The notes under the pieces were generated by a model. That model made no database searches. It saw nothing but the letters and a program-made list of their open reading frames with translations, and was not told where the DNA came from. From positions 1 through 64,000 of the forward strand of contig JANYJJ010000008.1 in the NCBI GenBank assembly GCA_025358485.1: a DNA stretch of 64,000 nt, written 5' to 3'. Positions within the stretch are counted from its first letter, which is position 1. Every line of letters begins with the position of its first letter. Origin of the DNA: Burkholderiales bacterium (GTDB lineage Bacteria > Pseudomonadota > Gammaproteobacteria > Burkholderiales > Burkholderiaceae_C). The position numbers and the translations under genes are program-made. Positions 1-64,000 of the stretch are shown piece after piece.

Positions 1-38
1 TCTTGGTGACTCGTCCGTAGTCGGTCGATGCAACGGCG

Positions 39-1100
39 TCAAATCACCGACACGCGTCCCGCGCCTTCAGCGGTGATCTTGCCAATCACCGCCGCCGCCT
101 CAAACCCCTGTTTCTTGAACAGCGCCAACACCGCATCAGCGGCTTCGGGCGCACACGACACCAACAAACCGCCACTGGTCTGCGGATCGGTCAACAGCGC
201 TTTGCCGACTTCAGAAAAACCTGCGGGCAATGTGATGTCAGCGCCATAACCGTCCCAATTGCGCTGCGACGCGCCGGTCACCATGCCTTGCTCGGCCAAG
301 GCTTGCACACCGGCCAACAAAGGCACTTTGGCCCACTCAATTTGCACGCCCAGCTTCGCGCCGCGCGCCAATTCCAAGGTGTGTCCGGCCAAGCCGAAGC
401 CTGTGATGTCGGTCAGCGCATGCACGCCGTCCATGGCCGCCAAAGCCGCACCGGGCTTGTTGAGTTGGGTGGTGTTGGCGATCAGTTGGGCGTAACCCGC
501 AGCGTCCAGCTTGTCTTTTTTCAGCGCGGCACTCAGCACGCCGACGCCTATGGGCTTGCCCAACACCAACACGTCGCCCACACGCGCATCTGCGTTGCGT
601 TTGACCTTGCTGGGGTGAACCAAACCCAACACCACCAAGCCGTAAATAGGCTCAACGGAATCGATGGTGTGACCGCCGGCAATGGGGATGCCGGCTTCGG
701 CGCAAATGGATTCGCCGCCTTTCAAAATAAGGCCGATGGTCTCCAACGGCAGCACGTTGATGGGCATGCCCACCAAGGCCAACGCCATGATGGGGGTGCC
801 GCCCATGGCGTACACGTCGCTGATGGCGTTGGTGGCGGCGATGCGGCCAAAGTCGAACGGGTCGTCAACGATGGGCATGAAGAAGTCGGTGGTGGCGATC
901 AGCGCCTGTTCGTCGTTCAGCTTGTACACAGCCGCGTCGTCGGCGGTCTCAATGCCCACCAGCAGCTCGGGCGGGATGAGCATGCTCTTGGTGCCTTTGA
1001 GAATCTCACTCAGCACGCCGGGCGCGATCTTGCAGCCGCAGCCGCCGCCGTGCGACAAAGAAGTCAAGCGGACAGGCAGCTTTTCAGAAGGTGCGTTCAT
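39..1100 (-). CDS. selD: Selenide, water dikinase (SelD/SenC-type)
   Basis: 353-aa ORF with HGGGCGCKIAPGVL (Cys in the catalytic Sec/Cys position), ATTDFFMPIVDDPFDFGRIAATNAISDVYAMGG and TSGGLL motifs of SelD; start overlaps the stop of the SenB-like gene (ATGA). Confidence 0.95.
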   Translation of the reverse strand: MNAPSEKLPVRLTSLSHGGGCGCKIAPGVLSEILKGTKSMLIPPELLVGIETADDAAVYKLNDEQALIATTDFFMPIVDDPFDFGRIAATNAISDVYAMGGTPIMALALVGMPINVLPLETIGLILKGGESICAEAGIPIAGGHTIDSVEPIYGLVVLGLVHPSKVKRNADARVGDVLVLGKPIGVGVLSAALKKDKLDAAGYAQLIANTTQLNKPGAALAAMDGVHALTDITGFGLAGHTLELARGAKLGVQIEWAKVPLLAGVQALAEQGMVTGASQRNWDGYGADITLPAGFSEVGKALLTDPQTSGGLLVSCAPEAADAVLALFKKQGFEAAAVIGKITAEGAGRVSVI

Positions 1101-2074
1101 GGCGATGTTTCCAATGCAGTGTGAATAAGGTGGCGCAAGCGCCGTTGTTCTTCTTGCGGCTCAAACAATCGAGCACGCGCTTGTGTTTGGTCGCGCAAGT
1201 TTTGAAAAAATAACAAATCGTCTCGGCAGCGCGTGATCATGGCGGCGAGGCTTGCATCATCGCCCAATTCAAACAGCCCTTCGTGGCCCGCGCCCAGCAT
1301 GCCGACATTGCCCGGCACGTTGGAAGCCAACACCGCGCAGCCGCTTTGCGCTGCTTCCAAAATCACATGCGCGCCGCCTTCCATGCGGCTGGTGTTGACC
1401 AAAATTTGCGCGTGCTTGATGCGTTGACGTGTGGCGGCGTGGGGCAGGGCACCGCGCCAGCGGAAATGCGGCTGGGTGGTCACGGCGTGGCGCGCTGCCG
1501 CATCAAAAGCTGGCTCCAGCGCGTTGCCGATCAACTCAAACTGAATGTCATGTCGCTGGCTGAGGCGGGCGGCGGCTCGCAGGTAAGTCATCGGGTCTTT
1601 TTCAGCGCGCAAGTGGCCCACGCTGATGATGCGCAAGCGGCTGGCAGGTGGTTTGACCGGCTTCAAGCGTCGGGCCGATTGATAAATCACCGTCACCTTT
1701 TTTTTCAGTGCCGCGGGCAGCTCATGCACACCTTGATCTTGCAGCACAACGATGTGCGACGCGAGTTGCAGTGAAGTCTTGGCAGTGGCCTCAAGTTGAA
1801 TGTCGCGGTACAAATCGGTGCCCGTCAACACCAAGACGCAAGAGCGTTTGGGATGCGCCGCAGCAAAGGCCGCAATCGAGCTGGCCGAGCGTTTGGCGTG
1901 CAGCGCAATCAGCACATCGCAGGGCTCGCCTTGCCACGCGGGCAGGATCCTGGTGCGATACTTTTCGCACAGCATTTGAGCCCAGCGCGACGCGGTTTGC
2001 CAGTTGCCATTGTTGGCATCTGCCAGCGCGGGGCTGACGATCAACACAGACGGAACACCCACCTTGCTCGACAT
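1097..2074 (-). CDS. senB: Glycosyltransferase, SenB-like (selenosugar synthase candidate)
   Basis: GT-B type ORF (VGHLRAEKDPMTYLRAAARL, VNTSRMEGGAHVILEAAQSGCAVLASNVPGNVGMLG), translationally coupled to SelD and adjacent to an EgtB-like gene; start set at MSSKVGVPSVLIVSP. Confidence 0.8.
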   Translation of the reverse strand: MSSKVGVPSVLIVSPALADANNGNWQTASRWAQMLCEKYRTRILPAWQGEPCDVLIALHAKRSASSIAAFAAAHPKRSCVLVLTGTDLYRDIQLEATAKTSLQLASHIVVLQDQGVHELPAALKKKVTVIYQSARRLKPVKPPASRLRIISVGHLRAEKDPMTYLRAAARLSQRHDIQFELIGNALEPAFDAAARHAVTTQPHFRWRGALPHAATRQRIKHAQILVNTSRMEGGAHVILEAAQSGCAVLASNVPGNVGMLGAGHEGLFELGDDASLAAMITRCRDDLLFFQNLRDQTQARARLFEPQEEQRRLRHLIHTALETSP

Positions 2075-2102
2075 CGATACACCCAACGTGAATTCACAGC
2101 GC

Positions 2103-3299
2103 ATGCGCCGTGCGGGCAAGGGTTTGCTGTCGCTTGCGTTGATGGACTCCAGAAATCATACGTTGCGCTGGATGGCCGCTTACGAAGCGGCATTGGCTGC
2201 CCGCAATTTCGTCGTGCCGCAATCTGTTGAGGTCAACCCGCCGCTTTGGGAGCTGGGTCACATAGGCTGGTTTCAGGAGTGGTGGATTGCGCGCAACGTG
2301 CAGCGCCAACGCGGCTCAAGCTGCGACCCAACTCAACCCCGTTTGGCGTCGCAGGCTGCCCACGCCGACCGCTGCTACGACTCAAGCAACGTGCCGCACG
2401 ACAGCCGGTGGAGCTTGGATTTGCCTGACCTGCAAGCCACCAAGCAGTACCTGGCTGACACCATGGACGTGACGCTGGAGCTGCTGGAAGGCGCAGATGA
2501 AACCGATGACGCCCTGTACTTTTACCGCCTGGCTTTGTTTCACGAAGACATGCACGGCGAAGCCTTCGCTCATATGGCGCAAACGCTGGGCTTCGTCGTC
2601 AACAAGCCCAAAGAGTTGATGGCCCCGCTAAGCAACTTGGCGGCGCGCGAGCCTTTGCTATTTCCGGCCACGCGTTGGTCACTGGGCAGCATGCCGGGGG
2701 GCTTTGTGTTTGACAACGAGAAGTGGGGCCATGAGGTGGCTGTGCCGGAATTTGAGATTGACGCGCAGGCCGTGACATGGGCGCAGTACAGCGAATTCGT
2801 GGAAGACGGCGGCTACGACGAAGAGCGCTTTTGGTCGGCCGCAGCTTGGGCTTGGTTGCATGGCAATGAGCGCCGCACGCCGCGCCATGTCGATCAAATT
2901 CGCCAAGGTGTTTTGCAACAACGATTTGGCCGTTTGGCGCGCGTGCCTTTGCAGCAAGCGGCCCTGCACGTGAGTTGCTACGAGGCTGAGGCGTGGTGCC
3001 GATGGGCGCAGCGCCGCTTGCCGACCGAGGTGGAGTGGGAAGTGGCGGCGCATGCTGGCGCTTCTCGCGGCTTTAGGTGGGGTGAGGTGTGGGAATGGAC
3101 AGCCACCAGTTTCCGGCCCTATCCTGGCTTCACACCCGACCCGTATGTTGACTATTCGCAGCCCTGGTTTGGCAGCCACAGAGTGCTGCGCGGGGCTTCG
3201 TTCGCCACGCGCGAGCGCATGAAGAGCGCGAAGTATCGAAATTTCTATTCGCCTTGGCGCGACGACATCTTCAGCGGCTTCAGGAGCTGCGCGGCCTAG
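2103..3299 (+). CDS. senA: SenA/EgtB-like DinB + FGE-sulfatase domain protein (selenoneine synthase candidate)
   Basis: N-terminal DinB-like region (NPPLWELGHIGWFQEWWIARN, HEDMHGEAFAHMAQTLG) and C-terminal formylglycine-generating-enzyme-like region (RLPTEVEWEVAAHAG, VLRGASFATRERMKSAKYRNFY); divergent from senB-selD. Start could be 2103 or 2142. Confidence 0.82.
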   Translation: MRRAGKGLLSLALMDSRNHTLRWMAAYEAALAARNFVVPQSVEVNPPLWELGHIGWFQEWWIARNVQRQRGSSCDPTQPRLASQAAHADRCYDSSNVPHDSRWSLDLPDLQATKQYLADTMDVTLELLEGADETDDALYFYRLALFHEDMHGEAFAHMAQTLGFVVNKPKELMAPLSNLAAREPLLFPATRWSLGSMPGGFVFDNEKWGHEVAVPEFEIDAQAVTWAQYSEFVEDGGYDEERFWSAAAWAWLHGNERRTPRHVDQIRQGVLQQRFGRLARVPLQQAALHVSCYEAEAWCRWAQRRLPTEVEWEVAAHAGASRGFRWGEVWEWTATSFRPYPGFTPDPYVDYSQPWFGSHRVLRGASFATRERMKSAKYRNFYSPWRDDIFSGFRSCAA

Positions 3300-3573
3300 C
3301 TTCGCCGACTTATTGGCTTTGCTTTGAGCAGACTGACGCGGTTCGGTGCTGTTCCATTTCGACACGTCACGGTTTGGTCATCCGTCTCACCCTGTGCGTG
3401 CTGCGCGTACCTGGGCTGGCAAAAGACGGCGTCGAAGCCTGAAAAAGCCTTTAGGGTAAGTCTGGAGTTTTCCTGAGCGGCAGGCTGTACGAAGCTCGCG
3501 CTCTGAATTCATCAGGTCATTGCGCGCGCTTGGCGCATTGGCAGCGTCTTCGTGCAACCCCAGGAGCCTTTTT

Positions 3574-4062
3574 ATGAGCATTCCACTGCAACTCACCGTG
3601 AACGGCAAGGCCGTCAAAACCAGCGTCGACTCCCGCACCTTGTTGGTTCAACTGATACGCGAAGAACTGCAACTCACTGGAACCCACGTGGGCTGCGACA
3701 CAGCGCAATGCGGCGCCTGCACGGTGCACATGAACGGCAAGGCGGTGAAGTCTTGTTCGATGTTGGCGCTGCAAGCGCAGGGCGCATCTGTGACCACCAT
3801 TGAGGGCTTGAGCACGGGCGACACCATGCACCCGATGCAAGTGGCTTTCCGCGAATGCCACGGCCTGCAGTGCGGTTTTTGCACCACTGGCATGGTGATG
3901 TCAGCCGTCAAGTTGTTGGAAGACAAACCCAAGGCCACCGAAGCTGAAATTCGGGAAGGTCTGGAAGGCAACATTTGCCGCTGCACCGGCTACCAAAACA
4001 TCGTGAAGTCGATCCAGCATTGCCAAGCTGGACAGACTGCTACCGCCAACGTCACTGCTTAA
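3574..4062 (+). CDS. (2Fe-2S)-binding small subunit of CO dehydrogenase/xanthine oxidase-family hydroxylase (CoxS-like)
   Basis: [18 protein letters not shown] and [13 protein letters not shown]...[13 protein letters not shown], the two [2Fe-2S] motifs; start [11 protein letters not shown]. Confidence 0.93.
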
Positions 4063-4089
4063 TCTGATTTTTTTATTCAGGAGCCCACC

Positions 4090-6456
4090 ATGACCGACAT
4101 GTCCAATCCGCCCGTCAGCCCCATAGGCCAACCGCTGCTGCGCCGCGAAGACCAGCGCTTCCTCACTGGCGTGGGCCAGTACACCGATGACGTGGTGATG
4201 CCGCGCCAAACGTACGCAGTTTTTTTGCGTTCACCGTATGCGCACGCCCGCATCAAGTCCATCAACCTCACCAAAGCCAAAGCGGCTGACGGCGTGGTGG
4301 AAATTTTTGTGGGTGCCGATTTGGCCGAAGCCAAGGTGGGCGGCTTGCCTTGCGGCTGGTTGATTCATTCCAAAGACGGCACGCCGATGAAAGAGCCAGC
4401 GCACCCGGTGTTGGCTCAAGGCAAGGTTCGCCACGTGGGCGATCAGGTGGCCATGGTGGTGGCTGAAACCGCACTTCAGGCCAAAGACGCATGCGAGCTG
4501 ATTGAAGTCGAGTACGAGGAGCTCACACCCGTCATTGACATCACCAAAGCGCACTCCATCGGTTCGGCCGTGCACGACGAAGTGACTGACAACGTGTGCT
4601 ACGACTGGGGCCACGGCGACAAAGCCGCGGTGGACGCAGCCTTTGCCAAAGCGCATCACGTGACACGCTTGGACTTTGCCAACAACCGCCTCATCCCGAA
4701 CGCGATGGAGCCGCGCGCTGCCAATGCGGTGTACACGCGCCACGACGAGAGCTACACGCTGTACGTGTCCAACCAAAACCCGCACGTTGAGCGCTTGCTG
4801 ATGTGCGCTTTTGTGCTGGGCCTGCCAGAGTCCAAAGTGCGCGTGATCGCACCTGACGTGGGCGGCGGTTTTGGCTCCAAGATTTTCTTGTACGCCGAAG
4901 AAACCGCCATGGTCTGGGCCAGCAAAAAAGTCGGCCGCCCTATCAAATGGACTGCCGAGCGCAGCGAGTCTTTCCTGACGGATGCGCACGGCCGTGACCA
5001 CTCCAGCACAGCCGAGTTGGCCATGGATGCACAGGGCAATTTCTTGGCGCTGCGCGTGAAAACCATCGCCAACATGGGCGCTTACCTCAGCACCTTTGCG
5101 TCCAGCGTGCCGACCATTCTTTACGCCACGCTGCTGGCGGGCCAGTACAAAACACCGGCCATTTATGCCGAGGTGAAAGCGGTGTTCACCAACACCGCGC
5201 CGGTTGATGCCTATCGCGGAGCCGGTCGTCCAGAAGCCACTTACCTGGTTGAGCGCATTGTTGAAACCGCCGCTCGCGAAATGAAGATGGACCCTGCCGC
5301 TTTGCGCCGTCAAAACTTCATCACGCAGTTCCCTTACGCCACACCCGTGGGCCTGACTTACGACACTGGCGACTTCAATGCCCACCTGGGCAAAGGCCAG
5401 AAGATTGCCGACGTCGCGGGCTTTCCGGCGCGCAAGGCAGCGTCTGCGGCCAAGGGCAAGTTGCGCGGTATGGGCTACAGCTGCTACATCGAAGCGTGCG
5501 GCTTGGCACCGAGCAACATTGCTGGCGCGTTGGGCGCGCGTGCAGGCTTGTTTGAAGCGGGTGAGGTTCGTGTGCACCCCACTGGCACCGTCACGGTGTT
5601 CACCGGCTCGCACAGCCACGGCCAGGGCCATGAAACCACCTTTGCGCAAATCGTTGCAGCGAAGCTGGGCATTCCAGTTGAGAACATTGAAATTGTTCAC
5701 GGCGACACCGGCCGCGTGCCTTTTGGCATGGGCACCTACGGCAGCCGCAGCTTGAGCGTGGGCGGCACGGCCATCGTCAAAGCGGTGGACAAAATCATCG
5801 CCAAAGGCAAGAAAATTGCGGCGCATTTGCTGGAGGCCGCGGACACCGACATCGAGTTTGAAAACGGTGAATTCCGCGTGGCGGGCACCGACAAAAAAGT
5901 GCCTTTCGGCACCGTGTCGCTCACGGCCTACGTGCCACACAACTACCCGCTTGACAAGCTGGAACCCGGCCTGAACGAGAACGCGTTCTACGACCCGACC
6001 AACTTCACTTACCCCGCAGGCACGCACATCTGCGAAGTTGAGGTTGATCCTGAAACCGGAAAAACCACGGTGTGCAGCTTCATTGCGGTTGACGACTTCG
6101 GCAACATCATCAACCCGATGATTGTGTCGGGCCAAGTGCACGGCGGCATTGCCCAAGGTTTGGGCCAAGCCATGATGGAAGGTTGTTCATACGACGTGGA
6201 ATCGGGCCAGTTGCTGACAGGCTCGTTCATGGACTACACCATGCCGCGAGCGGATGATTTGCCCAACTTCACGGTCGATCACACCATCACGCCGTGCACC
6301 CACAACCCGTTGGGCGTGAAGGGCTGCGGCGAGGCCGGTGCCATCGGTTCTCCGCCTGCATTCATGAACGCGTTGACCGATGCTTTGGGCGTTCGCGACA
6401 TCGCCATGCCAGCCACGGCCGAGCGTGTGTGGCGCGCTGCCAATCGCATCGCGTGA
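4090..6456 (+). CDS. Molybdopterin large subunit of CO dehydrogenase-family hydroxylase (CoxL-like, form II)
   Basis: 788 aa; [59 protein letters not shown]. Active-site loop is AYRGAGR, not the form I AYxCSFR. Confidence 0.93.
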
Positions 6457-6512
6457 TCCTCGGTTCATCCTTCACTTGACCTCATTGCATCTGTAAAGCA
6501 AAGGACAACACC

Positions 6513-7307
6513 ATGTACGCATTTGATTACCAGCGGCCTGAAAACCGCACCGCCGCCGTCGGTGGCCTGGGCGCAGACGGCCGCTATTTGGCTGGCGGCC
6601 AAAGTTTGATTCAAGCCATGAAGCTGCGCCTGTCCAGCAGCGAACGCCTCGTCGATTTGTCTGCGATGACCGACCTCAAAGGCATCAAGGTTGACGCCGC
6701 CACCGTCACCATCGGTGCCATGACCACGCACGCCGAGGTGGCTGCCTCGGCCGAGGTGAAAAAGGCAATTCCTGGTTTGGCCGAATTGGCTGCTGGCATC
6801 GGTGACCAAATGGTGCGCAACATGGGCACCATCGGTGGCTCGGTGGCCAATGCCGACCCTGCCGCTTGCTACCCAGCAGCGCTGCTCGGTTTGGGTGCCA
6901 CCGTGCACACCGACCGACGCACCATCGCGGCCGATGTCTTCTTCACCGGCCTGTATGAAACAGCGCTGCAGGCCGGCGAGCTCATCACGGCGGTGAGCTT
7001 TCCCATCCCGAAATACTCGGCCTACATCAAATACAAGCAAGCCGCATCGCGCTTCGCGTTGGTGGGCATTTTCTTGAGCCACGGCGCGGGTGGTGTTCGT
7101 GTGGCGGTGACGGGTGCGAAAAGCAATGTCTTCCGCGTGACTGCCATGGAAGCGGCGTTGACAGCCAGCTTCACCGCTGCGGCTGCCAAGGCCGTGGCTG
7201 TGCCCACCGACGGCATCAACGGCGACATGCACGGCTCGCCCGCTTACCGCGCCGCCATGATCACTGTGATGACGCAGCGCGCGGTGACGGCTGCTCTCGC
7301 ACGTTGA
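6513..7307 (+). CDS. FAD-binding medium subunit (CoxM-like)
   Basis: YLAGGQSLIQAMKLRLSSSERLVDLS and MGTIGGSVANADPAACYPAALLGLGA, FAD-binding motifs of CoxM/XdhB. Confidence 0.92.
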   Translation: MYAFDYQRPENRTAAVGGLGADGRYLAGGQSLIQAMKLRLSSSERLVDLSAMTDLKGIKVDAATVTIGAMTTHAEVAASAEVKKAIPGLAELAAGIGDQMVRNMGTIGGSVANADPAACYPAALLGLGATVHTDRRTIAADVFFTGLYETALQAGELITAVSFPIPKYSAYIKYKQAASRFALVGIFLSHGAGGVRVAVTGAKSNVFRVTAMEAALTASFTAAAAKAVAVPTDGINGDMHGSPAYRAAMITVMTQRAVTAALAR

Positions 7308-8266
7308 TTGCAGCGCCAAACAGCGAGTCGATGAACGCGGCGGGCGTTGTTGCCAAAGCCGCGTTGGCGCTGCCGAGCAGCGTTGACGCGGTCATCAGCC
7401 TGCTGGCGACCGAGAACTACCTCTGTGATCGGTCGCTGGCCACGGCCATTTTTTTGGCGCTGAAACTGCAGCGTCCTCTATTCCTTGAAGGCGAGCCCGG
7501 CGTCGGTAAAACCGAGCTGGCGAAGGTGCTGGCGCGCAGCTTGAACACTGCGCTGTTGCGCGTTCAGTGCTACGAAGGTTTGGATGTGGCGCAAACTGCT
7601 TACGAGTGGAATGTGGCGCGCCAGATGATAGAAATTCGTTTGGCCGAAGCCGCGCACGACACCGACCGCAGCCGCTTGGTCAAGAATTTGTACTCGCGTG
7701 ACATGCTGATTGAGCGGCCTTTGTTGGCCGCTTTGTCGCAGCCCATCTCACCGGTGCTGTTGATCGACGAACTCGACCGTGCCGACGAGCCGTTTGATGC
7801 CTTTTTGCTGGAGGTGCTGGCCGAAAACCAGCTAACGGTTCCAGAGCTGGGCACCATCCGCGCTGTGGCCGCGCCCATCACCCTCATCACGAGCAACCGC
7901 ACGCGTGAGGTGCATGACGCGTTGAAGCGCCGCTGCCTGTATCACTGGGTTGGTTTTCCCGACGTCGAGCGCGAGCTGCGCATCGTGCGTTTGAAAGCGC
8001 CAGGCGCGTCTGAGCGTTTGAGCGTCCAAGTGGTGGAGTTCGTGCACCGCATGCGCACCCTCGATTTGTTCAAATCCCCCGGTGTGGCTGAGACCATCGA
8101 TTGGACGAATGCCTTGGTGGCCCTGAACGCCATGGCCCTCGACCCCGCCACCGTACATGACACTTTGGGCGTGTTGCTCAAACACCAAGACGATATCGTC
8201 CGCATGCAAAACGGCGACACCGGCAAACTGCTAGATGAGCTGCGCGCTCGGGCGCTGCTGGACTAG
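7304..8266 (+). CDS. MoxR-family AAA+ ATPase (CoxD-like)
   Basis: Walker A GEPGVGKTEL, Walker B VLLIDELDRADEPFDAFLLEVL; overlaps end of CoxM-like gene. Confidence 0.9.
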   Translation: MIAAPNSESMNAAGVVAKAALALPSSVDAVISLLATENYLCDRSLATAIFLALKLQRPLFLEGEPGVGKTELAKVLARSLNTALLRVQCYEGLDVAQTAYEWNVARQMIEIRLAEAAHDTDRSRLVKNLYSRDMLIERPLLAALSQPISPVLLIDELDRADEPFDAFLLEVLAENQLTVPELGTIRAVAAPITLITSNRTREVHDALKRRCLYHWVGFPDVERELRIVRLKAPGASERLSVQVVEFVHRMRTLDLFKSPGVAETIDWTNALVALNAMALDPATVHDTLGVLLKHQDDIVRMQNGDTGKLLDELRARALLD

Positions 8267-8324
8267 GAATGTCTTTGACTTTGGGTGGTGTTGGCCCCTT
8301 CCTCCGTGACGGAGGAAGGCTGGG

Positions 8325-9584
8325 ATGGAGGTGGAAACCATGAACACTCACCGTTCCACCGTAGCGCCGTCGCCCCAAAACAGCGATGCAGTAAACCGCA
8401 CCTACCTCCTCCAAAACATAGTCCACTTCGGCCGCGTCCTGCGCCATGCAGGCATGCCCATCGGCCCCGATCGCATCTTGCAAGCGGTCGCCGCCATCGA
8501 AGCCGTCGGCCTCAACCGCCGCAGCGATGTGCACGCCGCTTTGTGTGCCGTGCTGCTCGACAAACACGAACAGCAAACCTTGTTCGACGCCGCCTTCGCC
8601 ACTTTTTGGCGCGATCCGAAATTGCTCGAACAACTGATGTACGCGCTGCTGCCAAAAATCAGTGGCCGCGGCGAAAAGCATCAGCCGCCGCGCGCCAATC
8701 GCCTCCAGGAAGCTCTGCGTCCGCCCCGCTCACCTGAGCTTCCCAAACCCACACCGAACACCGCCAAAGAAGAAGTCAACTTCGAAGCCAGCTTCACCTT
8801 CAGCGACAGCGAACGCCTGCAAAACGCCGACTTCGAGTCAATGACCACCGCCGAATTCGAGCAAGCCAAAAAACTGGCTGAGCGCATGGAAATGCCCATC
8901 GCGCCGGTGATGCGCCGCCGTCACTCGCCGTCAACGCGCGGCAGCATCGACTTGCGAGCCACCATGTTGCGCTCGGCAAGGTCACCTTTGTCACTCCAAG
9001 CCGCCTTCAGCCAGCCGCGCTTCGAGCTGCCGCCTTTGGTGGTGTTGATGGACATCTCAGGCTCGATGGACCGCTACTCGCGCTTGTTTTTGCACTACGT
9101 GCACGGCCTCACGCGCAGGCACCCCAATGTGCAAACCCTGACCTTCGGCACACGCCTGACACACATCACTCGCTGCCTCAAAAACCGCGACCCCGATGCG
9201 GCGTTGGCGCAGGCCGATTTGCAGGTTCACGACTGGAAGGGCGGCACGCGCATCGCGTCGAGCTTGGAAGCTTTCAACAAGCATTGGGCGCGTCGCATGT
9301 TGGGCGGCAACGCGGCCGTGTTGTTGCTGACGGACGGGCTGGACCGAGACGAAAACGGCCAACTCGCAGAAGCCGCTGCACGCCTGAGCCGCATGGCGCA
9401 TCAACTCGTGTGGCTCAACCCTTTGCTGCGCTTTGACGGCTTTGCGCCCAAGGCGGCGGGCGTGCGCGCGCTGCTGCCGCATGTTGACCGCATGCTGCCG
9501 GTACACAACTTGGCCAGCCTGGCCGACTTGGCCAAAGCCTTGCGTCAGCCGGCCCGCGCACACTCGCACTTCGTTGCTCGCTGA
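8325..9584 (+). CDS. VWA domain-containing protein (CoxE-like)
   Basis: MIDAS-type LVVLMDISGSMDRYSRLFLHYVHGL and LLLTDGLDRDENG; located between MoxR- and CoxG-like genes. Confidence 0.9.
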   Translation: MEVETMNTHRSTVAPSPQNSDAVNRTYLLQNIVHFGRVLRHAGMPIGPDRILQAVAAIEAVGLNRRSDVHAALCAVLLDKHEQQTLFDAAFATFWRDPKLLEQLMYALLPKISGRGEKHQPPRANRLQEALRPPRSPELPKPTPNTAKEEVNFEASFTFSDSERLQNADFESMTTAEFEQAKKLAERMEMPIAPVMRRRHSPSTRGSIDLRATMLRSARSPLSLQAAFSQPRFELPPLVVLMDISGSMDRYSRLFLHYVHGLTRRHPNVQTLTFGTRLTHITRCLKNRDPDAALAQADLQVHDWKGGTRIASSLEAFNKHWARRMLGGNAAVLLLTDGLDRDENGQLAEAAARLSRMAHQLVWLNPLLRFDGFAPKAAGVRALLPHVDRMLPVHNLASLADLAKALRQPARAHSHFVAR

Positions 9585-9609
9585 ATTTCACTCAAAACAC
9601 GGACATCTC

Positions 9610-10218
9610 ATGGAACTCATAGGCGAAAGACTCATTCCCGCATCGCGCGCCGACACATGGGCCGCGCTCAACGACCCGGCCGTTTTGAAGTCGTGCATCG
9701 CCGGTTGCGAGTCGCTGGCCAGCACGGGCCCGGACGCATTCGCGGCAGTCGTCGCGCTGCGCGTCGGCCCTGTCAGCGCGCGCTTCAAAGGCAACTTGCA
9801 GATGACCAACATCGCGGCACCCGTCAGCTACACCATCAACTTTGACGGGCAGGGCGGTGTGGCTGGTTTTGGCAAAGGCTCGGCCGACGTGGCGCTCAGC
9901 GAACAGGGCGCGCAGACGCTGCTCAAGTACACGGCTCGGGCGCAAGTGGGCGGCAAGATGGCGCAGGTTGGTTCACGCTTGATTGACGCTGCGGCTGGCA
10001 AAATCACCGAAGACTTTTTCAAGGCATTTGAAGCGCATTTGTTGGCATTGAACCCGCAGATTGCAGCCGCTGCAGCTGCTGAAGCCGACGCAGCCATGTC
10101 CGCCGCCAGCCCCTCAACGGCGCTGACCACGAAAGCCCAACAGCCCGGCAACAACACGGTTTGGTACGTGGTGGGCGCGGCGGTGGTGTTGGTGGCGCTG
10201 TACTTGTTTTCTCGTTGA
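9610..10218 (+). CDS. SRPBCC/CoxG-family protein
   Basis: MELIGERLIPASRADTWAALNDPAVLKSCIAGCESL typical of CoxG; C-terminal hydrophobic anchor VWYVVGAAVVLVALYLFSR. Confidence 0.9.
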   Translation: MELIGERLIPASRADTWAALNDPAVLKSCIAGCESLASTGPDAFAAVVALRVGPVSARFKGNLQMTNIAAPVSYTINFDGQGGVAGFGKGSADVALSEQGAQTLLKYTARAQVGGKMAQVGSRLIDAAAGKITEDFFKAFEAHLLALNPQIAAAAAAEADAAMSAASPSTALTTKAQQPGNNTVWYVVGAAVVLVALYLFSR

Positions 10219-10260
10219 ATCACACTCGCTTGTTGATAGATTTTTGAAAGGGCCACCACC

Positions 10261-11301
10261 ATGGACAGCCTCGACCTGCAGGTACTTTCTCAAGCGCGTG
10301 ACTGGCACGGACAAGGCCACAAAGTGTGGCTTGTCACTGTCATTGAAACCTGGGGCTCGGCCCCGCGTCCGCCCGGTGCGCTGCTGGCGTTGCGCGGCGA
10401 CGGTTTGGTGGTCGGTTCGGTGTCGGGTGGCTGCGTGGAAGACGATTTGATCGACCGCGTGCGCCACGGCGAACGCGTGGATCAAGCCTCACTCATCACC
10501 TACGGCGTGAGCAAAGAAGAAGCTGCGCGCTTTGGCTTGCCGTGTGGCGGCAACCTGCGCTTGGTGCAAGAGCCGCTCAGCCGCACCGATTGGATAGACG
10601 AAATTTTGACGCGCACCGCCAAGCATGAATTGGTGTCACGCAGCCTGAGTTTGGAAACTGGCGTCGTCACCGTGCAAGCGGCCTCGCGCGGCGATAAGTT
10701 TGAATTCAACGGCACCGAACTGCGCGCGCTGTTTGGCCCGCGCTGGCGCTTGCTCATCATCGGCGCAGGGCAGTTGTCGCGGGTGCTGGCCAACATGGCG
10801 CTGGCATTGGACTTTGAGGTGATTTGCTGCGACCCGCGTGAGGAATACAACCTTACGTGGGACGTGCCCGGCAGCAGCTTCAGCAAGGGCATGCCCGACG
10901 ACTTGGTGCTGGAGTTGCAGCTTGATCCGCACAGTGCCGTGGTGGCGGTCACGCACGACCCCAAGTTGGATGATTTGGTGTTGCTGGAGGCCTTGAAGTC
11001 ACCCGCCTTTTATGTTGGCGCGCTGGGCTCACGCAGTAACACCGCCGTTCGCAAAGAACGCTTGAAACTGTTTGATCTGTCCTCTGCTGAAATCGACCGC
11101 CTGCACGGCCCGATAGGCCTGGACTTGGGCAGCAAAACACCGGCAGAGATTGCGGTCTCCATCATTGGCGAAATTGTCGCGGTGAAAAACGGTGTCGCCT
11201 TGACGCAGAAAAAAGAGGGTTCGGCCATGCCAGTCAGCAGCATTCACAACAGCAACAGCAACAGCAACAGCGGCAATGTGTGTGAGAGTTCGCGCGCATG
11301 A
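10261..11301 (+). CDS. XdhC/CoxI-family molybdoenzyme maturation protein
   Basis: VTVIETWGSAPRPPGALLALRGDG, GSVSGGCVEDDL, LPCGGNLRLV, YVGALGSRSNTAVRKERL, GLDLGSKTPAEIAVSI. Confidence 0.92.
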   Translation: MDSLDLQVLSQARDWHGQGHKVWLVTVIETWGSAPRPPGALLALRGDGLVVGSVSGGCVEDDLIDRVRHGERVDQASLITYGVSKEEAARFGLPCGGNLRLVQEPLSRTDWIDEILTRTAKHELVSRSLSLETGVVTVQAASRGDKFEFNGTELRALFGPRWRLLIIGAGQLSRVLANMALALDFEVICCDPREEYNLTWDVPGSSFSKGMPDDLVLELQLDPHSAVVAVTHDPKLDDLVLLEALKSPAFYVGALGSRSNTAVRKERLKLFDLSSAEIDRLHGPIGLDLGSKTPAEIAVSIIGEIVAVKNGVALTQKKEGSAMPVSSIHNSNSNSNSGNVCESSRA

Positions 11302-13463
11302 ACGCGACCCAGCGCGCCTGCACTGAAAACTTTCAAAAAGCGCTGCTGAGCGCAGCAGTTTTAGCGGCCACCCAAAGCATGGCGCAAGACGCCTCACGCC
11401 TTGAGACCGTCGTGGTCACTGGCTCGGTGGTTGAGCGTCGAATCGCAGACGCACCCTACGCCATCGACGCCATTGGCTCTGAGGCGCTGCGCGCAGGTGG
11501 TGCCATGGTCAACTTGTCTGAAGCCCTGGCGCGCGTGCCGGGCCTGACCATCAACAACCGCAACAACTACGCGCAAGACTTGCAAATCAGCTCACGCGGG
11601 TTCGGCGCACGCTCGGGGTTTGGCGTGCGCGGCTTGCGGCTTTACACCGACGGCATTCCGGCCAGCATGCCCGACGGGCAGGGCCAGGTCACCCACTTCG
11701 ACTTGGCCGGTGCGAAACGCGTGGAGGTGTTGCGCGGCCCGTTTTCGGTTCTTTACGGCAACAGTTCGGGCGGGGTGATTTCGCTGTTCAGCAGCGCGCC
11801 CACAACGCCGCGTTTCAACGTTGACCTGGACGGCGGCAGCTTTGGTTTGAAACAGCTGCGCCTGGGTGTGCAGGCACCGCTGAGTGAGGCGCTCGACATC
11901 AAAGCCCAGGTTTCCAAGTTTGAAATTACCGGCTTTCGCCCGCACTCCGAAGCGCAGCGCACTTTGGGCAATTTGCGCATCGGTTGGCACAGCGACTCCG
12001 ACCGCGTCACCGTGCTGGCCAATGACATCACGCAGGTGGCGAACGACCCTTTGGGTTTGACGCGTGCGCAGATCGATGCCGATCCGCGCCAGACAGCGTC
12101 TGTGGCAGAGCAGTTCAACGCCCGCAAAACGGCGCGTCAAAGCCAGGTCGGTGCGCGTTGGCAGCATGCGTTCGCAGACAGCTCGGCCCTGCGCGAAAGC
12201 GCCGTCACGCTGTACGGCGGTTCACGCGGCGTCACGCAGTGGCAGGCCATTCCTGTGGCCACGCAAACGCCACCCAAAAGCGGCGGCGGTGTGGTCGACT
12301 TCGACCGTGAGTACCAAGGCCTGGATGCGCGCTTGACCTTTCAATTCGGCCGTGTCGATTTGGTGGTGGGTGCTGCTGTTGAGCAGCAAACCGACGAGCG
12401 CCGTGGCTTCGAAAACTTCACCGGCACGGGTGCAGCGCAAGTGCTGGGCGTGACCGGCAAACAGCGCCGCGACGAAACCAATTTCGTCGAATCGCAAGAC
12501 GTGTTTGCGCAGGCTGAGGCACGTCTCACAGACGGCATCAGCGCCACAGGCGGCGTGCGCAGTGGCAGCGTGCGCTTCAAGGCGACCGACCGTTACCTCA
12601 GCAACGGCAACGACTCTGGCGAGCTGAAATTCAACTACTCCAACCCGGTGGTGGGCCTGCGCTGGAGGCTGCAACCTGGCTTGGCTTTGCACGTGAGCGC
12701 AGGGCGCGGTTTTGAGTCACCCACGCTGAATGAATTGGCTTACCGCGCTGACGGCACGGCCGGATTCAACACGACCTTGTTGCCGCAAACCAGCCAACAG
12801 ATTGAGGTGGGCGCGCGCTGGAATGCCGGCGATTTGAACCTCGACGCCACGTTGTTCCAAGCCAAAACCGAAAATGAAATTGGCGTGCTCACCAACTCCG
12901 GCGGGCGCAGCAGCTTTCAAAATGTCGGACGCACAAAACGCCAGGGCTTGGAGTTGGGCATGGGCTGGCAGGTGTTCAAAAGCTTGCGTTGGCAATTGGC
13001 TTTGACGGCGTTGAACGCCACTTACAGCGACAACTTTTTGACCTGCGCTGTCACTTCCCCGCCATCGCCTTGCGTCACACCCACGTTGGCGGTTCCCAGT
13101 GGCAATCGCATTGCGGGCACAGTGGCAAAAAGCGCGTTCACCGAGTTGGCGTGGCAGCCCTGGGCAGGTCAGCCGACCACCTTCGCGGTCGAGTGGCGCG
13201 CACAAGGCCGCACCCCAGTCAATGACGTGAACAGCGACTTTGCAGGCGGGTACGGTGAAGCCAGTTTGCGCGCGTCGCACACCTTTTTGCTGGGTCAAAA
13301 CGCCAGCGCAGGGCGCAAATTGGAACTGCTGGCGCGCATCGACAACGTCAGCAACCGCAGCCATGTGGGCAGCGTGATCGTCAATGACGGGAATGCGCGC
13401 TTCTTCGAGTCCGCAGCACCGCGCAACGCGTTGTTGAGTCTGCGTTACAGCGCCGGGTTTTGA
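11298..13463 (+). CDS. TonB-dependent outer-membrane receptor
   Basis: ETVVVTGSVVERRIADAPYAIDAIG (TonB box/plug), VLRGPFSVLYGNSSGGVISLFS, beta-barrel C-terminus; overlaps the XdhC stop codon. Confidence 0.93.
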   Translation: MNATQRACTENFQKALLSAAVLAATQSMAQDASRLETVVVTGSVVERRIADAPYAIDAIGSEALRAGGAMVNLSEALARVPGLTINNRNNYAQDLQISSRGFGARSGFGVRGLRLYTDGIPASMPDGQGQVTHFDLAGAKRVEVLRGPFSVLYGNSSGGVISLFSSAPTTPRFNVDLDGGSFGLKQLRLGVQAPLSEALDIKAQVSKFEITGFRPHSEAQRTLGNLRIGWHSDSDRVTVLANDITQVANDPLGLTRAQIDADPRQTASVAEQFNARKTARQSQVGARWQHAFADSSALRESAVTLYGGSRGVTQWQAIPVATQTPPKSGGGVVDFDREYQGLDARLTFQFGRVDLVVGAAVEQQTDERRGFENFTGTGAAQVLGVTGKQRRDETNFVESQDVFAQAEARLTDGISATGGVRSGSVRFKATDRYLSNGNDSGELKFNYSNPVVGLRWRLQPGLALHVSAGRGFESPTLNELAYRADGTAGFNTTLLPQTSQQIEVGARWNAGDLNLDATLFQAKTENEIGVLTNSGGRSSFQNVGRTKRQGLELGMGWQVFKSLRWQLALTALNATYSDNFLTCAVTSPPSPCVTPTLAVPSGNRIAGTVAKSAFTELAWQPWAGQPTTFAVEWRAQGRTPVNDVNSDFAGGYGEASLRASHTFLLGQNASAGRKLELLARIDNVSNRSHVGSVIVNDGNARFFESAAPRNALLSLRYSAGF

Positions 13464-14170
13464 CGCACAGCGCTACGCCTTGGGTGTTTGCGTTGTGTGC
13501 GCTGATCAGCACGCTGTGCTGCACTGCGCACGCCGCTGATCGGCCTTTTTTGCTCACGTCAAGCGCTGCGGCTGAGGAAGACGACGACGGCGTGTGGGCG
13601 CTTGAATCTTGGTGGCAACGAACACGAAGCCAGCAAGGGCTGAGCGTCGCGGCGGAATACGGGTTCAACCCGACCACTTCAGTTCAGCTTGAACGTTCAC
13701 GCGTGCAAGACCGCGTCGGTGGTGACCAAGCACAAGCTATGGAGCTGGAATTCAAGCACCTGTTCAACCGCATCGGCCGAGACGGCTGGGGTTGGGGCAT
13801 GGACGTTGGCGTCGGTGCGGCGTCGACGGACGGTGCCGGATGGCGTACTCAACGCCTGAGCGTCAAGCTGCCTTACACGCTTTCGCTGCGTGACGGCGAT
13901 GCCATGCTGCATGTGAATGTGGGCCTGCAAAAGCAGCACGATGAGCGCCGCGAATGGCTTGCGTCGGCGGCGTTCGAACACAAAATCGGCACCCGCACCA
14001 AGCTCTTCCTCGAACTGGGCCGCGAAGACCGCAGCACGCTGCTTCACGGCGGCGTGCGCCATTGGTTGAAGCGCGACAAGTTCGCGGTGGACTTCAGCGT
14101 GCAGCAGTCGCGAAGCGCTGAAAGCAAAGAACGAGGCGTGGTGATTGGGTTGGGCTGGTACGACCTGTAA
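13460..14170 (+). CDS. Hypothetical exported beta-rich protein downstream of TonB receptor
   Basis: Signal-like N-terminus, ends in aromatic residue (GLGWYDL), overlaps TonB receptor stop; possible outer-membrane barrel (inference). Confidence 0.6.
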   Translation: MTHSATPWVFALCALISTLCCTAHAADRPFLLTSSAAAEEDDDGVWALESWWQRTRSQQGLSVAAEYGFNPTTSVQLERSRVQDRVGGDQAQAMELEFKHLFNRIGRDGWGWGMDVGVGAASTDGAGWRTQRLSVKLPYTLSLRDGDAMLHVNVGLQKQHDERREWLASAAFEHKIGTRTKLFLELGREDRSTLLHGGVRHWLKRDKFAVDFSVQQSRSAESKERGVVIGLGWYDL

Positions 14171-14319
14171 TAGTTTCCAGTCGAACTGCTCGGGCCCCCG
14201 GGTGTCGTTTCATCAAACGTCCGACTCAGCCTGCGGCAGTCAGCCGCTGCGCTTCGGCACGCATGGAAACTGATGAAGACCTAGGAACTCCGCCACATTC
14301 ACGGCGGTGAATTGCGAGT

Positions 14320-14892
14320 TCACGCGTCCACTGAACACACACCGCCCGCACAGGTCGCGTCACTACCGTCGCAGCGAGCACCGACGACCGACTCAGCGCC
14401 ATCGGCAGGCTCATGCGCTGTCGCCTCGGCGAGCAACTGTCCGATCACCGCACCCAATTGCAGGTCGTCGATTTGGCCGAAATGATTCAGTCTCATGCGA
14501 CCCTGAGAATCAAAAACCACAACACTGGGCGTTCCGCGAAGCCCGTAGGCCTGCATCGTCAGTGGCACCGTTCCGCCGGTGTCAGCTTGGTCAACGCCGA
14601 CGGGAAACTCAATGCCGTACTCATGCAAAAAAACGCGCAGCGCCTCGGGACCCATCACGTTGTGATGTTCGAAGACAGTGTGCAAACCAATCACGGCGAG
14701 TCGGTCTTGCGGAAAGCTGCGATGAACGCGCATCGCTTGCGGCAAGCCGTGCGACACACAACCCGGGCACAGCATCTGAAAGCTGTGCATCACCACAACC
14801 CTCCCGAGCAGGCCACTCAAGCCGACTGGCATCGGCGAATTGAACCACTGGCTGGTTTGCAGAGCCGGGGAGCTGCTGGCGATGTTGTTCAT
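14320..14892 (-). CDS. Redoxin (TlpA/AhpC-like) with Cys-rich C-terminal tail
   Basis: VVVMHSFQMLCPGCVSHGLPQ (thioredoxin-fold CxxC), YGLRGTPSVVVFDSQGRMRLNHFGQID; tail RCDGSDATCAGGVCSVDA. Confidence 0.8.
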   Translation of the reverse strand: MNNIASSSPALQTSQWFNSPMPVGLSGLLGRVVVMHSFQMLCPGCVSHGLPQAMRVHRSFPQDRLAVIGLHTVFEHHNVMGPEALRVFLHEYGIEFPVGVDQADTGGTVPLTMQAYGLRGTPSVVVFDSQGRMRLNHFGQIDDLQLGAVIGQLLAEATAHEPADGAESVVGARCDGSDATCAGGVCSVDA

Positions 14893-14967
14893 GATTCAGC
14901 CCAAAGTTTGAGAGCGCCTGGCGCAGGCGTGCGCCGGGCGCGCCTGCATTGCCGTTTCTGTTGCGCT

Positions 14968-15513
14968 TCAGGCCGCGCGGCGCAGCGCAACGGCGGGAAA
15001 ATCGACCGGCACAGCGAATGCCACGTTGACATAGTTGGTGAACAAATTCAAAGCCACATGGGCCAAGATTTCGACGACTTCCTCATCAGCAAATCCCGCT
15101 TCGCGCAGCGCATGCACGTCGACGTCACTGACCTGCCCCCGGTCATTGACGAGCTTTAGCGCGAATTGCAGCGCTGCCTGCGTCTTTGAATCGGTCGACA
15201 CGCCGGCTTGGGCGTGCCGCATTTCGTCTGCGCTGGCGCCCGCCTTGCGGCCCAGTGCGGTGTGCGCAGCCAAGCAGTATTCGCAGGCATTGCGATCGGC
15301 CACTGCCACGGCAATTTGCTCGCCGAGTTTGGGCGCGAGCACGCCGCCGCCCAAGGCACCAAAAACCGACCACATGCTCTTCAGCGCCGCCGATGAATTG
15401 GCGACAGCGCGGAACATGTTGGGTGTGGTGCCGAAAGCGGCGTGGATCGAATCAAGCAGCGCCTTGCGGTCGGCTGTGGTGGCATTGCGGTCTATGAGGG
15501 GAACGCGGTTCAT
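14968..15513 (-). CDS. Carboxymuconolactone decarboxylase/AhpD-like protein
   Basis: AVADRNACEYCLAAHTALGRKAGAS (AhpD ExxCxxxH-type motif), NLFTNYVNVAFAVPVDFP. Confidence 0.9.
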   Translation of the reverse strand: MNRVPLIDRNATTADRKALLDSIHAAFGTTPNMFRAVANSSAALKSMWSVFGALGGGVLAPKLGEQIAVAVADRNACEYCLAAHTALGRKAGASADEMRHAQAGVSTDSKTQAALQFALKLVNDRGQVSDVDVHALREAGFADEEVVEILAHVALNLFTNYVNVAFAVPVDFPAVALRRAA

Positions 15514-15577
15514 GGTGAATCCTTAATTGGAGTTTGCTGAGCAATGAAAAGAGGCAAGGCGGATCAACATTGAGTGC

Positions 15578-16246
15578 TCAAAACTGGCCCTCGCGAACGT
15601 AGGGATAGCTCCACAAAATGGTTTGCATCAACACCGCTTTGACCCAAGCTGCGTGCATCTTTTCAACGTCAGCGGCCGAGGCGCCTTTTTTCGCCAAAAA
15701 GGGTTTGAGCGTGGTGGTCACCGGCACCGTCAGGGCGGAGAGATAGCGGAAGTTGACCAGCGGAACGCTGTCTGCTTTGTCCGTTTTGTTTTTCTTGGCT
15801 GTGGTGTGACGCAGGCCGATTTCGTACTGGTAATCAAGCCAGGCTTGATCGTGATTGGCGTCGGCCGTGTCGACAATCCATTGACTAAAGCGCTTGCGCA
15901 CCGCGCCGAGATAAGCGCCATCGGGCGCGCCAGTTTTGTTGTTCTTGAAGTACACGACCAACTCGGGCGTGGAAGCGACAAAGCCGTACCAAACATCGAG
16001 GATCGCTTCGGTCTGGTCGGCCAGGATGGGCTTGCTCATGCGCAGGTAGCGGGTGTCTTCCTCGCTGAACAGCAGAGTCTTCTTCAGCGCCTCCAAGTCG
16101 GCCAAGGTGTACGGAGCCTTGGTCAACGACTTCTGCCCCATCGTGTAGCCCGGGATGGAAGGAGCAGATTGGGCGTTGACGCTCTGAGGCAAAACAGCAG
16201 CCAGCAAAAGTGCCAGGCTGGCAGCGACCAGTGGTTTCGGTTTCAT
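15578..16246 (-). CDS. Secreted protoglobin-domain protein
   Basis: Signal peptide MKPKPLVAASLALLLAAVLPQSVNAQ, then LLFSEEDTRYLRMSKPILADQTEAILDVWYGFVASTPELVVYF and YQYEIGLRHTTAKK (candidate proximal His), protoglobin/globin-coupled-sensor pattern. Confidence 0.75.
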   Translation of the reverse strand: MKPKPLVAASLALLLAAVLPQSVNAQSAPSIPGYTMGQKSLTKAPYTLADLEALKKTLLFSEEDTRYLRMSKPILADQTEAILDVWYGFVASTPELVVYFKNNKTGAPDGAYLGAVRKRFSQWIVDTADANHDQAWLDYQYEIGLRHTTAKKNKTDKADSVPLVNFRYLSALTVPVTTTLKPFLAKKGASAADVEKMHAAWVKAVLMQTILWSYPYVREGQF

Positions 16247-16570
16247 GGTGTTCCTTAAAAACGGGGGTTGGCGCGACACCGATGTGTCATTGCGCTGGAC
16301 GAAAGTGTCTGCGCAATATCTGTACGATTCAGCTCATATCGTCTTCAAGATAATCCATTCCGTCCAAACAATGTGAGGCTCGTTGGGTGAGCGCGGCGCA
16401 ATTTCGCGCAGTGTTCTTGCACCTAGGCTGAGATTTCAGCTTCACGTCAGCCGAGCCTGCTGCCTAGCGCAGAAGCCAAGCTCAATGCCGCGACATGTTG
16501 GAGCCTTGCAGCAGCACGTTGACCTGCTGTCGTCCGACACCTCGAAAAAGCACCGATTGCGAAGTCCGTT

Positions 16571-17917
16571 TCACAGCCGCCCGCGGAACACCTCGCCCAT
16601 GTCCACACGCGCTTTCAAGCGGGCGCACAGCATGAAAGTGCCGACAAATTTGCGCTGCAAAAACAGCATGTCGGGCGGTGGGGTTGAGGCAAAGCCTTCG
16701 CCAAAAAATTGGGCGCGGCCTTGATCGAATCCGCGTTTGAAAAGGTCAGACGCGGCGAAGTCGTAAGGGCCTTCATGCCGCAGCGGCTCGCCCGCCATCA
16801 GCATCATCTCGACAACACCGCGCGTTTGTGCTGGTGCGTCGTTCAGGCCGATGAAGCCAGCGGCCTGCGCCGCTTGCAAAACGCCTTCCGCATCGTTGTC
16901 CCGCTGAGCGCGGGCCAGTGCTCGAATGTGCTCGGCGCGTTCGGGCAGCACGGCTTGCGTCGCTCCGAAATCCAGCAAGGCAATGCGGCCGGTGTTGGCA
17001 TCAAACAAGTAGTTGCCAAAGTTGGGATCGGTTTGCACCAAGTGCATGTCAAACAGTTCGCGCACCGCCAAACGGCACAGCGCGCTGGCGGCACGGTCGC
17101 GTTGCGACTGCACGGTGTAGACCATCTTGTCGATGGCCACGCCGCGCATGAATTCGGTGGCCAGGATGTGGTCGGTGCAGTGTTCTTGCACCAGGTCGGG
17201 CACGATCAGGACCGGGTCATCGCCGAGCATGGTTTTGTAGCTCTGCATGGCGATGGCTTCGGCGCGGTAATCGGTCTCGGCATGAAGCTGCTCGCGGATG
17301 CGATCAAACAAAGGTGTTGGGTCAGGTGCACCAGCCGGGACAAAGCCGGGCAGGCGCGTGAGCAGCATCAAGTTGGCCACGTCGCTGTCGATGCTGGCCT
17401 TGACGCCGGGGTATTGAATTTTCAAGGCCAGCACGCGGCCGTCGTGCGTTTCAACTTTGTGAACTTGACCTATGGACGCCGCCGCAATCGGCTGTTCACT
17501 GAAGCTGCGAAAGCGCTGCTTCCACTTGGCACCATATTCGCGCTTTAGCACCTGCGCCAACTGCTCCGGTGGCATCACATGCGCCTGGTCGCGCAAGCCG
17601 CCCAGCATCTCGGCAAACAGCGGCGGCAACACGCCATTGCCACCTTGACCGTCCATGGACATCAACTGCCCCAGCTTCAACACCGCGCCGCGCATCTGCG
17701 ACATGCGCTCGGCCAAGCGCTTGGCGTTGCCGGGAGTGAGCATGAGCTGCGATACATCCAGGCGCTCGCCACGTGCCAAACGTGCCACACCTTCGATGGC
17801 CGCACCTGCCGCCATCTCAGACACGGCGCGGCCAAAGTGCAGGAAGCGGCTGGTGCGACCTTGCGGCACAGACGCAACGCGCGGTTTTTTGGGCGGGGGC
17901 ATGGGCATATTCGTCAA
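16571..17917 (-). CDS. ABC1/UbiB (AarF)-family atypical kinase
   Basis: VLKLGQLMSMDGQ, IAAASIGQVHKVETHDGRVLALKIQYPGVKASIDSD, TDPNFGNYLFDANTGRIALLDFGATQ. Confidence 0.93.
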   Translation of the reverse strand: MTNMPMPPPKKPRVASVPQGRTSRFLHFGRAVSEMAAGAAIEGVARLARGERLDVSQLMLTPGNAKRLAERMSQMRGAVLKLGQLMSMDGQGGNGVLPPLFAEMLGGLRDQAHVMPPEQLAQVLKREYGAKWKQRFRSFSEQPIAAASIGQVHKVETHDGRVLALKIQYPGVKASIDSDVANLMLLTRLPGFVPAGAPDPTPLFDRIREQLHAETDYRAEAIAMQSYKTMLGDDPVLIVPDLVQEHCTDHILATEFMRGVAIDKMVYTVQSQRDRAASALCRLAVRELFDMHLVQTDPNFGNYLFDANTGRIALLDFGATQAVLPERAEHIRALARAQRDNDAEGVLQAAQAAGFIGLNDAPAQTRGVVEMMLMAGEPLRHEGPYDFAASDLFKRGFDQGRAQFFGEGFASTPPPDMLFLQRKFVGTFMLCARLKARVDMGEVFRGRL

Positions 17918-17924
17918 CTTGCCA

Positions 17925-18833
17925 TCAACGGTGTCGCATCCAATCGCGCGGCGACTCGCCCATCACCTGCGTGAACGCACGCGACAAAGACGCCGCTGTC
18001 GCGTAGCCCAATTCATCCGCCGCTGACTTGATGGAAGTGCCGTCACGCAGCAGCGTTTGCATCAAGCTCACGCGCCAGCGCAGCAAGTAGTCGGCCGGGG
18101 TGACACCCAGATGCACCTTGAACGCGGCAGCAAACGCACTGCGCGACATGCCAGCTGCTGCGGCCATGTTTTCCAGGTTCCAAGCCTCAGCGGGCCGCTC
18201 ATGCAAGGCCGTCAAAGTGCGGGCCAGTCCGGGATGCGACAAACCTGTGAGCAAACCTGCTTGCAAGCCCGCCTCGGTGGGGTGGTCCAGCATCCAGCGC
18301 AACATTTGCAGCAACAACACTTCAAACAAGCGGTTCGCCAAAAACCGCTGGCCGCAACGCACTTTCTGTGACTCGGCAAAAAGCAGCGCCAGCGTCAAGT
18401 CAAGCCCATAGACCGATCGCAACGGCAACACCACGACCGCGGGCAATGCACGCACCAAAGGATGATGTTCACCGCCTTCGAAGTCCAAGGTGGCACACAC
18501 AAAATCAGCGCCGGTCGTGGGTGCATTGTGAAAATCATGTGCCAACGGGCGCGGGTAGAAAAGCAAGGTCGGTTCGTCCAACTCAATGCGCTTGAGCGCT
18601 GACTTTTTTGCGCCGTTCCGCCCTGAATTTGCAGGGCGGTGCGTGACCACCATTTGGCCACGTTGCATCACATGCAAAAACCCGCGCCCTGGCTTGGCAG
18701 AAAAACGCGTCACACCGCACAGCGGTCCCGCGTGGAAAAGATCGGCACGCACACGGAAACGTTCGAGCAGCGAAGACAACCTGTCAAGCGGCGGTGAAGG
18801 GTCAAGTGGCATCGGTGTGTGCGCAATCTTCAT
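17925..18833 (-). CDS. AraC-family regulator with N-terminal cupin
   Basis: Cupin-like N-terminus (LFHAGPLCGVTRFSAKPGRGFLHVMQRG) and AraC HTH (AAAAGMSRSAFAAAFKVHLGVTPADYLLRWRV...DELGYATAASLSRAFTQVMGESPRDWMRHR). Confidence 0.92.
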   Translation of the reverse strand: MKIAHTPMPLDPSPPLDRLSSLLERFRVRADLFHAGPLCGVTRFSAKPGRGFLHVMQRGQMVVTHRPANSGRNGAKKSALKRIELDEPTLLFYPRPLAHDFHNAPTTGADFVCATLDFEGGEHHPLVRALPAVVVLPLRSVYGLDLTLALLFAESQKVRCGQRFLANRLFEVLLLQMLRWMLDHPTEAGLQAGLLTGLSHPGLARTLTALHERPAEAWNLENMAAAAGMSRSAFAAAFKVHLGVTPADYLLRWRVSLMQTLLRDGTSIKSAADELGYATAASLSRAFTQVMGESPRDWMRHR

Positions 18834-19007
18834 ACGAATTGATGCGTTTTAGGTGCTTTACATCCGAAATTTTACCGATCAGCATTCGTCATTGCCGCAG
18901 CGCTGTCAGTTGAGTCGCAACGCCTTGACGCTGAACACAAAAGCCGCAGCCACACCTGGACGCGTGTTGCCTTGCCGTTGCGGTGGAGACGGTGTCAGAA
19001 TAATTTC

Positions 19008-20060
19008 ATGGACCTTCGCTTCAAAACCAACCTGCTCGAACACACCAAAGCCGTCGCCACCTGGGCTGCCCGGCGTGGTGCTCAGACCGCCATCAATGTG
19101 GCCGACATGTCGCTCACAGTGACGCTCAACGGCGGGCTGGGTGCGAATGCCGCACCGGTTCAGCACAAACTTTATGCGCAGTTTGTCGGCAAGCGCGATG
19201 GCCAGCGCCTTTGCTACTTTGATGTGGCCGATGCGCCCGCCATCGGCTTTGTGGGCTGGCTGCCTCACAAAGCGCAGGCTTGGGACATCTCCCTCAGCAA
19301 GTTGACGTTCAAAGCCGCCGCGCGTGAGGCGGGCCTCGCCACGCCAGCGCAGTGGTCGCAAAGCCAATTTGTCGACAGCGCCTTCTTGGTCAAGCGCGCT
19401 CGCGGTGCGTTTGGCGATGGCATGCGCGGCCCCTTTCGTGCTGAACAAGCGACCGAGTTGACGCTGGCCGACGGCGAGTTTTTTGAAGCCTTCAAGTCGG
19501 GACACATTGCACGCGCTTGGTATTGGGGTGACCGCTTGGCCGTGCTCGAACTGTTCGCCATGCCCAGCGTCACCGGCGATGGCCGTTCGACTTACGAATC
19601 CCTTTTGCGTCAAGCCCTGGGGCATGCAGCGTTGCCCGCCGACTTTGCCGACATTGCGCGCCTGCAAAACGTGCGGCCGTCGGATGTGCCGCAAGCGGGC
19701 GCGTCCGTCGTGTGCGACTACCGCTACGTGTCGCCCTTCAACCCGACGGTTTATGCCAATCACAACGTGTTGCCGCACCTTAAGACGCACCAAATCGTTC
19801 AGCACTTTTCCGACGCCGGACGTCGAATGTGGCCTCGCGTTGCAAGCGCTGCGGCGGCTGATATCCAAACTGAGCATTCGCTTTCGCCGTCGGCTGCAGC
19901 CGTTGACAGTTTGCAAACCGGCTTTGTGCTCGACGCCATCGTCGATGCCCAAGGCCAGCCCTGGTTCCTTGAAATCAACAGCAACCCGCAGTTGCACCCC
20001 GACCTGTATGCCTCCATGTTGGACGGCATTTGCGGCTTGAATCGCAACCCAGCGCGTTGA
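19008..20060 (+). CDS. ATP-grasp-like protein of unknown function
   Basis: C-terminal GFVLDAIVDAQGQPWFLEINSNPQLHPDLY resembles the metal-binding end of ATP-grasp ligases; FLVKRARGAFGDGMRG could be a nucleotide-binding loop. Confidence 0.55.
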   Translation: MDLRFKTNLLEHTKAVATWAARRGAQTAINVADMSLTVTLNGGLGANAAPVQHKLYAQFVGKRDGQRLCYFDVADAPAIGFVGWLPHKAQAWDISLSKLTFKAAAREAGLATPAQWSQSQFVDSAFLVKRARGAFGDGMRGPFRAEQATELTLADGEFFEAFKSGHIARAWYWGDRLAVLELFAMPSVTGDGRSTYESLLRQALGHAALPADFADIARLQNVRPSDVPQAGASVVCDYRYVSPFNPTVYANHNVLPHLKTHQIVQHFSDAGRRMWPRVASAAAADIQTEHSLSPSAAAVDSLQTGFVLDAIVDAQGQPWFLEINSNPQLHPDLYASMLDGICGLNRNPAR

Positions 20061-20073
20061 CCGGCAGCACACC

Positions 20074-20814
20074 GTGCAACTGGCTCCGCGCGCTGCGCCG
20101 CCCCATCAACCGACACAGGCGCAAGCAAGCAGTGCAGACGCCGTTGGATTTCGCGTGGGTGTGGCAGACGCGGCAAACATCACCGACCGCGAGTCCATTG
20201 CCGCATTGCGCCGCGCCGCCTACCGCAAAGCCGCGCAGTTTGAATGGAACGATGAATCCACACTCGATTGGTCAACGGCCGACGACACCGGCACTGTGAT
20301 GGCGGTGTGGGACGCTGCGGGCAATGTGCTGTCCACCATACGCGCGTCAGTTTTCAGCGATGCGGTGGGTGCCGAGGCGTTTCTCGAATACTCATTGACC
20401 GGAATTTCATTGCCCGGCCCCGCGCTGACGCTGTCGCGCGCAGCCACTGCGCCGCATGCCGCGCAGCACGGCCTGTTCGCGCTTCTGCGCATTGCTTATT
20501 TGTCTGCGTTGCCCGACACGCCCATCAACAGCGCGATCGCCATCGTCTACGAAGGTGCGCCGCACAGCGGCCTCATGCGCGAGTGCGGCTACAGCTTCTT
20601 CCAGCCCCAAGCCGGGTGGGATACCGAAGCGGTTGCGCGCACCCGGCCTATGCTGGCGGTGTTGCCACGTGCAAAATTCGCGCACTCACTGGCGCTGCGT
20701 CAAGCTGGTTTAACGCCGCAGTCGCACCCGGTGCAATTTGACATCGCCGCCATTTCGCAGTCTTTGCGGGCGCAGTGCCAGGCGCTCGCCGTGCCTTCTG
20801 CGGCGAATACTTGA
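20074..20814 (+). CDS. Acyltransferase of GNAT/N-acyl amino acid synthase type
   Basis: RESIAALRRAAYRKAAQFEW, GNVLSTIRASVF, ALTLSRAATAPHAAQHGLFALLRIAYL, IVYEGAPHSGLMRECGYSFF; GTG start 14 nt after previous stop. Confidence 0.6.
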   Translation: MQLAPRAAPPHQPTQAQASSADAVGFRVGVADAANITDRESIAALRRAAYRKAAQFEWNDESTLDWSTADDTGTVMAVWDAAGNVLSTIRASVFSDAVGAEAFLEYSLTGISLPGPALTLSRAATAPHAAQHGLFALLRIAYLSALPDTPINSAIAIVYEGAPHSGLMRECGYSFFQPQAGWDTEAVARTRPMLAVLPRAKFAHSLALRQAGLTPQSHPVQFDIAAISQSLRAQCQALAVPSAANT

Positions 20815-20952
20815 GACATCGAGTTACACCCAGGCAATGGGCAAGCGAGTTTTCGAGCAAAGTGAAGCAAAGGCCCCGCGAATCACCTCATCGCAGAGTA
20901 CAGGCGTGAAACTTCGCGCGTCTTTGCGTGACACCGCACCAGGGTCTAAGCA

Positions 20953-23900
20953 ATGAGAGTCAACAATTCAGGCAACCGCGCGTATTTGCGCGACAGCGAA
21001 GACCTCGAAACTTTCACCGACCTGCGCCCGCGTGCCCCAGTCGCTCCCAGCCAGCGCATGGCGCGGCCTTCGGCCGAGGCTGCTCCCAGACGCAACCCCT
21101 GGACTATTTCTGACGAGCAGCCGCAAGACGGTGCAAACACCTCGACAGACAGCGCCCGGGACGACGCATCGTCGCTGCCCAGCGCCCCCTCCAACACCAC
21201 TGCTGCAGCCAACGCCCGCCTGTTGTCGTACTTTGAAGATGCTGACCGCGATGCGCTTGCCCAAGAATTCGCACCGGCACCGGCACCGCAACAAACACCG
21301 GGCCGCGAGTCAGCGACCTTCAGCTTTGCACCGACCTCTGCACCCACGTTGCAGCCCAGTGCGATAGCAACAGCCGATGCGAGCGACCTTGAGAGCGCCT
21401 CGCTCAACAGCAACAGCGAAATCAGCATCAAGGTCAGTGTCAGCGCGCCGCGCCAGCGGGCTGATGAACTTGACAGCACAGCCGCGCTCAATGCTCCGGC
21501 ACCTGCCCCGGCGTCTACCGCAGGCGTGCTGGCCAACCGAAGTGCACCTGCGGGCACCACAGCAGCAACCGCACTCACACCGACAGCTGCCCCGGCTCCC
21601 ACACCATCTGGCACCAACGAAACGCCCGTCAGCACCGCTTGGCTGCAAACCCGCGAAACCGCCTTGGCGGCGCTGCGCACCGACTACCGCGCCGCACTCG
21701 CGCACGCCCAGTCCGACATCCCCGTCTTTGGCAACATCGGCCCCGGCTGGGTGACTGCCACCCCCGCCACCTACGCATACGACGACAACAACGGCCCAAG
21801 CTACAGCCCAGGCCAAGCCATGCAGGTTCTGGTGACCGACCCCACCACCGCCCCCGTGCAAATCGGTTGGGACGAAGGCGGCCCCGTCATGCAAGCGCCC
21901 GCAGGCCGCTTGCTTGAATTCAACGAAGCCGCCTTCGCACAGTTTTATCAAGCGCAGGCCGCTGCCACCCAAGCCCCCAGCACCGCACTGCAAACCCTGG
22001 CCACCGCCTACGCCAGCAGCCCCGCAGCTGTCTTCACCGACCACCCCGGCCTGTGGGAGCTTGCCAGCTGTGATGCAGCCCAAGCCGCAGCCAACCCTGC
22101 CAACGCCGGGCCTGCCCCGGCCGGTGTGGCCATGGGCAACGCCTCTCAGCTCGGCATGACCGACCTGTACCTGGCCGACCCACAAATCGCTGCACTCATC
22201 GCAGCCTACGGCGGCACCGCCGAACCCGCCGCCAGCCCCATGGCGTTGGAGCAAGTGCGCCTTTACGGCCAGAACCGCTACAACCAGCTCACCCGCCTGG
22301 GCAACGCCATGCAGTCGGTGCGCGACCAATACAGCCAAGCCCTGGCCAACGCCCAAACCAGCGGCGGTGCCTTTGGCGGCGGCCCCGGTTGGGTAGACCG
22401 ACCCATCGCGCTGACTACTTTCAACGTCACCGACGAAAGCGGCCAGTCGCTGGGCAGTTACGGCAACAGCCTCACACCAACGGTGACTTCCTTCGAACGC
22501 GTCTTCGACCCCGACGCCTTCACCGCTTGGTACATCCAACAACCTGGTCTGGCCAACCAGGCATTTGCCGACCACTACGGTGCCAGCCGCACCGAATACG
22601 CCACCGACGAATCGGGCCGCAGCTTTGTCAGCGGCATGGCCTTCGCCAACTCGCTGTGGAGCGCAGGCCCCAACGGCAGCGGCATGCGTCATGCCGAACT
22701 GGCAGGCATCAACCTGAACGACCCGCCCGACCTGCACCACGCCGAAGCCGTGGGCTTTGACTTCGCAGTGGGCTGGTCCACCAGCCAAGCCAACATCGAC
22801 CAAGGCACCGACTGGTTTGAGACCGTCGCCAAGCTGGTCGTCATCGCTGCGGTGGCCTGGGTCACCGCAGGCACCCTGGGCCCCGCCTTGGCGGGCTCCA
22901 TGGGCATGAGCACAGCCGCAGCCGGTACCGCCGTCACCGCCGCCACCCTGACCACGGGCGGCCTGATCGTCAGCGCCGCCGTGGTGGGTGCCGCCACCTC
23001 CTTGGCCAGCGGGCTGCTCAACGACAACCTCACCCTCCAAGGCGTGCTGCGCGGTGCGCTGGCAGGCGCACTCACCGCCGGCTTGATGCAAGGCGTCAGC
23101 AGCGCCCTCGGGGCAACTGCCGCCAGTCCCTTGGGCACGTTGGGCACCATCGCTGCGCGCACCACCGTGCAAGGCGCAGTGCAAGCCCTGATGGGCGGCA
23201 AGTTCGCAGACGGCGCGCTGGCAGGCTTCGCCTCCGGCTTGGCTGAAGCAGCCAGCGCCAACATGCTGGGCGGCATAGACAAAGCCGTCAGCGAGGGCAG
23301 CATGACTGCCAGTGCGGCAGTGGCCGCCAAGACCTTCGCCCGCGTCTTCAGCTCAGCCATCCGCGCCGCAGGCAGCCCAGGCGACCCGACCCAAGCATTC
23401 GCCAGTGCGTTTCTGGACGATGTGTTCAAGCAAATCGAGACACCACAAATCAGTAGCCCGGTCACGCAAACCGCATTTGATGATGAGGGCAGACTGAACT
23501 TGGGCATCGTGGATCCACCAGTCACCGAAACCCAGTCCCTCGAATTGACCGCTGACCCGCTGGTCGTGCAAGGCCGCTTCGTGCCCAACGCGCAGCATGA
23601 CAGCGTGATGGCCGAGTTGAACGCCGAGTTCAACATCGACGCCTATGCGCCTGCGCCGCTGATGGATGACGGCGTCGATCCATCTGAGCGTGACCCCAAT
23701 CTGATGCCTGTCGGCTGGGTCAATGATGTGGGGGCCAGCGCAGCAGCCTACGCACAACGCTTGGCCAGTCGCGTGGGCGGTGAGTTGGGCGATTTGTTCC
23801 AGCGCGCTGCACGCGCAGCAGGTGCGGTGCTGAGCTACGGCGACATTGCGCCGCTGGAAGCCGTCAAGGTCGACATTCGCAACTACCTGGACGCCCGCTC

Positions 23901-24639
23901 AGCCGCAGGTGGGCTCAGCGAGGCTGAGATCATTCTGTTTGGCGTGCTGTACGCGGCCAATGAAACTTTGTTCCCCACCAACGCGGTGGACTTCGCGGGC
24001 GGCATAGGCAAGGGCATCAAAGCGGCCGGTGCCTTGGTGGTGGCAGGGCGGGGTGCCGATGTGTTGGTCGCCACCACCCGGGCCGTCAACATCGAGCAAG
24101 CGGTGGCCCGTCAGGTGCAAGCGGTCGAACAGGCCGCCAAGGCGCGGGGGCTGGAAGTCATCCGCGAAGTGCCTGGTGTCAAAGGCGCGTGGAACGACGG
24201 TTTGAACACCTCACTCAAGCCCGGCGCGGTCTATCTTCTGGACAATGGGCACGCCTACATGACGGATGCGCTGGGGCGGGTGTCAAAGGCGGAAGCAGTT
24301 TTGGATCTCGGTGTCGCAGGAAGTCGCAGCGGATATCAACAGCTGATCGTTGGACAGATCGGCGGCCCTGGGTACGAAGGCGGGCACTTAATTGCAACGC
24401 TGTTTGGTGGCGCAGGCGAGAAAATAAATTTGATCCCTCAGCTTGTTGAAGTTAATCGAGTTGAATTTAGAGCGATGGAGAGAACGTGGGCAGACGCTGT
24501 CACGTCTGGAAAAGTGGTGAAGGTTGAGCTCAATCCAATCTACAGCGGCAAGGAATCGGTGCCGTCGATGCTGACTGTTCGCTATTGGATCGACGACAAG
24601 GTTACGGTCGTACCGTTCCGCAATAAACCAGGAGGTTGA
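20953..24639 (+). CDS. Large polymorphic toxin with C-terminal DNA/RNA non-specific endonuclease-type (Endonuclease_NS_2-like) tip
   Basis: 1228 aa: Pro/Ala-rich disordered N-terminus, two related GPGWV.. modules, Gly/Ala-rich hydrophobic region (LVVIAAVAWVTAGTLGPALAGSMGMSTAAAGTAV), pretoxin segment, nuclease-like tip YEGGHLIATLFGGAGEKINLIPQLVEVNR; immunity ORF follows immediately. Confidence 0.85.
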   Translation: MRVNNSGNRAYLRDSEDLETFTDLRPRAPVAPSQRMARPSAEAAPRRNPWTISDEQPQDGANTSTDSARDDASSLPSAPSNTTAAANARLLSYFEDADRDALAQEFAPAPAPQQTPGRESATFSFAPTSAPTLQPSAIATADASDLESASLNSNSEISIKVSVSAPRQRADELDSTAALNAPAPAPASTAGVLANRSAPAGTTAATALTPTAAPAPTPSGTNETPVSTAWLQTRETALAALRTDYRAALAHAQSDIPVFGNIGPGWVTATPATYAYDDNNGPSYSPGQAMQVLVTDPTTAPVQIGWDEGGPVMQAPAGRLLEFNEAAFAQFYQAQAAATQAPSTALQTLATAYASSPAAVFTDHPGLWELASCDAAQAAANPANAGPAPAGVAMGNASQLGMTDLYLADPQIAALIAAYGGTAEPAASPMALEQVRLYGQNRYNQLTRLGNAMQSVRDQYSQALANAQTSGGAFGGGPGWVDRPIALTTFNVTDESGQSLGSYGNSLTPTVTSFERVFDPDAFTAWYIQQPGLANQAFADHYGASRTEYATDESGRSFVSGMAFANSLWSAGPNGSGMRHAELAGINLNDPPDLHHAEAVGFDFAVGWSTSQANIDQGTDWFETVAKLVVIAAVAWVTAGTLGPALAGSMGMSTAAAGTAVTAATLTTGGLIVSAAVVGAATSLASGLLNDNLTLQGVLRGALAGALTAGLMQGVSSALGATAASPLGTLGTIAARTTVQGAVQALMGGKFADGALAGFASGLAEAASANMLGGIDKAVSEGSMTASAAVAAKTFARVFSSAIRAAGSPGDPTQAFASAFLDDVFKQIETPQISSPVTQTAFDDEGRLNLGIVDPPVTETQSLELTADPLVVQGRFVPNAQHDSVMAELNAEFNIDAYAPAPLMDDGVDPSERDPNLMPVGWVNDVGASAAAYAQRLASRVGGELGDLFQRAARAAGAVLSYGDIAPLEAVKVDIRNYLDARSAAGGLSEAEIILFGVLYAANETLFPTNAVDFAGGIGKGIKAAGALVVAGRGADVLVATTRAVNIEQAVARQVQAVEQAAKARGLEVIREVPGVKGAWNDGLNTSLKPGAVYLLDNGHAYMTDALGRVSKAEAVLDLGVAGSRSGYQQLIVGQIGGPGYEGGHLIATLFGGAGEKINLIPQLVEVNRVEFRAMERTWADAVTSGKVVKVELNPIYSGKESVPSMLTVRYWIDDKVTVVPFRNKPGG

Positions 24640-24640
24640 G

Positions 24641-25003
24641 ATGGCTGGACTATCTGAATTAGATGGGCTCGTTAGCAAGATCGCAATGACCATTTATACG
24701 TCGCCTCCTGTTGCCGACTGGTCGTCCGCAAAGTTCATTTCCAAATACTCACCGACGGGTGTTGGCGCGTTCGAGTTCGCATACACAGATTCAACCAACG
24801 AAGTCGATGAAAGCGAAACGCCAAATGCGCAAGCTATTTGCGAACTGTCTGACTACACGCACCTTCATTGGCGACTAAATCAGGACATTGGTCAACCGGC
24901 TTGGTACAAGATGATCGTCAATGTCGAGCGAAGCGGCAAATTTAATGTTGAGTTTGAATACAAAGACGATTACCAAGAAGGCGACATCTTGAAGCGGGGT
25001 TAG
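24641..25003 (+). CDS. Immunity protein, YezG/DUF600-like (pair 1)
   Basis: 120 aa directly after toxin stop; C-terminus WYKMIVNVERSGKFNVEFEYKDDYQEGDI matches YezG-type immunity proteins and recurs in two more copies here. Confidence 0.8.
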   Translation: MAGLSELDGLVSKIAMTIYTSPPVADWSSAKFISKYSPTGVGAFEFAYTDSTNEVDESETPNAQAICELSDYTHLHWRLNQDIGQPAWYKMIVNVERSGKFNVEFEYKDDYQEGDILKRG

Positions 25004-25068
25004 CCGGTTCAGCAAACCGCTTGAATCGCTGCCACTCGAGCCCAATCTAGCAGCGCGCCGCAGGCGGC

Positions 25069-25878
25069 GTGCACAGCTACGGCGACATTGCGCCGCTGGA
25101 AGCCGTCAAGGTTGACATTCGCAACTACCTTGACGCCCGCTCCGCCGCAGGTGGGCTCAGCGAGGCTGAGATCATTCTGTTTGGCGTGCTGTACGCGGCC
25201 AATGAAACTTTGTTCCCCACCAACGCGGTGGACTTCGCGGGCGGCATAGGCAAAGGCATCAAAGCGGCCGGTGCCTTGGTGGTGGCAGGGCGGGGTGCCG
25301 ATGTGCTGGTCGCCACCACCCGGGCCGTCAACATCGAGCAAGCGGTGGCCCGTCAGGTGCAAGCGGTCGAGCAGGCCGCCAAGGCGCGGGGCCTGGAAGT
25401 CATCCGCGAAGTGCCTGGCGTCAAAGGCGCGTGGAACGACGGTTTGAACACCTCACTGAAGCCCGGCGCGGTCTATCTTCTGGACAATGGGCACGCCTAC
25501 ATGACCGATGCGCTGGGGCGGGTGAGCAAGGCAGAAGGTTTGCTGGATGTCAGCAAGATGGACCGCAACGCCTACCAACAGCTGATGGCCGGGAAGGTCG
25601 GCGGTGAAGGCTACGAAGGCGGGCATTTGATCGCCACGCTGTTTGGCGGTGCGGGGGAGAAGATCAACCTGATCCCGCAATTGACTTCGGTGAATCGCGG
25701 TGATTTTCGGATGCTGGAAAAGGAATGGGCCGATGCGATCCGGGCCGGCAAGGAAGTGAAGGTGGAAGTCAGCCCGATTTATGTGGGGAGCAGCAAGGTG
25801 CCAGACAGAATCGATGTGACGCACTGGATTGCAGGCAAACGAGAAACCTCTACCTTTTTGAATAAACCTGGAGGCTAA
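25069..25878 (+). pseudogene. Orphan toxin C-terminal cassette (copy 2, nuclease tip)
   Basis: Near-identical to the parental toxin from SYGDIAPLEAVKVDIRNYLDARSAAGGLSEAEIILF onward; lacks the N-terminal delivery region; only a weak GTG start. Confidence 0.85.
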
Positions 25879-25882
25879 AACC

Positions 25883-26245
25883 ATGGGACTTGCAGAGCTC
25901 GACAAGATGACAACCGAAGTAGCGAGCCACGTGTTTAGAGCGGTGCCAATGACTGATTGGCAGCGGGTTCAAGCGTTTCTTAAATCAAGGCCTGATGGAA
26001 GCGTACGAACTCGAAGCTATGACTTTCTGTTGGCCGATGGACACCTCGATCAAGGCACCTCACCAATTGCTGAGGCAGATCAACTGGTCGATTTGACGGC
26101 TGCCAAGCACTGGCAACTCACCCAAGACCTTGGCCAACCCCGTTGGTACAAGATGATCGTCACCGTCGAGCGCAGCGGCAAGTTCACGGTCGACTTTAAA
26201 TACAAAGACGACTACCAGGAGGGCGACATCATCAAGCGCGACTGA
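25883..26245 (+). CDS. Immunity protein, YezG/DUF600-like (pair 2)
   Basis: 120 aa; different N-terminal two thirds, conserved C-terminus QLTQDLGQPRWYKMIVTVERSGKFTVDFKYKDDYQEGDIIKR. Confidence 0.8.
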   Translation: MGLAELDKMTTEVASHVFRAVPMTDWQRVQAFLKSRPDGSVRTRSYDFLLADGHLDQGTSPIAEADQLVDLTAAKHWQLTQDLGQPRWYKMIVTVERSGKFTVDFKYKDDYQEGDIIKRD

Positions 26246-26283
26246 GCACCAAACCTCAGACTTTCCGAGCAATCCACCTTGAT

Positions 26284-28041
26284 TTGGAAACCGTAGGAGT
26301 CCCGCCAGCGGGCTGCTCAACGATGACCGCCGGTGCGGCAGTGGCTGCCAAGACCTTCGCCCGCGTCTTCAGCTCAGCCATCCGCGCCGCAGGCAGCCCA
26401 GGCGACCCGACCCAGGCATTCGCCAGCGCGTTTCTGGACGATGTGTTCAAGCAGATCGACACCAGCACGCCGATCAAGCAAACCGCATTTGACGACGAGG
26501 GCAGACTGAACTTGGGCATCGTGGATCCCAATGCCACAGCGGAGCAACAAGCGCAGCAGTTGGCCGCGCAGTTGCAACGCCAAGGTATGTCACCGGCGCA
26601 GGCCAACCTGATGGCGCAGCAAGCGCTGGGCAATGTGGTCAACGGTGTGGCGCAGTTGCCGCAGCCGCAGCAAGTGACCCCGACGGCGACCACCGGCAGT
26701 GGCACCACGGCGAGCACTGGCACGTCGGGTAGCACGGGCAGCGCGGCCACATCCGGCCCGCCATCCCAGGTGCCCAACCCACCACCCGATCTGGTTTGGA
26801 CTTCTGCCGACGGCCGCTCCGTTTATCCCTCGGCGAGTGTTCAACCTGTCGGCACACCGCGCCCCTTTGCGGGCGATCAACCCGGCTTTCCTGACCCCAG
26901 CGTGTTGCCCGCAGGCGCACAAGTCACCGCGCTTCGTGACGATGCAGGGCGCACGTTTTGGCGCGTGCTGGCCAGCGGTGTCGATTTGGTCGTGGCGGGA
27001 ACAGCTACCAACACCACTTCCACCAGCACAGACGACCCGTCGGTGATCCAACTTGAAACCGTGGTGATCACCGCACGGCGCATCCCGCGCGTCGAGTCCA
27101 CCGACGCACAGGGCAACACGCTGGTCACGCAGGGCAATGCCGCATCGGTGACCACGCTGATGGGCACCACGCTGGTGGCCACGCAGATGGGCGAGGGCTT
27201 GGCCTTGGGCGAAGCTGCCACCGTCGCCGCACGCGTGCTGGCTGGTTTGGCGCGCTTGGCTTCGCTGCCTGCTGCGGCGCTCGTGCTGCTGTTCACACCG
27301 ACCAATGCGACCGAGCAGTTTGTTGATTTGGCCCCGGGTGAGCGCTTCCGCACGCGTCCGGGTGATCTGTACGGCGAGCTGCAAATGCAAAGCGCAGACG
27401 GCCGCTGGTTAAGCATGCCGGGGCAGGTCAGGCTGGACCAAGTGCAAGGCCGCTCCATGCTTACCGACGAGGAGCGCGCACTCATCGGTGCGCCGCTGAC
27501 AACGCCAAGCGACCCAAGGCAAACACCGCCGCTGGTCACGCCGATTCCGGCAGACAGCGACCGCATGCCGCCGCTGCCGGGCTTGGAGATTCAAGAACCC
27601 ACCGGGCCGACAATCACGACCACGCCGGTTGATCCGCAGAACTGGCGCGACTTGATCCTCGACAAGCGAAACTCCGAGATTCTTGGCGACAACTTGCGGG
27701 CCGGCGGAATAGACAAACCGGCGGATGGGTACGAGGCGCATCACGTTGTGCCGAGCAGCGCGGGTGGGGCGAGGATGGACGCGCTGCGCGCCAAGTTGGA
27801 GTTGCTCGGAATCGATCTGAACAATCCGGCAAACGGCGTTTGGCTGCCAGGGCCGAATGCGTCAAGAGACGCAACCGAGGCTTATCACCGCACGCTAAAC
27901 AATACTGATTACAACAATGCGGTGGACGATGTTTTTGTGGGCATCTCCACCAAGGAAGAGGCATTGACTGCTCTGAGAGACATCGGCAACCAACTAAAGG
28001 ACGGGAGTTTCCCAGGTGTGCGTCCTCGTCCAAAACCTTAA
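26284..28041 (+). pseudogene. Orphan toxin cassette (copy 3) with AHH-type HNH nuclease tip
   Basis: Begins with the shared pretoxin segment AAKTFARVFSSAIRAAGSPGDPTQAFASAFLDDVFKQI...AFDDEGRLNLGIVDP, then unrelated sequence ending YEAHHVVPSSAGGARMDALRAKLELLGIDLNNPANGVWLPG (AHH). Only a TTG start and no delivery domain. Confidence 0.8.
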
Positions 28042-28059
28042 GGGTGTGAAAGTTGAACC

Positions 28060-28686
28060 ATGAAAATTTACGAGCTAAATGCAAGTTCCGACGAAAGATG
28101 GGTCTGGTTTTTTACGGTTGAAGGACCGCTTCGACCAGGTCACTTTAGCCAAACGCGAGCATTCTTTGAGATGCAACCTCGCATCCGCATTGACCGAAAT
28201 ACGGAAAAGAGTCCGCGCAGATCGAGCGCGATATTGGCTGATTACTCCTGTCTGGACACCGGATCACAGCCATGTTTCGGTGAACGGTCCAAACGTGCGC
28301 TGTGTCGGCAACTTGACGCTTCAGGGCAATGGCTGGCGCTGGAGTGCGCTGAAGCACCCTATTGGCTCTTCAACGTTACTCACTCTGTGGATGCGCTCGA
28401 CGAGTCCAAATCAGAATTGATAAGGTTCGACGACGGCCGAATCATGCGAATAGCGCAGTTCGCATTCCAGCCCGAACGGCTCAGAGGTCAACTGATTTTT
28501 CAGCTTCCCCAACGTCCGGGAGCCCCTAACCTCGTGACCCAAGACTTCGTCGATCTTGTTCACGAACATGGCCTGACAGGGTTTAGTTTTAGGCTGCTGT
28601 GGTCAGAAGAAAACGGCCCCGTTTCGTCGAAGTTGAAGGACTGGGAGCGCCCACGCATCACAGGCCTGGAGTCGCGCATAACTTGA
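28060..28686 (+). CDS. Immunity protein, Imm11/DUF1629-like (cognate of AHH tip)
   Basis: 208 aa; YWLFNVTHSVDALDESKSELI...LIFQLPQRPGAPNLVTQDFVDLVHEHGLTGFSFRLLW resembles Imm11. Confidence 0.75.
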   Translation: MKIYELNASSDERWVWFFTVEGPLRPGHFSQTRAFFEMQPRIRIDRNTEKSPRRSSAILADYSCLDTGSQPCFGERSKRALCRQLDASGQWLALECAEAPYWLFNVTHSVDALDESKSELIRFDDGRIMRIAQFAFQPERLRGQLIFQLPQRPGAPNLVTQDFVDLVHEHGLTGFSFRLLWSEENGPVSSKLKDWERPRITGLESRIT

Positions 28687-28828
28687 CGCGGCGCAGCCCG
28701 CTTCGCCGCAGCTTTCAGCGCGACTGAAGTCGCCGCTGACCGACAAGACTTTCTCCCGCGTCTTCGGCTCAGCCATCCGCGCCGCAGGCAGCCCAGGCGA
28801 CCCGACCCAAGCATTCGCCAGCGCGTTC

Positions 28829-30052
28829 TTGGACGATGTGTTCAAGCAAATCGACCCACCAAAAATCAGTAGCCCGGTCACGCAAACAGCATTTGATGAT
28901 GAGGGCAGACTGAACTTGGGCATCGTGGACCCACCAGTCACCGAAACCCAGTCCCTCGAATTGACCGCTGACCCGCTGGTCGTGCAAGGCCGCTTCGTGC
29001 CCAACGCGCAGCATGACAGCGTGATGGCCGAGTTGAATGCCGAGTTCGACATCGACGCCGATGCGCCTGCGCCGCTGATGGATGACGGCTCCGATCCATC
29101 TGAGCGTGACCCCAATCTGATGCCTGTGGGCTGGGTCAATGACGTGGGGGCCAGCGCTGCAGCTTACGCACAACGCTTGGCCAGTCGGGTGGGCGGTGAG
29201 TTGGGCGATTTGTTCCAGCGCGCTGCACGCGCAGCAGGCGCGGTGTTGAGCTACGGCGACATTGCGCCGCTGGAAGCCGTCAAGGTCGACATTCGCAACT
29301 ACCTTGACGCCCGCTCCGCCGCGGGTGGGCTCAGTGAGGCTGAGATCATTCTGTTTGGCGTGCTGTACGCGGCCAATGAAACTTTGTTCCCCACCAACGC
29401 GGTGGACTTCGCAGGCACCATCGGCAAAGGCATCAAAGCGGCCGGGGCGTTGGTGGTGGCAGGGCGGGGTGCCGATGTGCTGGTCGCCACCACCCGGGCC
29501 GTCAACATCGAGCAAGCGGTGGCCCGTCAGGTGCAAGCGGTCGAACAGGCCGCCAAGGCGCGGGGCCTGGAAGTCATCCGCGAAGTACCTGGTGTCAAAG
29601 GCGCGTGGAACGACGGTTTGAACACCTCACTCAAGCCCGGCGCGGTCTATCTTCTGGACAATGGGCACGCCTACATGACCGATGCGCTGGGGCGGGTGTC
29701 AAAGGCGGAAGGTTTGCTGGACGTGACAAAGATGGACCGCAACGCCTATCAACAGCTGATGGCTGGGAAGGTCGGCGGTGAAGGTTACGAGGGCGGGCAT
29801 TTGATCGCCACGCTGTTTGGCGGTGCGGGCGAGAAGATCAACCTGATCCCTCAGTTGGCGGCGGTGAACAGAGGTGAGTTCAGGGTGCTTGAGAAAGAGT
29901 GGGCCGATGCGATTCGGGCGGGCAAGGAAGTGAAGGTGGAGGTGAGTCCGATTTACTTGGGGAGCAGCAAGGTGCCTGATACCGTTGTTGCTCGTTGGTG
30001 GGTAAACGGCGTCCCCGAGCAACGAATTTTTCCAAATAAACCTGGGGGCTGA
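28829..30052 (+). pseudogene. Orphan toxin C-terminal cassette (copy 4, nuclease tip)
   Basis: Nearly identical to parental toxin from FLDDVFKQI through GGHLIATLFGGAGEKINLIPQ; in-frame homology extends upstream to about 28755 (TFSRVFGSAIRAAGSPGDPTQAFASAF). Confidence 0.85.
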
Positions 30053-30053
30053 G

Positions 30054-30413
30054 ATGAATTTCGCAAAGCTAGACGATGCGACGACGGCAGTCATCACGGC
30101 CATCGTGAATGCGTTCGATTCGACCAAATGGAATCGCATTCGCCATGAAGCTCGATGGACTCCTTCTGGTGATGTTGGGGCAGATGACTATTGGATCGAA
30201 GTTCACTCAGGGCCAAGTACCAAAGTTTTGCCGGAAATTGGCCCGTCTTTGTTGGTGTCAAAAAGTTCAAAGCTGCACTGGCAACTCACCCAAGACCTGG
30301 GCCAACCCCGTTGGTACAAGATGATCGTCACCGTCGAGCGCAGTGGCAAGTTCACGGTCGACTTTGAATACAAAGACGACTATCAAGAAGGCGACATCAT
30401 CAAGCGCGGCTGA
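30054..30413 (+). CDS. Immunity protein, YezG/DUF600-like (pair 4)
   Basis: 119 aa; C-terminus HWQLTQDLGQPRWYKMIVTVERSGKFTVDFEYKDDYQEGDIIKRG nearly identical to pair 2; unique N-terminus. Confidence 0.8.
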   Translation: MNFAKLDDATTAVITAIVNAFDSTKWNRIRHEARWTPSGDVGADDYWIEVHSGPSTKVLPEIGPSLLVSKSSKLHWQLTQDLGQPRWYKMIVTVERSGKFTVDFEYKDDYQEGDIIKRG

Positions 30414-30486
30414 TTGCCAACGTGCATTGGTTGTGAGCCATCGACGCTGATTTAGAAACGCAGGAAACGCCGTCAGGGGCCCGGGA

Positions 30487-30621
30487 ATGCAAGCCGCCTT
30501 CTACGACGAAGGCCTATTGAAACAGGGCATCGTCAGCTCGAACGCATTGCCCCAGCAGCCTGCTGCCCACTTGGCCAATCACCCGCAGCGACAAGGCATG
30601 CTGCCTGCGAAGGTGGCTTGA
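30487..30621 (+). pseudogene. Degenerate remnant of a fifth pretoxin segment
   Basis: MQAAFYDEGLLKQGIVSSNALPQQPAAHLANHPQRQGMLPAKVA* aligns with copy 3 QTAFDDEGRLNLGIVDPNATAEQQAQQLAAQLQRQGMSPAQA. Confidence 0.65.
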
Positions 30622-30692
30622 AGCCACGTCTGACCAGCTCAGGCGTCGCCAGAGCGTGATGCCGATGCCAGCGCGGGACTTGCGCAAAGGCT

Positions 30693-31526
30693 CTACCGCA
30701 AGTCCGCAGCCCATGTTTCGATCAACGCCTTCCCGCCTTCAAAATGCATACCGTCCTCTTTGCCAAACGCCGCGCCCCAATACCAACCGTGGCGGTTGAA
30801 GATGGGCGCGATGAGGGTCAGGCCGTACTGCACTTTGCCGTCGCCGTAAGTGTCGAGTTCGCCGTTCAGGGTGAGGTCAATGGCGGTGCCGAAGGAGTGG
30901 TTGGAGATGGCGCTGCTCGAGCCGCGTTGCAGGCGGCAGCACAGCATGCCTGCGCTGCCCAGGGCGGTGTGAATGTCGGCATGCGCTGCGGCGATGTCGC
31001 GCATCACGGCTTTGAGGCTCAGCACGGCTGGCAGCAAACCGGTCACGCGGAAGGGGCCAACGGTGTCGAGCACCAAGTTGCGGCGCAGCTTGGGGTTGGT
31101 GGGCGTTTGGCACAGGCTGGAGTAGTTTTGAGCTGTCAATGGGTGCCCCAACTTTTGAAGCATGAAGGCGTTGCCGGGCGACACCAGTCCTTGGTTGATG
31201 ATGTTGGGAGCGGGCAAAGGCACAGGCCGCGTCACCGATCCAGCGGCGGTGTCGGTGGGCGCTGGCGCTTGTGTGGAGCTGCCGGTGAAGGCGGAACTGA
31301 GGTGCCGCCACGTGGTACCGCCGGGGTCAATCTTCCCGTCGGGCGTGCGCATGAAGGCGGCTTGAAACGCGACGATGGCCGCGATGGTGTTGGCATCACA
31401 AACGCCGGTGGCCGCGACCAAGTGCGTTTGACCACGTGCCAGCAAAACTTGTTGAACCAACAACACGTCGGGCGGGTGGTTCACGCCAGCGCGACCCACG
31501 GATGCTGAAATTTCTGCTGCGGGCAT
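30693..31526 (-). CDS. Peptidoglycan-binding + M15-family peptidase-like protein
   Basis: N-terminal PG-binding-like region (VNHPPDVLLVQQVLLARGQ...GVCDANTIAAIVAFQ) and SNHSFGTAIDLTLNGELDTYGDG...GMHFEGG (M15/VanY zinc-binding motifs). Confidence 0.8.
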   Translation of the reverse strand: MPAAEISASVGRAGVNHPPDVLLVQQVLLARGQTHLVAATGVCDANTIAAIVAFQAAFMRTPDGKIDPGGTTWRHLSSAFTGSSTQAPAPTDTAAGSVTRPVPLPAPNIINQGLVSPGNAFMLQKLGHPLTAQNYSSLCQTPTNPKLRRNLVLDTVGPFRVTGLLPAVLSLKAVMRDIAAAHADIHTALGSAGMLCCRLQRGSSSAISNHSFGTAIDLTLNGELDTYGDGKVQYGLTLIAPIFNRHGWYWGAAFGKEDGMHFEGGKALIETWAADLR

Positions 31527-31634
31527 GCTGATCTCCCGTGGTTTTTGAGGGCACTTGCACAAGGTCAAGCGTCGATTTGCGTCGCAATTTATTCCTTGCG
31601 TGCCAGCGCCGCCACCCCTAGAAGCGCTTGCCAC

Positions 31635-33059
31635 TCAAAACATGCCAACGCCCCAACCCCCGGCCAAAGCGCGGTACACGCCGACCAAACTGGTGGCTGC
31701 CTGAGTCTGTGCAGCGGCCAATCGGTCTTGTGCGGCCAGCAGCTCACGTTCGGCGTCGAGAACCGCAAAAAAGTCACTCACACCAGCTGCAAATCGCGCG
31801 CGGGCTATTTGTGCGGCGCGGCTCGCGGCTGTGGCGGCTGTGAACAAGTTGTCGGTCTGCAACTGACTTCGGCTGTAGGTGGCCAGTGCGCCTTCTGTGT
31901 CTTCCAAGGCTGTGAGAACCGCTTTGTCGAAGATTGCTTGAGCCGCTTCAATGCGCGCTGCGGCCGAACCCAGTTGCGCTTGTCGCTGGCCGTTGTCGAT
32001 CAAGGTCCACAACATGGACGCGCCGAGATTGAATACGAAAGCGCTGGGCTCAAACACATCGGCGAGGCGACCGGCGTTCAGGCCCATCGTGCCTGCCAAC
32101 GTGAGCTTGGGGAAGAGGGCGCTGCGTGCCACGCCCCACTGCGCTTGGGTGGCCAAAAGCTGCTGTTCGGCAGCGGCCACATCGGGGCGGCGTTGCAGCA
32201 GATTCTGCGGGTTGCCGATTTGCGCCAGGGCGGTGGCCGGCAAGGCGGGCAAGGGTTTGGATTCTGTCAGGCCCGGCGGCAAAGCTTGCGGCGCCACGCC
32301 GGTGAGCGTGGCCAAGCGCAGCAGCGTGCGCACTTTGACGGCATCAAGCGCAGGTAGCGCAGCGGCGGTGGCGGCCACCAGGGCATGGGCGCGTTCGGTG
32401 TCCAGCGCGGTGCCGCGCCCAACGCTCAAGCGCGCATCAACAATCTTCAACGCCGCCGTTTGGGTTTGCAAAGCGGCTGAGGCCACACGAAGCTGTTCTT
32501 GCGCTCCGCGCAGCTCAAAATAAGTGCGCGCCACTTCGGCCGCCACGCTGACTTGCACGGCCCGCTGCTCCGCTTGGCTGGACAGCACCAAAGCCCGCGC
32601 GGCGCGTTGTTCGTTGCTGACACGGCCGAACAAATCCGGCTCCCAAGACCCTTGCAAACCGGTGTTCAAGTTGTTGGCGCCAGTGCTGGTACCGCTTCCG
32701 TCACCGGTGCGGCTGCGTGAAATGCCCGCGCCGACGCCTAGCGTGGGGCGGCCCAAGCCGTCGGTGCCGCCCGCCAGTGCGCGCGCTTCATTCACACGTG
32801 CCACCGCAACACGCAGGTCGGTGTTTTGCTTCAGGGCCAGGTCAACCGAACTGTTCAAAGCGCTGTCGTTGAAGAGCTGCCAGAACTGCGCGATCGGCTC
32901 AGGGGTGCTGCTGGGGCCGTTCACAAATTGACCAGCCGCTGACTTCGAAACCGCCACCGACGGTGGCGCGGCAGGCCCCCAAACAGCGCATGCTGACAAC
33001 ATCAAGCCAGCGGCGGCGCTGGCGGCGACGGCCGCGGCGGTGCGAATCGAATTTTTCAT
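31635..33059 (-). CDS. RND efflux outer-membrane lipoprotein (NodT/OprM family)
   Basis: Lipoprotein signal LMLSACAVWGPAAPP; FNDSALNSSVDLALKQNTDLRVAVARVNEARAL; LLQRRPDVAAAEQQLLATQAQWGVARSALFPKLTL. Confidence 0.93.
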   Translation of the reverse strand: MKNSIRTAAAVAASAAAGLMLSACAVWGPAAPPSVAVSKSAAGQFVNGPSSTPEPIAQFWQLFNDSALNSSVDLALKQNTDLRVAVARVNEARALAGGTDGLGRPTLGVGAGISRSRTGDGSGTSTGANNLNTGLQGSWEPDLFGRVSNEQRAARALVLSSQAEQRAVQVSVAAEVARTYFELRGAQEQLRVASAALQTQTAALKIVDARLSVGRGTALDTERAHALVAATAAALPALDAVKVRTLLRLATLTGVAPQALPPGLTESKPLPALPATALAQIGNPQNLLQRRPDVAAAEQQLLATQAQWGVARSALFPKLTLAGTMGLNAGRLADVFEPSAFVFNLGASMLWTLIDNGQRQAQLGSAAARIEAAQAIFDKAVLTALEDTEGALATYSRSQLQTDNLFTAATAASRAAQIARARFAAGVSDFFAVLDAERELLAAQDRLAAAQTQAATSLVGVYRALAGGWGVGMF

Positions 33060-36000
33060 TTCGATGCCTCCTGACCCAACGCCGCATCAGTGGGCGGATG
33101 AGCCGATGCGTCCACCTGCGCGCGAACTTGCGCAGCATGCGCGCGACGTTTTTCTGTGCCCTTGCGCAGCAGGGCATAAAAAACCGGCGTCAAAAAGATG
33201 CCAAACAAGGTGACGCCCAACATGCCGCTGAACACGGCAATGCCCATGGCACGGCGCATTTCACTGCCCGCGCCGCCGCCCACGATCAGCGGCACCACGC
33301 CGGCGCAAAACGCAATGCTGGTCATCAAAATGGGGCGCAGGCGCAAACGGCAGGCTTCAATCACGGCGTCACTCACGGTGCGGCCTTGCGACTCCAACTC
33401 TTTCGCAAACTCGACGATCAAAATGGCGTTTTTGCAGGCCAAGCCCACCAACACCACCAGCGCAACTTGGGTGAAGATATTCAAGTCTCCAGGCTGCATG
33501 AAGGGCGGCAAGCTGGACATCCACACCCCAAACAGCGCCGACAAGACGCCCATGGGCACGATCATGATGATGGCCAGCGGCAGCGTCCAGCTTTCATACT
33601 GCGCCGCCAACACCAGCACCACCAACACCACGCTCAAGGCCAGTACCGCAGCCAAGGTGGGCACCTTGAGGTGGGTGCCAGGAATGCCGACGTCGCGGGT
33701 CAGGCGGTCTTGGTAGCTCAGGTCAGTCCACTCGTAAGCCATGCCGCGCGGCAGCCGTTTGAGCAGCGCTTCGATCTCACCTTCGGCTTGGCCACTGGAA
33801 AAACCGGGCGCGGCCGCACCGTTGATGTCGGCTGACGGGAAACCGTTGTAGCGCGTGACGCGCGTGGGGCCGAAGGTGGGGTCGACTTGCATCAAGGCCG
33901 ACAAAGGCACCATCTCGCCCTTGTTGTTGCGGGCCTTCAATTGCGTGATGGCCTGTGCGTCGGCGCGAAACGGCGCATCTGCTTGCACGATGACTTGATA
34001 GGTTTTGCCAAACTGCGTGAAGTCATTGACGTACAAAGACCCCAGGTTAATTTGCAAGGTGTTGTAGATGTCGCCCAAACCCACGCCCATTTGTTTGGCA
34101 CGGGTGCGGTCCACATTGGCTTGCAGTTGCGGCACATTGATGTCGTAGGTTGAAAACGGCGTGCCTATAGTGGACTTGGGGTTGCCGTAAACCTGGCCCA
34201 GCGTCCCCCACACCGCGCCGAACAATGCTTGTTCGCCCTGGCCGCTGCGGTCTTGCACTTGAACCTTGAAGCCGCCTGCCGCGCCCAAACCATCTACCGC
34301 AGGGGGCGGCACCACAAACATGCGTGCGCCTTGAATTTGTTGGATGGCTGCGTTAACTTGACCGAGGATGGCGAATTTGCTTTTGTCGGGCGATGTGCGT
34401 TTGTCAAATGATTCCAAGCCAAAGAAGACGATGCCCTCGTTGGGGGCCGCCGAGAAGCCAGCAATGCTCAGGCCGGGAAAGGCCACTGAATCGACAATGC
34501 CCGGCACCTTGAGCGCGATGGCGCTCATCTCGCGGATGACGGCTTCGGTGCGGTCCAGCGATGCCCCCGCAGGCAACTGTGCAATACCGACCAAATACTG
34601 TTTGTCCGGCGCGGGCACAAAGCCACTGGGCGTGCGCGCAAACAAAAACAGCGTGGCTGCGAGCAATGCCGCGTAGACCAACAAAGCGATCGACTTGCGC
34701 TGCAACACGCCGCCCACACCGCGCCCGTAAGCGTTGCTGCCGCGCTTGAAAACGCGGTTGAACCAGGCAAAAAATCGACCCAAAACGGCGTCCATCATGC
34801 GCGTGACTTTGTCTTTCGGTGCGTCATGAGGCCGCAACAAAATGGCCGCCAATGCAGGCGACAAGGTCAAAGAGTTGAATGCTGAAATGACAGTCGAAAT
34901 GGCGATGGTCACCGCGAACTGTTTGTAAAACTGGCCCGACAAACCGGGCACAAATGCCAGCGGTACAAACACCGCGCACAACACCAAGGCAATGGCAACG
35001 ATGGGCCCTGACACTTCGCGCATGGCTTGCACAGTGGCGTCGTGTGGCGTCAGGCCGCGTTCGATGTTGCGTTCTACGTTTTCCACCACCACGATGGCAT
35101 CGTCCACCACGATGCCTATGGCCAGCACCAAACCAAACAATGTCAGTGTGTTGATCGAAAAACCCAAAGCCAGCAGCGCCGCAAACGTGCCCACGATGGA
35201 CACCGGCACCGCCAACAGTGGGATCACTGACGCGCGCCATGTCTGCAAAAACACGATCACCACCAGCACCACCAGCAGCACCGCCTCAATCAGCGTGGCC
35301 ACCACCTTTTCGATGCTGGTTTGCACAAAGCGCGTCGGGTCGTAAACGATGGCGTAGTCGACCCCGGGAGGGAAATTGGGTTTCAGCCTGTCCATGCTGG
35401 CGCGAACGCTGTTCGACAACGCCAACGCGTTGCTGCCGGGGGCCTGGAACACTGCAATCGCGGCGGCTTCTTTGTTGTTTAACAAGCTGCGCAGCGAATA
35501 GGTGTTGGCGCTGAGCTCAACACGGCCAATGTCCTTCACCCGCACCAGCGCGCCAGTGGCAGTGTCGGCACGAACGATGATGTCAGCGAACTGGTCTTGC
35601 GTTACCAGGCGGCCTTGGGTGTTGATGGCCAACTCAAATTCAACGCCTTTGGCGGCAGGCGCAGCGCCCACCACGCCCGCCGCGACCTGCGCGTTTTGCT
35701 CGCGAACGGCACCCACCACATCACCGGCGGTGAGGTTGCGCGCCGCCAACTTGCCGGGGTCCAGCCAGATGCGCATGGCGTAGTCACCGCCTCCAAACAT
35801 CAACACACTGCCCATGCCAGGCAGCCGCAACAAGTCGTCGCGCACGTTGAGCTGGCCGTAGTTGCGCAAATACAGCGCATCGCGGCTGTTGTCAGGGCTA
35901 ACCAAGTGCACCACCATGGTCAGGTTAGACGCTTGCTTTTCGGTGGTCACACCGATTTGGCGCACGATCTCGGGCAAACGAGGCAAGGCGCGGTTGACGC

Positions 36001-36334
36001 GGTTTTGCACCCCCGTTTCAGCCGCTTCGGGGTTGGTGCCAATCTTGAACGTGACCGTCAGCGACATGCCGCCGTCGGCGGTGGCTTGACTGGCGAAATA
36101 AAGCAGGTTCTCGATGCCGCTGATTTGCTCTTCCAGCGGCGTGGCCACGGTCTCGGAAATAACACGCGGATTGGCCCCCGGAAACTGCGCGCGCACCACA
36201 ATTTGAGGCGGTGCCACTTCAGGGTATTCCGAGACCGGCAGCCTGAAGATTGACATCGCACCGATCATGAAAATGAAGATCGACAACACCGCCGCGAAGC
36301 GCGGTCGGTCGATAAAAAAGCGTGAAATGTCCAT
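33056..36334 (-). CDS. RND multidrug efflux permease (HAE1/AcrB family)
   Basis: 1092 aa; MDISRFFIDRPRFAAVLSIFIFMIGAMSIFRLPVSEYPEVAPPQIVVRAQFPGANPRVI; GIVVDDAIVVVENVER. Confidence 0.96.
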   Translation of the reverse strand: MDISRFFIDRPRFAAVLSIFIFMIGAMSIFRLPVSEYPEVAPPQIVVRAQFPGANPRVISETVATPLEEQISGIENLLYFASQATADGGMSLTVTFKIGTNPEAAETGVQNRVNRALPRLPEIVRQIGVTTEKQASNLTMVVHLVSPDNSRDALYLRNYGQLNVRDDLLRLPGMGSVLMFGGGDYAMRIWLDPGKLAARNLTAGDVVGAVREQNAQVAAGVVGAAPAAKGVEFELAINTQGRLVTQDQFADIIVRADTATGALVRVKDIGRVELSANTYSLRSLLNNKEAAAIAVFQAPGSNALALSNSVRASMDRLKPNFPPGVDYAIVYDPTRFVQTSIEKVVATLIEAVLLVVLVVIVFLQTWRASVIPLLAVPVSIVGTFAALLALGFSINTLTLFGLVLAIGIVVDDAIVVVENVERNIERGLTPHDATVQAMREVSGPIVAIALVLCAVFVPLAFVPGLSGQFYKQFAVTIAISTVISAFNSLTLSPALAAILLRPHDAPKDKVTRMMDAVLGRFFAWFNRVFKRGSNAYGRGVGGVLQRKSIALLVYAALLAATLFLFARTPSGFVPAPDKQYLVGIAQLPAGASLDRTEAVIREMSAIALKVPGIVDSVAFPGLSIAGFSAAPNEGIVFFGLESFDKRTSPDKSKFAILGQVNAAIQQIQGARMFVVPPPAVDGLGAAGGFKVQVQDRSGQGEQALFGAVWGTLGQVYGNPKSTIGTPFSTYDINVPQLQANVDRTRAKQMGVGLGDIYNTLQINLGSLYVNDFTQFGKTYQVIVQADAPFRADAQAITQLKARNNKGEMVPLSALMQVDPTFGPTRVTRYNGFPSADINGAAAPGFSSGQAEGEIEALLKRLPRGMAYEWTDLSYQDRLTRDVGIPGTHLKVPTLAAVLALSVVLVVLVLAAQYESWTLPLAIIMIVPMGVLSALFGVWMSSLPPFMQPGDLNIFTQVALVVLVGLACKNAILIVEFAKELESQGRTVSDAVIEACRLRLRPILMTSIAFCAGVVPLIVGGGAGSEMRRAMGIAVFSGMLGVTLFGIFLTPVFYALLRKGTEKRRAHAAQVRAQVDASAHPPTDAALGQEASK

Positions 36335-36343
36335 GGTGGTGCT

Positions 36344-37633
36344 TCAGCTTTTCTTCGGTGCCGATGCGTTGGGCGCTGACGCAGGAGGGTCTGCGGGCGC
36401 AGTGCCGGGTGGCGCAGCAGCAGCCGCAGCAGCAGGCTGGATCGGCATGCCCTGCGCGTCCACCTTCAGCACCTGCGGCGTGACGGGCGCGCCCGGAAAC
36501 GCGCGCTGCAAACCGTCCACGATGATGAGTTCACCCGCCTTCACGCCCGTGACCACGCGCATGCCGCCCAGCAAAGAACCCAATTTCACTTCACGCGGTG
36601 CCACGATGTTGTTGGCCCCCACCACCATCACCACCTTGCGGGTTTGATCGGTGTTGATGGCGCGTTCGGGAACCACGGTGGCGGGTGTAGCGTCGGCCGC
36701 CAACAAACGCACCCGGGCCGACAAGCCCGGCGTGAAACGCTGCTGTGCGTTGTTGAAAACTGCGCGCACGCGGATGCTGCCGGTGGCCGGGTTCACGCGG
36801 TTGTCGATGAAGTCAACGGTGCCCTGGTGCGGCATGTTTTGGGCCAGGTTTTCCTCATCGGCCAAGCCCATCAACACCACCGGTGCTGCGCCCCCCGCGC
36901 GCTGCTGCGCGGCCAACCTCAAAAAAGTCGATTCATTGGCATCGAAGTAGGCATGAACCTTGTCGGTGGACACCAAAGTGCTGAGCACCGGTTCACCCAC
37001 CGCCACCAAGTTGCCGACGGTCAAATTGCTGCGCGACATGCGACCGCTGATGGGTGCCAGAACGCGCGTGAAGCTCAAATTCAGCTCTGCAGTTTTCACG
37101 GCCGCTTGATTGGCCGCCAAGTTGGACTGTGCGTTGCGCTGCGCCGCGCGCAGTTGGTCAATTTCCTGCACCGACACGGCTTGCAGAGGCAGCAACTTTT
37201 CGGCTCTGGCGAGCTCACTGGCGGTCAGTTCAAGTTGAGTCCGCGTGCCATTCAACTGAGCTTGCACGCGTGACACTTCAGCCAAAAAAGGGCGTGGGTC
37301 TATCGTGAACAGCAAGGCCCCTTTGGCAACGCGTTGGCCTTCAACAAAATGAATTTGGTTCAGCGTGCCCGCCACGCGCGAGCGCAGCTCGACCGAGCTG
37401 ACCGCTTCCAAACGTGCCGAGAAATCATCAAAGGCTTGCACATTGCGCAGCGTGACCGGTGCCACCGAAACGGGTGGCGGCCCGCCTGGTGCACGCGGCC
37501 CGCCGACCGACGGAGTCGGGCTGCATCCCGTCATCTGAGCGGACAACGCCATCACAAGTGCAGCCGCCAAAACGCTCAAAAAACCGCTTTGAGTCAGGCG
37601 GGTTGAGGCAGGTCGAGCAAGTCGGTGGTTCAT
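36344..37633 (-). CDS. RND efflux periplasmic adaptor
   Basis: VSSVELRSRVAGTLNQIHFVEGQRVAKGALLFTIDPRPF, RVLAPISGRMSRSNLTVGNLV; first gene of RND operon. Confidence 0.94.
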   Translation of the reverse strand: MNHRLARPASTRLTQSGFLSVLAAALVMALSAQMTGCSPTPSVGGPRAPGGPPPVSVAPVTLRNVQAFDDFSARLEAVSSVELRSRVAGTLNQIHFVEGQRVAKGALLFTIDPRPFLAEVSRVQAQLNGTRTQLELTASELARAEKLLPLQAVSVQEIDQLRAAQRNAQSNLAANQAAVKTAELNLSFTRVLAPISGRMSRSNLTVGNLVAVGEPVLSTLVSTDKVHAYFDANESTFLRLAAQQRAGGAAPVVLMGLADEENLAQNMPHQGTVDFIDNRVNPATGSIRVRAVFNNAQQRFTPGLSARVRLLAADATPATVVPERAINTDQTRKVVMVVGANNIVAPREVKLGSLLGGMRVVTGVKAGELIIVDGLQRAFPGAPVTPQVLKVDAQGMPIQPAAAAAAAPPGTAPADPPASAPNASAPKKS

Positions 37634-37765
37634 GGCCAATCCTTCGAACAAATCAAATGGCAGCATACGTTGGAGCAATTCACAGCCTTGCGGTCAAGCA
37701 AAGTTTGGGCCGTCGCGGCGTTGACGTTGCCGATGAAACTCCGGTCACCGCAATCCGCGTTCCAA

Positions 37766-38764
37766 CTAGAAAACCGCGTGCTCGCCCCGCTCCGCTTGCG
37801 CTGTGCCGCGCACCAACTCTGCGTAGTAATCGAACAGCGTTTGGGTGCCGGTAGATGGGGTTGCGGCGGCGTCGTAGATGCCGGTTTGTGGATTCAGAAC
37901 CAACATCGATTCCGTGGCGTAGTAGCGACCAATTCGCGCAAGTTCCGCTTTGGCAGCCAGCGGCGGTACCACTTGCCCCAATACGCCCAGCACTTTGATG
38001 ATCACGTCAAGCAGCTTCACCGGCACGTGCTTGAAGCGGGCGGGGCGGCCGAGCAATTTGAACAAGTGTTCGCCTTGCTGCAAAGGCGTAATGGCGTCGC
38101 CGGGGCCTCCGATGGGCAGCACGCGGTTGTGCAGATCCTCGTTTTCCAAACACTGAGCCAAGTAGGCGCCCAAATCAGCATCGCTGATGGGCTTGCAGGC
38201 GGTCAGTTGGCCGTTGCCGAAAACCAAAAATGGCTTGCCTTTTTTGACCCGCTCCACTTGGCCTGACAGCGATTTGAAGAAGGCGGTGGGGCGAACGATG
38301 GAATACGTCACGCCGCTGGCCATCAGCTTCTGCTCGAACGCCAACTTGGCCTGTTGGAACGCGAGAACAGGCTTTTGCACGCAGATGGCCGACAGCAGCA
38401 CGACATGTTGGACGCCTGCGTTCTGGGCAGCTGCCAAAGCCAGTAGATGCGCTTGGTGGTCGATGGCCCACGCGTCTTTGGGTGCGCCAGTGCGCGAAGC
38501 CAAACACGACACCAAACTGTCAAAACGCTCACCTCGAAATCCGTCTCGTGCCAGCGAAGCGGCATCTGTCACGTTGCCTTCACGCACTTCGCAGCCTGCG
38601 GCACGCAAGCCCGCGTTGGCCGAGGCGGCACCGCGCACCAAACACACTACTTTGTGACCACGCGCCACCAGCGCGTCCACCGCGGCGCGGCCGATGGTGC
38701 CGCTGGCACCCAAAACAAACACCGCCTGCGGTGCCAATAAATCTGCGGACAAAGGTGTCATCAA
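37766..38764 (-). CDS. bciA: Divinyl (proto)chlorophyllide a 8-vinyl-reductase (BciA-like, NAD(P)-binding)
   Basis: VFVLGASGTIGRAAVDALVARGHKVVCLVR; VRPTAFFKSLSGQVERVKKGKPFLVFGNGQLTACKPISDADLGAYLAQCL; C-terminal YDAAATPSTGTQTLFDYYAELVRG. Confidence 0.8.
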   Translation of the reverse strand: MMTPLSADLLAPQAVFVLGASGTIGRAAVDALVARGHKVVCLVRGAASANAGLRAAGCEVREGNVTDAASLARDGFRGERFDSLVSCLASRTGAPKDAWAIDHQAHLLALAAAQNAGVQHVVLLSAICVQKPVLAFQQAKLAFEQKLMASGVTYSIVRPTAFFKSLSGQVERVKKGKPFLVFGNGQLTACKPISDADLGAYLAQCLENEDLHNRVLPIGGPGDAITPLQQGEHLFKLLGRPARFKHVPVKLLDVIIKVLGVLGQVVPPLAAKAELARIGRYYATESMLVLNPQTGIYDAAATPSTGTQTLFDYYAELVRGTAQAERGEHAVF

Positions 38765-39020
38765 AGCTCAAGTTTGGGGGTCGAAATGTCGTCATGGGGC
38801 GCGTTTAAAGACAGCGTCACACTGATTTGCGTTGACCAAAGCGCACACGACGCGCAACGCTCAACTTTATGCCGACGATGCCGACAACCTCGACAAGTGC
38901 GAGGTTTGATCGATAGACCTACTCGCGCTGATGAGGCCTGTTCGGATGGGCTTTGTTTTGCACATGTATTTTTTTTTCACAGGCTGCTGCGTTGACAGCA
39001 GCGACACATCCACCGTCAGT

Positions 39021-41582
39021 ATGTTTCCCGTCATCGCCATTGAGCCCGCACCATCAAACAAGTCGAACCACGACTTGTGGAAACGCGTGTTCGGCTTGGA
39101 CGCCACGCAACGCGAGCATTTGTACCGACTGTCGCGCGTGCTGTTGCTGTCCATCATTTCGTGCGCATTGCTTTGGGTTGGTGCCTATCTGGGCCTGACA
39201 AGCACATGGACTGTGGCCGCTATCACTGGCTACTGCGCGCTCGGCGTGGTCACGCTGGCGGTGTTGATTCGCAGCGGCGTGTCGAAGCGCTGGACTGACC
39301 CGGCCTTGAGTTATCCGCAGCTGATTGTGTCGATCAGCGCGGTTGTCCTGTCTTACGGTTTGGTCGAGATGTCGCGCACGGCGGCGCTTCAGTTGTTGTG
39401 TCTTTTGCTGGCTTTTGGCATGGACAGATTGTCGCGCGCGCAGCTGTTGCGAGCCTCGCTGTGGGCGGTGGTGATGCTGTGCGGTGTGGCCCTGTTGCGC
39501 TGGACTTTCACGCCTCAGCAAATTCAGCCACAGCTGGAGTTGTACAACCTGATGATGGTGGCAGTGTTGCTTCCGGCTGCCATTTTGGTGGGCGGCGAGG
39601 TGGGCCGCTTGCATCGCCATTTGTCTGCTCAGCGCAGCGACTTGTCTGCGCTGTTGACTCAACTGGACGGCTTGTCATCGACCGATGCGCTGACAGGTCT
39701 GACAAATCGGCGACGCATGATGAGCTTGCTTGGCGAGGAAGTGGCACGTCAGCAGCGCAATGGGCAAAGCTTCAGTGTGGCCATCTTGGACATCGATTGG
39801 TTCAAGCGAGTGAATGACTCAGGTGGCCATGCCTTGGGAGACAAGGTGCTTCAGAGCTTTGCCACGTCTGCGCGCTCGGCTTTGCGGCAGACCGACACCT
39901 TGGCGCGCTGGGGTGGTGAAGAATTTCTGTTGCTGATGCCGAACTGCACTGAGGCCGACGCTTGGCCTCTGTTGCAGCGTGTTCACCAAGCCGTGGCGGA
40001 CTGCGAGGCGCTGAAGATTTCTTTGCCAGCTGTCAACGCAGCCGCGGGGGAAGCAACGCTCACTGCGGTCACATTCTCGGCAGGCATTGCATGCCATGAA
40101 GCTGCTTCCGCGCTGGCGCACACGCTGGATCAGGCCGACCTGGCCCTGTACCGCGCCAAGCAGGCCGGTCGCAATTGCACAGTCACGCAAAACGAAAACC
40201 CGCTGGGAGGTGCCGCGCAGCCACGCCAATCAAATGCTGCATGTCTACAAGAGTCGGTGCCGCGTGAACAGACAGCAACAAGCCTTCAAACCGAAGATCA
40301 AAATCACCGCACAGCGTCACTGTCAACGTCAACGTCAACGTCACTGTCAACGTCACTGTCAACGTCACTGTCAACGTCAGAGACAGCGTCACTTTTTGCG
40401 CAGCCGTGGAATGAAACCATGGCAGAGGCCGCTGCAGACCCTGCGCTAAAAACTGAGCAGACGTACTGGCAAACCTGCCTGGACTGGGTTCTGGGCCAAG
40501 ACCCAAAAACCAGAGAACACCTCCGCTTGCCGATGCTTGCGTTCGGTTTGTACTTTGTTTGGATTGCGGCGGTGCTGTGGTGGGCCTTGCCTCGGCAGCA
40601 CATTGCGCCTCTCCATGCGACCGTCGTCATCGCATACGAGCTTTCTACGATGGTGATGTTTTATTCGCTCATACGCTCAGGCATATCCGCGCGCTGGAGT
40701 GACCCGGTTTTGGTGTTGCCGCAAATGTTGGTGGCATACGCAATCGCTTCTTATGGCTATGTGGTGGCTCCCATCCTGCGGCCTTCGCTGCTGCATTTGC
40801 TGTGTGTGATTCAAGTGTTCGGCATGCTCACCTTGACTCCCAAATCCAGTCGCATTGCAGGTGCCAGTGCCGTTTTGATGCTGCTGATGGCGCTTTTGGC
40901 CACGCAGTGGAGTGGCACCGGCGGTACATCCGCCGAGATGTTGAACGTCGCATTGAGCTGTTTCATTTTGGCCAGCCTGGCCAAATTGGCACACCGCTAC
41001 AGCGTGGTGCGCGCGAACGTTGAGATTGAAAAAAAATTGCTGGTGGATGCGGTCGAGCACATGCGCGAATTGGTGATCCGCGACGCACTGACAGGCCTGT
41101 TCAACCGCAAGCACATGCAAGACCTGTTGCGCCAAGAGTGCGAACGTTTTGCGCGCAGCGGCCAGGGCTTCTGCGTGGCCCTGATCGACCTGGATCATTT
41201 CAAACGCGTCAACGATGTGTACGGGCACCAGATGGGCGACGAGGTGCTCGCAGGTGTGGCGCGCGCAGCGCAAGGGGCCCTGCGCGAAAACGACGTGATT
41301 TGCCGTTGGGGCGGCGAGGAGTTTTTGGTGCTTCTGCGCGACAACGATCCGGCGCACGAAGGCTTGCAAGCCATGGGGCGACTGCGCCGCCAGGTCACCG
41401 GCTTGCGCCCGGCTGCAAGCGCACCCGAATTGACCGTCACGTTCTCGGCGGGCTTGGCTGTTTCACAACCGGGCGAAGCGATCGTGCACATGTTGGAACG
41501 TGCCGACCGCGCTCTGTACGCCGCCAAGTCAGGCGGACGCAATCAAGACGCGTTGGCTGCGCAAGAGTTGACACCGCACTGA
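39021..41582 (+). CDS. Membrane diguanylate cyclase with two TM-GGDEF modules
   Basis: Two GGDEF cores (LARWGGEEFLLLMPN and CRWGGEEFLVLLRD), each preceded by six-TM-like region with matching RSGVSKRWTDPALSYPQL / RSGISARWSDPVLVLPQM. Confidence 0.92.
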   Translation: MFPVIAIEPAPSNKSNHDLWKRVFGLDATQREHLYRLSRVLLLSIISCALLWVGAYLGLTSTWTVAAITGYCALGVVTLAVLIRSGVSKRWTDPALSYPQLIVSISAVVLSYGLVEMSRTAALQLLCLLLAFGMDRLSRAQLLRASLWAVVMLCGVALLRWTFTPQQIQPQLELYNLMMVAVLLPAAILVGGEVGRLHRHLSAQRSDLSALLTQLDGLSSTDALTGLTNRRRMMSLLGEEVARQQRNGQSFSVAILDIDWFKRVNDSGGHALGDKVLQSFATSARSALRQTDTLARWGGEEFLLLMPNCTEADAWPLLQRVHQAVADCEALKISLPAVNAAAGEATLTAVTFSAGIACHEAASALAHTLDQADLALYRAKQAGRNCTVTQNENPLGGAAQPRQSNAACLQESVPREQTATSLQTEDQNHRTASLSTSTSTSLSTSLSTSLSTSETASLFAQPWNETMAEAAADPALKTEQTYWQTCLDWVLGQDPKTREHLRLPMLAFGLYFVWIAAVLWWALPRQHIAPLHATVVIAYELSTMVMFYSLIRSGISARWSDPVLVLPQMLVAYAIASYGYVVAPILRPSLLHLLCVIQVFGMLTLTPKSSRIAGASAVLMLLMALLATQWSGTGGTSAEMLNVALSCFILASLAKLAHRYSVVRANVEIEKKLLVDAVEHMRELVIRDALTGLFNRKHMQDLLRQECERFARSGQGFCVALIDLDHFKRVNDVYGHQMGDEVLAGVARAAQGALRENDVICRWGGEEFLVLLRDNDPAHEGLQAMGRLRRQVTGLRPAASAPELTVTFSAGLAVSQPGEAIVHMLERADRALYAAKSGGRNQDALAAQELTPH
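40316..40379 (+). repeat. In-frame minisatellite (gtcaac/cactgtcaacgt units) in the GGDEF-GGDEF linker
   Basis: cgtcactgtcaacgtcaacgtcaacgtcactgtcaacgtcactgtcaacgtcactgtcaacgtca encoding ASLSTSTSTSLSTSLSTSLSTS. Confidence 0.95.
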
Positions 41583-41916
41583 GCCACTGGCGGGCAGACC
41601 GGCTGACCCTTTGGCGCGCGCAGAGCCTACGGGTAGTCCTCGAAGCTGAGAGATGCCATGCTGGGCGGCGGCTCGTTCAGATGCGGTCCGATCGACAAGC
41701 TCGCATTCACTATTTGCAGCTCAGCCAAGACCGCCGCCGCCGTGCGTTTTGTGTTGCCAGCACAGCGCAATACGTCCCTCATGCTGACGTCGCAACTTTG
41801 TTGCACAACACGGCACATCCGATCAACCCCCGCGCCACACCCGGCGGCCGCTACATTGCTGCACAAGCACCTGATTTGGTGACCGAAGTTTTCAATTCCT
41901 ACAAGGAAGAAGCATC

Positions 41917-43014
41917 ATGAATCGCAACACAAAAGCACCCCACCGCATCGCTGTGATAGCGGGTGACGGCATTGGGCCTGAGGTCATGCCCGAAGGGCTG
42001 CGTGTGTTGGAAGCCGCCGCCAGCCGCTTCAACATCCCCTTGACGCTCGATCACTTTGACTTCGCCAATTGCGCCTACTTTGCGCGTCATGGCGAGATGA
42101 TGCCGCCCAATTGGAAAGACCAAATCGGTGGGCACGAGGCCATTTTTTTTGGTGCTGTGGGTTGGCCAGCCACCGTGCCCGACCACATCTCGTTGTGGGG
42201 TTCGCTGCTCAAGTTTCGACGTGACTTTGACCAATACGTCAACCTGCGCCCGGCGCGCTTGATGCCCGGCATCCGCTCACCTTTGGTCAACCGCAAAGGC
42301 GAAGCGCTGAAGCCCGGCGAGATCGACATGTGGATCGTGCGCGAAAACACCGAAGGCGAGTACAGCAGCATCGGTGGGCGCATGTTTGCGGGCACCCAGC
42401 GCGAAGTGGTGATCCAAGAAACCGTGATGTCGCGTCATGGTGTTGACCGTGTGTTGAAGTTTGCGTTCGAGTTGGCCGCCTCGCGCCCGCGCAGCAAGCT
42501 GACATCGGCCACCAAAAGCAACGGTATTTCCATCACAATGCCTTACTGGGACGAGCGCGTGGCCGAGATGGCCAAACACTATCCGAGCGTAGCGGTCGAC
42601 CAGTTTCACATCGACATCTTGACCGCGCATTTTGTGCAGCGCCCACAGCATTTCGACGTGGTGGTGGCCAGCAATTTGTTCGGCGACATCTTGTCTGACT
42701 TGGGCCCCGCTTGCACCGGCACCATCGCCATTGCGCCGTCTGCCAACCTCAACCCCACACGCGAATGGCCGAGCCTGTTTGAGCCGGTTCACGGCTCCGC
42801 GCCCGACATCGCAGGCCGAGGGCTGGCCAACCCCATCGGCCAAATTTGGTCGGCCGCGATGATGCTCGACTTCTTGGGCTATCGCGACGCGCACGACGCA
42901 GTTTTGCACGCGATTGAAGCGGTGTTGGCTGATGCGCATGCGCCGAAAACACCAGACTTGGGCGGCACGGGCAAGACGCAAGACTTGGGCAAAGCCATCG
43001 CCGCCATTTTGTGA
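41917..43014 (+). CDS. ttuC: Tartrate dehydrogenase/decarboxylase-type isocitrate/isopropylmalate dehydrogenase family protein
   Basis: RIAVIAGDGIGPEVMPEGLRVLEAA, WIVRENTEGEYSSIGGRMF, VVASNLFGDILSDLGPACTGTIAIAPSANLNP. Confidence 0.88.
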   Translation: MNRNTKAPHRIAVIAGDGIGPEVMPEGLRVLEAAASRFNIPLTLDHFDFANCAYFARHGEMMPPNWKDQIGGHEAIFFGAVGWPATVPDHISLWGSLLKFRRDFDQYVNLRPARLMPGIRSPLVNRKGEALKPGEIDMWIVRENTEGEYSSIGGRMFAGTQREVVIQETVMSRHGVDRVLKFAFELAASRPRSKLTSATKSNGISITMPYWDERVAEMAKHYPSVAVDQFHIDILTAHFVQRPQHFDVVVASNLFGDILSDLGPACTGTIAIAPSANLNPTREWPSLFEPVHGSAPDIAGRGLANPIGQIWSAAMMLDFLGYRDAHDAVLHAIEAVLADAHAPKTPDLGGTGKTQDLGKAIAAIL

Positions 43015-43066
43015 TGCCGACGAGTCACTGATCCAGAATGAACGGCACCCACAAACGCGGATGAAG

Positions 43067-44623
43067 TCACTCGGATGTGGGCGGCTTCAAAGGCACAAAC
43101 GATTCATCGCCGCGCAAGTAGCGCCATTCGCCGGCGGGCAAATCGCCCAGCATGACGTTGCCTATGCGCACGCGCTTCAGGCCCGTCACCTTCAAGCCCA
43201 CGGCTTCGCACATGCGACGAATTTGGCGCTTTTTACCTTCCTTCAACACGAAGCGAAGTTGGTCTTCGTTGATCCACTCGACCAGGGCAGGGCGCAGCGC
43301 CTCGCCGTCCAGTTCCAAACCGTGGTTGAGCAAGGCCAAGTTGCTGTCTGACAAGCCTTCTTCGGGCTTGTCGACGCGCACCAAATATTCTTTTTCCATC
43401 TCGCTGTCTTCGCCAATGAGTTGCTTGGCGATGCGGCCGTCTTGCGTCAGCACCAACAGGCCCACCGAGTCAATGTCCAAGCGCCCCGCAGGCGCAATGC
43501 CGCGCAAATGGGTCAGCAAATATCGCGTGCCCGATTGGTCTTCGCGCCACTGATTGGCGGGCTTGATCAGCACCACCGCAGGCTCATAGCCGTCTTCGGC
43601 TTGGCCGCTCACATAGCCGACCGGTTTGTTCAAGATGACGGTGACTTTCTGCGCTTGCACGAACTTGGCTTTTGCATCGACCGTGATTTGCTGAGACGGC
43701 AACACGCGCGAGCCCAACTCACTGACCACGCGGCCGTCTACGCGCACCCAACCTTTGGGTATCCATTCGTCGGCCTCGCGGCGCGATGAAATGCCCAACT
43801 CGCTCATGCGCTTGGAAAGGCGCATGCTGCCGGGTTCGGCCACGGGCGCGCGGTTGTGGTCATGATCGAAACCGTCGTCATCATCGTCACGAGCACGCGC
43901 GCTACGGCAGCGTGCTTGGTGTTGCGAGGCAGGCGCGTTTCCTGGCTGAGACTGCCTTTGCGGTGACGCAGAACCGCGACGTTGCTGTGGAGCCGAGTCT
44001 CTTCCCATTTGCTGCCACTGCGGCTGTTGATCGGGTGCGCGGTTGTCACGCGCATTGCGGTCACGGAAGTCGGTGGGTGGTTGTGCTTGCCATTCCGGTT
44101 GCGGTTGCGGATGCTGTTGCTGGTTTTGAAAATGCGGCTCAAAGGCGGTGTTGCGACGGCGTTGATCCTGAAGACCCGAATCACGCACGTCACGCGGATC
44201 AGCTTGACGCGCTTGGCGCGGCGCGGCGCCTCGGTTTTGCTGATGCGCGGGCCATGCGTCATGTCGATCGCGCTGCGGCGCGCGTTGGCGGTCGGTTCGT
44301 TGTTCTTGCCGAGGCAAATCGGCGGGACGTGACCGGCGCGCGTCATTCCCAGGTTCATTGCGTGGATCAATCGATGCCCCCCGATTGAACGCAGGCAGGG
44401 CGTTGTTGCCGAAGCGCTGGCGCAGTTGTTCTTGATAGCGCGTCTCGCGTTCAGCGCGCTGTTCTTGTGCTTGCGCCAGCGTGGGGCGGGTGCGTGGCGC
44501 ACTGCCGACGCCACGCGCTGGGCCGCGCGTTTGGCCGCCCGGTTGGCCGCGCGGCTCCGACATATCGCGGCGTTTGTCCGCAGCAGGTGGGCGAGGCGGT
44601 TTATTGAGCTTAAGAGTGACCAT
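43067..44623 (-). CDS. RsuA/RluB/RluF-family rRNA pseudouridine synthase with long N-terminal disordered extension
   Basis: S4-like LSKRMSELGISSRREADEWIPKGWVRVDGR, catalytic APAGRLDIDSVGLLVLTQDG, KEGKKRQIRRMCEAVGLKV; about 260 N-terminal residues rich in R/Q/P/D. Confidence 0.9.
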   Translation of the reverse strand: MVTLKLNKPPRPPAADKRRDMSEPRGQPGGQTRGPARGVGSAPRTRPTLAQAQEQRAERETRYQEQLRQRFGNNALPAFNRGASIDPRNEPGNDARRSRPADLPRQEQRTDRQRAPQRDRHDAWPAHQQNRGAAPRQARQADPRDVRDSGLQDQRRRNTAFEPHFQNQQQHPQPQPEWQAQPPTDFRDRNARDNRAPDQQPQWQQMGRDSAPQQRRGSASPQRQSQPGNAPASQHQARCRSARARDDDDDGFDHDHNRAPVAEPGSMRLSKRMSELGISSRREADEWIPKGWVRVDGRVVSELGSRVLPSQQITVDAKAKFVQAQKVTVILNKPVGYVSGQAEDGYEPAVVLIKPANQWREDQSGTRYLLTHLRGIAPAGRLDIDSVGLLVLTQDGRIAKQLIGEDSEMEKEYLVRVDKPEEGLSDSNLALLNHGLELDGEALRPALVEWINEDQLRFVLKEGKKRQIRRMCEAVGLKVTGLKRVRIGNVMLGDLPAGEWRYLRGDESFVPLKPPTSE

Positions 44624-44846
44624 GGCAACCTTCTTTCACCCCAATTGGAGCATGGCCGCTTGTCGCGACGCGGCTCGGTGCTGCATCAAGCTTGCGGTCG
44701 CTAGCGTTTACCCCGCTGTCGTCATCGTGCGGAACCAGCAGTCAGATACGACAATCCTGCTAGGCGTTTGAACATCGAAAGTTGATGCATCAAGCGCTGA
44801 CTTGCTTCCCCACTTCCGCTTTCCCACTTTCATCGAAGGAACACCC

Positions 44847-45737
44847 GTGAAATTGAAATTGTCTCTTTTGACCGCGGCATTGATGCTGACTGCTTCAGTC
44901 GCCCAAGCGCAAACCCCGTCCACGCTTGAAAAAGTCAAGGCCAGTGGCAGCATCACGGTGTCTTACCGCGAAGCGTCGATTCCTTTTTCTTACCTTGACG
45001 ACAAGGGCCAGCCGACCGGTTTTGCCTGGGAGATTTGTTCCAAAGTGGCCGATGAAGTCAAGAAGGCAACAGGCCGAGCTGACTTGAAAGTTCAAACCCA
45101 AGCCGTCACGTCGGGCAACCGAATTCCTCTGCTGCAAAACGGCACCATCGACATCGAGTGCGGCTCCACCACCAACAACAGCGAACGTCAAAAGCAAGTG
45201 TCTTTTGCGACAAATTACTTCTACACCGGCACGAAGTTTCTGGTCAAGTCTTCCTCGACCGTGAAAGGCCTGGACGACCTCAAAGGCAAGCAAGTGGTCT
45301 CGACCACAGGCACCACCAACTTCCGCATCATTCGCAATTTGAATGAAGAGAAAAAACTCAACATCGAGTTGCTGGGCGCGAAAGACCACGCCGAGTCGGC
45401 CTTGTTGGTGCAAACCGGCCGCGCCGAAGCTTTTGCGATGGACGACATCTTGCTGTACGGCTTGAAGGCCAGCGCCGTCAACCCAGCCGAGCTGGCCGTG
45501 GTGGGCGAGGCGATTCAGGTTGAGCCCTACGCCATCATGGTGCGCAAAGACGACCCCGCTTTCAAGAAGCTGGTGGACGACACCTTGGCCGCCATGATGA
45601 AAAGCGGCGAATTCGACAGGCTCTACAAAAAGTGGTTCCAGTCGCCGATCCCACCCAAAGGCATCAACCTGAATGCGCCGATGAGCAAAGACTTGATCGA
45701 CAACTTGAAGAACTTGTCGGACAAACCAGCGACTTGA
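44847..45737 (+). CDS. Amino-acid ABC transporter substrate-binding protein (GltI-like)
   Basis: Signal peptide MKLKLSLLTAALMLTASVAQA (GTG start); SGSITVSYREASIPFSYLDDKGQPTGFAWEIC; IDIECGSTTNNSERQKQVSFATNYFYTGTKFLVK. Confidence 0.92.
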   Translation: MKLKLSLLTAALMLTASVAQAQTPSTLEKVKASGSITVSYREASIPFSYLDDKGQPTGFAWEICSKVADEVKKATGRADLKVQTQAVTSGNRIPLLQNGTIDIECGSTTNNSERQKQVSFATNYFYTGTKFLVKSSSTVKGLDDLKGKQVVSTTGTTNFRIIRNLNEEKKLNIELLGAKDHAESALLVQTGRAEAFAMDDILLYGLKASAVNPAELAVVGEAIQVEPYAIMVRKDDPAFKKLVDDTLAAMMKSGEFDRLYKKWFQSPIPPKGINLNAPMSKDLIDNLKNLSDKPAT

Positions 45738-45738
45738 G

Positions 45739-46608
45739 TTGGGTGAACTGACCGCGACCGAGCCGGTGCCTGCGCTTGCAATGCAAAGTGACGCAGACGC
45801 AGTGCCGGGCGTGGTGGGAGTTTTAGGTGGCATGGGGCCGTTGGCGACGGTTGACTTCATGCAGAAGTTGATCGCCGCCACAAGCCTTGCCACCCAAGCC
45901 AAGCTTAGCAGTCACACCAAGCTTGGCACACACACCAAGCTTGGCGCTGAAGCTACCCAGATCACGCGCGATCAAGACCACATCCCCGTGGTCGTCAGCA
46001 GCATTCCGCAAATCCCCGATCGGGCAGCCGCGTATTGGGGTGAGGGCGTCTCGCCCTTGCCTGCGATGGTCAGCAGCGGTCAGCGTTTGAGACGTGCTGG
46101 CGCCGGTTTGATCGTCATGCCTTGCCACACGGCGCACCTTTGGTTTGATGAGTTGAAAGTGGCCCTTGATCTGCCCATGCTGCATCTTGTGGACGCGGCG
46201 TTGGAAGACGCCTTGGCTGTGCTGGGACCCGCAGCGCCGTGCGGTTTGCTCTGCACCGAAGCCACGCTGGCATCAGGCCTCTACATGAACCGCGCAGCTC
46301 AGTCTGAGGCGTTTTCGGGCCTGCACTGGACGCTGCCCACGGCGACTGAAATGACAGGCTTGGTGACGCCCGGCATACAAGCCGCCAAGCTAGGCAAGCT
46401 GCTTAAAGCGGGCGAGTTGCTGAGTGAAGCCGCGCACGCCTTGGTGCGGCGCGGGGCGCGCGGGCTGCTGCTGGGTTGCACTGAAATTCCCTTGGTGATG
46501 GGGCAGATTCAGGCGCGGATTCAGGTGCAGATTGATGTGCCGGTGATTGACGCGACGGCGTCATTGGCCCGACGTGCGGTGGCTTGGTCGCTGGCGCAGC
46601 GGGATTAA
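45739..46608 (+). CDS. Aspartate/glutamate racemase family protein
   Basis: VGVLGGMGPLATVDFMQKL, GLIVMPCHTAHLWFDEL, GLLLGCTEIPLVM. Contains the micro-repeat AKLSSHTKLGTHTKLGAEATQ. Confidence 0.88.
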   Translation: MGELTATEPVPALAMQSDADAVPGVVGVLGGMGPLATVDFMQKLIAATSLATQAKLSSHTKLGTHTKLGAEATQITRDQDHIPVVVSSIPQIPDRAAAYWGEGVSPLPAMVSSGQRLRRAGAGLIVMPCHTAHLWFDELKVALDLPMLHLVDAALEDALAVLGPAAPCGLLCTEATLASGLYMNRAAQSEAFSGLHWTLPTATEMTGLVTPGIQAAKLGKLLKAGELLSEAAHALVRRGARGLLLGCTEIPLVMGQIQARIQVQIDVPVIDATASLARRAVAWSLAQRD

Positions 46609-46670
46609 GGCCTTCACGGAACACACGCAGAGCGCACCTCTGCGAAAAAGGCTTTCCAGCGCGCCGTAAA

Positions 46671-48563
46671 TCAGCGCCCACGCCAGAACATGGCATCCAA
46701 CTCTTTCACCGTCACTTGGCGCCACGTTGGGCGGCCGTGGTTGCATTGGTCGGCTCGGTCTGTGCGTTCCATGTCGCGCAGCAAGGCGTTCATCTCGTCC
46801 CGCGTGAGTTGACGGTTGGCGCGTACCGCGCCGTGGCAGGCCATGGTGGACAAGATTTGATCTTGCGCACGCTCGACCACGCGGCTGGCACCCCACTGCG
46901 TCAGCTCGGCCAACACACTTCGCACCAGCTCGACCACATCACCACCTACCAAGGCGGCGGGCTGTGAGCGCACGGCCAGCACGGTCGCGGTCAAGGCCGA
47001 AACGTCCAAGCCCAGAGTGCGCAGGGTGTCGGCGTGCGATTCGGCGGTGCTGACCTCCAGCGCAGTGGCGGCAAAAGTGGCCGGGATGAGCAGGGTTTGG
47101 CTGTCGATGCTGTTGGCAGCAAGGCTGTTTTTGAGGCGCTCGTACACCACCCGCTCGTGGGCGGCGTGCATGTCGACGATGACCAAGCCCTGCGCGTTTT
47201 CGGCCAGCACATAAATGCCCGCGATTTGGGCGATGGCTTTGCCAAGTGGCCAGGGTGTGTCGGATGGATAGGGTGCGCCGGGTGCGCTGAGTGCAGAAGC
47301 TGCGCTGGCGGCCTGGCGCGCCGCAATCCAACTGGCAGGTTCTTCACGCGCATAAAGAACTGAGGCTTGCTGCAAACCCAAGTGGGCTTGTGATGCGCTG
47401 CCGAAGCGCGGATTGAAGGGTCGAGCAGGCACCGATGCCGAGCCGCCGTAAGTGAAAGCAGTGCTGCCGAACACGGTGGGTGCGCCCGGGAGGGCGCTTG
47501 GAGCGAAGTCCGCTCCTGGAGAGGAATCGAGTTTTGCCCAAGGCGAATTTGATCCCGCAAGCGGGATGGCCAAGCCCGCCTCCACCGCCTTGCGCACCGC
47601 CTGATGCACCTCGCGCGATTCGCGAAAGCGCACTTCAATTTTGGTGGGATGCACGTTCACATCGACACGCTCGGGCGCGATCGCGATGAACAAGATGTAG
47701 GTTGGCTGCCGCCCGCCGTGCAGCACGTCTTCGTAAGCCGAACGCACGCCGTGGGCGATGAGTTTGTCGCGAACGTAGCGACCGTTCACGTACACATATT
47801 GCTGGTCGGCGCGACTGCGCGCGAACTCGGGCGCACCCGCCCGACCGGTGATTTGCATGGCACCCACGTCCAGTGCCACCTCGCGGCTCTGGGCGTTGAA
47901 GTCTGCCCCCAAAACGTCGTGCAAACGCTGCGTGAGTGAGGCTTTGCGCCACTGCTGCACCAACTTTCCTTCGTGCCAAATGGCAAAACCGACATCAGGT
48001 CGTGTGAGTGCGTGACGCCGCACCGCCTCGACGCAGTGAGCCAATTCAGTGGCTTCTGTTTTCAAAAACTTGCGCCGCGCCGGCGTACTGAAAAACAGCT
48101 CACGCACCTCCACGGTGGTGCCCACGCCGCGCGCTGCGGGCGTCAATTCGCCAGAGCGCGCATCCAAACGTTGAGCATGCGCCGCGTCCGCCGTGCGGCT
48201 GGAAATACTGACCTCGGCAATCGAGGAAATCGCAGCCAGCGCCTCGCCCCGAAAACCCATGGTCGCGACGTTTTCCAAGTCGTTCAGCGTCTTGATTTTG
48301 CTGGTGGCATGACGGCGCAGCGCCAGCGGCAACTCGGCGCTGGCAATGCCAAAACCGTCGTCCTCGACGACGATGCTGCGTATGCCGCCGCCGACCAACT
48401 TCAAGCTCACCTCAAGCGCGCCCGCGTCCAGCGCGTTGTCTACCAACTCCCGCACCACAGACGCCGGACGCTCCACCACTTCACCGGCTGCGATTTGGCT
48501 GATCAGTTCATCAGGCAGTTCGCGGATGGGTTGGCGCGGAGCGGGCATCAATGCAGCATTCAT
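46671..48563 (-). CDS. mutL: DNA mismatch repair protein MutL
   Basis: IRELPDELISQIAAGEVVERPASVVRELVDNALDAGA, DDGFGIASAELPLALRRHATSKI, TMGFRGEALAAISS; MutL C-terminus ATMACHGAVRANRQLTRDEMNALLRDME. Confidence 0.97.
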   Translation of the reverse strand: MNAALMPAPRQPIRELPDELISQIAAGEVVERPASVVRELVDNALDAGALEVSLKLVGGGIRSIVVEDDGFGIASAELPLALRRHATSKIKTLNDLENVATMGFRGEALAAISSIAEVSISSRTADAAHAQRLDARSGELTPAARGVGTTVEVRELFFSTPARRKFLKTEATELAHCVEAVRRHALTRPDVGFAIWHEGKLVQQWRKASLTQRLHDVLGADFNAQSREVALDVGAMQITGRAGAPEFARSRADQQYVYVNGRYVRDKLIAHGVRSAYEDVLHGGRQPTYILFIAIAPERVDVNVHPTKIEVRFRESREVHQAVRKAVEAGLAIPLAGSNSPWAKLDSSPGADFAPSALPGAPTVFGSTAFTYGGSASVPARPFNPRFGSASQAHLGLQQASVLYAREEPASWIAARQAASAASALSAPGAPYPSDTPWPLGKAIAQIAGIYVLAENAQGLVIVDMHAAHERVVYERLKNSLAANSIDSQTLLIPATFAATALEVSTAESHADTLRTLGLDVSALTATVLAVRSQPAALVGGDVVELVRSVLAELTQWGASRVVERAQDQILSTMACHGAVRANRQLTRDEMNALLRDMERTDRADQCNHGRPTWRQVTVKELDAMFWRGR

Positions 48564-48615
48564 GCGGTGTTCATGTGGTGTTCATGTGGTGATCATGTGG
48601 TGATCATGTGGCGAT
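48561..48615. repeat. Five tandem 11-bp repeats (catgyggtgwt-type) at the mutL start codon
   Basis: catgcggtgtt catgtggtgtt catgtggtgat catgtggtgat catgtggcgat; first CAT is the mutL ATG (minus strand); repeats end inside the stop region of the upstream gene. Confidence 0.95.
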
Positions 48616-51090
48616 TGTAGAAACGCCAGGCCCTGACTCGGGTTGCAAACGCGGCAGCACGTAGCGCGTGCTCGGCCCGTTGCCGGTTTGCGTTAACAGG
48701 CCGCGCTGCGTCAAGCTGCCCAGGTGTTTGGACGCGGTGGCAGGGCTTAACGCGCACAGTTCGGCATAGCTGCTTTTGCTGACGGCACCGGCGCTGATGA
48801 GCCGCGCCAGCACCGCTGCGCAGCGCTCGGCAGACAGCAAATCAGCGGCCTGTTCGGCCCACAAGCGACTCAACTTTTGCTCTTGCGTTAACTCGCGGTC
48901 GAAGGTGGTTTGCAAGGCTGCGATGTCGGCAACGAAGCGCTCGGTCAAAGCATGCCGATCCATCAAAGCAGTGGCGGCCGCGCGCTCTTTCATGGCCACC
49001 ATCAAGTAGGCCGAGGCGATGCGCAAATGGGCGCGCACGTGGGTCTCAGGCGGGGAGGGCACAGCCAGCACTTCGCGTTGTTGTTGAACTTCGGCCAGTT
49101 CACTCGGGTACAGAACAGCCTCTTGCGGTGCCAAACGGTCGGCTGCGTGGTCTGCCGACTTTCCCAAAATTTCGCCTTTGAGCTTTTTCGTGGCTTCGGC
49201 ATAGGTCGGATCGCTGGCGTAAGGCCACACCGTGAGCGCGGCAGCCGCGTGCAAGTCACCGCGCAATTCGTCGGCGGAGTTTTGGGTTTGTTTGAACTGC
49301 AAATAGGCCACTTCGGCCAGGTTGTAGTGGGCGGTGCGGGCGGTCAGGCGCAGTTGCGCGCGCATGGCCACGTCCAGTGCCAGTTGGTACTGATCGGCAG
49401 CCAAATTCAGGTCGCCATTCCAGAAATAAGCCACGCCCAAATTGAGCCGCGTGCTGGCCAGCAGCTCGGGCTCCAAGTGCATGGTGGCTGACAAACCCAG
49501 CACGCGCTGCGAGTAATCGATGGCGCGCGCAAAGTCTTGCACTTCGCCGTACAGCAAGCTCAAGTTGCAATAGGTTTTGAGGACAGAGGCGCGGTCGGCG
49601 GTTCGCTCGTACAGGTTCAAGGCGCGGTGTTTGTATTCAATGGCGCGCGGCAAATCACCAGCGCGCCGCCAGTACTCGCCCCAGGTTTGCTCCAGCATGG
49701 CGGCGGTGTCAAGGCTCAACTCAAAGCGTGACCTCAGCACTTGCGCTCGGTCGAGCGCGGTTTTGCAGCGCGGGTCGTTGCGCAGCGCATAAGACCAGCC
49801 CAAGCGCACCAGCGCAACCACGTATTCGTCGATCAGCGCCAAGTTGTGCGCGTCGTTGTCAGAGTCGGCTGTGGTGTCACCTGCACCCACGCTGGCGCGC
49901 CACAACTGATCGGTGCAGTCTTGGTAAAACGCGAAGGCACGGTCGGCGTCGCGGGTCTCAAAAAACCGGCCCAAGGCGCTGTAAACGCGGCCCAGCATCA
50001 GCGCGTCGCCAGCTTCCACCGCCATTTGCAGCGCTTGCTCGTAGGCGTTTTGCTCGCGCTCGGCCATGCCGCGTGTGCGCCACAAGGCGGCGTGGGCCAA
50101 GCGCAATTCAAAGGCTTGCGCCTTGGGGATGCCTTGACAGGCCGCGGCGATCAGGCTGTCGGTTTCTGCTTCGTTGGCCAACTCGACGCTGCAACGCCGC
50201 AGCAACGCAGTAAAGGCTTGAACGTTGCCCGCTTGCTGTTGGTGCCACAACGCGCTGGCCACGTCGCGCGACGCAATCGCGTTGCCAACCTGGGCCGCAT
50301 GCCAGGCGTGCATGGCAGTGCGGTGCGTCGAATCATCAGCCTGCTCAGCCTGCAAACGCAGCGCCACACGTGCTGTCACCCAAGCCCGAAGCGACAGCTT
50401 CTGCGCGGCGTCCAGCGTGCCTGGACGCAGGTTCATCGCGAGGGCGCGCTTGGCCTTCTCGAGGTAGCGGTAATAAGTGCTGGGGCCCACCGACCACAGG
50501 CCGCACAGGTGGCTTGACGCGGTCTCATCGGGCTGCGGGTGGTAGCGGTCGCGAAACACCTGCACCGGCTCAAAGCCGTAGTGACACATGGCCGACAACA
50601 TCGGCCGCCAGCTGGTGCGTGACAACCAATCTTCGCGGCTGACGGTGGTGGTGGCGCGGTCGGGCCGCAGTTGTTCTATGGCCCAGCGCATCAGCCATGT
50701 CAGCGCCAGCGCTTGGTCGGCTTCAGATTTCAAGATGTCGCCGGCAGCGCCCAGTACGGGTGTCAAAAAATGTTGACCCAGCCACGCCGCCACGCGACGA
50801 TGCCGTGTGAGCCAATTGGCCAATGCGCCGTCACGGTGCGCATTCAATGCAGACTCAACAACAGCTTCTGCGGTGACCAACGACACCGTGCGAGAAGGCG
50901 GAGTGGTCAAAGCTAAGACTGAAACCGAACCTGACAACGAAGCCGACACCGAAGCCGAAGCCGAGTCAGCCAGCGGCCGAGTTTTGTAAGGCGATGTTTC
51001 CAATGCGGGCTTTTTGCGGATGAGTTGGAATTTGATCGTCTGATCATCGTCTTCAGATTGCAGCGTCGGGGCCGCAGCGCTGCTTTTCAA
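48604..51090 (-). CDS. TPR-repeat protein with C-terminal winged-helix domain (transcriptional regulator)
   Basis: TPR-like array in the middle (AIEYKHRALNLYERTADRASVLKTYCNLSLLYGEVQDFARAIDYSQRVLGL) and C-terminal wHTH (AGAVSKSSYAELCALSPATASKHLGSLTQRGLLTQTGNGPSTRYVLP). Confidence 0.8.
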   Translation of the reverse strand: MKSSAAAPTLQSEDDDQTIKFQLIRKKPALETSPYKTRPLADSASASVSASLSGSVSVLALTTPPSRTVSLVTAEAVVESALNAHRDGALANWLTRHRRVAAWLGQHFLTPVLGAAGDILKSEADQALALTWLMRWAIEQLRPDRATTTVSREDWLSRTSWRPMLSAMCHYGFEPVQVFRDRYHPQPDETASSHLCGLWSVGPSTYYRYLEKAKRALAMNLRPGTLDAAQKLSLRAWVTARVALRLQAEQADDSTHRTAMHAWHAAQVGNAIASRDVASALWHQQQAGNVQAFTALLRRCSVELANEAETDSLIAAACQGIPKAQAFELRLAHAALWRTRGMAEREQNAYEQALQMAVEAGDALMLGRVYSALGRFFETRDADRAFAFYQDCTDQLWRASVGAGDTTADSDNDAHNLALIDEYVVALVRLGWSYALRNDPRCKTALDRAQVLRSRFELSLDTAAMLEQTWGEYWRRAGDLPRAIEYKHRALNLYERTADRASVLKTYCNLSLLYGEVQDFARAIDYSQRVLGLSATMHLEPELLASTRLNLGVAYFWNGDLNLAADQYQLALDVAMRAQLRLTARTAHYNLAEVAYLQFKQTQNSADELRGDLHAAAALTVWPYASDPTYAEATKKLKGEILGKSADHAADRLAPQEAVLYPSELAEVQQQREVLAVPSPPETHVRAHLRIASAYLMVAMKERAAATALMDRHALTERFVADIAALQTTFDRELTQEQKLSRLWAEQAADLLSAERCAAVLARLISAGAVSKSSYAELCALSPATASKHLGSLTQRGLLTQTGNGPSTRYVLPRLQPESGPGVSTIAT

Positions 51091-51153
51091 TGCGAGACAA
51101 CGCAGGTTAGTTTAGCGATGCACCCATCTTTCAAACACCTTTAGGAGAACCCC

Positions 51154-52758
51154 ATGCCGCTGCCCATTTTGAAACCTGCCGACGGTCACGCCGGTGCGAC
51201 CGACAGCGTGGTGCTGGTGGTGTACGCACCGTTTGGCCACGATGATGTGCTGAGCACCTACCCCGAAGGCACCTCCACCGAATTGACCGAGCACCCGCTG
51301 TACAACGCCTTGGTCGATGTGGCCGAGCAGGGTGCCCACGTGGTGGCCTTGATCGACCGCGCACAGCACGACACCGTGCTGGTGCAATTTCGCGGTGGCA
51401 AGCCCGCCAGCGCGGTGACGGTGTCGCGTTGGAAGCAAGACATGAGTTCGCCCAACACCTTGGGCGGGCTGCTGGCGCTGGCGCACCAGCTGCATCCCGA
51501 GGCTGCCGTGGTGCTGGCCTTGGAAGGCCACGGTGCCGGTTACCTGCCCGAGCTAGACCGACGCAACATCACGCAAAGCAGCGTGACCACCCGAGTCACC
51601 ACGTCAGAGGGCGTACAGCAAGTGGGATGGCTGCTGAATGCCGATTCGGGCTCACCGGTGCTGCCGTCGGGCTCACCCATCTTGCCCAGCGGCTCGCCGA
51701 TTCTTCCCAGTGGCTCTCCAATTTTGCCCAGCGGCTCGCCCATCTTGCCGGCCAGCCACATGCCTTTGTCCACGTGGGGCATGGGCCACGCGCTCAGGCT
51801 GGCCGAAGACGCAGGCGTGCCCAAGCTCAGCGTGATTCACTTCAACAACTGCTTCAACATGTCGGTTGAGCTGCTGCACACCGTCTCACCGTATGCTGAA
51901 TTTGCCACCGGCTATGCGAACTACAACTTCTTCACCGCGGGTGAAAGTTACCCGCAAATCTTCAAACGCTTGCGCTTGCATGGCCCGGTGAGGGCGGGCG
52001 AGTTGGCGCAGTGGTTTGCGCTGGCCAATCACAAAGTGCTGGAAGCCAAAGGCAACCACCCCACCATGGGCAGTGTGGTCGATTTGTCGGGCATGAAAGC
52101 ACTTGCTGAACTGGTTGACGACTTGGCTGATGCACTGTTGGCCGAGTTGCGTGCGGCCACTGGAAGCGCACGGAAAAACTTGGTCGCGGCCATCGCCAGC
52201 GCCATCAAAGCCGCACAGCAATTCGACACCGCAGGCACCGACTTCGAGTTGGAGACGCCCGACTCGCTCACCGACCTGATGAGCTTTGCAGCAGCGCTGC
52301 AAGCCCTGCCCGGCAGCACCTTCAATCTCAGCACCGTGGGGCCAGCGGCCAAGGCTTTGCAAAGCGCGCTGGTGGGCGTCAAGCAATACGGCGACAACGA
52401 GCGGCCTTGGTTGGTGCCTGACACCTCTCGCATTGCCTGGGACTTTTCGTCGCCCAATTTGGCGATGAATATTTTCTTGCCCGACCCCGATTTGAACGGC
52501 CTGTGGGACTGGCGCTCACCGTTCTACATGGCGGTCGATGCCGAATCAGACCGCCCCTCGGTGCAGCCCCATGTGATTGACTTTTTGAAAGTGACCGATT
52601 GGGTCGACTTCATCAAAGAGTTGCACCGCGACGTGCCGTTTGTGGGCTTGGCGGCGGCCGTGATTCCGACCTTTCCGGTGTTCAACGCACGCTACGAACC
52701 CCGGCGTGAGAACAAAGCACCAAGCTGCCATCCGCCCTACAAACAAAAGGCGCGATGA
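51154..52758 (+). CDS. C11 clostripain-like (caspase-fold) cysteine peptidase
   Basis: Candidate His motif VVLALEGHGAGYLPELD and Cys motif LSVIHFNNCFNMSVELLHTV, downstream YANYNFFTAGESYPQ; matches C11 layout. Confidence 0.75.
   Translation: MPLPILKPADGHAGATDSVVLVVYAPFGHDDVLSTYPEGTSTELTEHPLYNALVDVAEQGAHVVALIDRAQHDTVLVQFRGGKPASAVTVSRWKQDMSSPNTLGGLLALAHQLHPEAAVVLALEGHGAGYLPELDRRNITQSSVTTRVTTSEGVQQVGWLLNADSGSPVLPSGSPILPSGSPILPSGSPILPSGSPILPASHMPLSTWGMGHALRLAEDAGVPKLSVIHFNNCFNMSVELLHTVSPYAEFATGYANYNFFTAGESYPQIFKRLRLHGPVRAGELAQWFALANHKVLEAKGNHPTMGSVVDLSGMKALAELVDDLADALLAELRAATGSARKNLVAAIASAIKAAQQFDTAGTDFELETPDSLTDLMSFAAALQALPGSTFNLSTVGPAAKALQSALVGVKQYGDNERPWLVPDTSRIAWDFSSPNLAMNIFLPDPDLNGLWDWRSPFYMAVDAESDRPSVQPHVIDFLKVTDWVDFIKELHRDVPFVGLAAAVIPTFPVFNARYEPRRENKAPSCHPPYKQKAR
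51660..51745 (+). repeat. In-frame tandem LPSGSPI heptapeptide repeats (21-bp units)
   Basis: VLPSGSPILPSGSPILPSGSPILPSGSPILP, units differ by synonymous changes. Confidence 0.95.
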
Positions 52759-52791
52759 GGCGTCGCGTGACGCAAACCCGCCCGCACTGGC

Positions 52792-52885
52792 AGCCACTTT
52801 GAAACCCCGCCCGCGCGGGGAGTCACTTTGAAACCCCGCCCGCGCGGGGAGCCACTTTGAAACCCCGCCCGCGCGGGGTTTTTTG
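52792..52885 (+). terminator. Triplicated 29-bp terminator-like hairpin repeat
   Basis: Three exact or near-exact units ag(c/t)cactttgaaaccccgcccgcgcgggg; third copy runs into ttttttg, giving an intrinsic terminator stem ccccg..cgggg + U-tract. Confidence 0.88.
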
Positions 52886-53097
52886 TTTCCGATTGTTTTG
52901 TGATTTCGCAGCCGACGCAGCGCTTCGCGCGGGCGCGCCCGCCATCGTCTGACCTTCGTCTATCCCTCCTGCTTGAAGGCCCCCAGAACGCCGACGCAAT
53001 GGCAGGGCGCTTTGCGTGCAATGCAGTTCTTCCTGATTCAGTTTCAGGTTCGGTTTCAGCCACCGCCGACATCGGCACCTTCAGAAGGACATGCGCC

Positions 53098-53436
53098 ATG
53101 GACACCAACCTCTTGATCTTGCTCAGCACCGAACAAGCACGCTGCCGCGAGGTGGCCCGCCACTACGTGGCCATGGGTTCGATAGGCTGCTTCGCGGCCG
53201 CCATGCTCGACGAGCTGCAACGTCGCGCCGACCAAGCCATCATCAGCGGCGACGAAGCCGAAATTCGAACCTGCTTGAAGTTGCTTCAGGCCGTGCGCCA
53301 ACCACCGCAAGCATCGCCAAGCTTTGCCAACTTCAGCCCTGCCCGCAATGCGCCTTCGGCCAAGCCCAGACTGGCCGACGCCATCGCCAGCGTGGGCCGG
53401 CGCATGCCGCGCTTGGGCTTGTCCACAGCCGCTTGA
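53098..53436 (+). CDS. Hypothetical protein
   Basis: MDTNLLILLSTEQARCREVARHYVAMGSIGCFAAAMLDELQRRADQAIISGDEAEIRTCLKLLQAVRQ; ORF with plausible start before DedA gene. Confidence 0.5.
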   Translation: MDTNLLILLSTEQARCREVARHYVAMGSIGCFAAAMLDELQRRADQAIISGDEAEIRTCLKLLQAVRQPPQASPSFANFSPARNAPSAKPRLADAIASVGRRMPRLGLSTAA

Positions 53437-53520
53437 GACGCTTGAGCCGCTTCGAGATGGAAAGGACAGCGGACTCCAAGGCGCCTCCCTGCGCGAGTGG
53501 CCGTTGGATAATCCGCCGCT

Positions 53521-54168
53521 ATGGAAATCATCAGCACATTGTTCAATTTCATCTTGCACGTCGATGTGCACTTGGCGCAATTCGTCACCACCTACGGGGC
53601 CTGGGTGTACGCCCTGTTGTTCTTGATCATCTTTGTGGAAACCGGCGTGGTGGTGATGCCGTTTTTGCCAGGAGATTCATTGTTGTTTGTGGTGGGCGCG
53701 ATGTGCGCCGTGGGCTTGATGAACCTGCCCTTGGTGATGGGCCTGCTGATTGCCGCTGCTGTGCTAGGCAACCAGTGCAATTACACGATCGGGCGCTATT
53801 TCGGACCCAAGGTGTTTCAGTGGGAAAACTCGAAATTTTTCAACAAAAACGCTTTCAACCAAGCGCATGAGTTTTACGAAAAATACGGGGGCGTCACCAT
53901 CATCGCCGCGCGCTTTATGCCATTCCTGAGAACCTTTGCGCCCTTCGTGGCAGGCGTCGCGCAAATGACGCGCAGCAAATTCACTCTCTTCGACGTCACC
54001 GGCGGCGTGCTCTGGGTTGGCGGCGTCACCACCGTGGGCTATCTGTTCGGCAACATCCCGTGGGTGAAAGCCCACCTCGACAAAATCATCTGGGGCGCGA
54101 TTTTGATACCGGGGTTGTTGGTGTTGTTCGGCGCTTGGAAGGCAAGGCGCAAGGCGGTTGCAGCTTAG
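53521..54168 (+). CDS. DedA-family membrane protein
   Basis: VETGVVVMPFLPGDSLLFVVGAM, EKYGGVTIIAARFMPFLRTFAPFVAGVAQMTRSKFTLFDVTGGVLW. Confidence 0.95.
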   Translation: MEIISTLFNFILHVDVHLAQFVTTYGAWVYALLFLIIFVETGVVVMPFLPGDSLLFVVGAMCAVGLMNLPLVMGLLIAAAVLGNQCNYTIGRYFGPKVFQWENSKFFNKNAFNQAHEFYEKYGGVTIIAARFMPFLRTFAPFVAGVAQMTRSKFTLFDVTGGVLWVGGVTTVGYLFGNIPWVKAHLDKIIWGAILIPGLLVLFGAWKARRKAVAA

Positions 54169-54225
54169 AAACGCTTGCCGTTTCGATATCGCCAGTCTCT
54201 AGAACAGATAGCCGAGGGGTGAACG

Positions 54226-54603
54226 ATGAGCAAGTTGTCTGACTACCCGTTCGAGGTGCGCCCGTTGTCCTCGGAAGAGGGCGGTGGTTTTTTGATTTGG
54301 TTTCCCGACTTTGCGGAGTGCATATCAGACGGGGAGTCCGTGGACGAAGCCATGGAAAACGGTCGCGATGCTCTGAAAGCCACCATTGCCGCTCTCAAAT
54401 CAAAGAAGATGACCGTGCCCGCTCCCAACAGCGGCGGCGTGGCGTCTGGCAAATTTGTTGCTCGAGTCCCGAAGACCGTGCATGCCCAACTGGCGACTCG
54501 CACACGCGCAGAGGGTGTTTCGTTCAATGCCCTGGTGCTCACATTCATTGCACAAGGACTGGGTGGATCTGCTCTCAAAGCAAGGGCCAAAAGCTCAGGC
54601 TAA
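54226..54603 (+). CDS. HicB-like antitoxin (no adjacent HicA recognised)
   Basis: YPFEVRPLSSEEGGGFLIWFPDFAECISDGESVDEAMENGRDALKATI plus C-terminal RHH-like VARVPKTVHAQLATRTRAEGVSFNALVLTFIAQGLG. Confidence 0.82.
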   Translation: MSKLSDYPFEVRPLSSEEGGGFLIWFPDFAECISDGESVDEAMENGRDALKATIAALKSKKMTVPAPNSGGVASGKFVARVPKTVHAQLATRTRAEGVSFNALVLTFIAQGLGGSALKARAKSSG

Positions 54604-54683
54604 AGCGCCTTTCCGAATATCTGCATTCAGACTCGATTCGCACTGGGGTGCGAGCGGTTCTGCCCATGACTCGCTGCCGCAGG

Positions 54684-56033
54684 CTATCGCGACTCTGAAT
54701 TCGGCCGCTGCCTTTGCGCAACGCGGCTGCTCAGCGGCAATACTCGGTAATTGACGTCAAAGTGACAAGCGCCTGGGTAAGTGCTGGCGAACTGCTTGCA
54801 GGCGTCGCTGATGCCCTGTGCCGACGGTTTGGCACCGCTTTCCACCCAAGCCTGCAGCGCCTCCAACAACGCCGGGTATTCCGGATCGCTCCAGTAGCTG
54901 TGCTCACTCTCCTCGGTGAAAACTTGCAGCAAGTTTTTCGTGTTTCCAGCGCTTTGCATGATTTCGAAAAACGCGCTTTCCAATTCGACAAACGCCACCG
55001 CGTCATGGACAGCGTGGGCCGTGAGTACGGGCACGGTGATGCGGCCGGTGAGGTCGGTGTCGGCGGCGAAACGCGCCACCGCATCTGCATCGGCGCGGTA
55101 GCGGGCCACGGTGCCGTTGAGTGCGGCATCGTCATCTGATCCTGAATAAACCGCGCCCACATTGCCCCAAGGATTGCTGCCGTTCAAGCGTTTGAACACG
55201 ACGTCGGCGAAGTGCCAAGTGCCCCAATTCAAGTGACCCAGCAATGACCGCTCGGGGATGCGGATGACGTTCAAGATGCTGCTGAGTTTGCGTTGTTGAT
55301 CGACACTGCGTTGCTCGGCCTTGAGGTTCAAGCCGGTGCAGTCGTTGACCCGTTTCGACAAGTCGGCGCGGGTCAATTTGGAGTCGGGTGGCAGGCCCTG
55401 CCAAAGGGGGTATTGCGGCTCGCTGGGCAAGGGGTGGTTGTTGCACAGGGCTTGGTAAACAACGCGCAAATCCAAACGGAATTCGTAGGAACGCGCGCCG
55501 CCGCCGAGCACGCCGCTGGTCAGCAAAACACCGTCGTAAGGCGAACGGCCGTTGCTTGAGGCGGCGTAGATCTCGGCTCCTTTTGCGGCCACGCCGGCAC
55601 CCCAACTTTGGCCGTGCAGCAAGGTCAGTTTGGGCTTGGCGACATGCTGGACAAAAATTTGGCGCAAGCGCTCGGTGTCCTCGGCGGCGGCTCGCACCTC
55701 AACGCCGCCTTGACGAAAGGTGGAGCCTGCCCAGGCGTAGCCTGCTTTGACGGTAACGGCCCAGCGGGTGAGATCGTCGGCGCTGCGCTGGGCCTTGGGT
55801 TCACCCAACTCAGGGCCGCCGTGGGCATGCATGACCAGCACCTGATTCCAAACGGCAGGCACTGCGATCCAGTAGAACGCACCCGCGCTGTCTTGACCGG
55901 TGAGGCAGCGCGCGTCGCTTGGCAAACCTGATGGGCAGTTGGCGGTTTGCGGCGCTGTGCTTTGCGCTTGAGCGGCGTTCAAAAACAGCACGGTGCAGAC
56001 GCTGAAGGCCCACCGCAAGGCATTGGAATTCAT
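54684..56033 (-). CDS. Secreted alpha/beta hydrolase
   Basis: Signal peptide MNSNALRWAFSVCTVLFLNAAQAQ; nucleophile elbow LLHGQSWGAGVAAKGAEIY; VLTAHAVHDAVAFVELE. Confidence 0.7.
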   Translation of the reverse strand: MNSNALRWAFSVCTVLFLNAAQAQSTAPQTANCPSGLPSDARCLTGQDSAGAFYWIAVPAVWNQVLVMHAHGGPELGEPKAQRSADDLTRWAVTVKAGYAWAGSTFRQGGVEVRAAAEDTERLRQIFVQHVAKPKLTLLHGQSWGAGVAAKGAEIYAASSNGRSPYDGVLLTSGVLGGGARSYEFRLDLRVVYQALCNNHPLPSEPQYPLWQGLPPDSKLTRADLSKRVNDCTGLNLKAEQRSVDQQRKLSSILNVIRIPERSLLGHLNWGTWHFADVVFKRLNGSNPWGNVGAVYSGSDDDAALNGTVARYRADADAVARFAADTDLTGRITVPVLTAHAVHDAVAFVELESAFFEIMQSAGNTKNLLQVFTEESEHSYWSDPEYPALLEALQAWVESGAKPSAQGISDACKQFASTYPGACHFDVNYRVLPLSSRVAQRQRPNSESR

Positions 56034-56041
56034 GCGCATGC

Positions 56042-56989
56042 TCATGCAGCCATCAATGCACGACGCAGCTCGCCTGCGCAAAACGCCACCGCCGAATTGG
56101 CCTCGTCGATTACTTTGCCCATCAAGATGAAGCCGTGAATTTGGCGCTCAAAACAGACGTAAGTGGTGGCGCAGCCGGAGTCGGACAAGCGCTGTGCGTA
56201 GTACAAGCCTTCGTCGCGCAAAGGGTCGTAGCCAGCAGTCAACACCAAGGCGGGCGGAAGGTCAGACAGGTCAGGGCGCACCATGGGCGAGGCGCGCCAA
56301 TCGAGGTGATCGGCGGCATCAGGGACGTAGTGGTTGCGGTAGTAGGTCAGGGTGTCGTTGGTGAGCAGATAACCCTGGCCATTGCTCACGTGCGACGGTG
56401 TGCCGCCTTGCTGGTCGGTGACCGGGTAGATCAGCAACTGGTACGCCAAAGACAAGCCCACATCGCGCTGGTGGATGGCCACTGCCGCCGCCAAATTGCC
56501 ACCGGCGCTGTCGCCGCCCACCGCCATGCGGCCCGGGTCAACGCCCAAAGACATGGCATTGCGACGCACCCACTCGGTGGCGGCCACGCAGTCTTCAAAA
56601 CCGACAGGGAAGGGGTTTTCGGGGGCCAAGCGGTAGTCGGTGGCAATCACCATGCAGCCCGAGGCGTTGGCCAGTTGGCGGCACAAGGTGTCGTGCGTGT
56701 CGAGGTCGCCAATGACCCAGCCACCGCCGTGAAAATAAATCAGCACTGGCAACAGCTCGGTGCCCAACCCCACCGGCAAAAGAGGGCGGTACATGCGCAG
56801 TGACACCGGGCCCAAGGGCCCTGGCGCGCGCAAATCCGTCACCTCGCCCACGGCGGGTGGCTCGGGTTGAAGTGTGAAGCGCCGGTCGCGATAAGCCCGC
56901 CGCGCCTCGTCGGGGCTGAGCGTGTGCGTGGGCGCAACCCCATTTTTTTCGATGGACGCCAGCAGGGCATGGGTTTGCGGGTGCAGCAT
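56042..56989 (-). CDS. HSL-type alpha/beta hydrolase (esterase/lipase)
   Basis: YFHGGGWVIGDLDTHDTLCRQLA, VGGDSAGGNLAAAVAI, GYDPLRDEGLYYAQRL. Confidence 0.93.
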   Translation of the reverse strand: MLHPQTHALLASIEKNGVAPTHTLSPDEARRAYRDRRFTLQPEPPAVGEVTDLRAPGPLGPVSLRMYRPLLPVGLGTELLPVLIYFHGGGWVIGDLDTHDTLCRQLANASGCMVIATDYRLAPENPFPVGFEDCVAATEWVRRNAMSLGVDPGRMAVGGDSAGGNLAAAVAIHQRDVGLSLAYQLLIYPVTDQQGGTPSHVSNGQGYLLTNDTLTYYRNHYVPDAADHLDWRASPMVRPDLSDLPPALVLTAGYDPLRDEGLYYAQRLSDSGCATTYVCFERQIHGFILMGKVIDEANSAVAFCAGELRRALMAA

Positions 56990-57064
56990 GGTCGGCTCAG
57001 GGAAAGAAGGCGTTGATCGGGGATGCGATTGGCGAAGCTTATTTGGCGGCAGGGGCTGGCTGGG

Positions 57065-58480
57065 CTACAGCGGCCTGGATCGAGCCAGCGGCGGGTTCCT
57101 GGCGAAGTAGCGCTGCATGCCGGTCGTCAGGGCATCTACCAATTTTTCTTGGTACATCGGGTCGCGCAATTTGGCTTCTTCTTCGGGGTTGGAAATGAAG
57201 GCGGTTTCCACCAAAATGGACGGCACATCAGGCGCTTTGAGCACCGCAAAACCGGCTTGCTCCACACTGCCTTTGTGCAGCTTGCCGAGCTTGCCAATTT
57301 GACCCAGCACCTCGCTGCCCAAGCGCAGGCTGTCTTTGATTTGCGCGGTGGTGCTCATGTCGAGCAAGGCGCTGGCGAGCACCGGGTCTTTGGCCAGCGT
57401 TTTGGACAAATTCACACCGCCCACCAAATCGGCTGCGTTTTCTTTGCTGGCCATCCAACGCGCCGCGCTGCTGCTGGCACCACCTTGACTCAGCGCAAAC
57501 ACCGAAGCGCCGCGCGCTGCGGGCGTCAAGAAAGCGTCGGCGTGAATGGACACGAACAAGTCGGCTTGCACGCGGCGCGCTTTCTTCACACGGTCTTGCA
57601 GCGGCACAAAAAAATCGGCATCACGGGTGAGCATGGCACGCATGCCGGGCAGGGCGTTCAAGCGGTCGCGCAGTTGCAGCGCCACTTGCAGCACCACATC
57701 TTTTTCGCGCAGGCCGGTGGGGCCCACCGCACCGGGGTCTTCACCGCCGTGGCCGGGGTCAATGGCGACGACGATGAGGCGGTCAACGCTGTTGCCTTTT
57801 ATGGGCGCGGGTTTGCTTGCGGCAGTGACGGAGCTTGAGGAAGCGGCCACGCTGGCCGCAGCGCTGGCCGATCCCGCAGCCACCACAACCGCAGGCAACG
57901 AACTTGCCGAGGCCGCTGGGGCAGTTGGCGTTGGTGGCACCGCTGGCTTGATCTTGCCGATGAAATCGCCCAAAGCATCCTCAACGGCGCGGGCAGCTTG
58001 CTCGGCGCTGTCGCGCTCACGGATCAAAGCCAACAACGGGTCGCGCTCTTGCACCGGGTAAAGGTCAAACACCAAGCGGTGCTGGTAGGCCGCCACCGGT
58101 GTCAATGCGAACAATTGCGGCTTCACCGGCTGCTTCAGGTCGATGACCATGCGCACCACGCGCGCTTGGTATTGGCCCACGCGCAAACCGGCAATGTAGG
58201 GGTCGTCGCTGCGCACCTTGCCCACCAGTTCGCGCAAGGCGGCGCTCAACTCCAAGCCGTCGATGTCGATCACCAAACGCAGAGGGTTGTCCGCCATGAA
58301 ATGCTTGGCCACCAAGGCGGTGTCGCTTTCCAAGGTGACGCGCGTGTAGTCGGCAGCTGGCCAGAGGCGCACTGCCACGATGGTGGCGCCCCAGGCCAAG
58401 TCGGCGGCCCCCAGCATCAAGGCCAAGGAGCCGATTTGCTGTAGCGCCGCGCGGCGGTTTTGGTGCTTTGCGAAGTTCAT
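57065..58480 (-). CDS. amiC: N-acetylmuramoyl-L-alanine amidase (AmiC-like, AMIN + Amidase_3)
   Basis: AMIN-like N-terminus; IVVAIDPGHGGEDPGAVGPTGLREKDVVLQVALQL, LFVSIHADAFLTPAARGASVFALS, VPSILVETAFISNPEEEAKL. Confidence 0.92.
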   Translation of the reverse strand: MNFAKHQNRRAALQQIGSLALMLGAADLAWGATIVAVRLWPAADYTRVTLESDTALVAKHFMADNPLRLVIDIDGLELSAALRELVGKVRSDDPYIAGLRVGQYQARVVRMVIDLKQPVKPQLFALTPVAAYQHRLVFDLYPVQERDPLLALIRERDSAEQAARAVEDALGDFIGKIKPAVPPTPTAPAASASSLPAVVVAAGSASAAASVAASSSSVTAASKPAPIKGNSVDRLIVVAIDPGHGGEDPGAVGPTGLREKDVVLQVALQLRDRLNALPGMRAMLTRDADFFVPLQDRVKKARRVQADLFVSIHADAFLTPAARGASVFALSQGGASSSAARWMASKENAADLVGGVNLSKTLAKDPVLASALLDMSTTAQIKDSLRLGSEVLGQIGKLGKLHKGSVEQAGFAVLKAPDVPSILVETAFISNPEEEAKLRDPMYQEKLVDALTTGMQRYFARNPPLARSRPL

Positions 58481-58490
58481 TGCAACAAGT

Positions 58491-58955
58491 TCATGGCAAC
58501 AAGCTCAGGCCGACCGGGCTTTGCGCTGCGAAGCTCACTTCGCGATGGTCGTTGGCATCGAATGCAATGCTCACGATCAAGTCAGCTTCAGGCAACAACC
58601 CTGCGGCTTTGTCGGGCCACTCCACAAGTTTCAAACCGGGGCTGGCAAACACATCGCGAAAGCCAGCGTCTTCAAATTCTTGTGGGTCGTTGAAGCGGTA
58701 AAAGTCAAAATGCCAAGCGTCAAAACCTTCCAGCGCATACGGTTCCATGATGGCGTAAGTGGGGCTTTTGACGCGGCCGACCACGCCCAAAGCGCCGAGC
58801 AAGTGGCGCGCAAAAGTTGTCTTTCCGGCACCCAAGTTGCCGTGCAGTTCAATGCACGCGCCGCGAACGCCGGGCCGTGTTGCCAATGCCTTGGCCGACA
58901 GTGCGCACTGCGCCTCGTCAGACCAACTGACTTTGCGTGTTTCTAGAATCGGCAA
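58491..58955 (-). CDS. tsaE: tRNA threonylcarbamoyladenosine biosynthesis ATPase TsaE
   Basis: IELHGNLGAGKTTFARHLLGALGVVGRVKSPTYAIMEPY, HFDFYRFNDPQEFEDAG, LVEWPDKA; likely TTG start abutting divergent queG ATG. Confidence 0.92.
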   Translation of the reverse strand: MPILETRKVSWSDEAQCALSAKALATRPGVRGACIELHGNLGAGKTTFARHLLGALGVVGRVKSPTYAIMEPYALEGFDAWHFDFYRFNDPQEFEDAGFRDVFASPGLKLVEWPDKAAGLLPEADLIVSIAFDANDHREVSFAAQSPVGLSLLP

Positions 58956-60050
58956 ATGAAGCCACCTGTGGAAATTAAAGCGCTGTCTGAGGGACTGCTG
59001 TCCAAGCTGCAAGCTTGGGGCACACAGTTGGGATTTTCACAGATCGGTGTGTCGGACTTGAATTTGGATGCAGCCGAGGCAGGTTTGCAAAGCTGGTTGG
59101 CACGTGGCTTTCACGGCAGCTTGAATTACATGCAAGCCCACGGCAGCAAACGCACACAGCCAGCCGAGCTGGTGCCGGGCACGGTGCGGGTTGTCACGGC
59201 GCGCATGAACTACCTGCCCGCCGACACACCATCAGATTGGCCAGACAAGGAACTGCAGCGCCTGGCCGACCCGCAAGCCGCCACGATTTCAATCTACGCA
59301 CGCGGTCGCGACTATCACAAGGTATTGCGCGCGCGCTTGCAAAAGTTGGCCGATTTGTTGGCCGCAGAAGTGGGCCCATTGGGGCACCGCGTGTTCACCG
59401 ATTCAGCGCCCGTGATGGAGGTTGCCTTGGCCACCAAAAGCGGCATAGGCTGGCGCGGCAAACACACGCTGGCTTTGCACCGCGAAGCAGGGTCGATGTT
59501 CTTTTTGGGTGAGATCTACATCGACCTCGCGCTGCCCCTCACGCCTGCCGTTGACGCCCACTGCGGCAGCTGCTCAGCCTGCATCACCGTGTGCCCCACG
59601 CAGGCCATCGTGGCGCCTTACTTGCTGGACGCACGGCGCTGCATTTCCTACCTCACCATCGAACACGCTGGCCCCATTCCAGCCGAGCTGCGCCCTTTGA
59701 TGGGCAACCGCATTTACGGCTGTGACGACTGCCAATTGTTGTGCCCGTGGAACAAATATGCAGTGCTGAGCACGCTGCGTGATTTCGACGCGCGCGCTTC
59801 GGTCACCGACGTGACTTTGCTGTCGCTGTGGGGTTGGGACGAGGCGGAATTTCTGCGCCGCACCGAGGGCAGCGCGATCCGTCGCATCGGGTTTGAGCGC
59901 TGGCAGCGCAACCTGGCGGTGGCCATGGGCAATGCCTTGCGCGCCAATGAAAACGCCGTCACGAGGACGGCGCTGCAAGCTTCTTTGGCCAATGCGACCC
60001 CCTTGGTCGCAGAGCACATCACATGGGCTCTGGCCACTGAGGCGGTTTGA
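58956..60050 (+). CDS. queG: Epoxyqueuosine reductase QueG
   Basis: LGFSQIGVSDL, HCGSCSACITVCPTQAIVAPYLLDARRCISYLTIEHAGPIP, YGCDDCQLLCPWNKYA. Confidence 0.95.
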   Translation: MKPPVEIKALSEGLLSKLQAWGTQLGFSQIGVSDLNLDAAEAGLQSWLARGFHGSLNYMQAHGSKRTQPAELVPGTVRVVTARMNYLPADTPSDWPDKELQRLADPQAATISIYARGRDYHKVLRARLQKLADLLAAEVGPLGHRVFTDSAPVMEVALATKSGIGWRGKHTLALHREAGSMFFLGEIYIDLALPLTPAVDAHCGSCSACITVCPTQAIVAPYLLDARRCISYLTIEHAGPIPAELRPLMGNRIYGCDDCQLLCPWNKYAVLSTLRDFDARASVTDVTLLSLWGWDEAEFLRRTEGSAIRRIGFERWQRNLAVAMGNALRANENAVTRTALQASLANATPLVAEHITWALATEAV

Positions 60051-60053
60051 CTG

Positions 60054-60812
60054 TCACTGCATGTGCTGACCACCATTGATGGCGATGTTGGCTCCCGTCA
60101 AGAATGCAGCTTCTTCCGAGGCCAAGTAAATGATCAGGCCAGCCACCTCTTCAGGCTTGCCCAAACGGCCCACCGGAATTTGCGGAAGGATCTTGGTGTT
60201 CAAGATGTCTTCTGGAATGGCGGTGACCATTTTTGTGCCGATGTAGCCCGGTGAAATCGTGTTCACCGTGACGCCTTTTTTGGCCACCTCCAGCGCCAGC
60301 GCTTTGCTGAAACCATGCACGCCCGCTTTGGCGGCCGAGTAGTTGGTTTGACCGAAGGCGCCCTTCGAACCGTTGACAGACGACACGTTGATGATGCGGC
60401 CCCAACCGCGGTCGACCATGCCGTCGGCGACTTGCTTGGTCATGTTGAACAAGCTGTCGAGGTTGGTGCGCATCACCGCGTCCCAATTCACTTTGTCCAT
60501 CTTTTTGAAAGTCATGTCGCGGGTGATGCCGGCGTTGTTGACCAGCACATCCACGGCACCCAATTGCGCCGCGACGCTGGCCACCGCCGCTTGACAAGAT
60601 GCGATGTCGGCCACGTCGCATGGCACGGCCAACATGGTGTAGCCGTTGGCCTTCATGTCCGCCAACCATTCGTTGTGCTTGGTGTTGCCGGGCGAATAAG
60701 TGACGGCCACTTTGTAGCCCTCGTCGGCCATTTTGGTGGAGATGGTTTCACCCAAACCGCCCATGCCGCCGGTGATGAGGACGACGCGATTTTTGATTCT
60801 GGTTTTTGGCAT
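60054..60812 (-). CDS. phbB: Acetoacetyl-CoA reductase
   Basis: SDR: RVVLITGGMGGLGETIS, VLVNNAGITRDMTFKKMDKVNWDAVMRTNLDSLFNMTKQV, INVSSVNGSKGAFGQTNYSAAKAG. Confidence 0.93.
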   Translation of the reverse strand: MPKTRIKNRVVLITGGMGGLGETISTKMADEGYKVAVTYSPGNTKHNEWLADMKANGYTMLAVPCDVADIASCQAAVASVAAQLGAVDVLVNNAGITRDMTFKKMDKVNWDAVMRTNLDSLFNMTKQVADGMVDRGWGRIINVSSVNGSKGAFGQTNYSAAKAGVHGFSKALALEVAKKGVTVNTISPGYIGTKMVTAIPEDILNTKILPQIPVGRLGKPEEVAGLIIYLASEEAAFLTGANIAINGGQHMQ

Positions 60813-61174
60813 TTTTTTCTCCAAACTGAAGGTGTGAACGGCGAGGGCGACGCATGTAGTTTCCCCGCATATCGAACCCGAACCCGCATTGGCCTAGGGT
60901 AAATCCTGGGCCTTTTTGTTACGCCGTCGGTGTGCCGTCAATGCACCTGTAAACAGAGCAGTGAAGCAAGGCAACGGCCAGTGGCACCACGAAGTGATCG
61001 CGGCGTTCGGATCAATCGACGCTGCCGTAGAAGGGGTCGTCTCAGAAAACGGAATTCAAAGTACGTTAAGTTGTCGTCTCAGAATTCGGAAAAACTCGTA
61101 CGGTAAGCAATGCACCTTGCGTTTTTGGTCTTGCTGCATTACATTGTAATTCAATTGACCAAAGGAGAACGAAC

Positions 61175-61438
61175 ATGGCTGCAAATCAACTCGTACAAGC
61201 GCGCATCGACGGAGCCATTAAAGAGGAAGCAGCGACCGTTCTGGCTGCCATGGGACTTACCGTGTCTGACGCGGTGCGACTGCTGCTTACGAAGGTGGCG
61301 CAGGACAAAGCGCTGCCATTCGAGCCGCTGATCCCCAATGCGACGACGATCCAGGCCATGAAGGATGCCCGTGCCGGAAAGGTCACAAAAGCCGCCACCC
61401 TCGACGCTCTGTTCACCGATCTCAATGCGGACGCCTGA
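61175..61438 (+). CDS. RelB/DinJ-family antitoxin
   Basis: MAANQLVQARIDGAIKEEAATVLAAMGLTVSDAVRLLLTKVAQDKALPFEPLIPN. Confidence 0.92.
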   Translation: MAANQLVQARIDGAIKEEAATVLAAMGLTVSDAVRLLLTKVAQDKALPFEPLIPNATTIQAMKDARAGKVTKAATLDALFTDLNADA

Positions 61439-61706
61439 CTACACCGGACAGTTCAAGCGTGATTACAAACGCGAAGCCAAAGGTCAGCACCGGGCCACAC
61501 TCGATGCTGACCTTCGCCCCGTCTTGTCGGCCTTGCTCGCCGAGGAACTCTTGGAGCTGCGACACCGTGACCATGCCTTGACTGGCGATTGGAAGGATCA
61601 CCGGGATTGCCATGTCAAACCCGACCTTGTTCTGATCTATCAGAAACCCGATGACGACACACTGCGACTGGTGCGCCTTGGTTCTCATTCCGAACTTGGG
61701 CTGTGA
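61425..61706 (+). CDS. YafQ-family mRNA interferase toxin
   Basis: DYTGQFKRDYKREAKG, ALTGDWKDHRDCHVKPDLVLIYQKPDDDTLRLVRLGSHSELG; overlaps antitoxin end. Confidence 0.92.
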   Translation: MRTPDYTGQFKRDYKREAKGQHRATLDADLRPVLSALLAEELLELRHRDHALTGDWKDHRDCHVKPDLVLIYQKPDDDTLRLVRLGSHSELGL

Positions 61707-61978
61707 TGGGGATGGGCCAGTCCCAGCCATTCGGAAAACGGACAACAAAGCACGCTAAGACAAGCCGTTCTTGAAACTCGCCATCCTGCGCCTTGTCAAG
61801 CAAGAACAGTTTTCGAGAACGCCTTGGCCACATCGGCGCTAGGCTGCGCCAACTTCTCAGCCGGCTGTCCTGGTCAAGCCTTCTCGCAGACCTTCGTTTG
61901 CGAGACGCTAAACGCCAGCCATAACTTACTTGAAATTCCGTTTTCTGAGACGACCCCTAGAAGCGGCTCAGAAGCGCG

Positions 61979-62329
61979 TCAGAAAGGCAAGGACGGCAAC
62001 ACAGGGCAGAGCGGTGCTTCTGCCCGTTCATTCAGACCGTAGTCGCGGTGCACGCTTGCCACCCGAAGTCGGTAATTTTCAAACACACCCATGCGCCCTA
62101 CGGCTTGTGTTTTTTGGTGCTCGGGTTGCTCGCGCCAAGCGCGCACCGACTCCTCATCTCGCCAAAACGAGAGCGACACCAACTTGCCCGGGTTGGTGAG
62201 GCTTTGGAAGCGTTCGATTGATATGAATCCGTCCATCGCCTCCAGCATGGAGCGCAGGCGCGCAGCATGGTCGAGGTAGACAGAGTGCCCGTCCGTGCTG
62301 GGTTCCACCTCGAAGATCACCGCGATCAT
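61979..62329 (-). CDS. Antibiotic biosynthesis monooxygenase (ABM)-domain protein
   Basis: MIAVIFEVEPSTDGHSVYLDHAARLRSMLEAMDGFISIERFQSLTNPGKLVSLSFWRDEESVRAWREQPEHQKTQ. Confidence 0.88.
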   Translation of the reverse strand: MIAVIFEVEPSTDGHSVYLDHAARLRSMLEAMDGFISIERFQSLTNPGKLVSLSFWRDEESVRAWREQPEHQKTQAVGRMGVFENYRLRVASVHRDYGLNERAEAPLCPVLPSLPF

Positions 62330-63186
62330 TTCGACACCCGGGTGATGAAGGCGTTCACTTGTCGGTACAACTCTGTGCGGCCCGATTCCAAGTGCATGAG
62401 GTGCGTGGCGCGCTCGACTTAGATGTCGGTTTTGTCGGCGCTGCCCAGCTGCGAGATCAGCTTGGCCGCATCGGCGTCGGTGCGCAAACTGTCCCAAGCG
62501 CCGCGTATCAACAGTGTGGGCGCGGTGACCAGGGCAGGCTCATACAAGGTCTTGCCAGACCACAGCGCGCCAATGTCCGCAATGGGGCCGAAAGGCGTGA
62601 AGACTGAGGCGGGCAGGCGTTCGCCCGAACGCGCATCGCTGGCCAAGTAGGCCGCGCCCCATTGCTGGAAATGCGTTTCGCTGAGCGCCTGCGGCTGGCC
62701 GCGTGGCACGTCGTCGAAGAAGCGGCGGTATTGCGACCAAAGCGAAAGTGGATAGACGGACGGTGGCGGTGCAGCGGCTGCGGGTGCGTTTGCGGCTCCC
62801 GCAGAAACGGCGGCTGGCGTTCGCGCCACTATTGGCGCAAACAGCAGCAAAGCGCGAACATCTTGCGGATGGGTGCCCGCATACATCGCGGCCACGGAAG
62901 CGCCCCATGAGTGCGCCAACAGCAACACAGGCTTGTCGCCATTTTTTTGGCGAACAGAAGTGATCACACGGCGCAGTTGGGCCACCACCTCGGTCAGGCG
63001 ACTTGCGGGTCTGACGGAGCTGCTGGCGCAGGCGTCTGAGCCGCCGTAGCCTGCAAAGTCAAAGCCCCAGACGTTGAAGCCAGCGGCGTTGAGATCATCT
63101 GCCCACGAGCGGCCGTCCATGCGGAAAAAGACTGACCGGTCGGCCGCAAACGTTATTTTACATAATATACATAGTAGCGCATTCAT
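62326..63186 (-). pseudogene. Alpha/beta hydrolase, probably decayed (5' truncated, internal stop)
   Basis: WADDLNAAGFNVWGFDFAGYGGSD...LLAHSWGASVAAMYA; in-frame TAA at 62419-62421 after DKTDI, and the frame continues VERATHLMHLESGRTELYRQVNAFITRVSK*; expected N-terminal HG/oxyanion segment absent. Confidence 0.7.
63155..63182 (-). promoter_or_regulatory. dif-like / XerCD recombination-site candidate
   Basis: Minus strand atgcgctacta-tgtata-ttatgtaaaat: central TGTATA and XerD-arm TTATGTaAAAT match canonical dif (TGTATA TTATGTTAAAT); XerC arm matches poorly. Confidence 0.4.
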
Positions 63187-63219
63187 TAAAATGGCTAGAC
63201 CTCGCTCTTGCCATCCACA

Positions 63220-63861
63220 TCATTTGGCTGGCAGCGACTCCAAGCGCTTGCTGAGCACCTCGCGGCCCACGTTGGCAGCCAGCTCGACCGCGTTCCAGCC
63301 AGCGGCGTTCACGCGCTTGAGGTCAGCGCCTTGCGCCAGCAGCAAATCCACCGAAGCTTCAGGGCCGAAGCGCACGGCCATCATCAAGGCGGTGTTTTTG
63401 TTGGGCGACTCGGCCTCCAACTCGGCACCACGGGCCAACAACAAGCTCACGATCTTGGGCTCGGGGCCCGTGGCGGCGTAGTGCAGCGGCGTCCAGCCGT
63501 CTTTGTTGACCTTGGCGCCGCGTTTGACCAGCAATTCGCAAAGTTCAACTTTGCCTTTGAGCGCCGCCATCATCAGCACCGATTCGCCTTTGTCGTTCAG
63601 CGCGTTCACATCCAAAGCTTCGGATGCCAACAGCGCAGCCACCGCTTTCTGAGAATCTTTTTGCAGCGCCTCGAACAAACCTACCTGGCCTTTGGGGCTG
63701 CGTGAATTCACGTTGAAGCCGCGCTTCAGCAGCTCGGTGAGTTCCGTCGGGTTGTCGCGCGTGATGGCGGTAAAAAAGTCGTCGTAGGAACCCGCTTGCG
63801 CTCCCGTGCTGACGGCGGCCGCCGCGATCAGGATCGCTTGAATTGTCAATTTTTTAAGCAT
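63220..63861 (-). CDS. Exported ankyrin-repeat protein
   Basis: Signal-like MLKKLTIQAILIAAAAVSTGAQA; repeats ELTELLKRGFNVNSRSPKGQVGLFEAL, GWTPLHYAATGPEPKIVSLLLARGAELEAESPNKNTALMMA. Confidence 0.92.
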   Translation of the reverse strand: MLKKLTIQAILIAAAAVSTGAQAGSYDDFFTAITRDNPTELTELLKRGFNVNSRSPKGQVGLFEALQKDSQKAVAALLASEALDVNALNDKGESVLMMAALKGKVELCELLVKRGAKVNKDGWTPLHYAATGPEPKIVSLLLARGAELEAESPNKNTALMMAVRFGPEASVDLLLAQGADLKRVNAAGWNAVELAANVGREVLSKRLESLPAK

Positions 63862-64000
63862 GAAGCACCTCATCTTTTGGCGTTGATGCGCCCTGCACCA
63901 CGCGTTTGAACAGCCGCTCGAAATTCGCGCTGGTGATGGCCGCGACCTCGGTCACGTCCATGCCCCGCAGCTCCGCAATTTGCTGCGCCACGCGTGGCAC
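63854..64000 (-). CDS. TatD-family hydrolase, C-terminal fragment (runs off window)
   Basis: Translated VPRVAQQIAELRGMDVTEVAAITSANFERLFKRVVQGASTPKDEVLHA*; typical TatD C-terminus (ELRGMDVTEVAAITSANFERLF). Confidence 0.7.
   Translation of the reverse strand: MPRVAQQIAELRGMDVTEVAAITSANFERLFKRVVQGASTPKDEVLHA

What the first reader, a model, noticed from the sequence alone, without database searches (positions are those of the whole stretch)
20953..30621. Tandem array of orphan toxin-tip/immunity cassettes downstream of a large polymorphic toxin
Seen directly: the complete 1228-aa toxin + immunity is followed on the same strand by three more [3' toxin fragment + immunity] units (25069-26245, 26284-28686, 28829-30413) and a degenerate trace (30487-30621). 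Each orphan starts with sequence nearly identical to an internal part of the parent (AAKTFARVFSSAIRAAGSPGDPTQAFASAFLDDVFKQ or SYGDIAPLEAVKVDIRNYLDARS). Established: CdiA/Rhs/MafB polymorphic toxins use orphan modules as recombination donors. Inference: this is a tip-switching locus for a toxin with an unfamiliar Pro/Ala-rich, signal-less N-terminus and duplicated GPGWV modules rather than an obvious FHA, Rhs or MafB scaffold.
Basis: partly seen in the sequence, partly recalled or inferred. Interest (0 to 1): 0.88.

Follow-up and report, generated by a model that had tools for sequence, protein, structure and literature searches.

The report
Type-III-linked toxin with spare tips
A bacterium carries a large, probably antibacterial, toxin gene followed by a row of headless spare toxin tips, each with its own antidote gene, and the toxin's family occurs only in genomes that have a type III injection machine, in three of them right beside it, a carrier not previously tied to toxins of this swappable kind.

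Summary
A 1228-aa parent toxin (Endonuclea_NS_2 nuclease tip plus YezG/EsaG-like immunity) is followed by three headless [pretoxin + tip + immunity] cassettes and one remnant. Identity is 92-100% in the shared 5' tract, falls to 50-65% across tip and immunity, and rises again at the 3' end of the immunity genes. Cassette 2 carries AHH + Imm11. The same pair is the expressed tip of the syntenic toxin in another genome (L014). The host has a second such locus (contig C18).

The scaffold is a rare family, found in 9 of 401 genomes of the taxonomic family. All 9 encode a type III secretion system (T3SS), against 58 of 401 overall (p = 1.6e-8; 5 of 5 genera against 33 of 141, p = 5e-4). In three genomes the toxin lies within or beside the T3SS cluster. 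Adding L014's genome, T3SS is in 10 of 10, T6SS in 3 and TpsB in 4. The scaffold has no Sec signal, a DUF637-like pretoxin domain, and a confidently modelled module with no PDB match. Best reading: a T3SS-exported polymorphic toxin with a silent tip library. Export and killing remain untested.

The parts
18972..20060 (+). ATP-grasp-like gene, conserved upstream neighbour (synteny marker, not part of the toxin)
   Evidence: 55% identical to L014 7364-8389, also upstream of the toxin there; weak TTL/ATP-grasp Pfam matches
20074..20814 (+). acetyltransferase-like gene, second conserved upstream neighbour
   Evidence: 41% to an ORF in the same place in L014; weak FeeM match
20953..24639 (+). parent polymorphic toxin, 1228 aa
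20953..21615 (+). aa 1-221: Cys-free Pro/Ala/Ser/Thr-rich N-terminus without a Sec signal; candidate T3SS export signal region
   Evidence: composition and hydropathy; signal assignment is inference
22138..22824 (+). aa 396-624: conserved scaffold module (second GPGWV module)
   Evidence: alignments A1/A3; AF2 pLDDT 83.7, pTM 0.79; no PDB or viral fold match
22813..23268 (+). aa 621-772: DUF637-like hydrophobic pretoxin domain
   Evidence: hhalign 97.6%, E 3e-12 to an FHA-type protein whose same region is Pfam DUF637
23302..23466 (+). junction tract AAKTFARV...FLDDVF, start of homology of orphans 2 and 3
24244..24594 (+). Endonuclea_NS_2 nuclease tip of the parent, EssD/EsaD-like
   Evidence: Pfam E 1.7e-28; PDB 8guo/8gun EssD E 1e-13
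24641..25003 (+). immunity 0, YezG-like (EsaG type)
   Evidence: Pfam PF04634 E 2e-5
25054..25878 (+). orphan cassette 1: pretoxin + Endonuclea_NS_2 tip, headless
25883..26245 (+). immunity 1, YezG-like
26304..28041 (+). orphan cassette 2: pretoxin fragment + AHH nuclease tip (AHH about 27694-27993)
   Evidence: Pfam AHH E 1.9e-9; collinear with the expressed toxin of L014
28060..28686 (+). immunity 2, Imm11
   Evidence: Pfam E 7e-11; 44% to the L014 immunity
28718..30052 (+). orphan cassette 3: pretoxin + Endonuclea_NS_2 tip, headless, stops upstream
30054..30413 (+). immunity 3, YezG-like (just below Pfam cut-off), 52% identical to immunity 1
30474..30539 (+). degenerate trace of a fourth cassette
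26107..26291 (+). 3' homology block shared with 24865-25003 and 30275-30459 (end of the YezG-type immunity genes and beyond)

Best explanation
This is a polymorphic toxin-immunity locus. The parent makes a signal-less scaffold that is most likely exported by the cell's type III secretion system. A DUF637-like hydrophobic segment helps the C-terminal DNA/RNA nuclease tip cross a membrane, and the adjacent YezG/EsaG-like protein protects the producer. The three downstream cassettes are displaced or captured tips without heads. Homology tracts at their 5' end (pretoxin) and, for the YezG type, at the 3' end of the immunity gene let recombination fuse one of them to the parent, changing the toxin or its immunity group in one step together with the cognate antidote. 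Shown: array, homology tracts, tip and immunity families, purifying selection on the shared tracts, the same AHH/Imm11 pair as expressed tip elsewhere, T3SS co-occurrence and linkage. Inferred: export by T3SS, delivery into bacteria, actual switching.
For: Array and sharp identity profile. Tips and immunities. The same core carries Endonuclea_NS_2 (window, L027, L028), AHH + Imm11 (L014), papain-fold Gln_amidase + Imm35 (L068), and an unknown tip with Imm49 (L029). Syntenic L014 expresses the pair that is orphan 2 here. Second locus in the same genome with the same plan: parent, tandem immunities, two orphans. Shared pretoxin 138 codons: 9 synonymous and 0 nonsynonymous changes parent/orphan 1; 12/2 parent/orphan 3; 11/2 orphan 1/orphan 3. 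T3SS: SctC in 9/9 toxin-bearing family genomes vs 58/401, p 1.6e-8, genus level 5/5 vs 33/141, p 5e-4. SctV-SctC directly upstream of the toxin in G286 (same strand, start within about 25 nt of the sctC stop); toxins 0.7-2 kb from the end of the T3SS cluster in G289 and G016. T6SS in 3/10, ShlB/TpsB in 4/10 of the toxin genomes. A T3SS with SctC, D, J, N, R, S, U and V lies in the window's own genome on C57, tetranucleotide r = 0.974 with the window.
Against: In the window's own genome the toxin loci are not beside the T3SS (C65 and C18 vs C57), and T6SS and TpsB genes are also present there. No T3SS chaperone gene or Hrp/PIP box was found at the locus (TTCG-N-TTCG matches at chance level, none upstream of the parent). 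Only 9 genomes and 5 genera support the association, and relatedness inflates the genome-level p. G016 and G289 are one genus. T3SS delivery into bacteria is not established in general. Toxicity and switching are untested. The AHH/Imm11 match to L014 is old (44%), so it is not evidence of a recent swap.
Confidence: 0.55

Rival explanations
1. Same polymorphic toxin and cassettes, but exported by another route (T6SS, two-partner secretion or an unknown path); the T3SS association is a shared-island coincidence.
For: The window genome has a TssC gene and three ShlB-type matches; a DUF637 pretoxin is typical of two-partner CdiA proteins.
Against: 7/10 toxin genomes lack T6SS and 6/10 lack ShlB, while 10/10 have SctC; three toxins sit in or beside T3SS clusters; no PAAR, TPS, FHA or Rhs domain in the parent.
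Confidence: 0.22
2. A T3SS effector aimed at eukaryotes (for example grazing protists), with the immunity genes guarding only against self-poisoning.
For: The T3SS is classically anti-eukaryotic (established knowledge); nucleases and papain-fold deamidases can act in any cell.
Against: Tip and immunity families are those of interbacterial toxins (EsaD/EsaG, AHH/Imm11, papain toxin/Imm35); diversification into several immunity groups of one nuclease fits kin competition.
Confidence: 0.17
3. The orphans are only fossils of past displacement, kept (if at all) for their immunity genes, and are not a reservoir that is used.
For: Headless ORFs, a decayed trace at 30474-30539 and stops upstream of orphan 3; the same idea is discussed for CDI (PMC4927057).
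Against: Tip ORFs are intact with conserved nuclease motifs, and shared pretoxin tracts differ almost only at synonymous sites; both would decay in fossils, unless acquisition was recent.
Confidence: 0.35

Closest known systems
CdiA/CdiI contact-dependent inhibition loci with orphan CT/immunity modules
   Same: Same-strand orphan tip/immunity modules downstream with homology to the parent; DUF637-like pretoxin
   Different: No TPS or FHA domain and no Sec signal; no CdiB partner gene at the locus; no matching VENN region was identified
MafB silent cassettes of Neisseria (PMC4287609)
   Same: Headless silent CT cassettes, each with an immunity gene; the same CT is expressed in one genome and silent in another
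   Different: MafB is a different scaffold; no MafB domain here
Rhs orphan modules (Salmonella, cited in PMC4927057)
   Same: Orphan CT/immunity can be fused to the parent by recombination
   Different: No RHS repeats; T6SS is absent from 7/10 carriers
EsaD/EsaG (EssD) of the S. aureus type VII system
   Same: The tip is EssD-like and the immunity is YezG/EsaG-like; immunity genes evolve by recombination between tandem paralogues (PMC9484751 abstract)
   Different: No LXG or type VII context; Gram-negative host with T3SS
Needleless T3SS* of Myxococcus in prey lysis (PMC12075869)
   Same: Precedent for a type III apparatus acting on bacteria
   Different: That system lacks secretin and needle and works with a Tad pilus; the T3SSs here have SctC
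Shewanella SopD-Tox-PL1 in a T3SS operon (PMC3482391)
   Same: A toxin-domain protein encoded inside a T3SS operon, suggested there as a T3SS-delivered toxin
   Different: Single case with a SopD head and, as described, no cassettes

Membership tests
Polymorphic toxin systems | Constant N-terminal part with exchangeable C-terminal toxin domains | tested here: met
   One core, at least three different Pfam tips across genomes plus unnamed ones
Polymorphic toxin systems | Cognate immunity gene immediately downstream | tested here: met
   YezG-like, Imm11, Imm35, Imm49
Polymorphic toxin systems | Standalone toxin/immunity cassettes homologous to the parent | tested here: met
Polymorphic toxin systems | Tip toxic, neutralised by its immunity protein | not testable with these tools
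   needs expression experiments
CdiA/CdiB (CDI) | TPS/FHA N-terminus | tested here: not met
   No Pfam match in aa 1-1097
CdiA/CdiB (CDI) | CdiB-type transporter in the genome | tested here: not met
   ShlB in only 4/10 toxin genomes; none recognised at the window locus
CdiA/CdiB (CDI) | Pretoxin domain (DUF637 type) | tested here: met
   hhalign E 3e-12 to a DUF637 region
Rhs/T6SS effector | RHS repeats or PAAR domain | tested here: not met
Rhs/T6SS effector | T6SS present in carriers | tested here: not met
   3/10
MafB | MafB N-terminal domain with signal peptide | tested here: not met
   No Pfam match and no hydrophobic N-terminal stretch
T3SS substrate | T3SS in every carrier genome | tested here: met
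   10/10
T3SS substrate | Gene linked to a T3SS locus | tested here: inconclusive
   Linked in G286, G289, G016, not in the window genome
T3SS substrate | Export lost without the T3SS ATPase | not testable with these tools
   needs a mutant
LXG/EsaD type VII toxins | LXG domain | tested here: not met
   only the tip is EsaD-like

The most novel reading that the evidence does not exclude
A family of polymorphic antibacterial toxins that uses a full type III secretion system as carrier and keeps silent tip libraries, so that injectisomes serve tip-switching warfare between bacteria.
Probability: 0.38. Interest if true: 0.85.

Novelty: new variant of a known kind. Interest (0 to 1): 0.66.

Why it matters
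Polymorphic toxins were catalogued with type II, V, VI, VII, PVC, PrsW and MuF carriers (PMC3482391); the type III system entered only through one Shewanella protein. A scaffold family found only in T3SS-bearing genomes, in three of them beside the T3SS genes, with interbacterial tips, antidotes and silent cassettes, would add a carrier and make the question of whether injectisomes fight bacteria directly testable in cultured relatives. The locus also gives clean material for tip switching: homology tracts at both ends, and the same tip silent in one genome and expressed in another.

Tried and rejected
Hrp/PIP box upstream of the parent: matches at chance level, none at the gene. PHROGs tape-measure match (E 0.0033) and NCBIfam enzyme matches: weak, low-complexity, rejected. 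T6SS and two-partner secretion as common carrier: not in all carriers. Core on plasmids or phages: none. Viral contig search with A1 could not run. PDB sequence search of the scaffold: none. Fold search of the larger low-confidence model and of the good 229-aa model: no match. Core outside the taxonomic family: only the DUF637 part, in an FHA-type protein. Literature searches found no paper on a T3SS-carried polymorphic toxin with immunity genes in the held open library; subscription papers and preprints are not covered.
Full report
Observation. The window holds a 1228-aa ORF (20953-24639) followed on the same strand by an immunity gene and three further [tip + immunity] units. Self-comparison shows long direct repeats between the parent and the orphans: 23321-24543 / 28737-29956 (90%, 1226 nt), 23812-24440 / 25054-25679 (90%), 25054-25805 / 29228-29979 (93%), 23302-23516 / 26323-26528 (89%), and a 3' block at 24865 / 26107 / 30275. 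In 60-nt steps, parent and orphan 1 are 97-98% identical from about 23835 to 24250, then fall to 50-65% over most of tip and immunity and rise to 73-78% near the end of the immunity gene; orphans 1 and 3 reach 97% there. The trace at 30474-30539 reads QAAFYDEGLLKQGIV, matching parent QTAFDDEGRLNLGIV. The orphans are headless: their listed start codons are just the first GTG/TTG, with stops close upstream of orphans 1 and 3. In the parent and orphan 1 the conserved C-terminal codons that encode ..KPGG supply an AGGAGG- or GGAGG-like ribosome site for the immunity gene (sequence).

Tips and antidotes. The parent and orphans 1 and 3 end in Endonuclea_NS_2 (E 1e-28 to 1e-31) followed by YezG-like proteins (immunity 3 is just below the Pfam cut-off); orphan 2 ends in AHH (2e-9) followed by Imm11 (7e-11). 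The parent tip matches the solved nuclease EssD of the staphylococcal type VII system. The three YezG-like proteins are 40-52% identical to each other. All three NS_2 tips keep the GGHLIATLFGGAGEKINLIPQ motif, and AHH is intact in orphan 2. So orphans 1 and 3 differ from the parent mainly in immunity group; orphan 2 would change the toxin.

Are the shared tracts live? Over the 138-codon shared pretoxin, parent and orphan 1 differ at 9 synonymous and 0 nonsynonymous sites, parent and orphan 3 at 12 and 2, orphans 1 and 3 at 11 and 2. If even half of these changes had fallen on a neutral headless copy, so few replacements would be unlikely (p about 0.005 to 0.045). The tracts therefore diverged mostly while they were part of working toxins: recent displacement, import from functional alleles, or cycling. 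This does not by itself distinguish a used library from recently acquired pieces.

The same plan elsewhere. The host genome (G000, 214 contigs) has a second locus on C18: a 1291-aa parent (51% to the first), tandem immunity genes 83% identical at DNA level, orphan 1 with its own small gene, and orphan 2, which repeats 702 nt of its parent at 94%. In L014 (JAKOZT010000073.1) the two genes upstream are conserved (55% and 41%) and the toxin core is 46% identical, but the expressed tip is AHH followed by Imm11, collinear with window orphan 2 (34% over 611 aa; immunity 44%). So the tip that is silent here is the expressed tip of the syntenic toxin there. Divergence is too high to call it a recent swap. 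Other members of the family carry an NS_2 tip (L027, L028), a papain-fold Gln_amidase with Imm35 (L068), or an unnamed tip with Imm49 (L029). This meets the definition of a polymorphic toxin.

Scaffold. Residues 1-1097 have no Pfam match. The first 200 residues are Cys-free, about half Pro/Ala/Ser/Thr, with no Sec-like stretch. Residues 396-624 form a conserved module modelled with good confidence (pLDDT 83.7, pTM 0.79), without a match in the PDB or viral libraries. Residues 621-772 match, profile to sequence (97.6%, E 3e-12), an FHA-type protein from another family of the order in a region that Pfam names DUF637. DUF637 is a CdiA-type pretoxin region (PMC4725963 uses the term throughout; only its abstract was seen).

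Carrier. The core profile finds 9 of 401 genomes of the taxonomic family. All 9 are among the 58 with the T3SS secretin SctC over its curated cut-off: hypergeometric p 1.6e-8, or 5/5 genera vs 33/141, p 5e-4. The genome of L014 has SctC too. In G286 the toxin starts about 25 nt after sctC, which follows sctV. In G289 it lies about 0.7 kb after the last gene of a cluster with SctV, C, J and N. In G016 it ends about 2 kb from such a cluster, on the other strand. TssC is present in only 3 of 10 carriers and ShlB in 4 of 10. The window's own genome has a T3SS on C57, with SctC, SctJ and SctR over cut-off and matches to SctD, N, S, U and V; C57 matches the window in tetranucleotide use (r 0.974). 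Outside the family, 300 genomes of the order gave only the DUF637 match. The T3SS is the one carrier among those tested that all members share. Export itself is not shown.

Mechanism and confidence. Most likely the parent is a T3SS-exported toxin whose DUF637-like segment helps the nuclease tip across a membrane, with the adjacent antidote protecting the producer; the headless cassettes can be fused to the head by recombination in the shared tracts, each bringing its antidote. I put about 0.9 on polymorphic toxin with orphan cassettes, about 0.6 on T3SS export, and about 0.55 on the combined statement. Rivals: another carrier, a eukaryotic target, or cassettes kept only as fossils or antidotes.

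Known or new. Orphan cassettes are well known from CDI, Rhs and MafB. A T3SS carrier is not among those catalogued in 2012, apart from a single Shewanella case; a needleless T3SS-like machine acts in Myxococcus prey lysis. The literature searches here (open-access library only) found no T3SS-linked polymorphic toxin family. Verdict: new variant of a known kind.

Noticed in passing
L007 6696-14590 (G000 contig C18): Second full locus of the same family in the same genome, with tandem-duplicated immunity genes (83%) and two orphans; parent tip and orphan-1 tip have no Pfam family.
   Followed up: partly
L029 6434-18417 (G286 C53): Two tandem toxins with related N-termini (54%) and different tips directly downstream of sctV-sctC; a T6SS cluster lies next to the T3SS genes.
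   Followed up: partly
L074 (G106 C9): Giant FHA-type frame in another family of the order shares the DUF637 pretoxin with this toxin, suggesting pretoxin exchange between CDI and T3SS-linked scaffolds.
   Followed up: partly
G016 C1:327694-328533 and C1:806660-807499: Two further partial core matches with identical scores and profile ranges in one complete genome, perhaps a duplicated or mobile remnant.
   Followed up: no
window 30693-31634 (- strand): Peptidoglycan-binding plus M15 D-Ala-D-Ala carboxypeptidase gene just beyond the array.
   Followed up: no
window 25865-25900 and 24620-24660: The ribosome site of the immunity gene lies in the conserved last codons (KPGG) of the tip, so recombination keeps toxin and antidote translation coupled.
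   Followed up: partly
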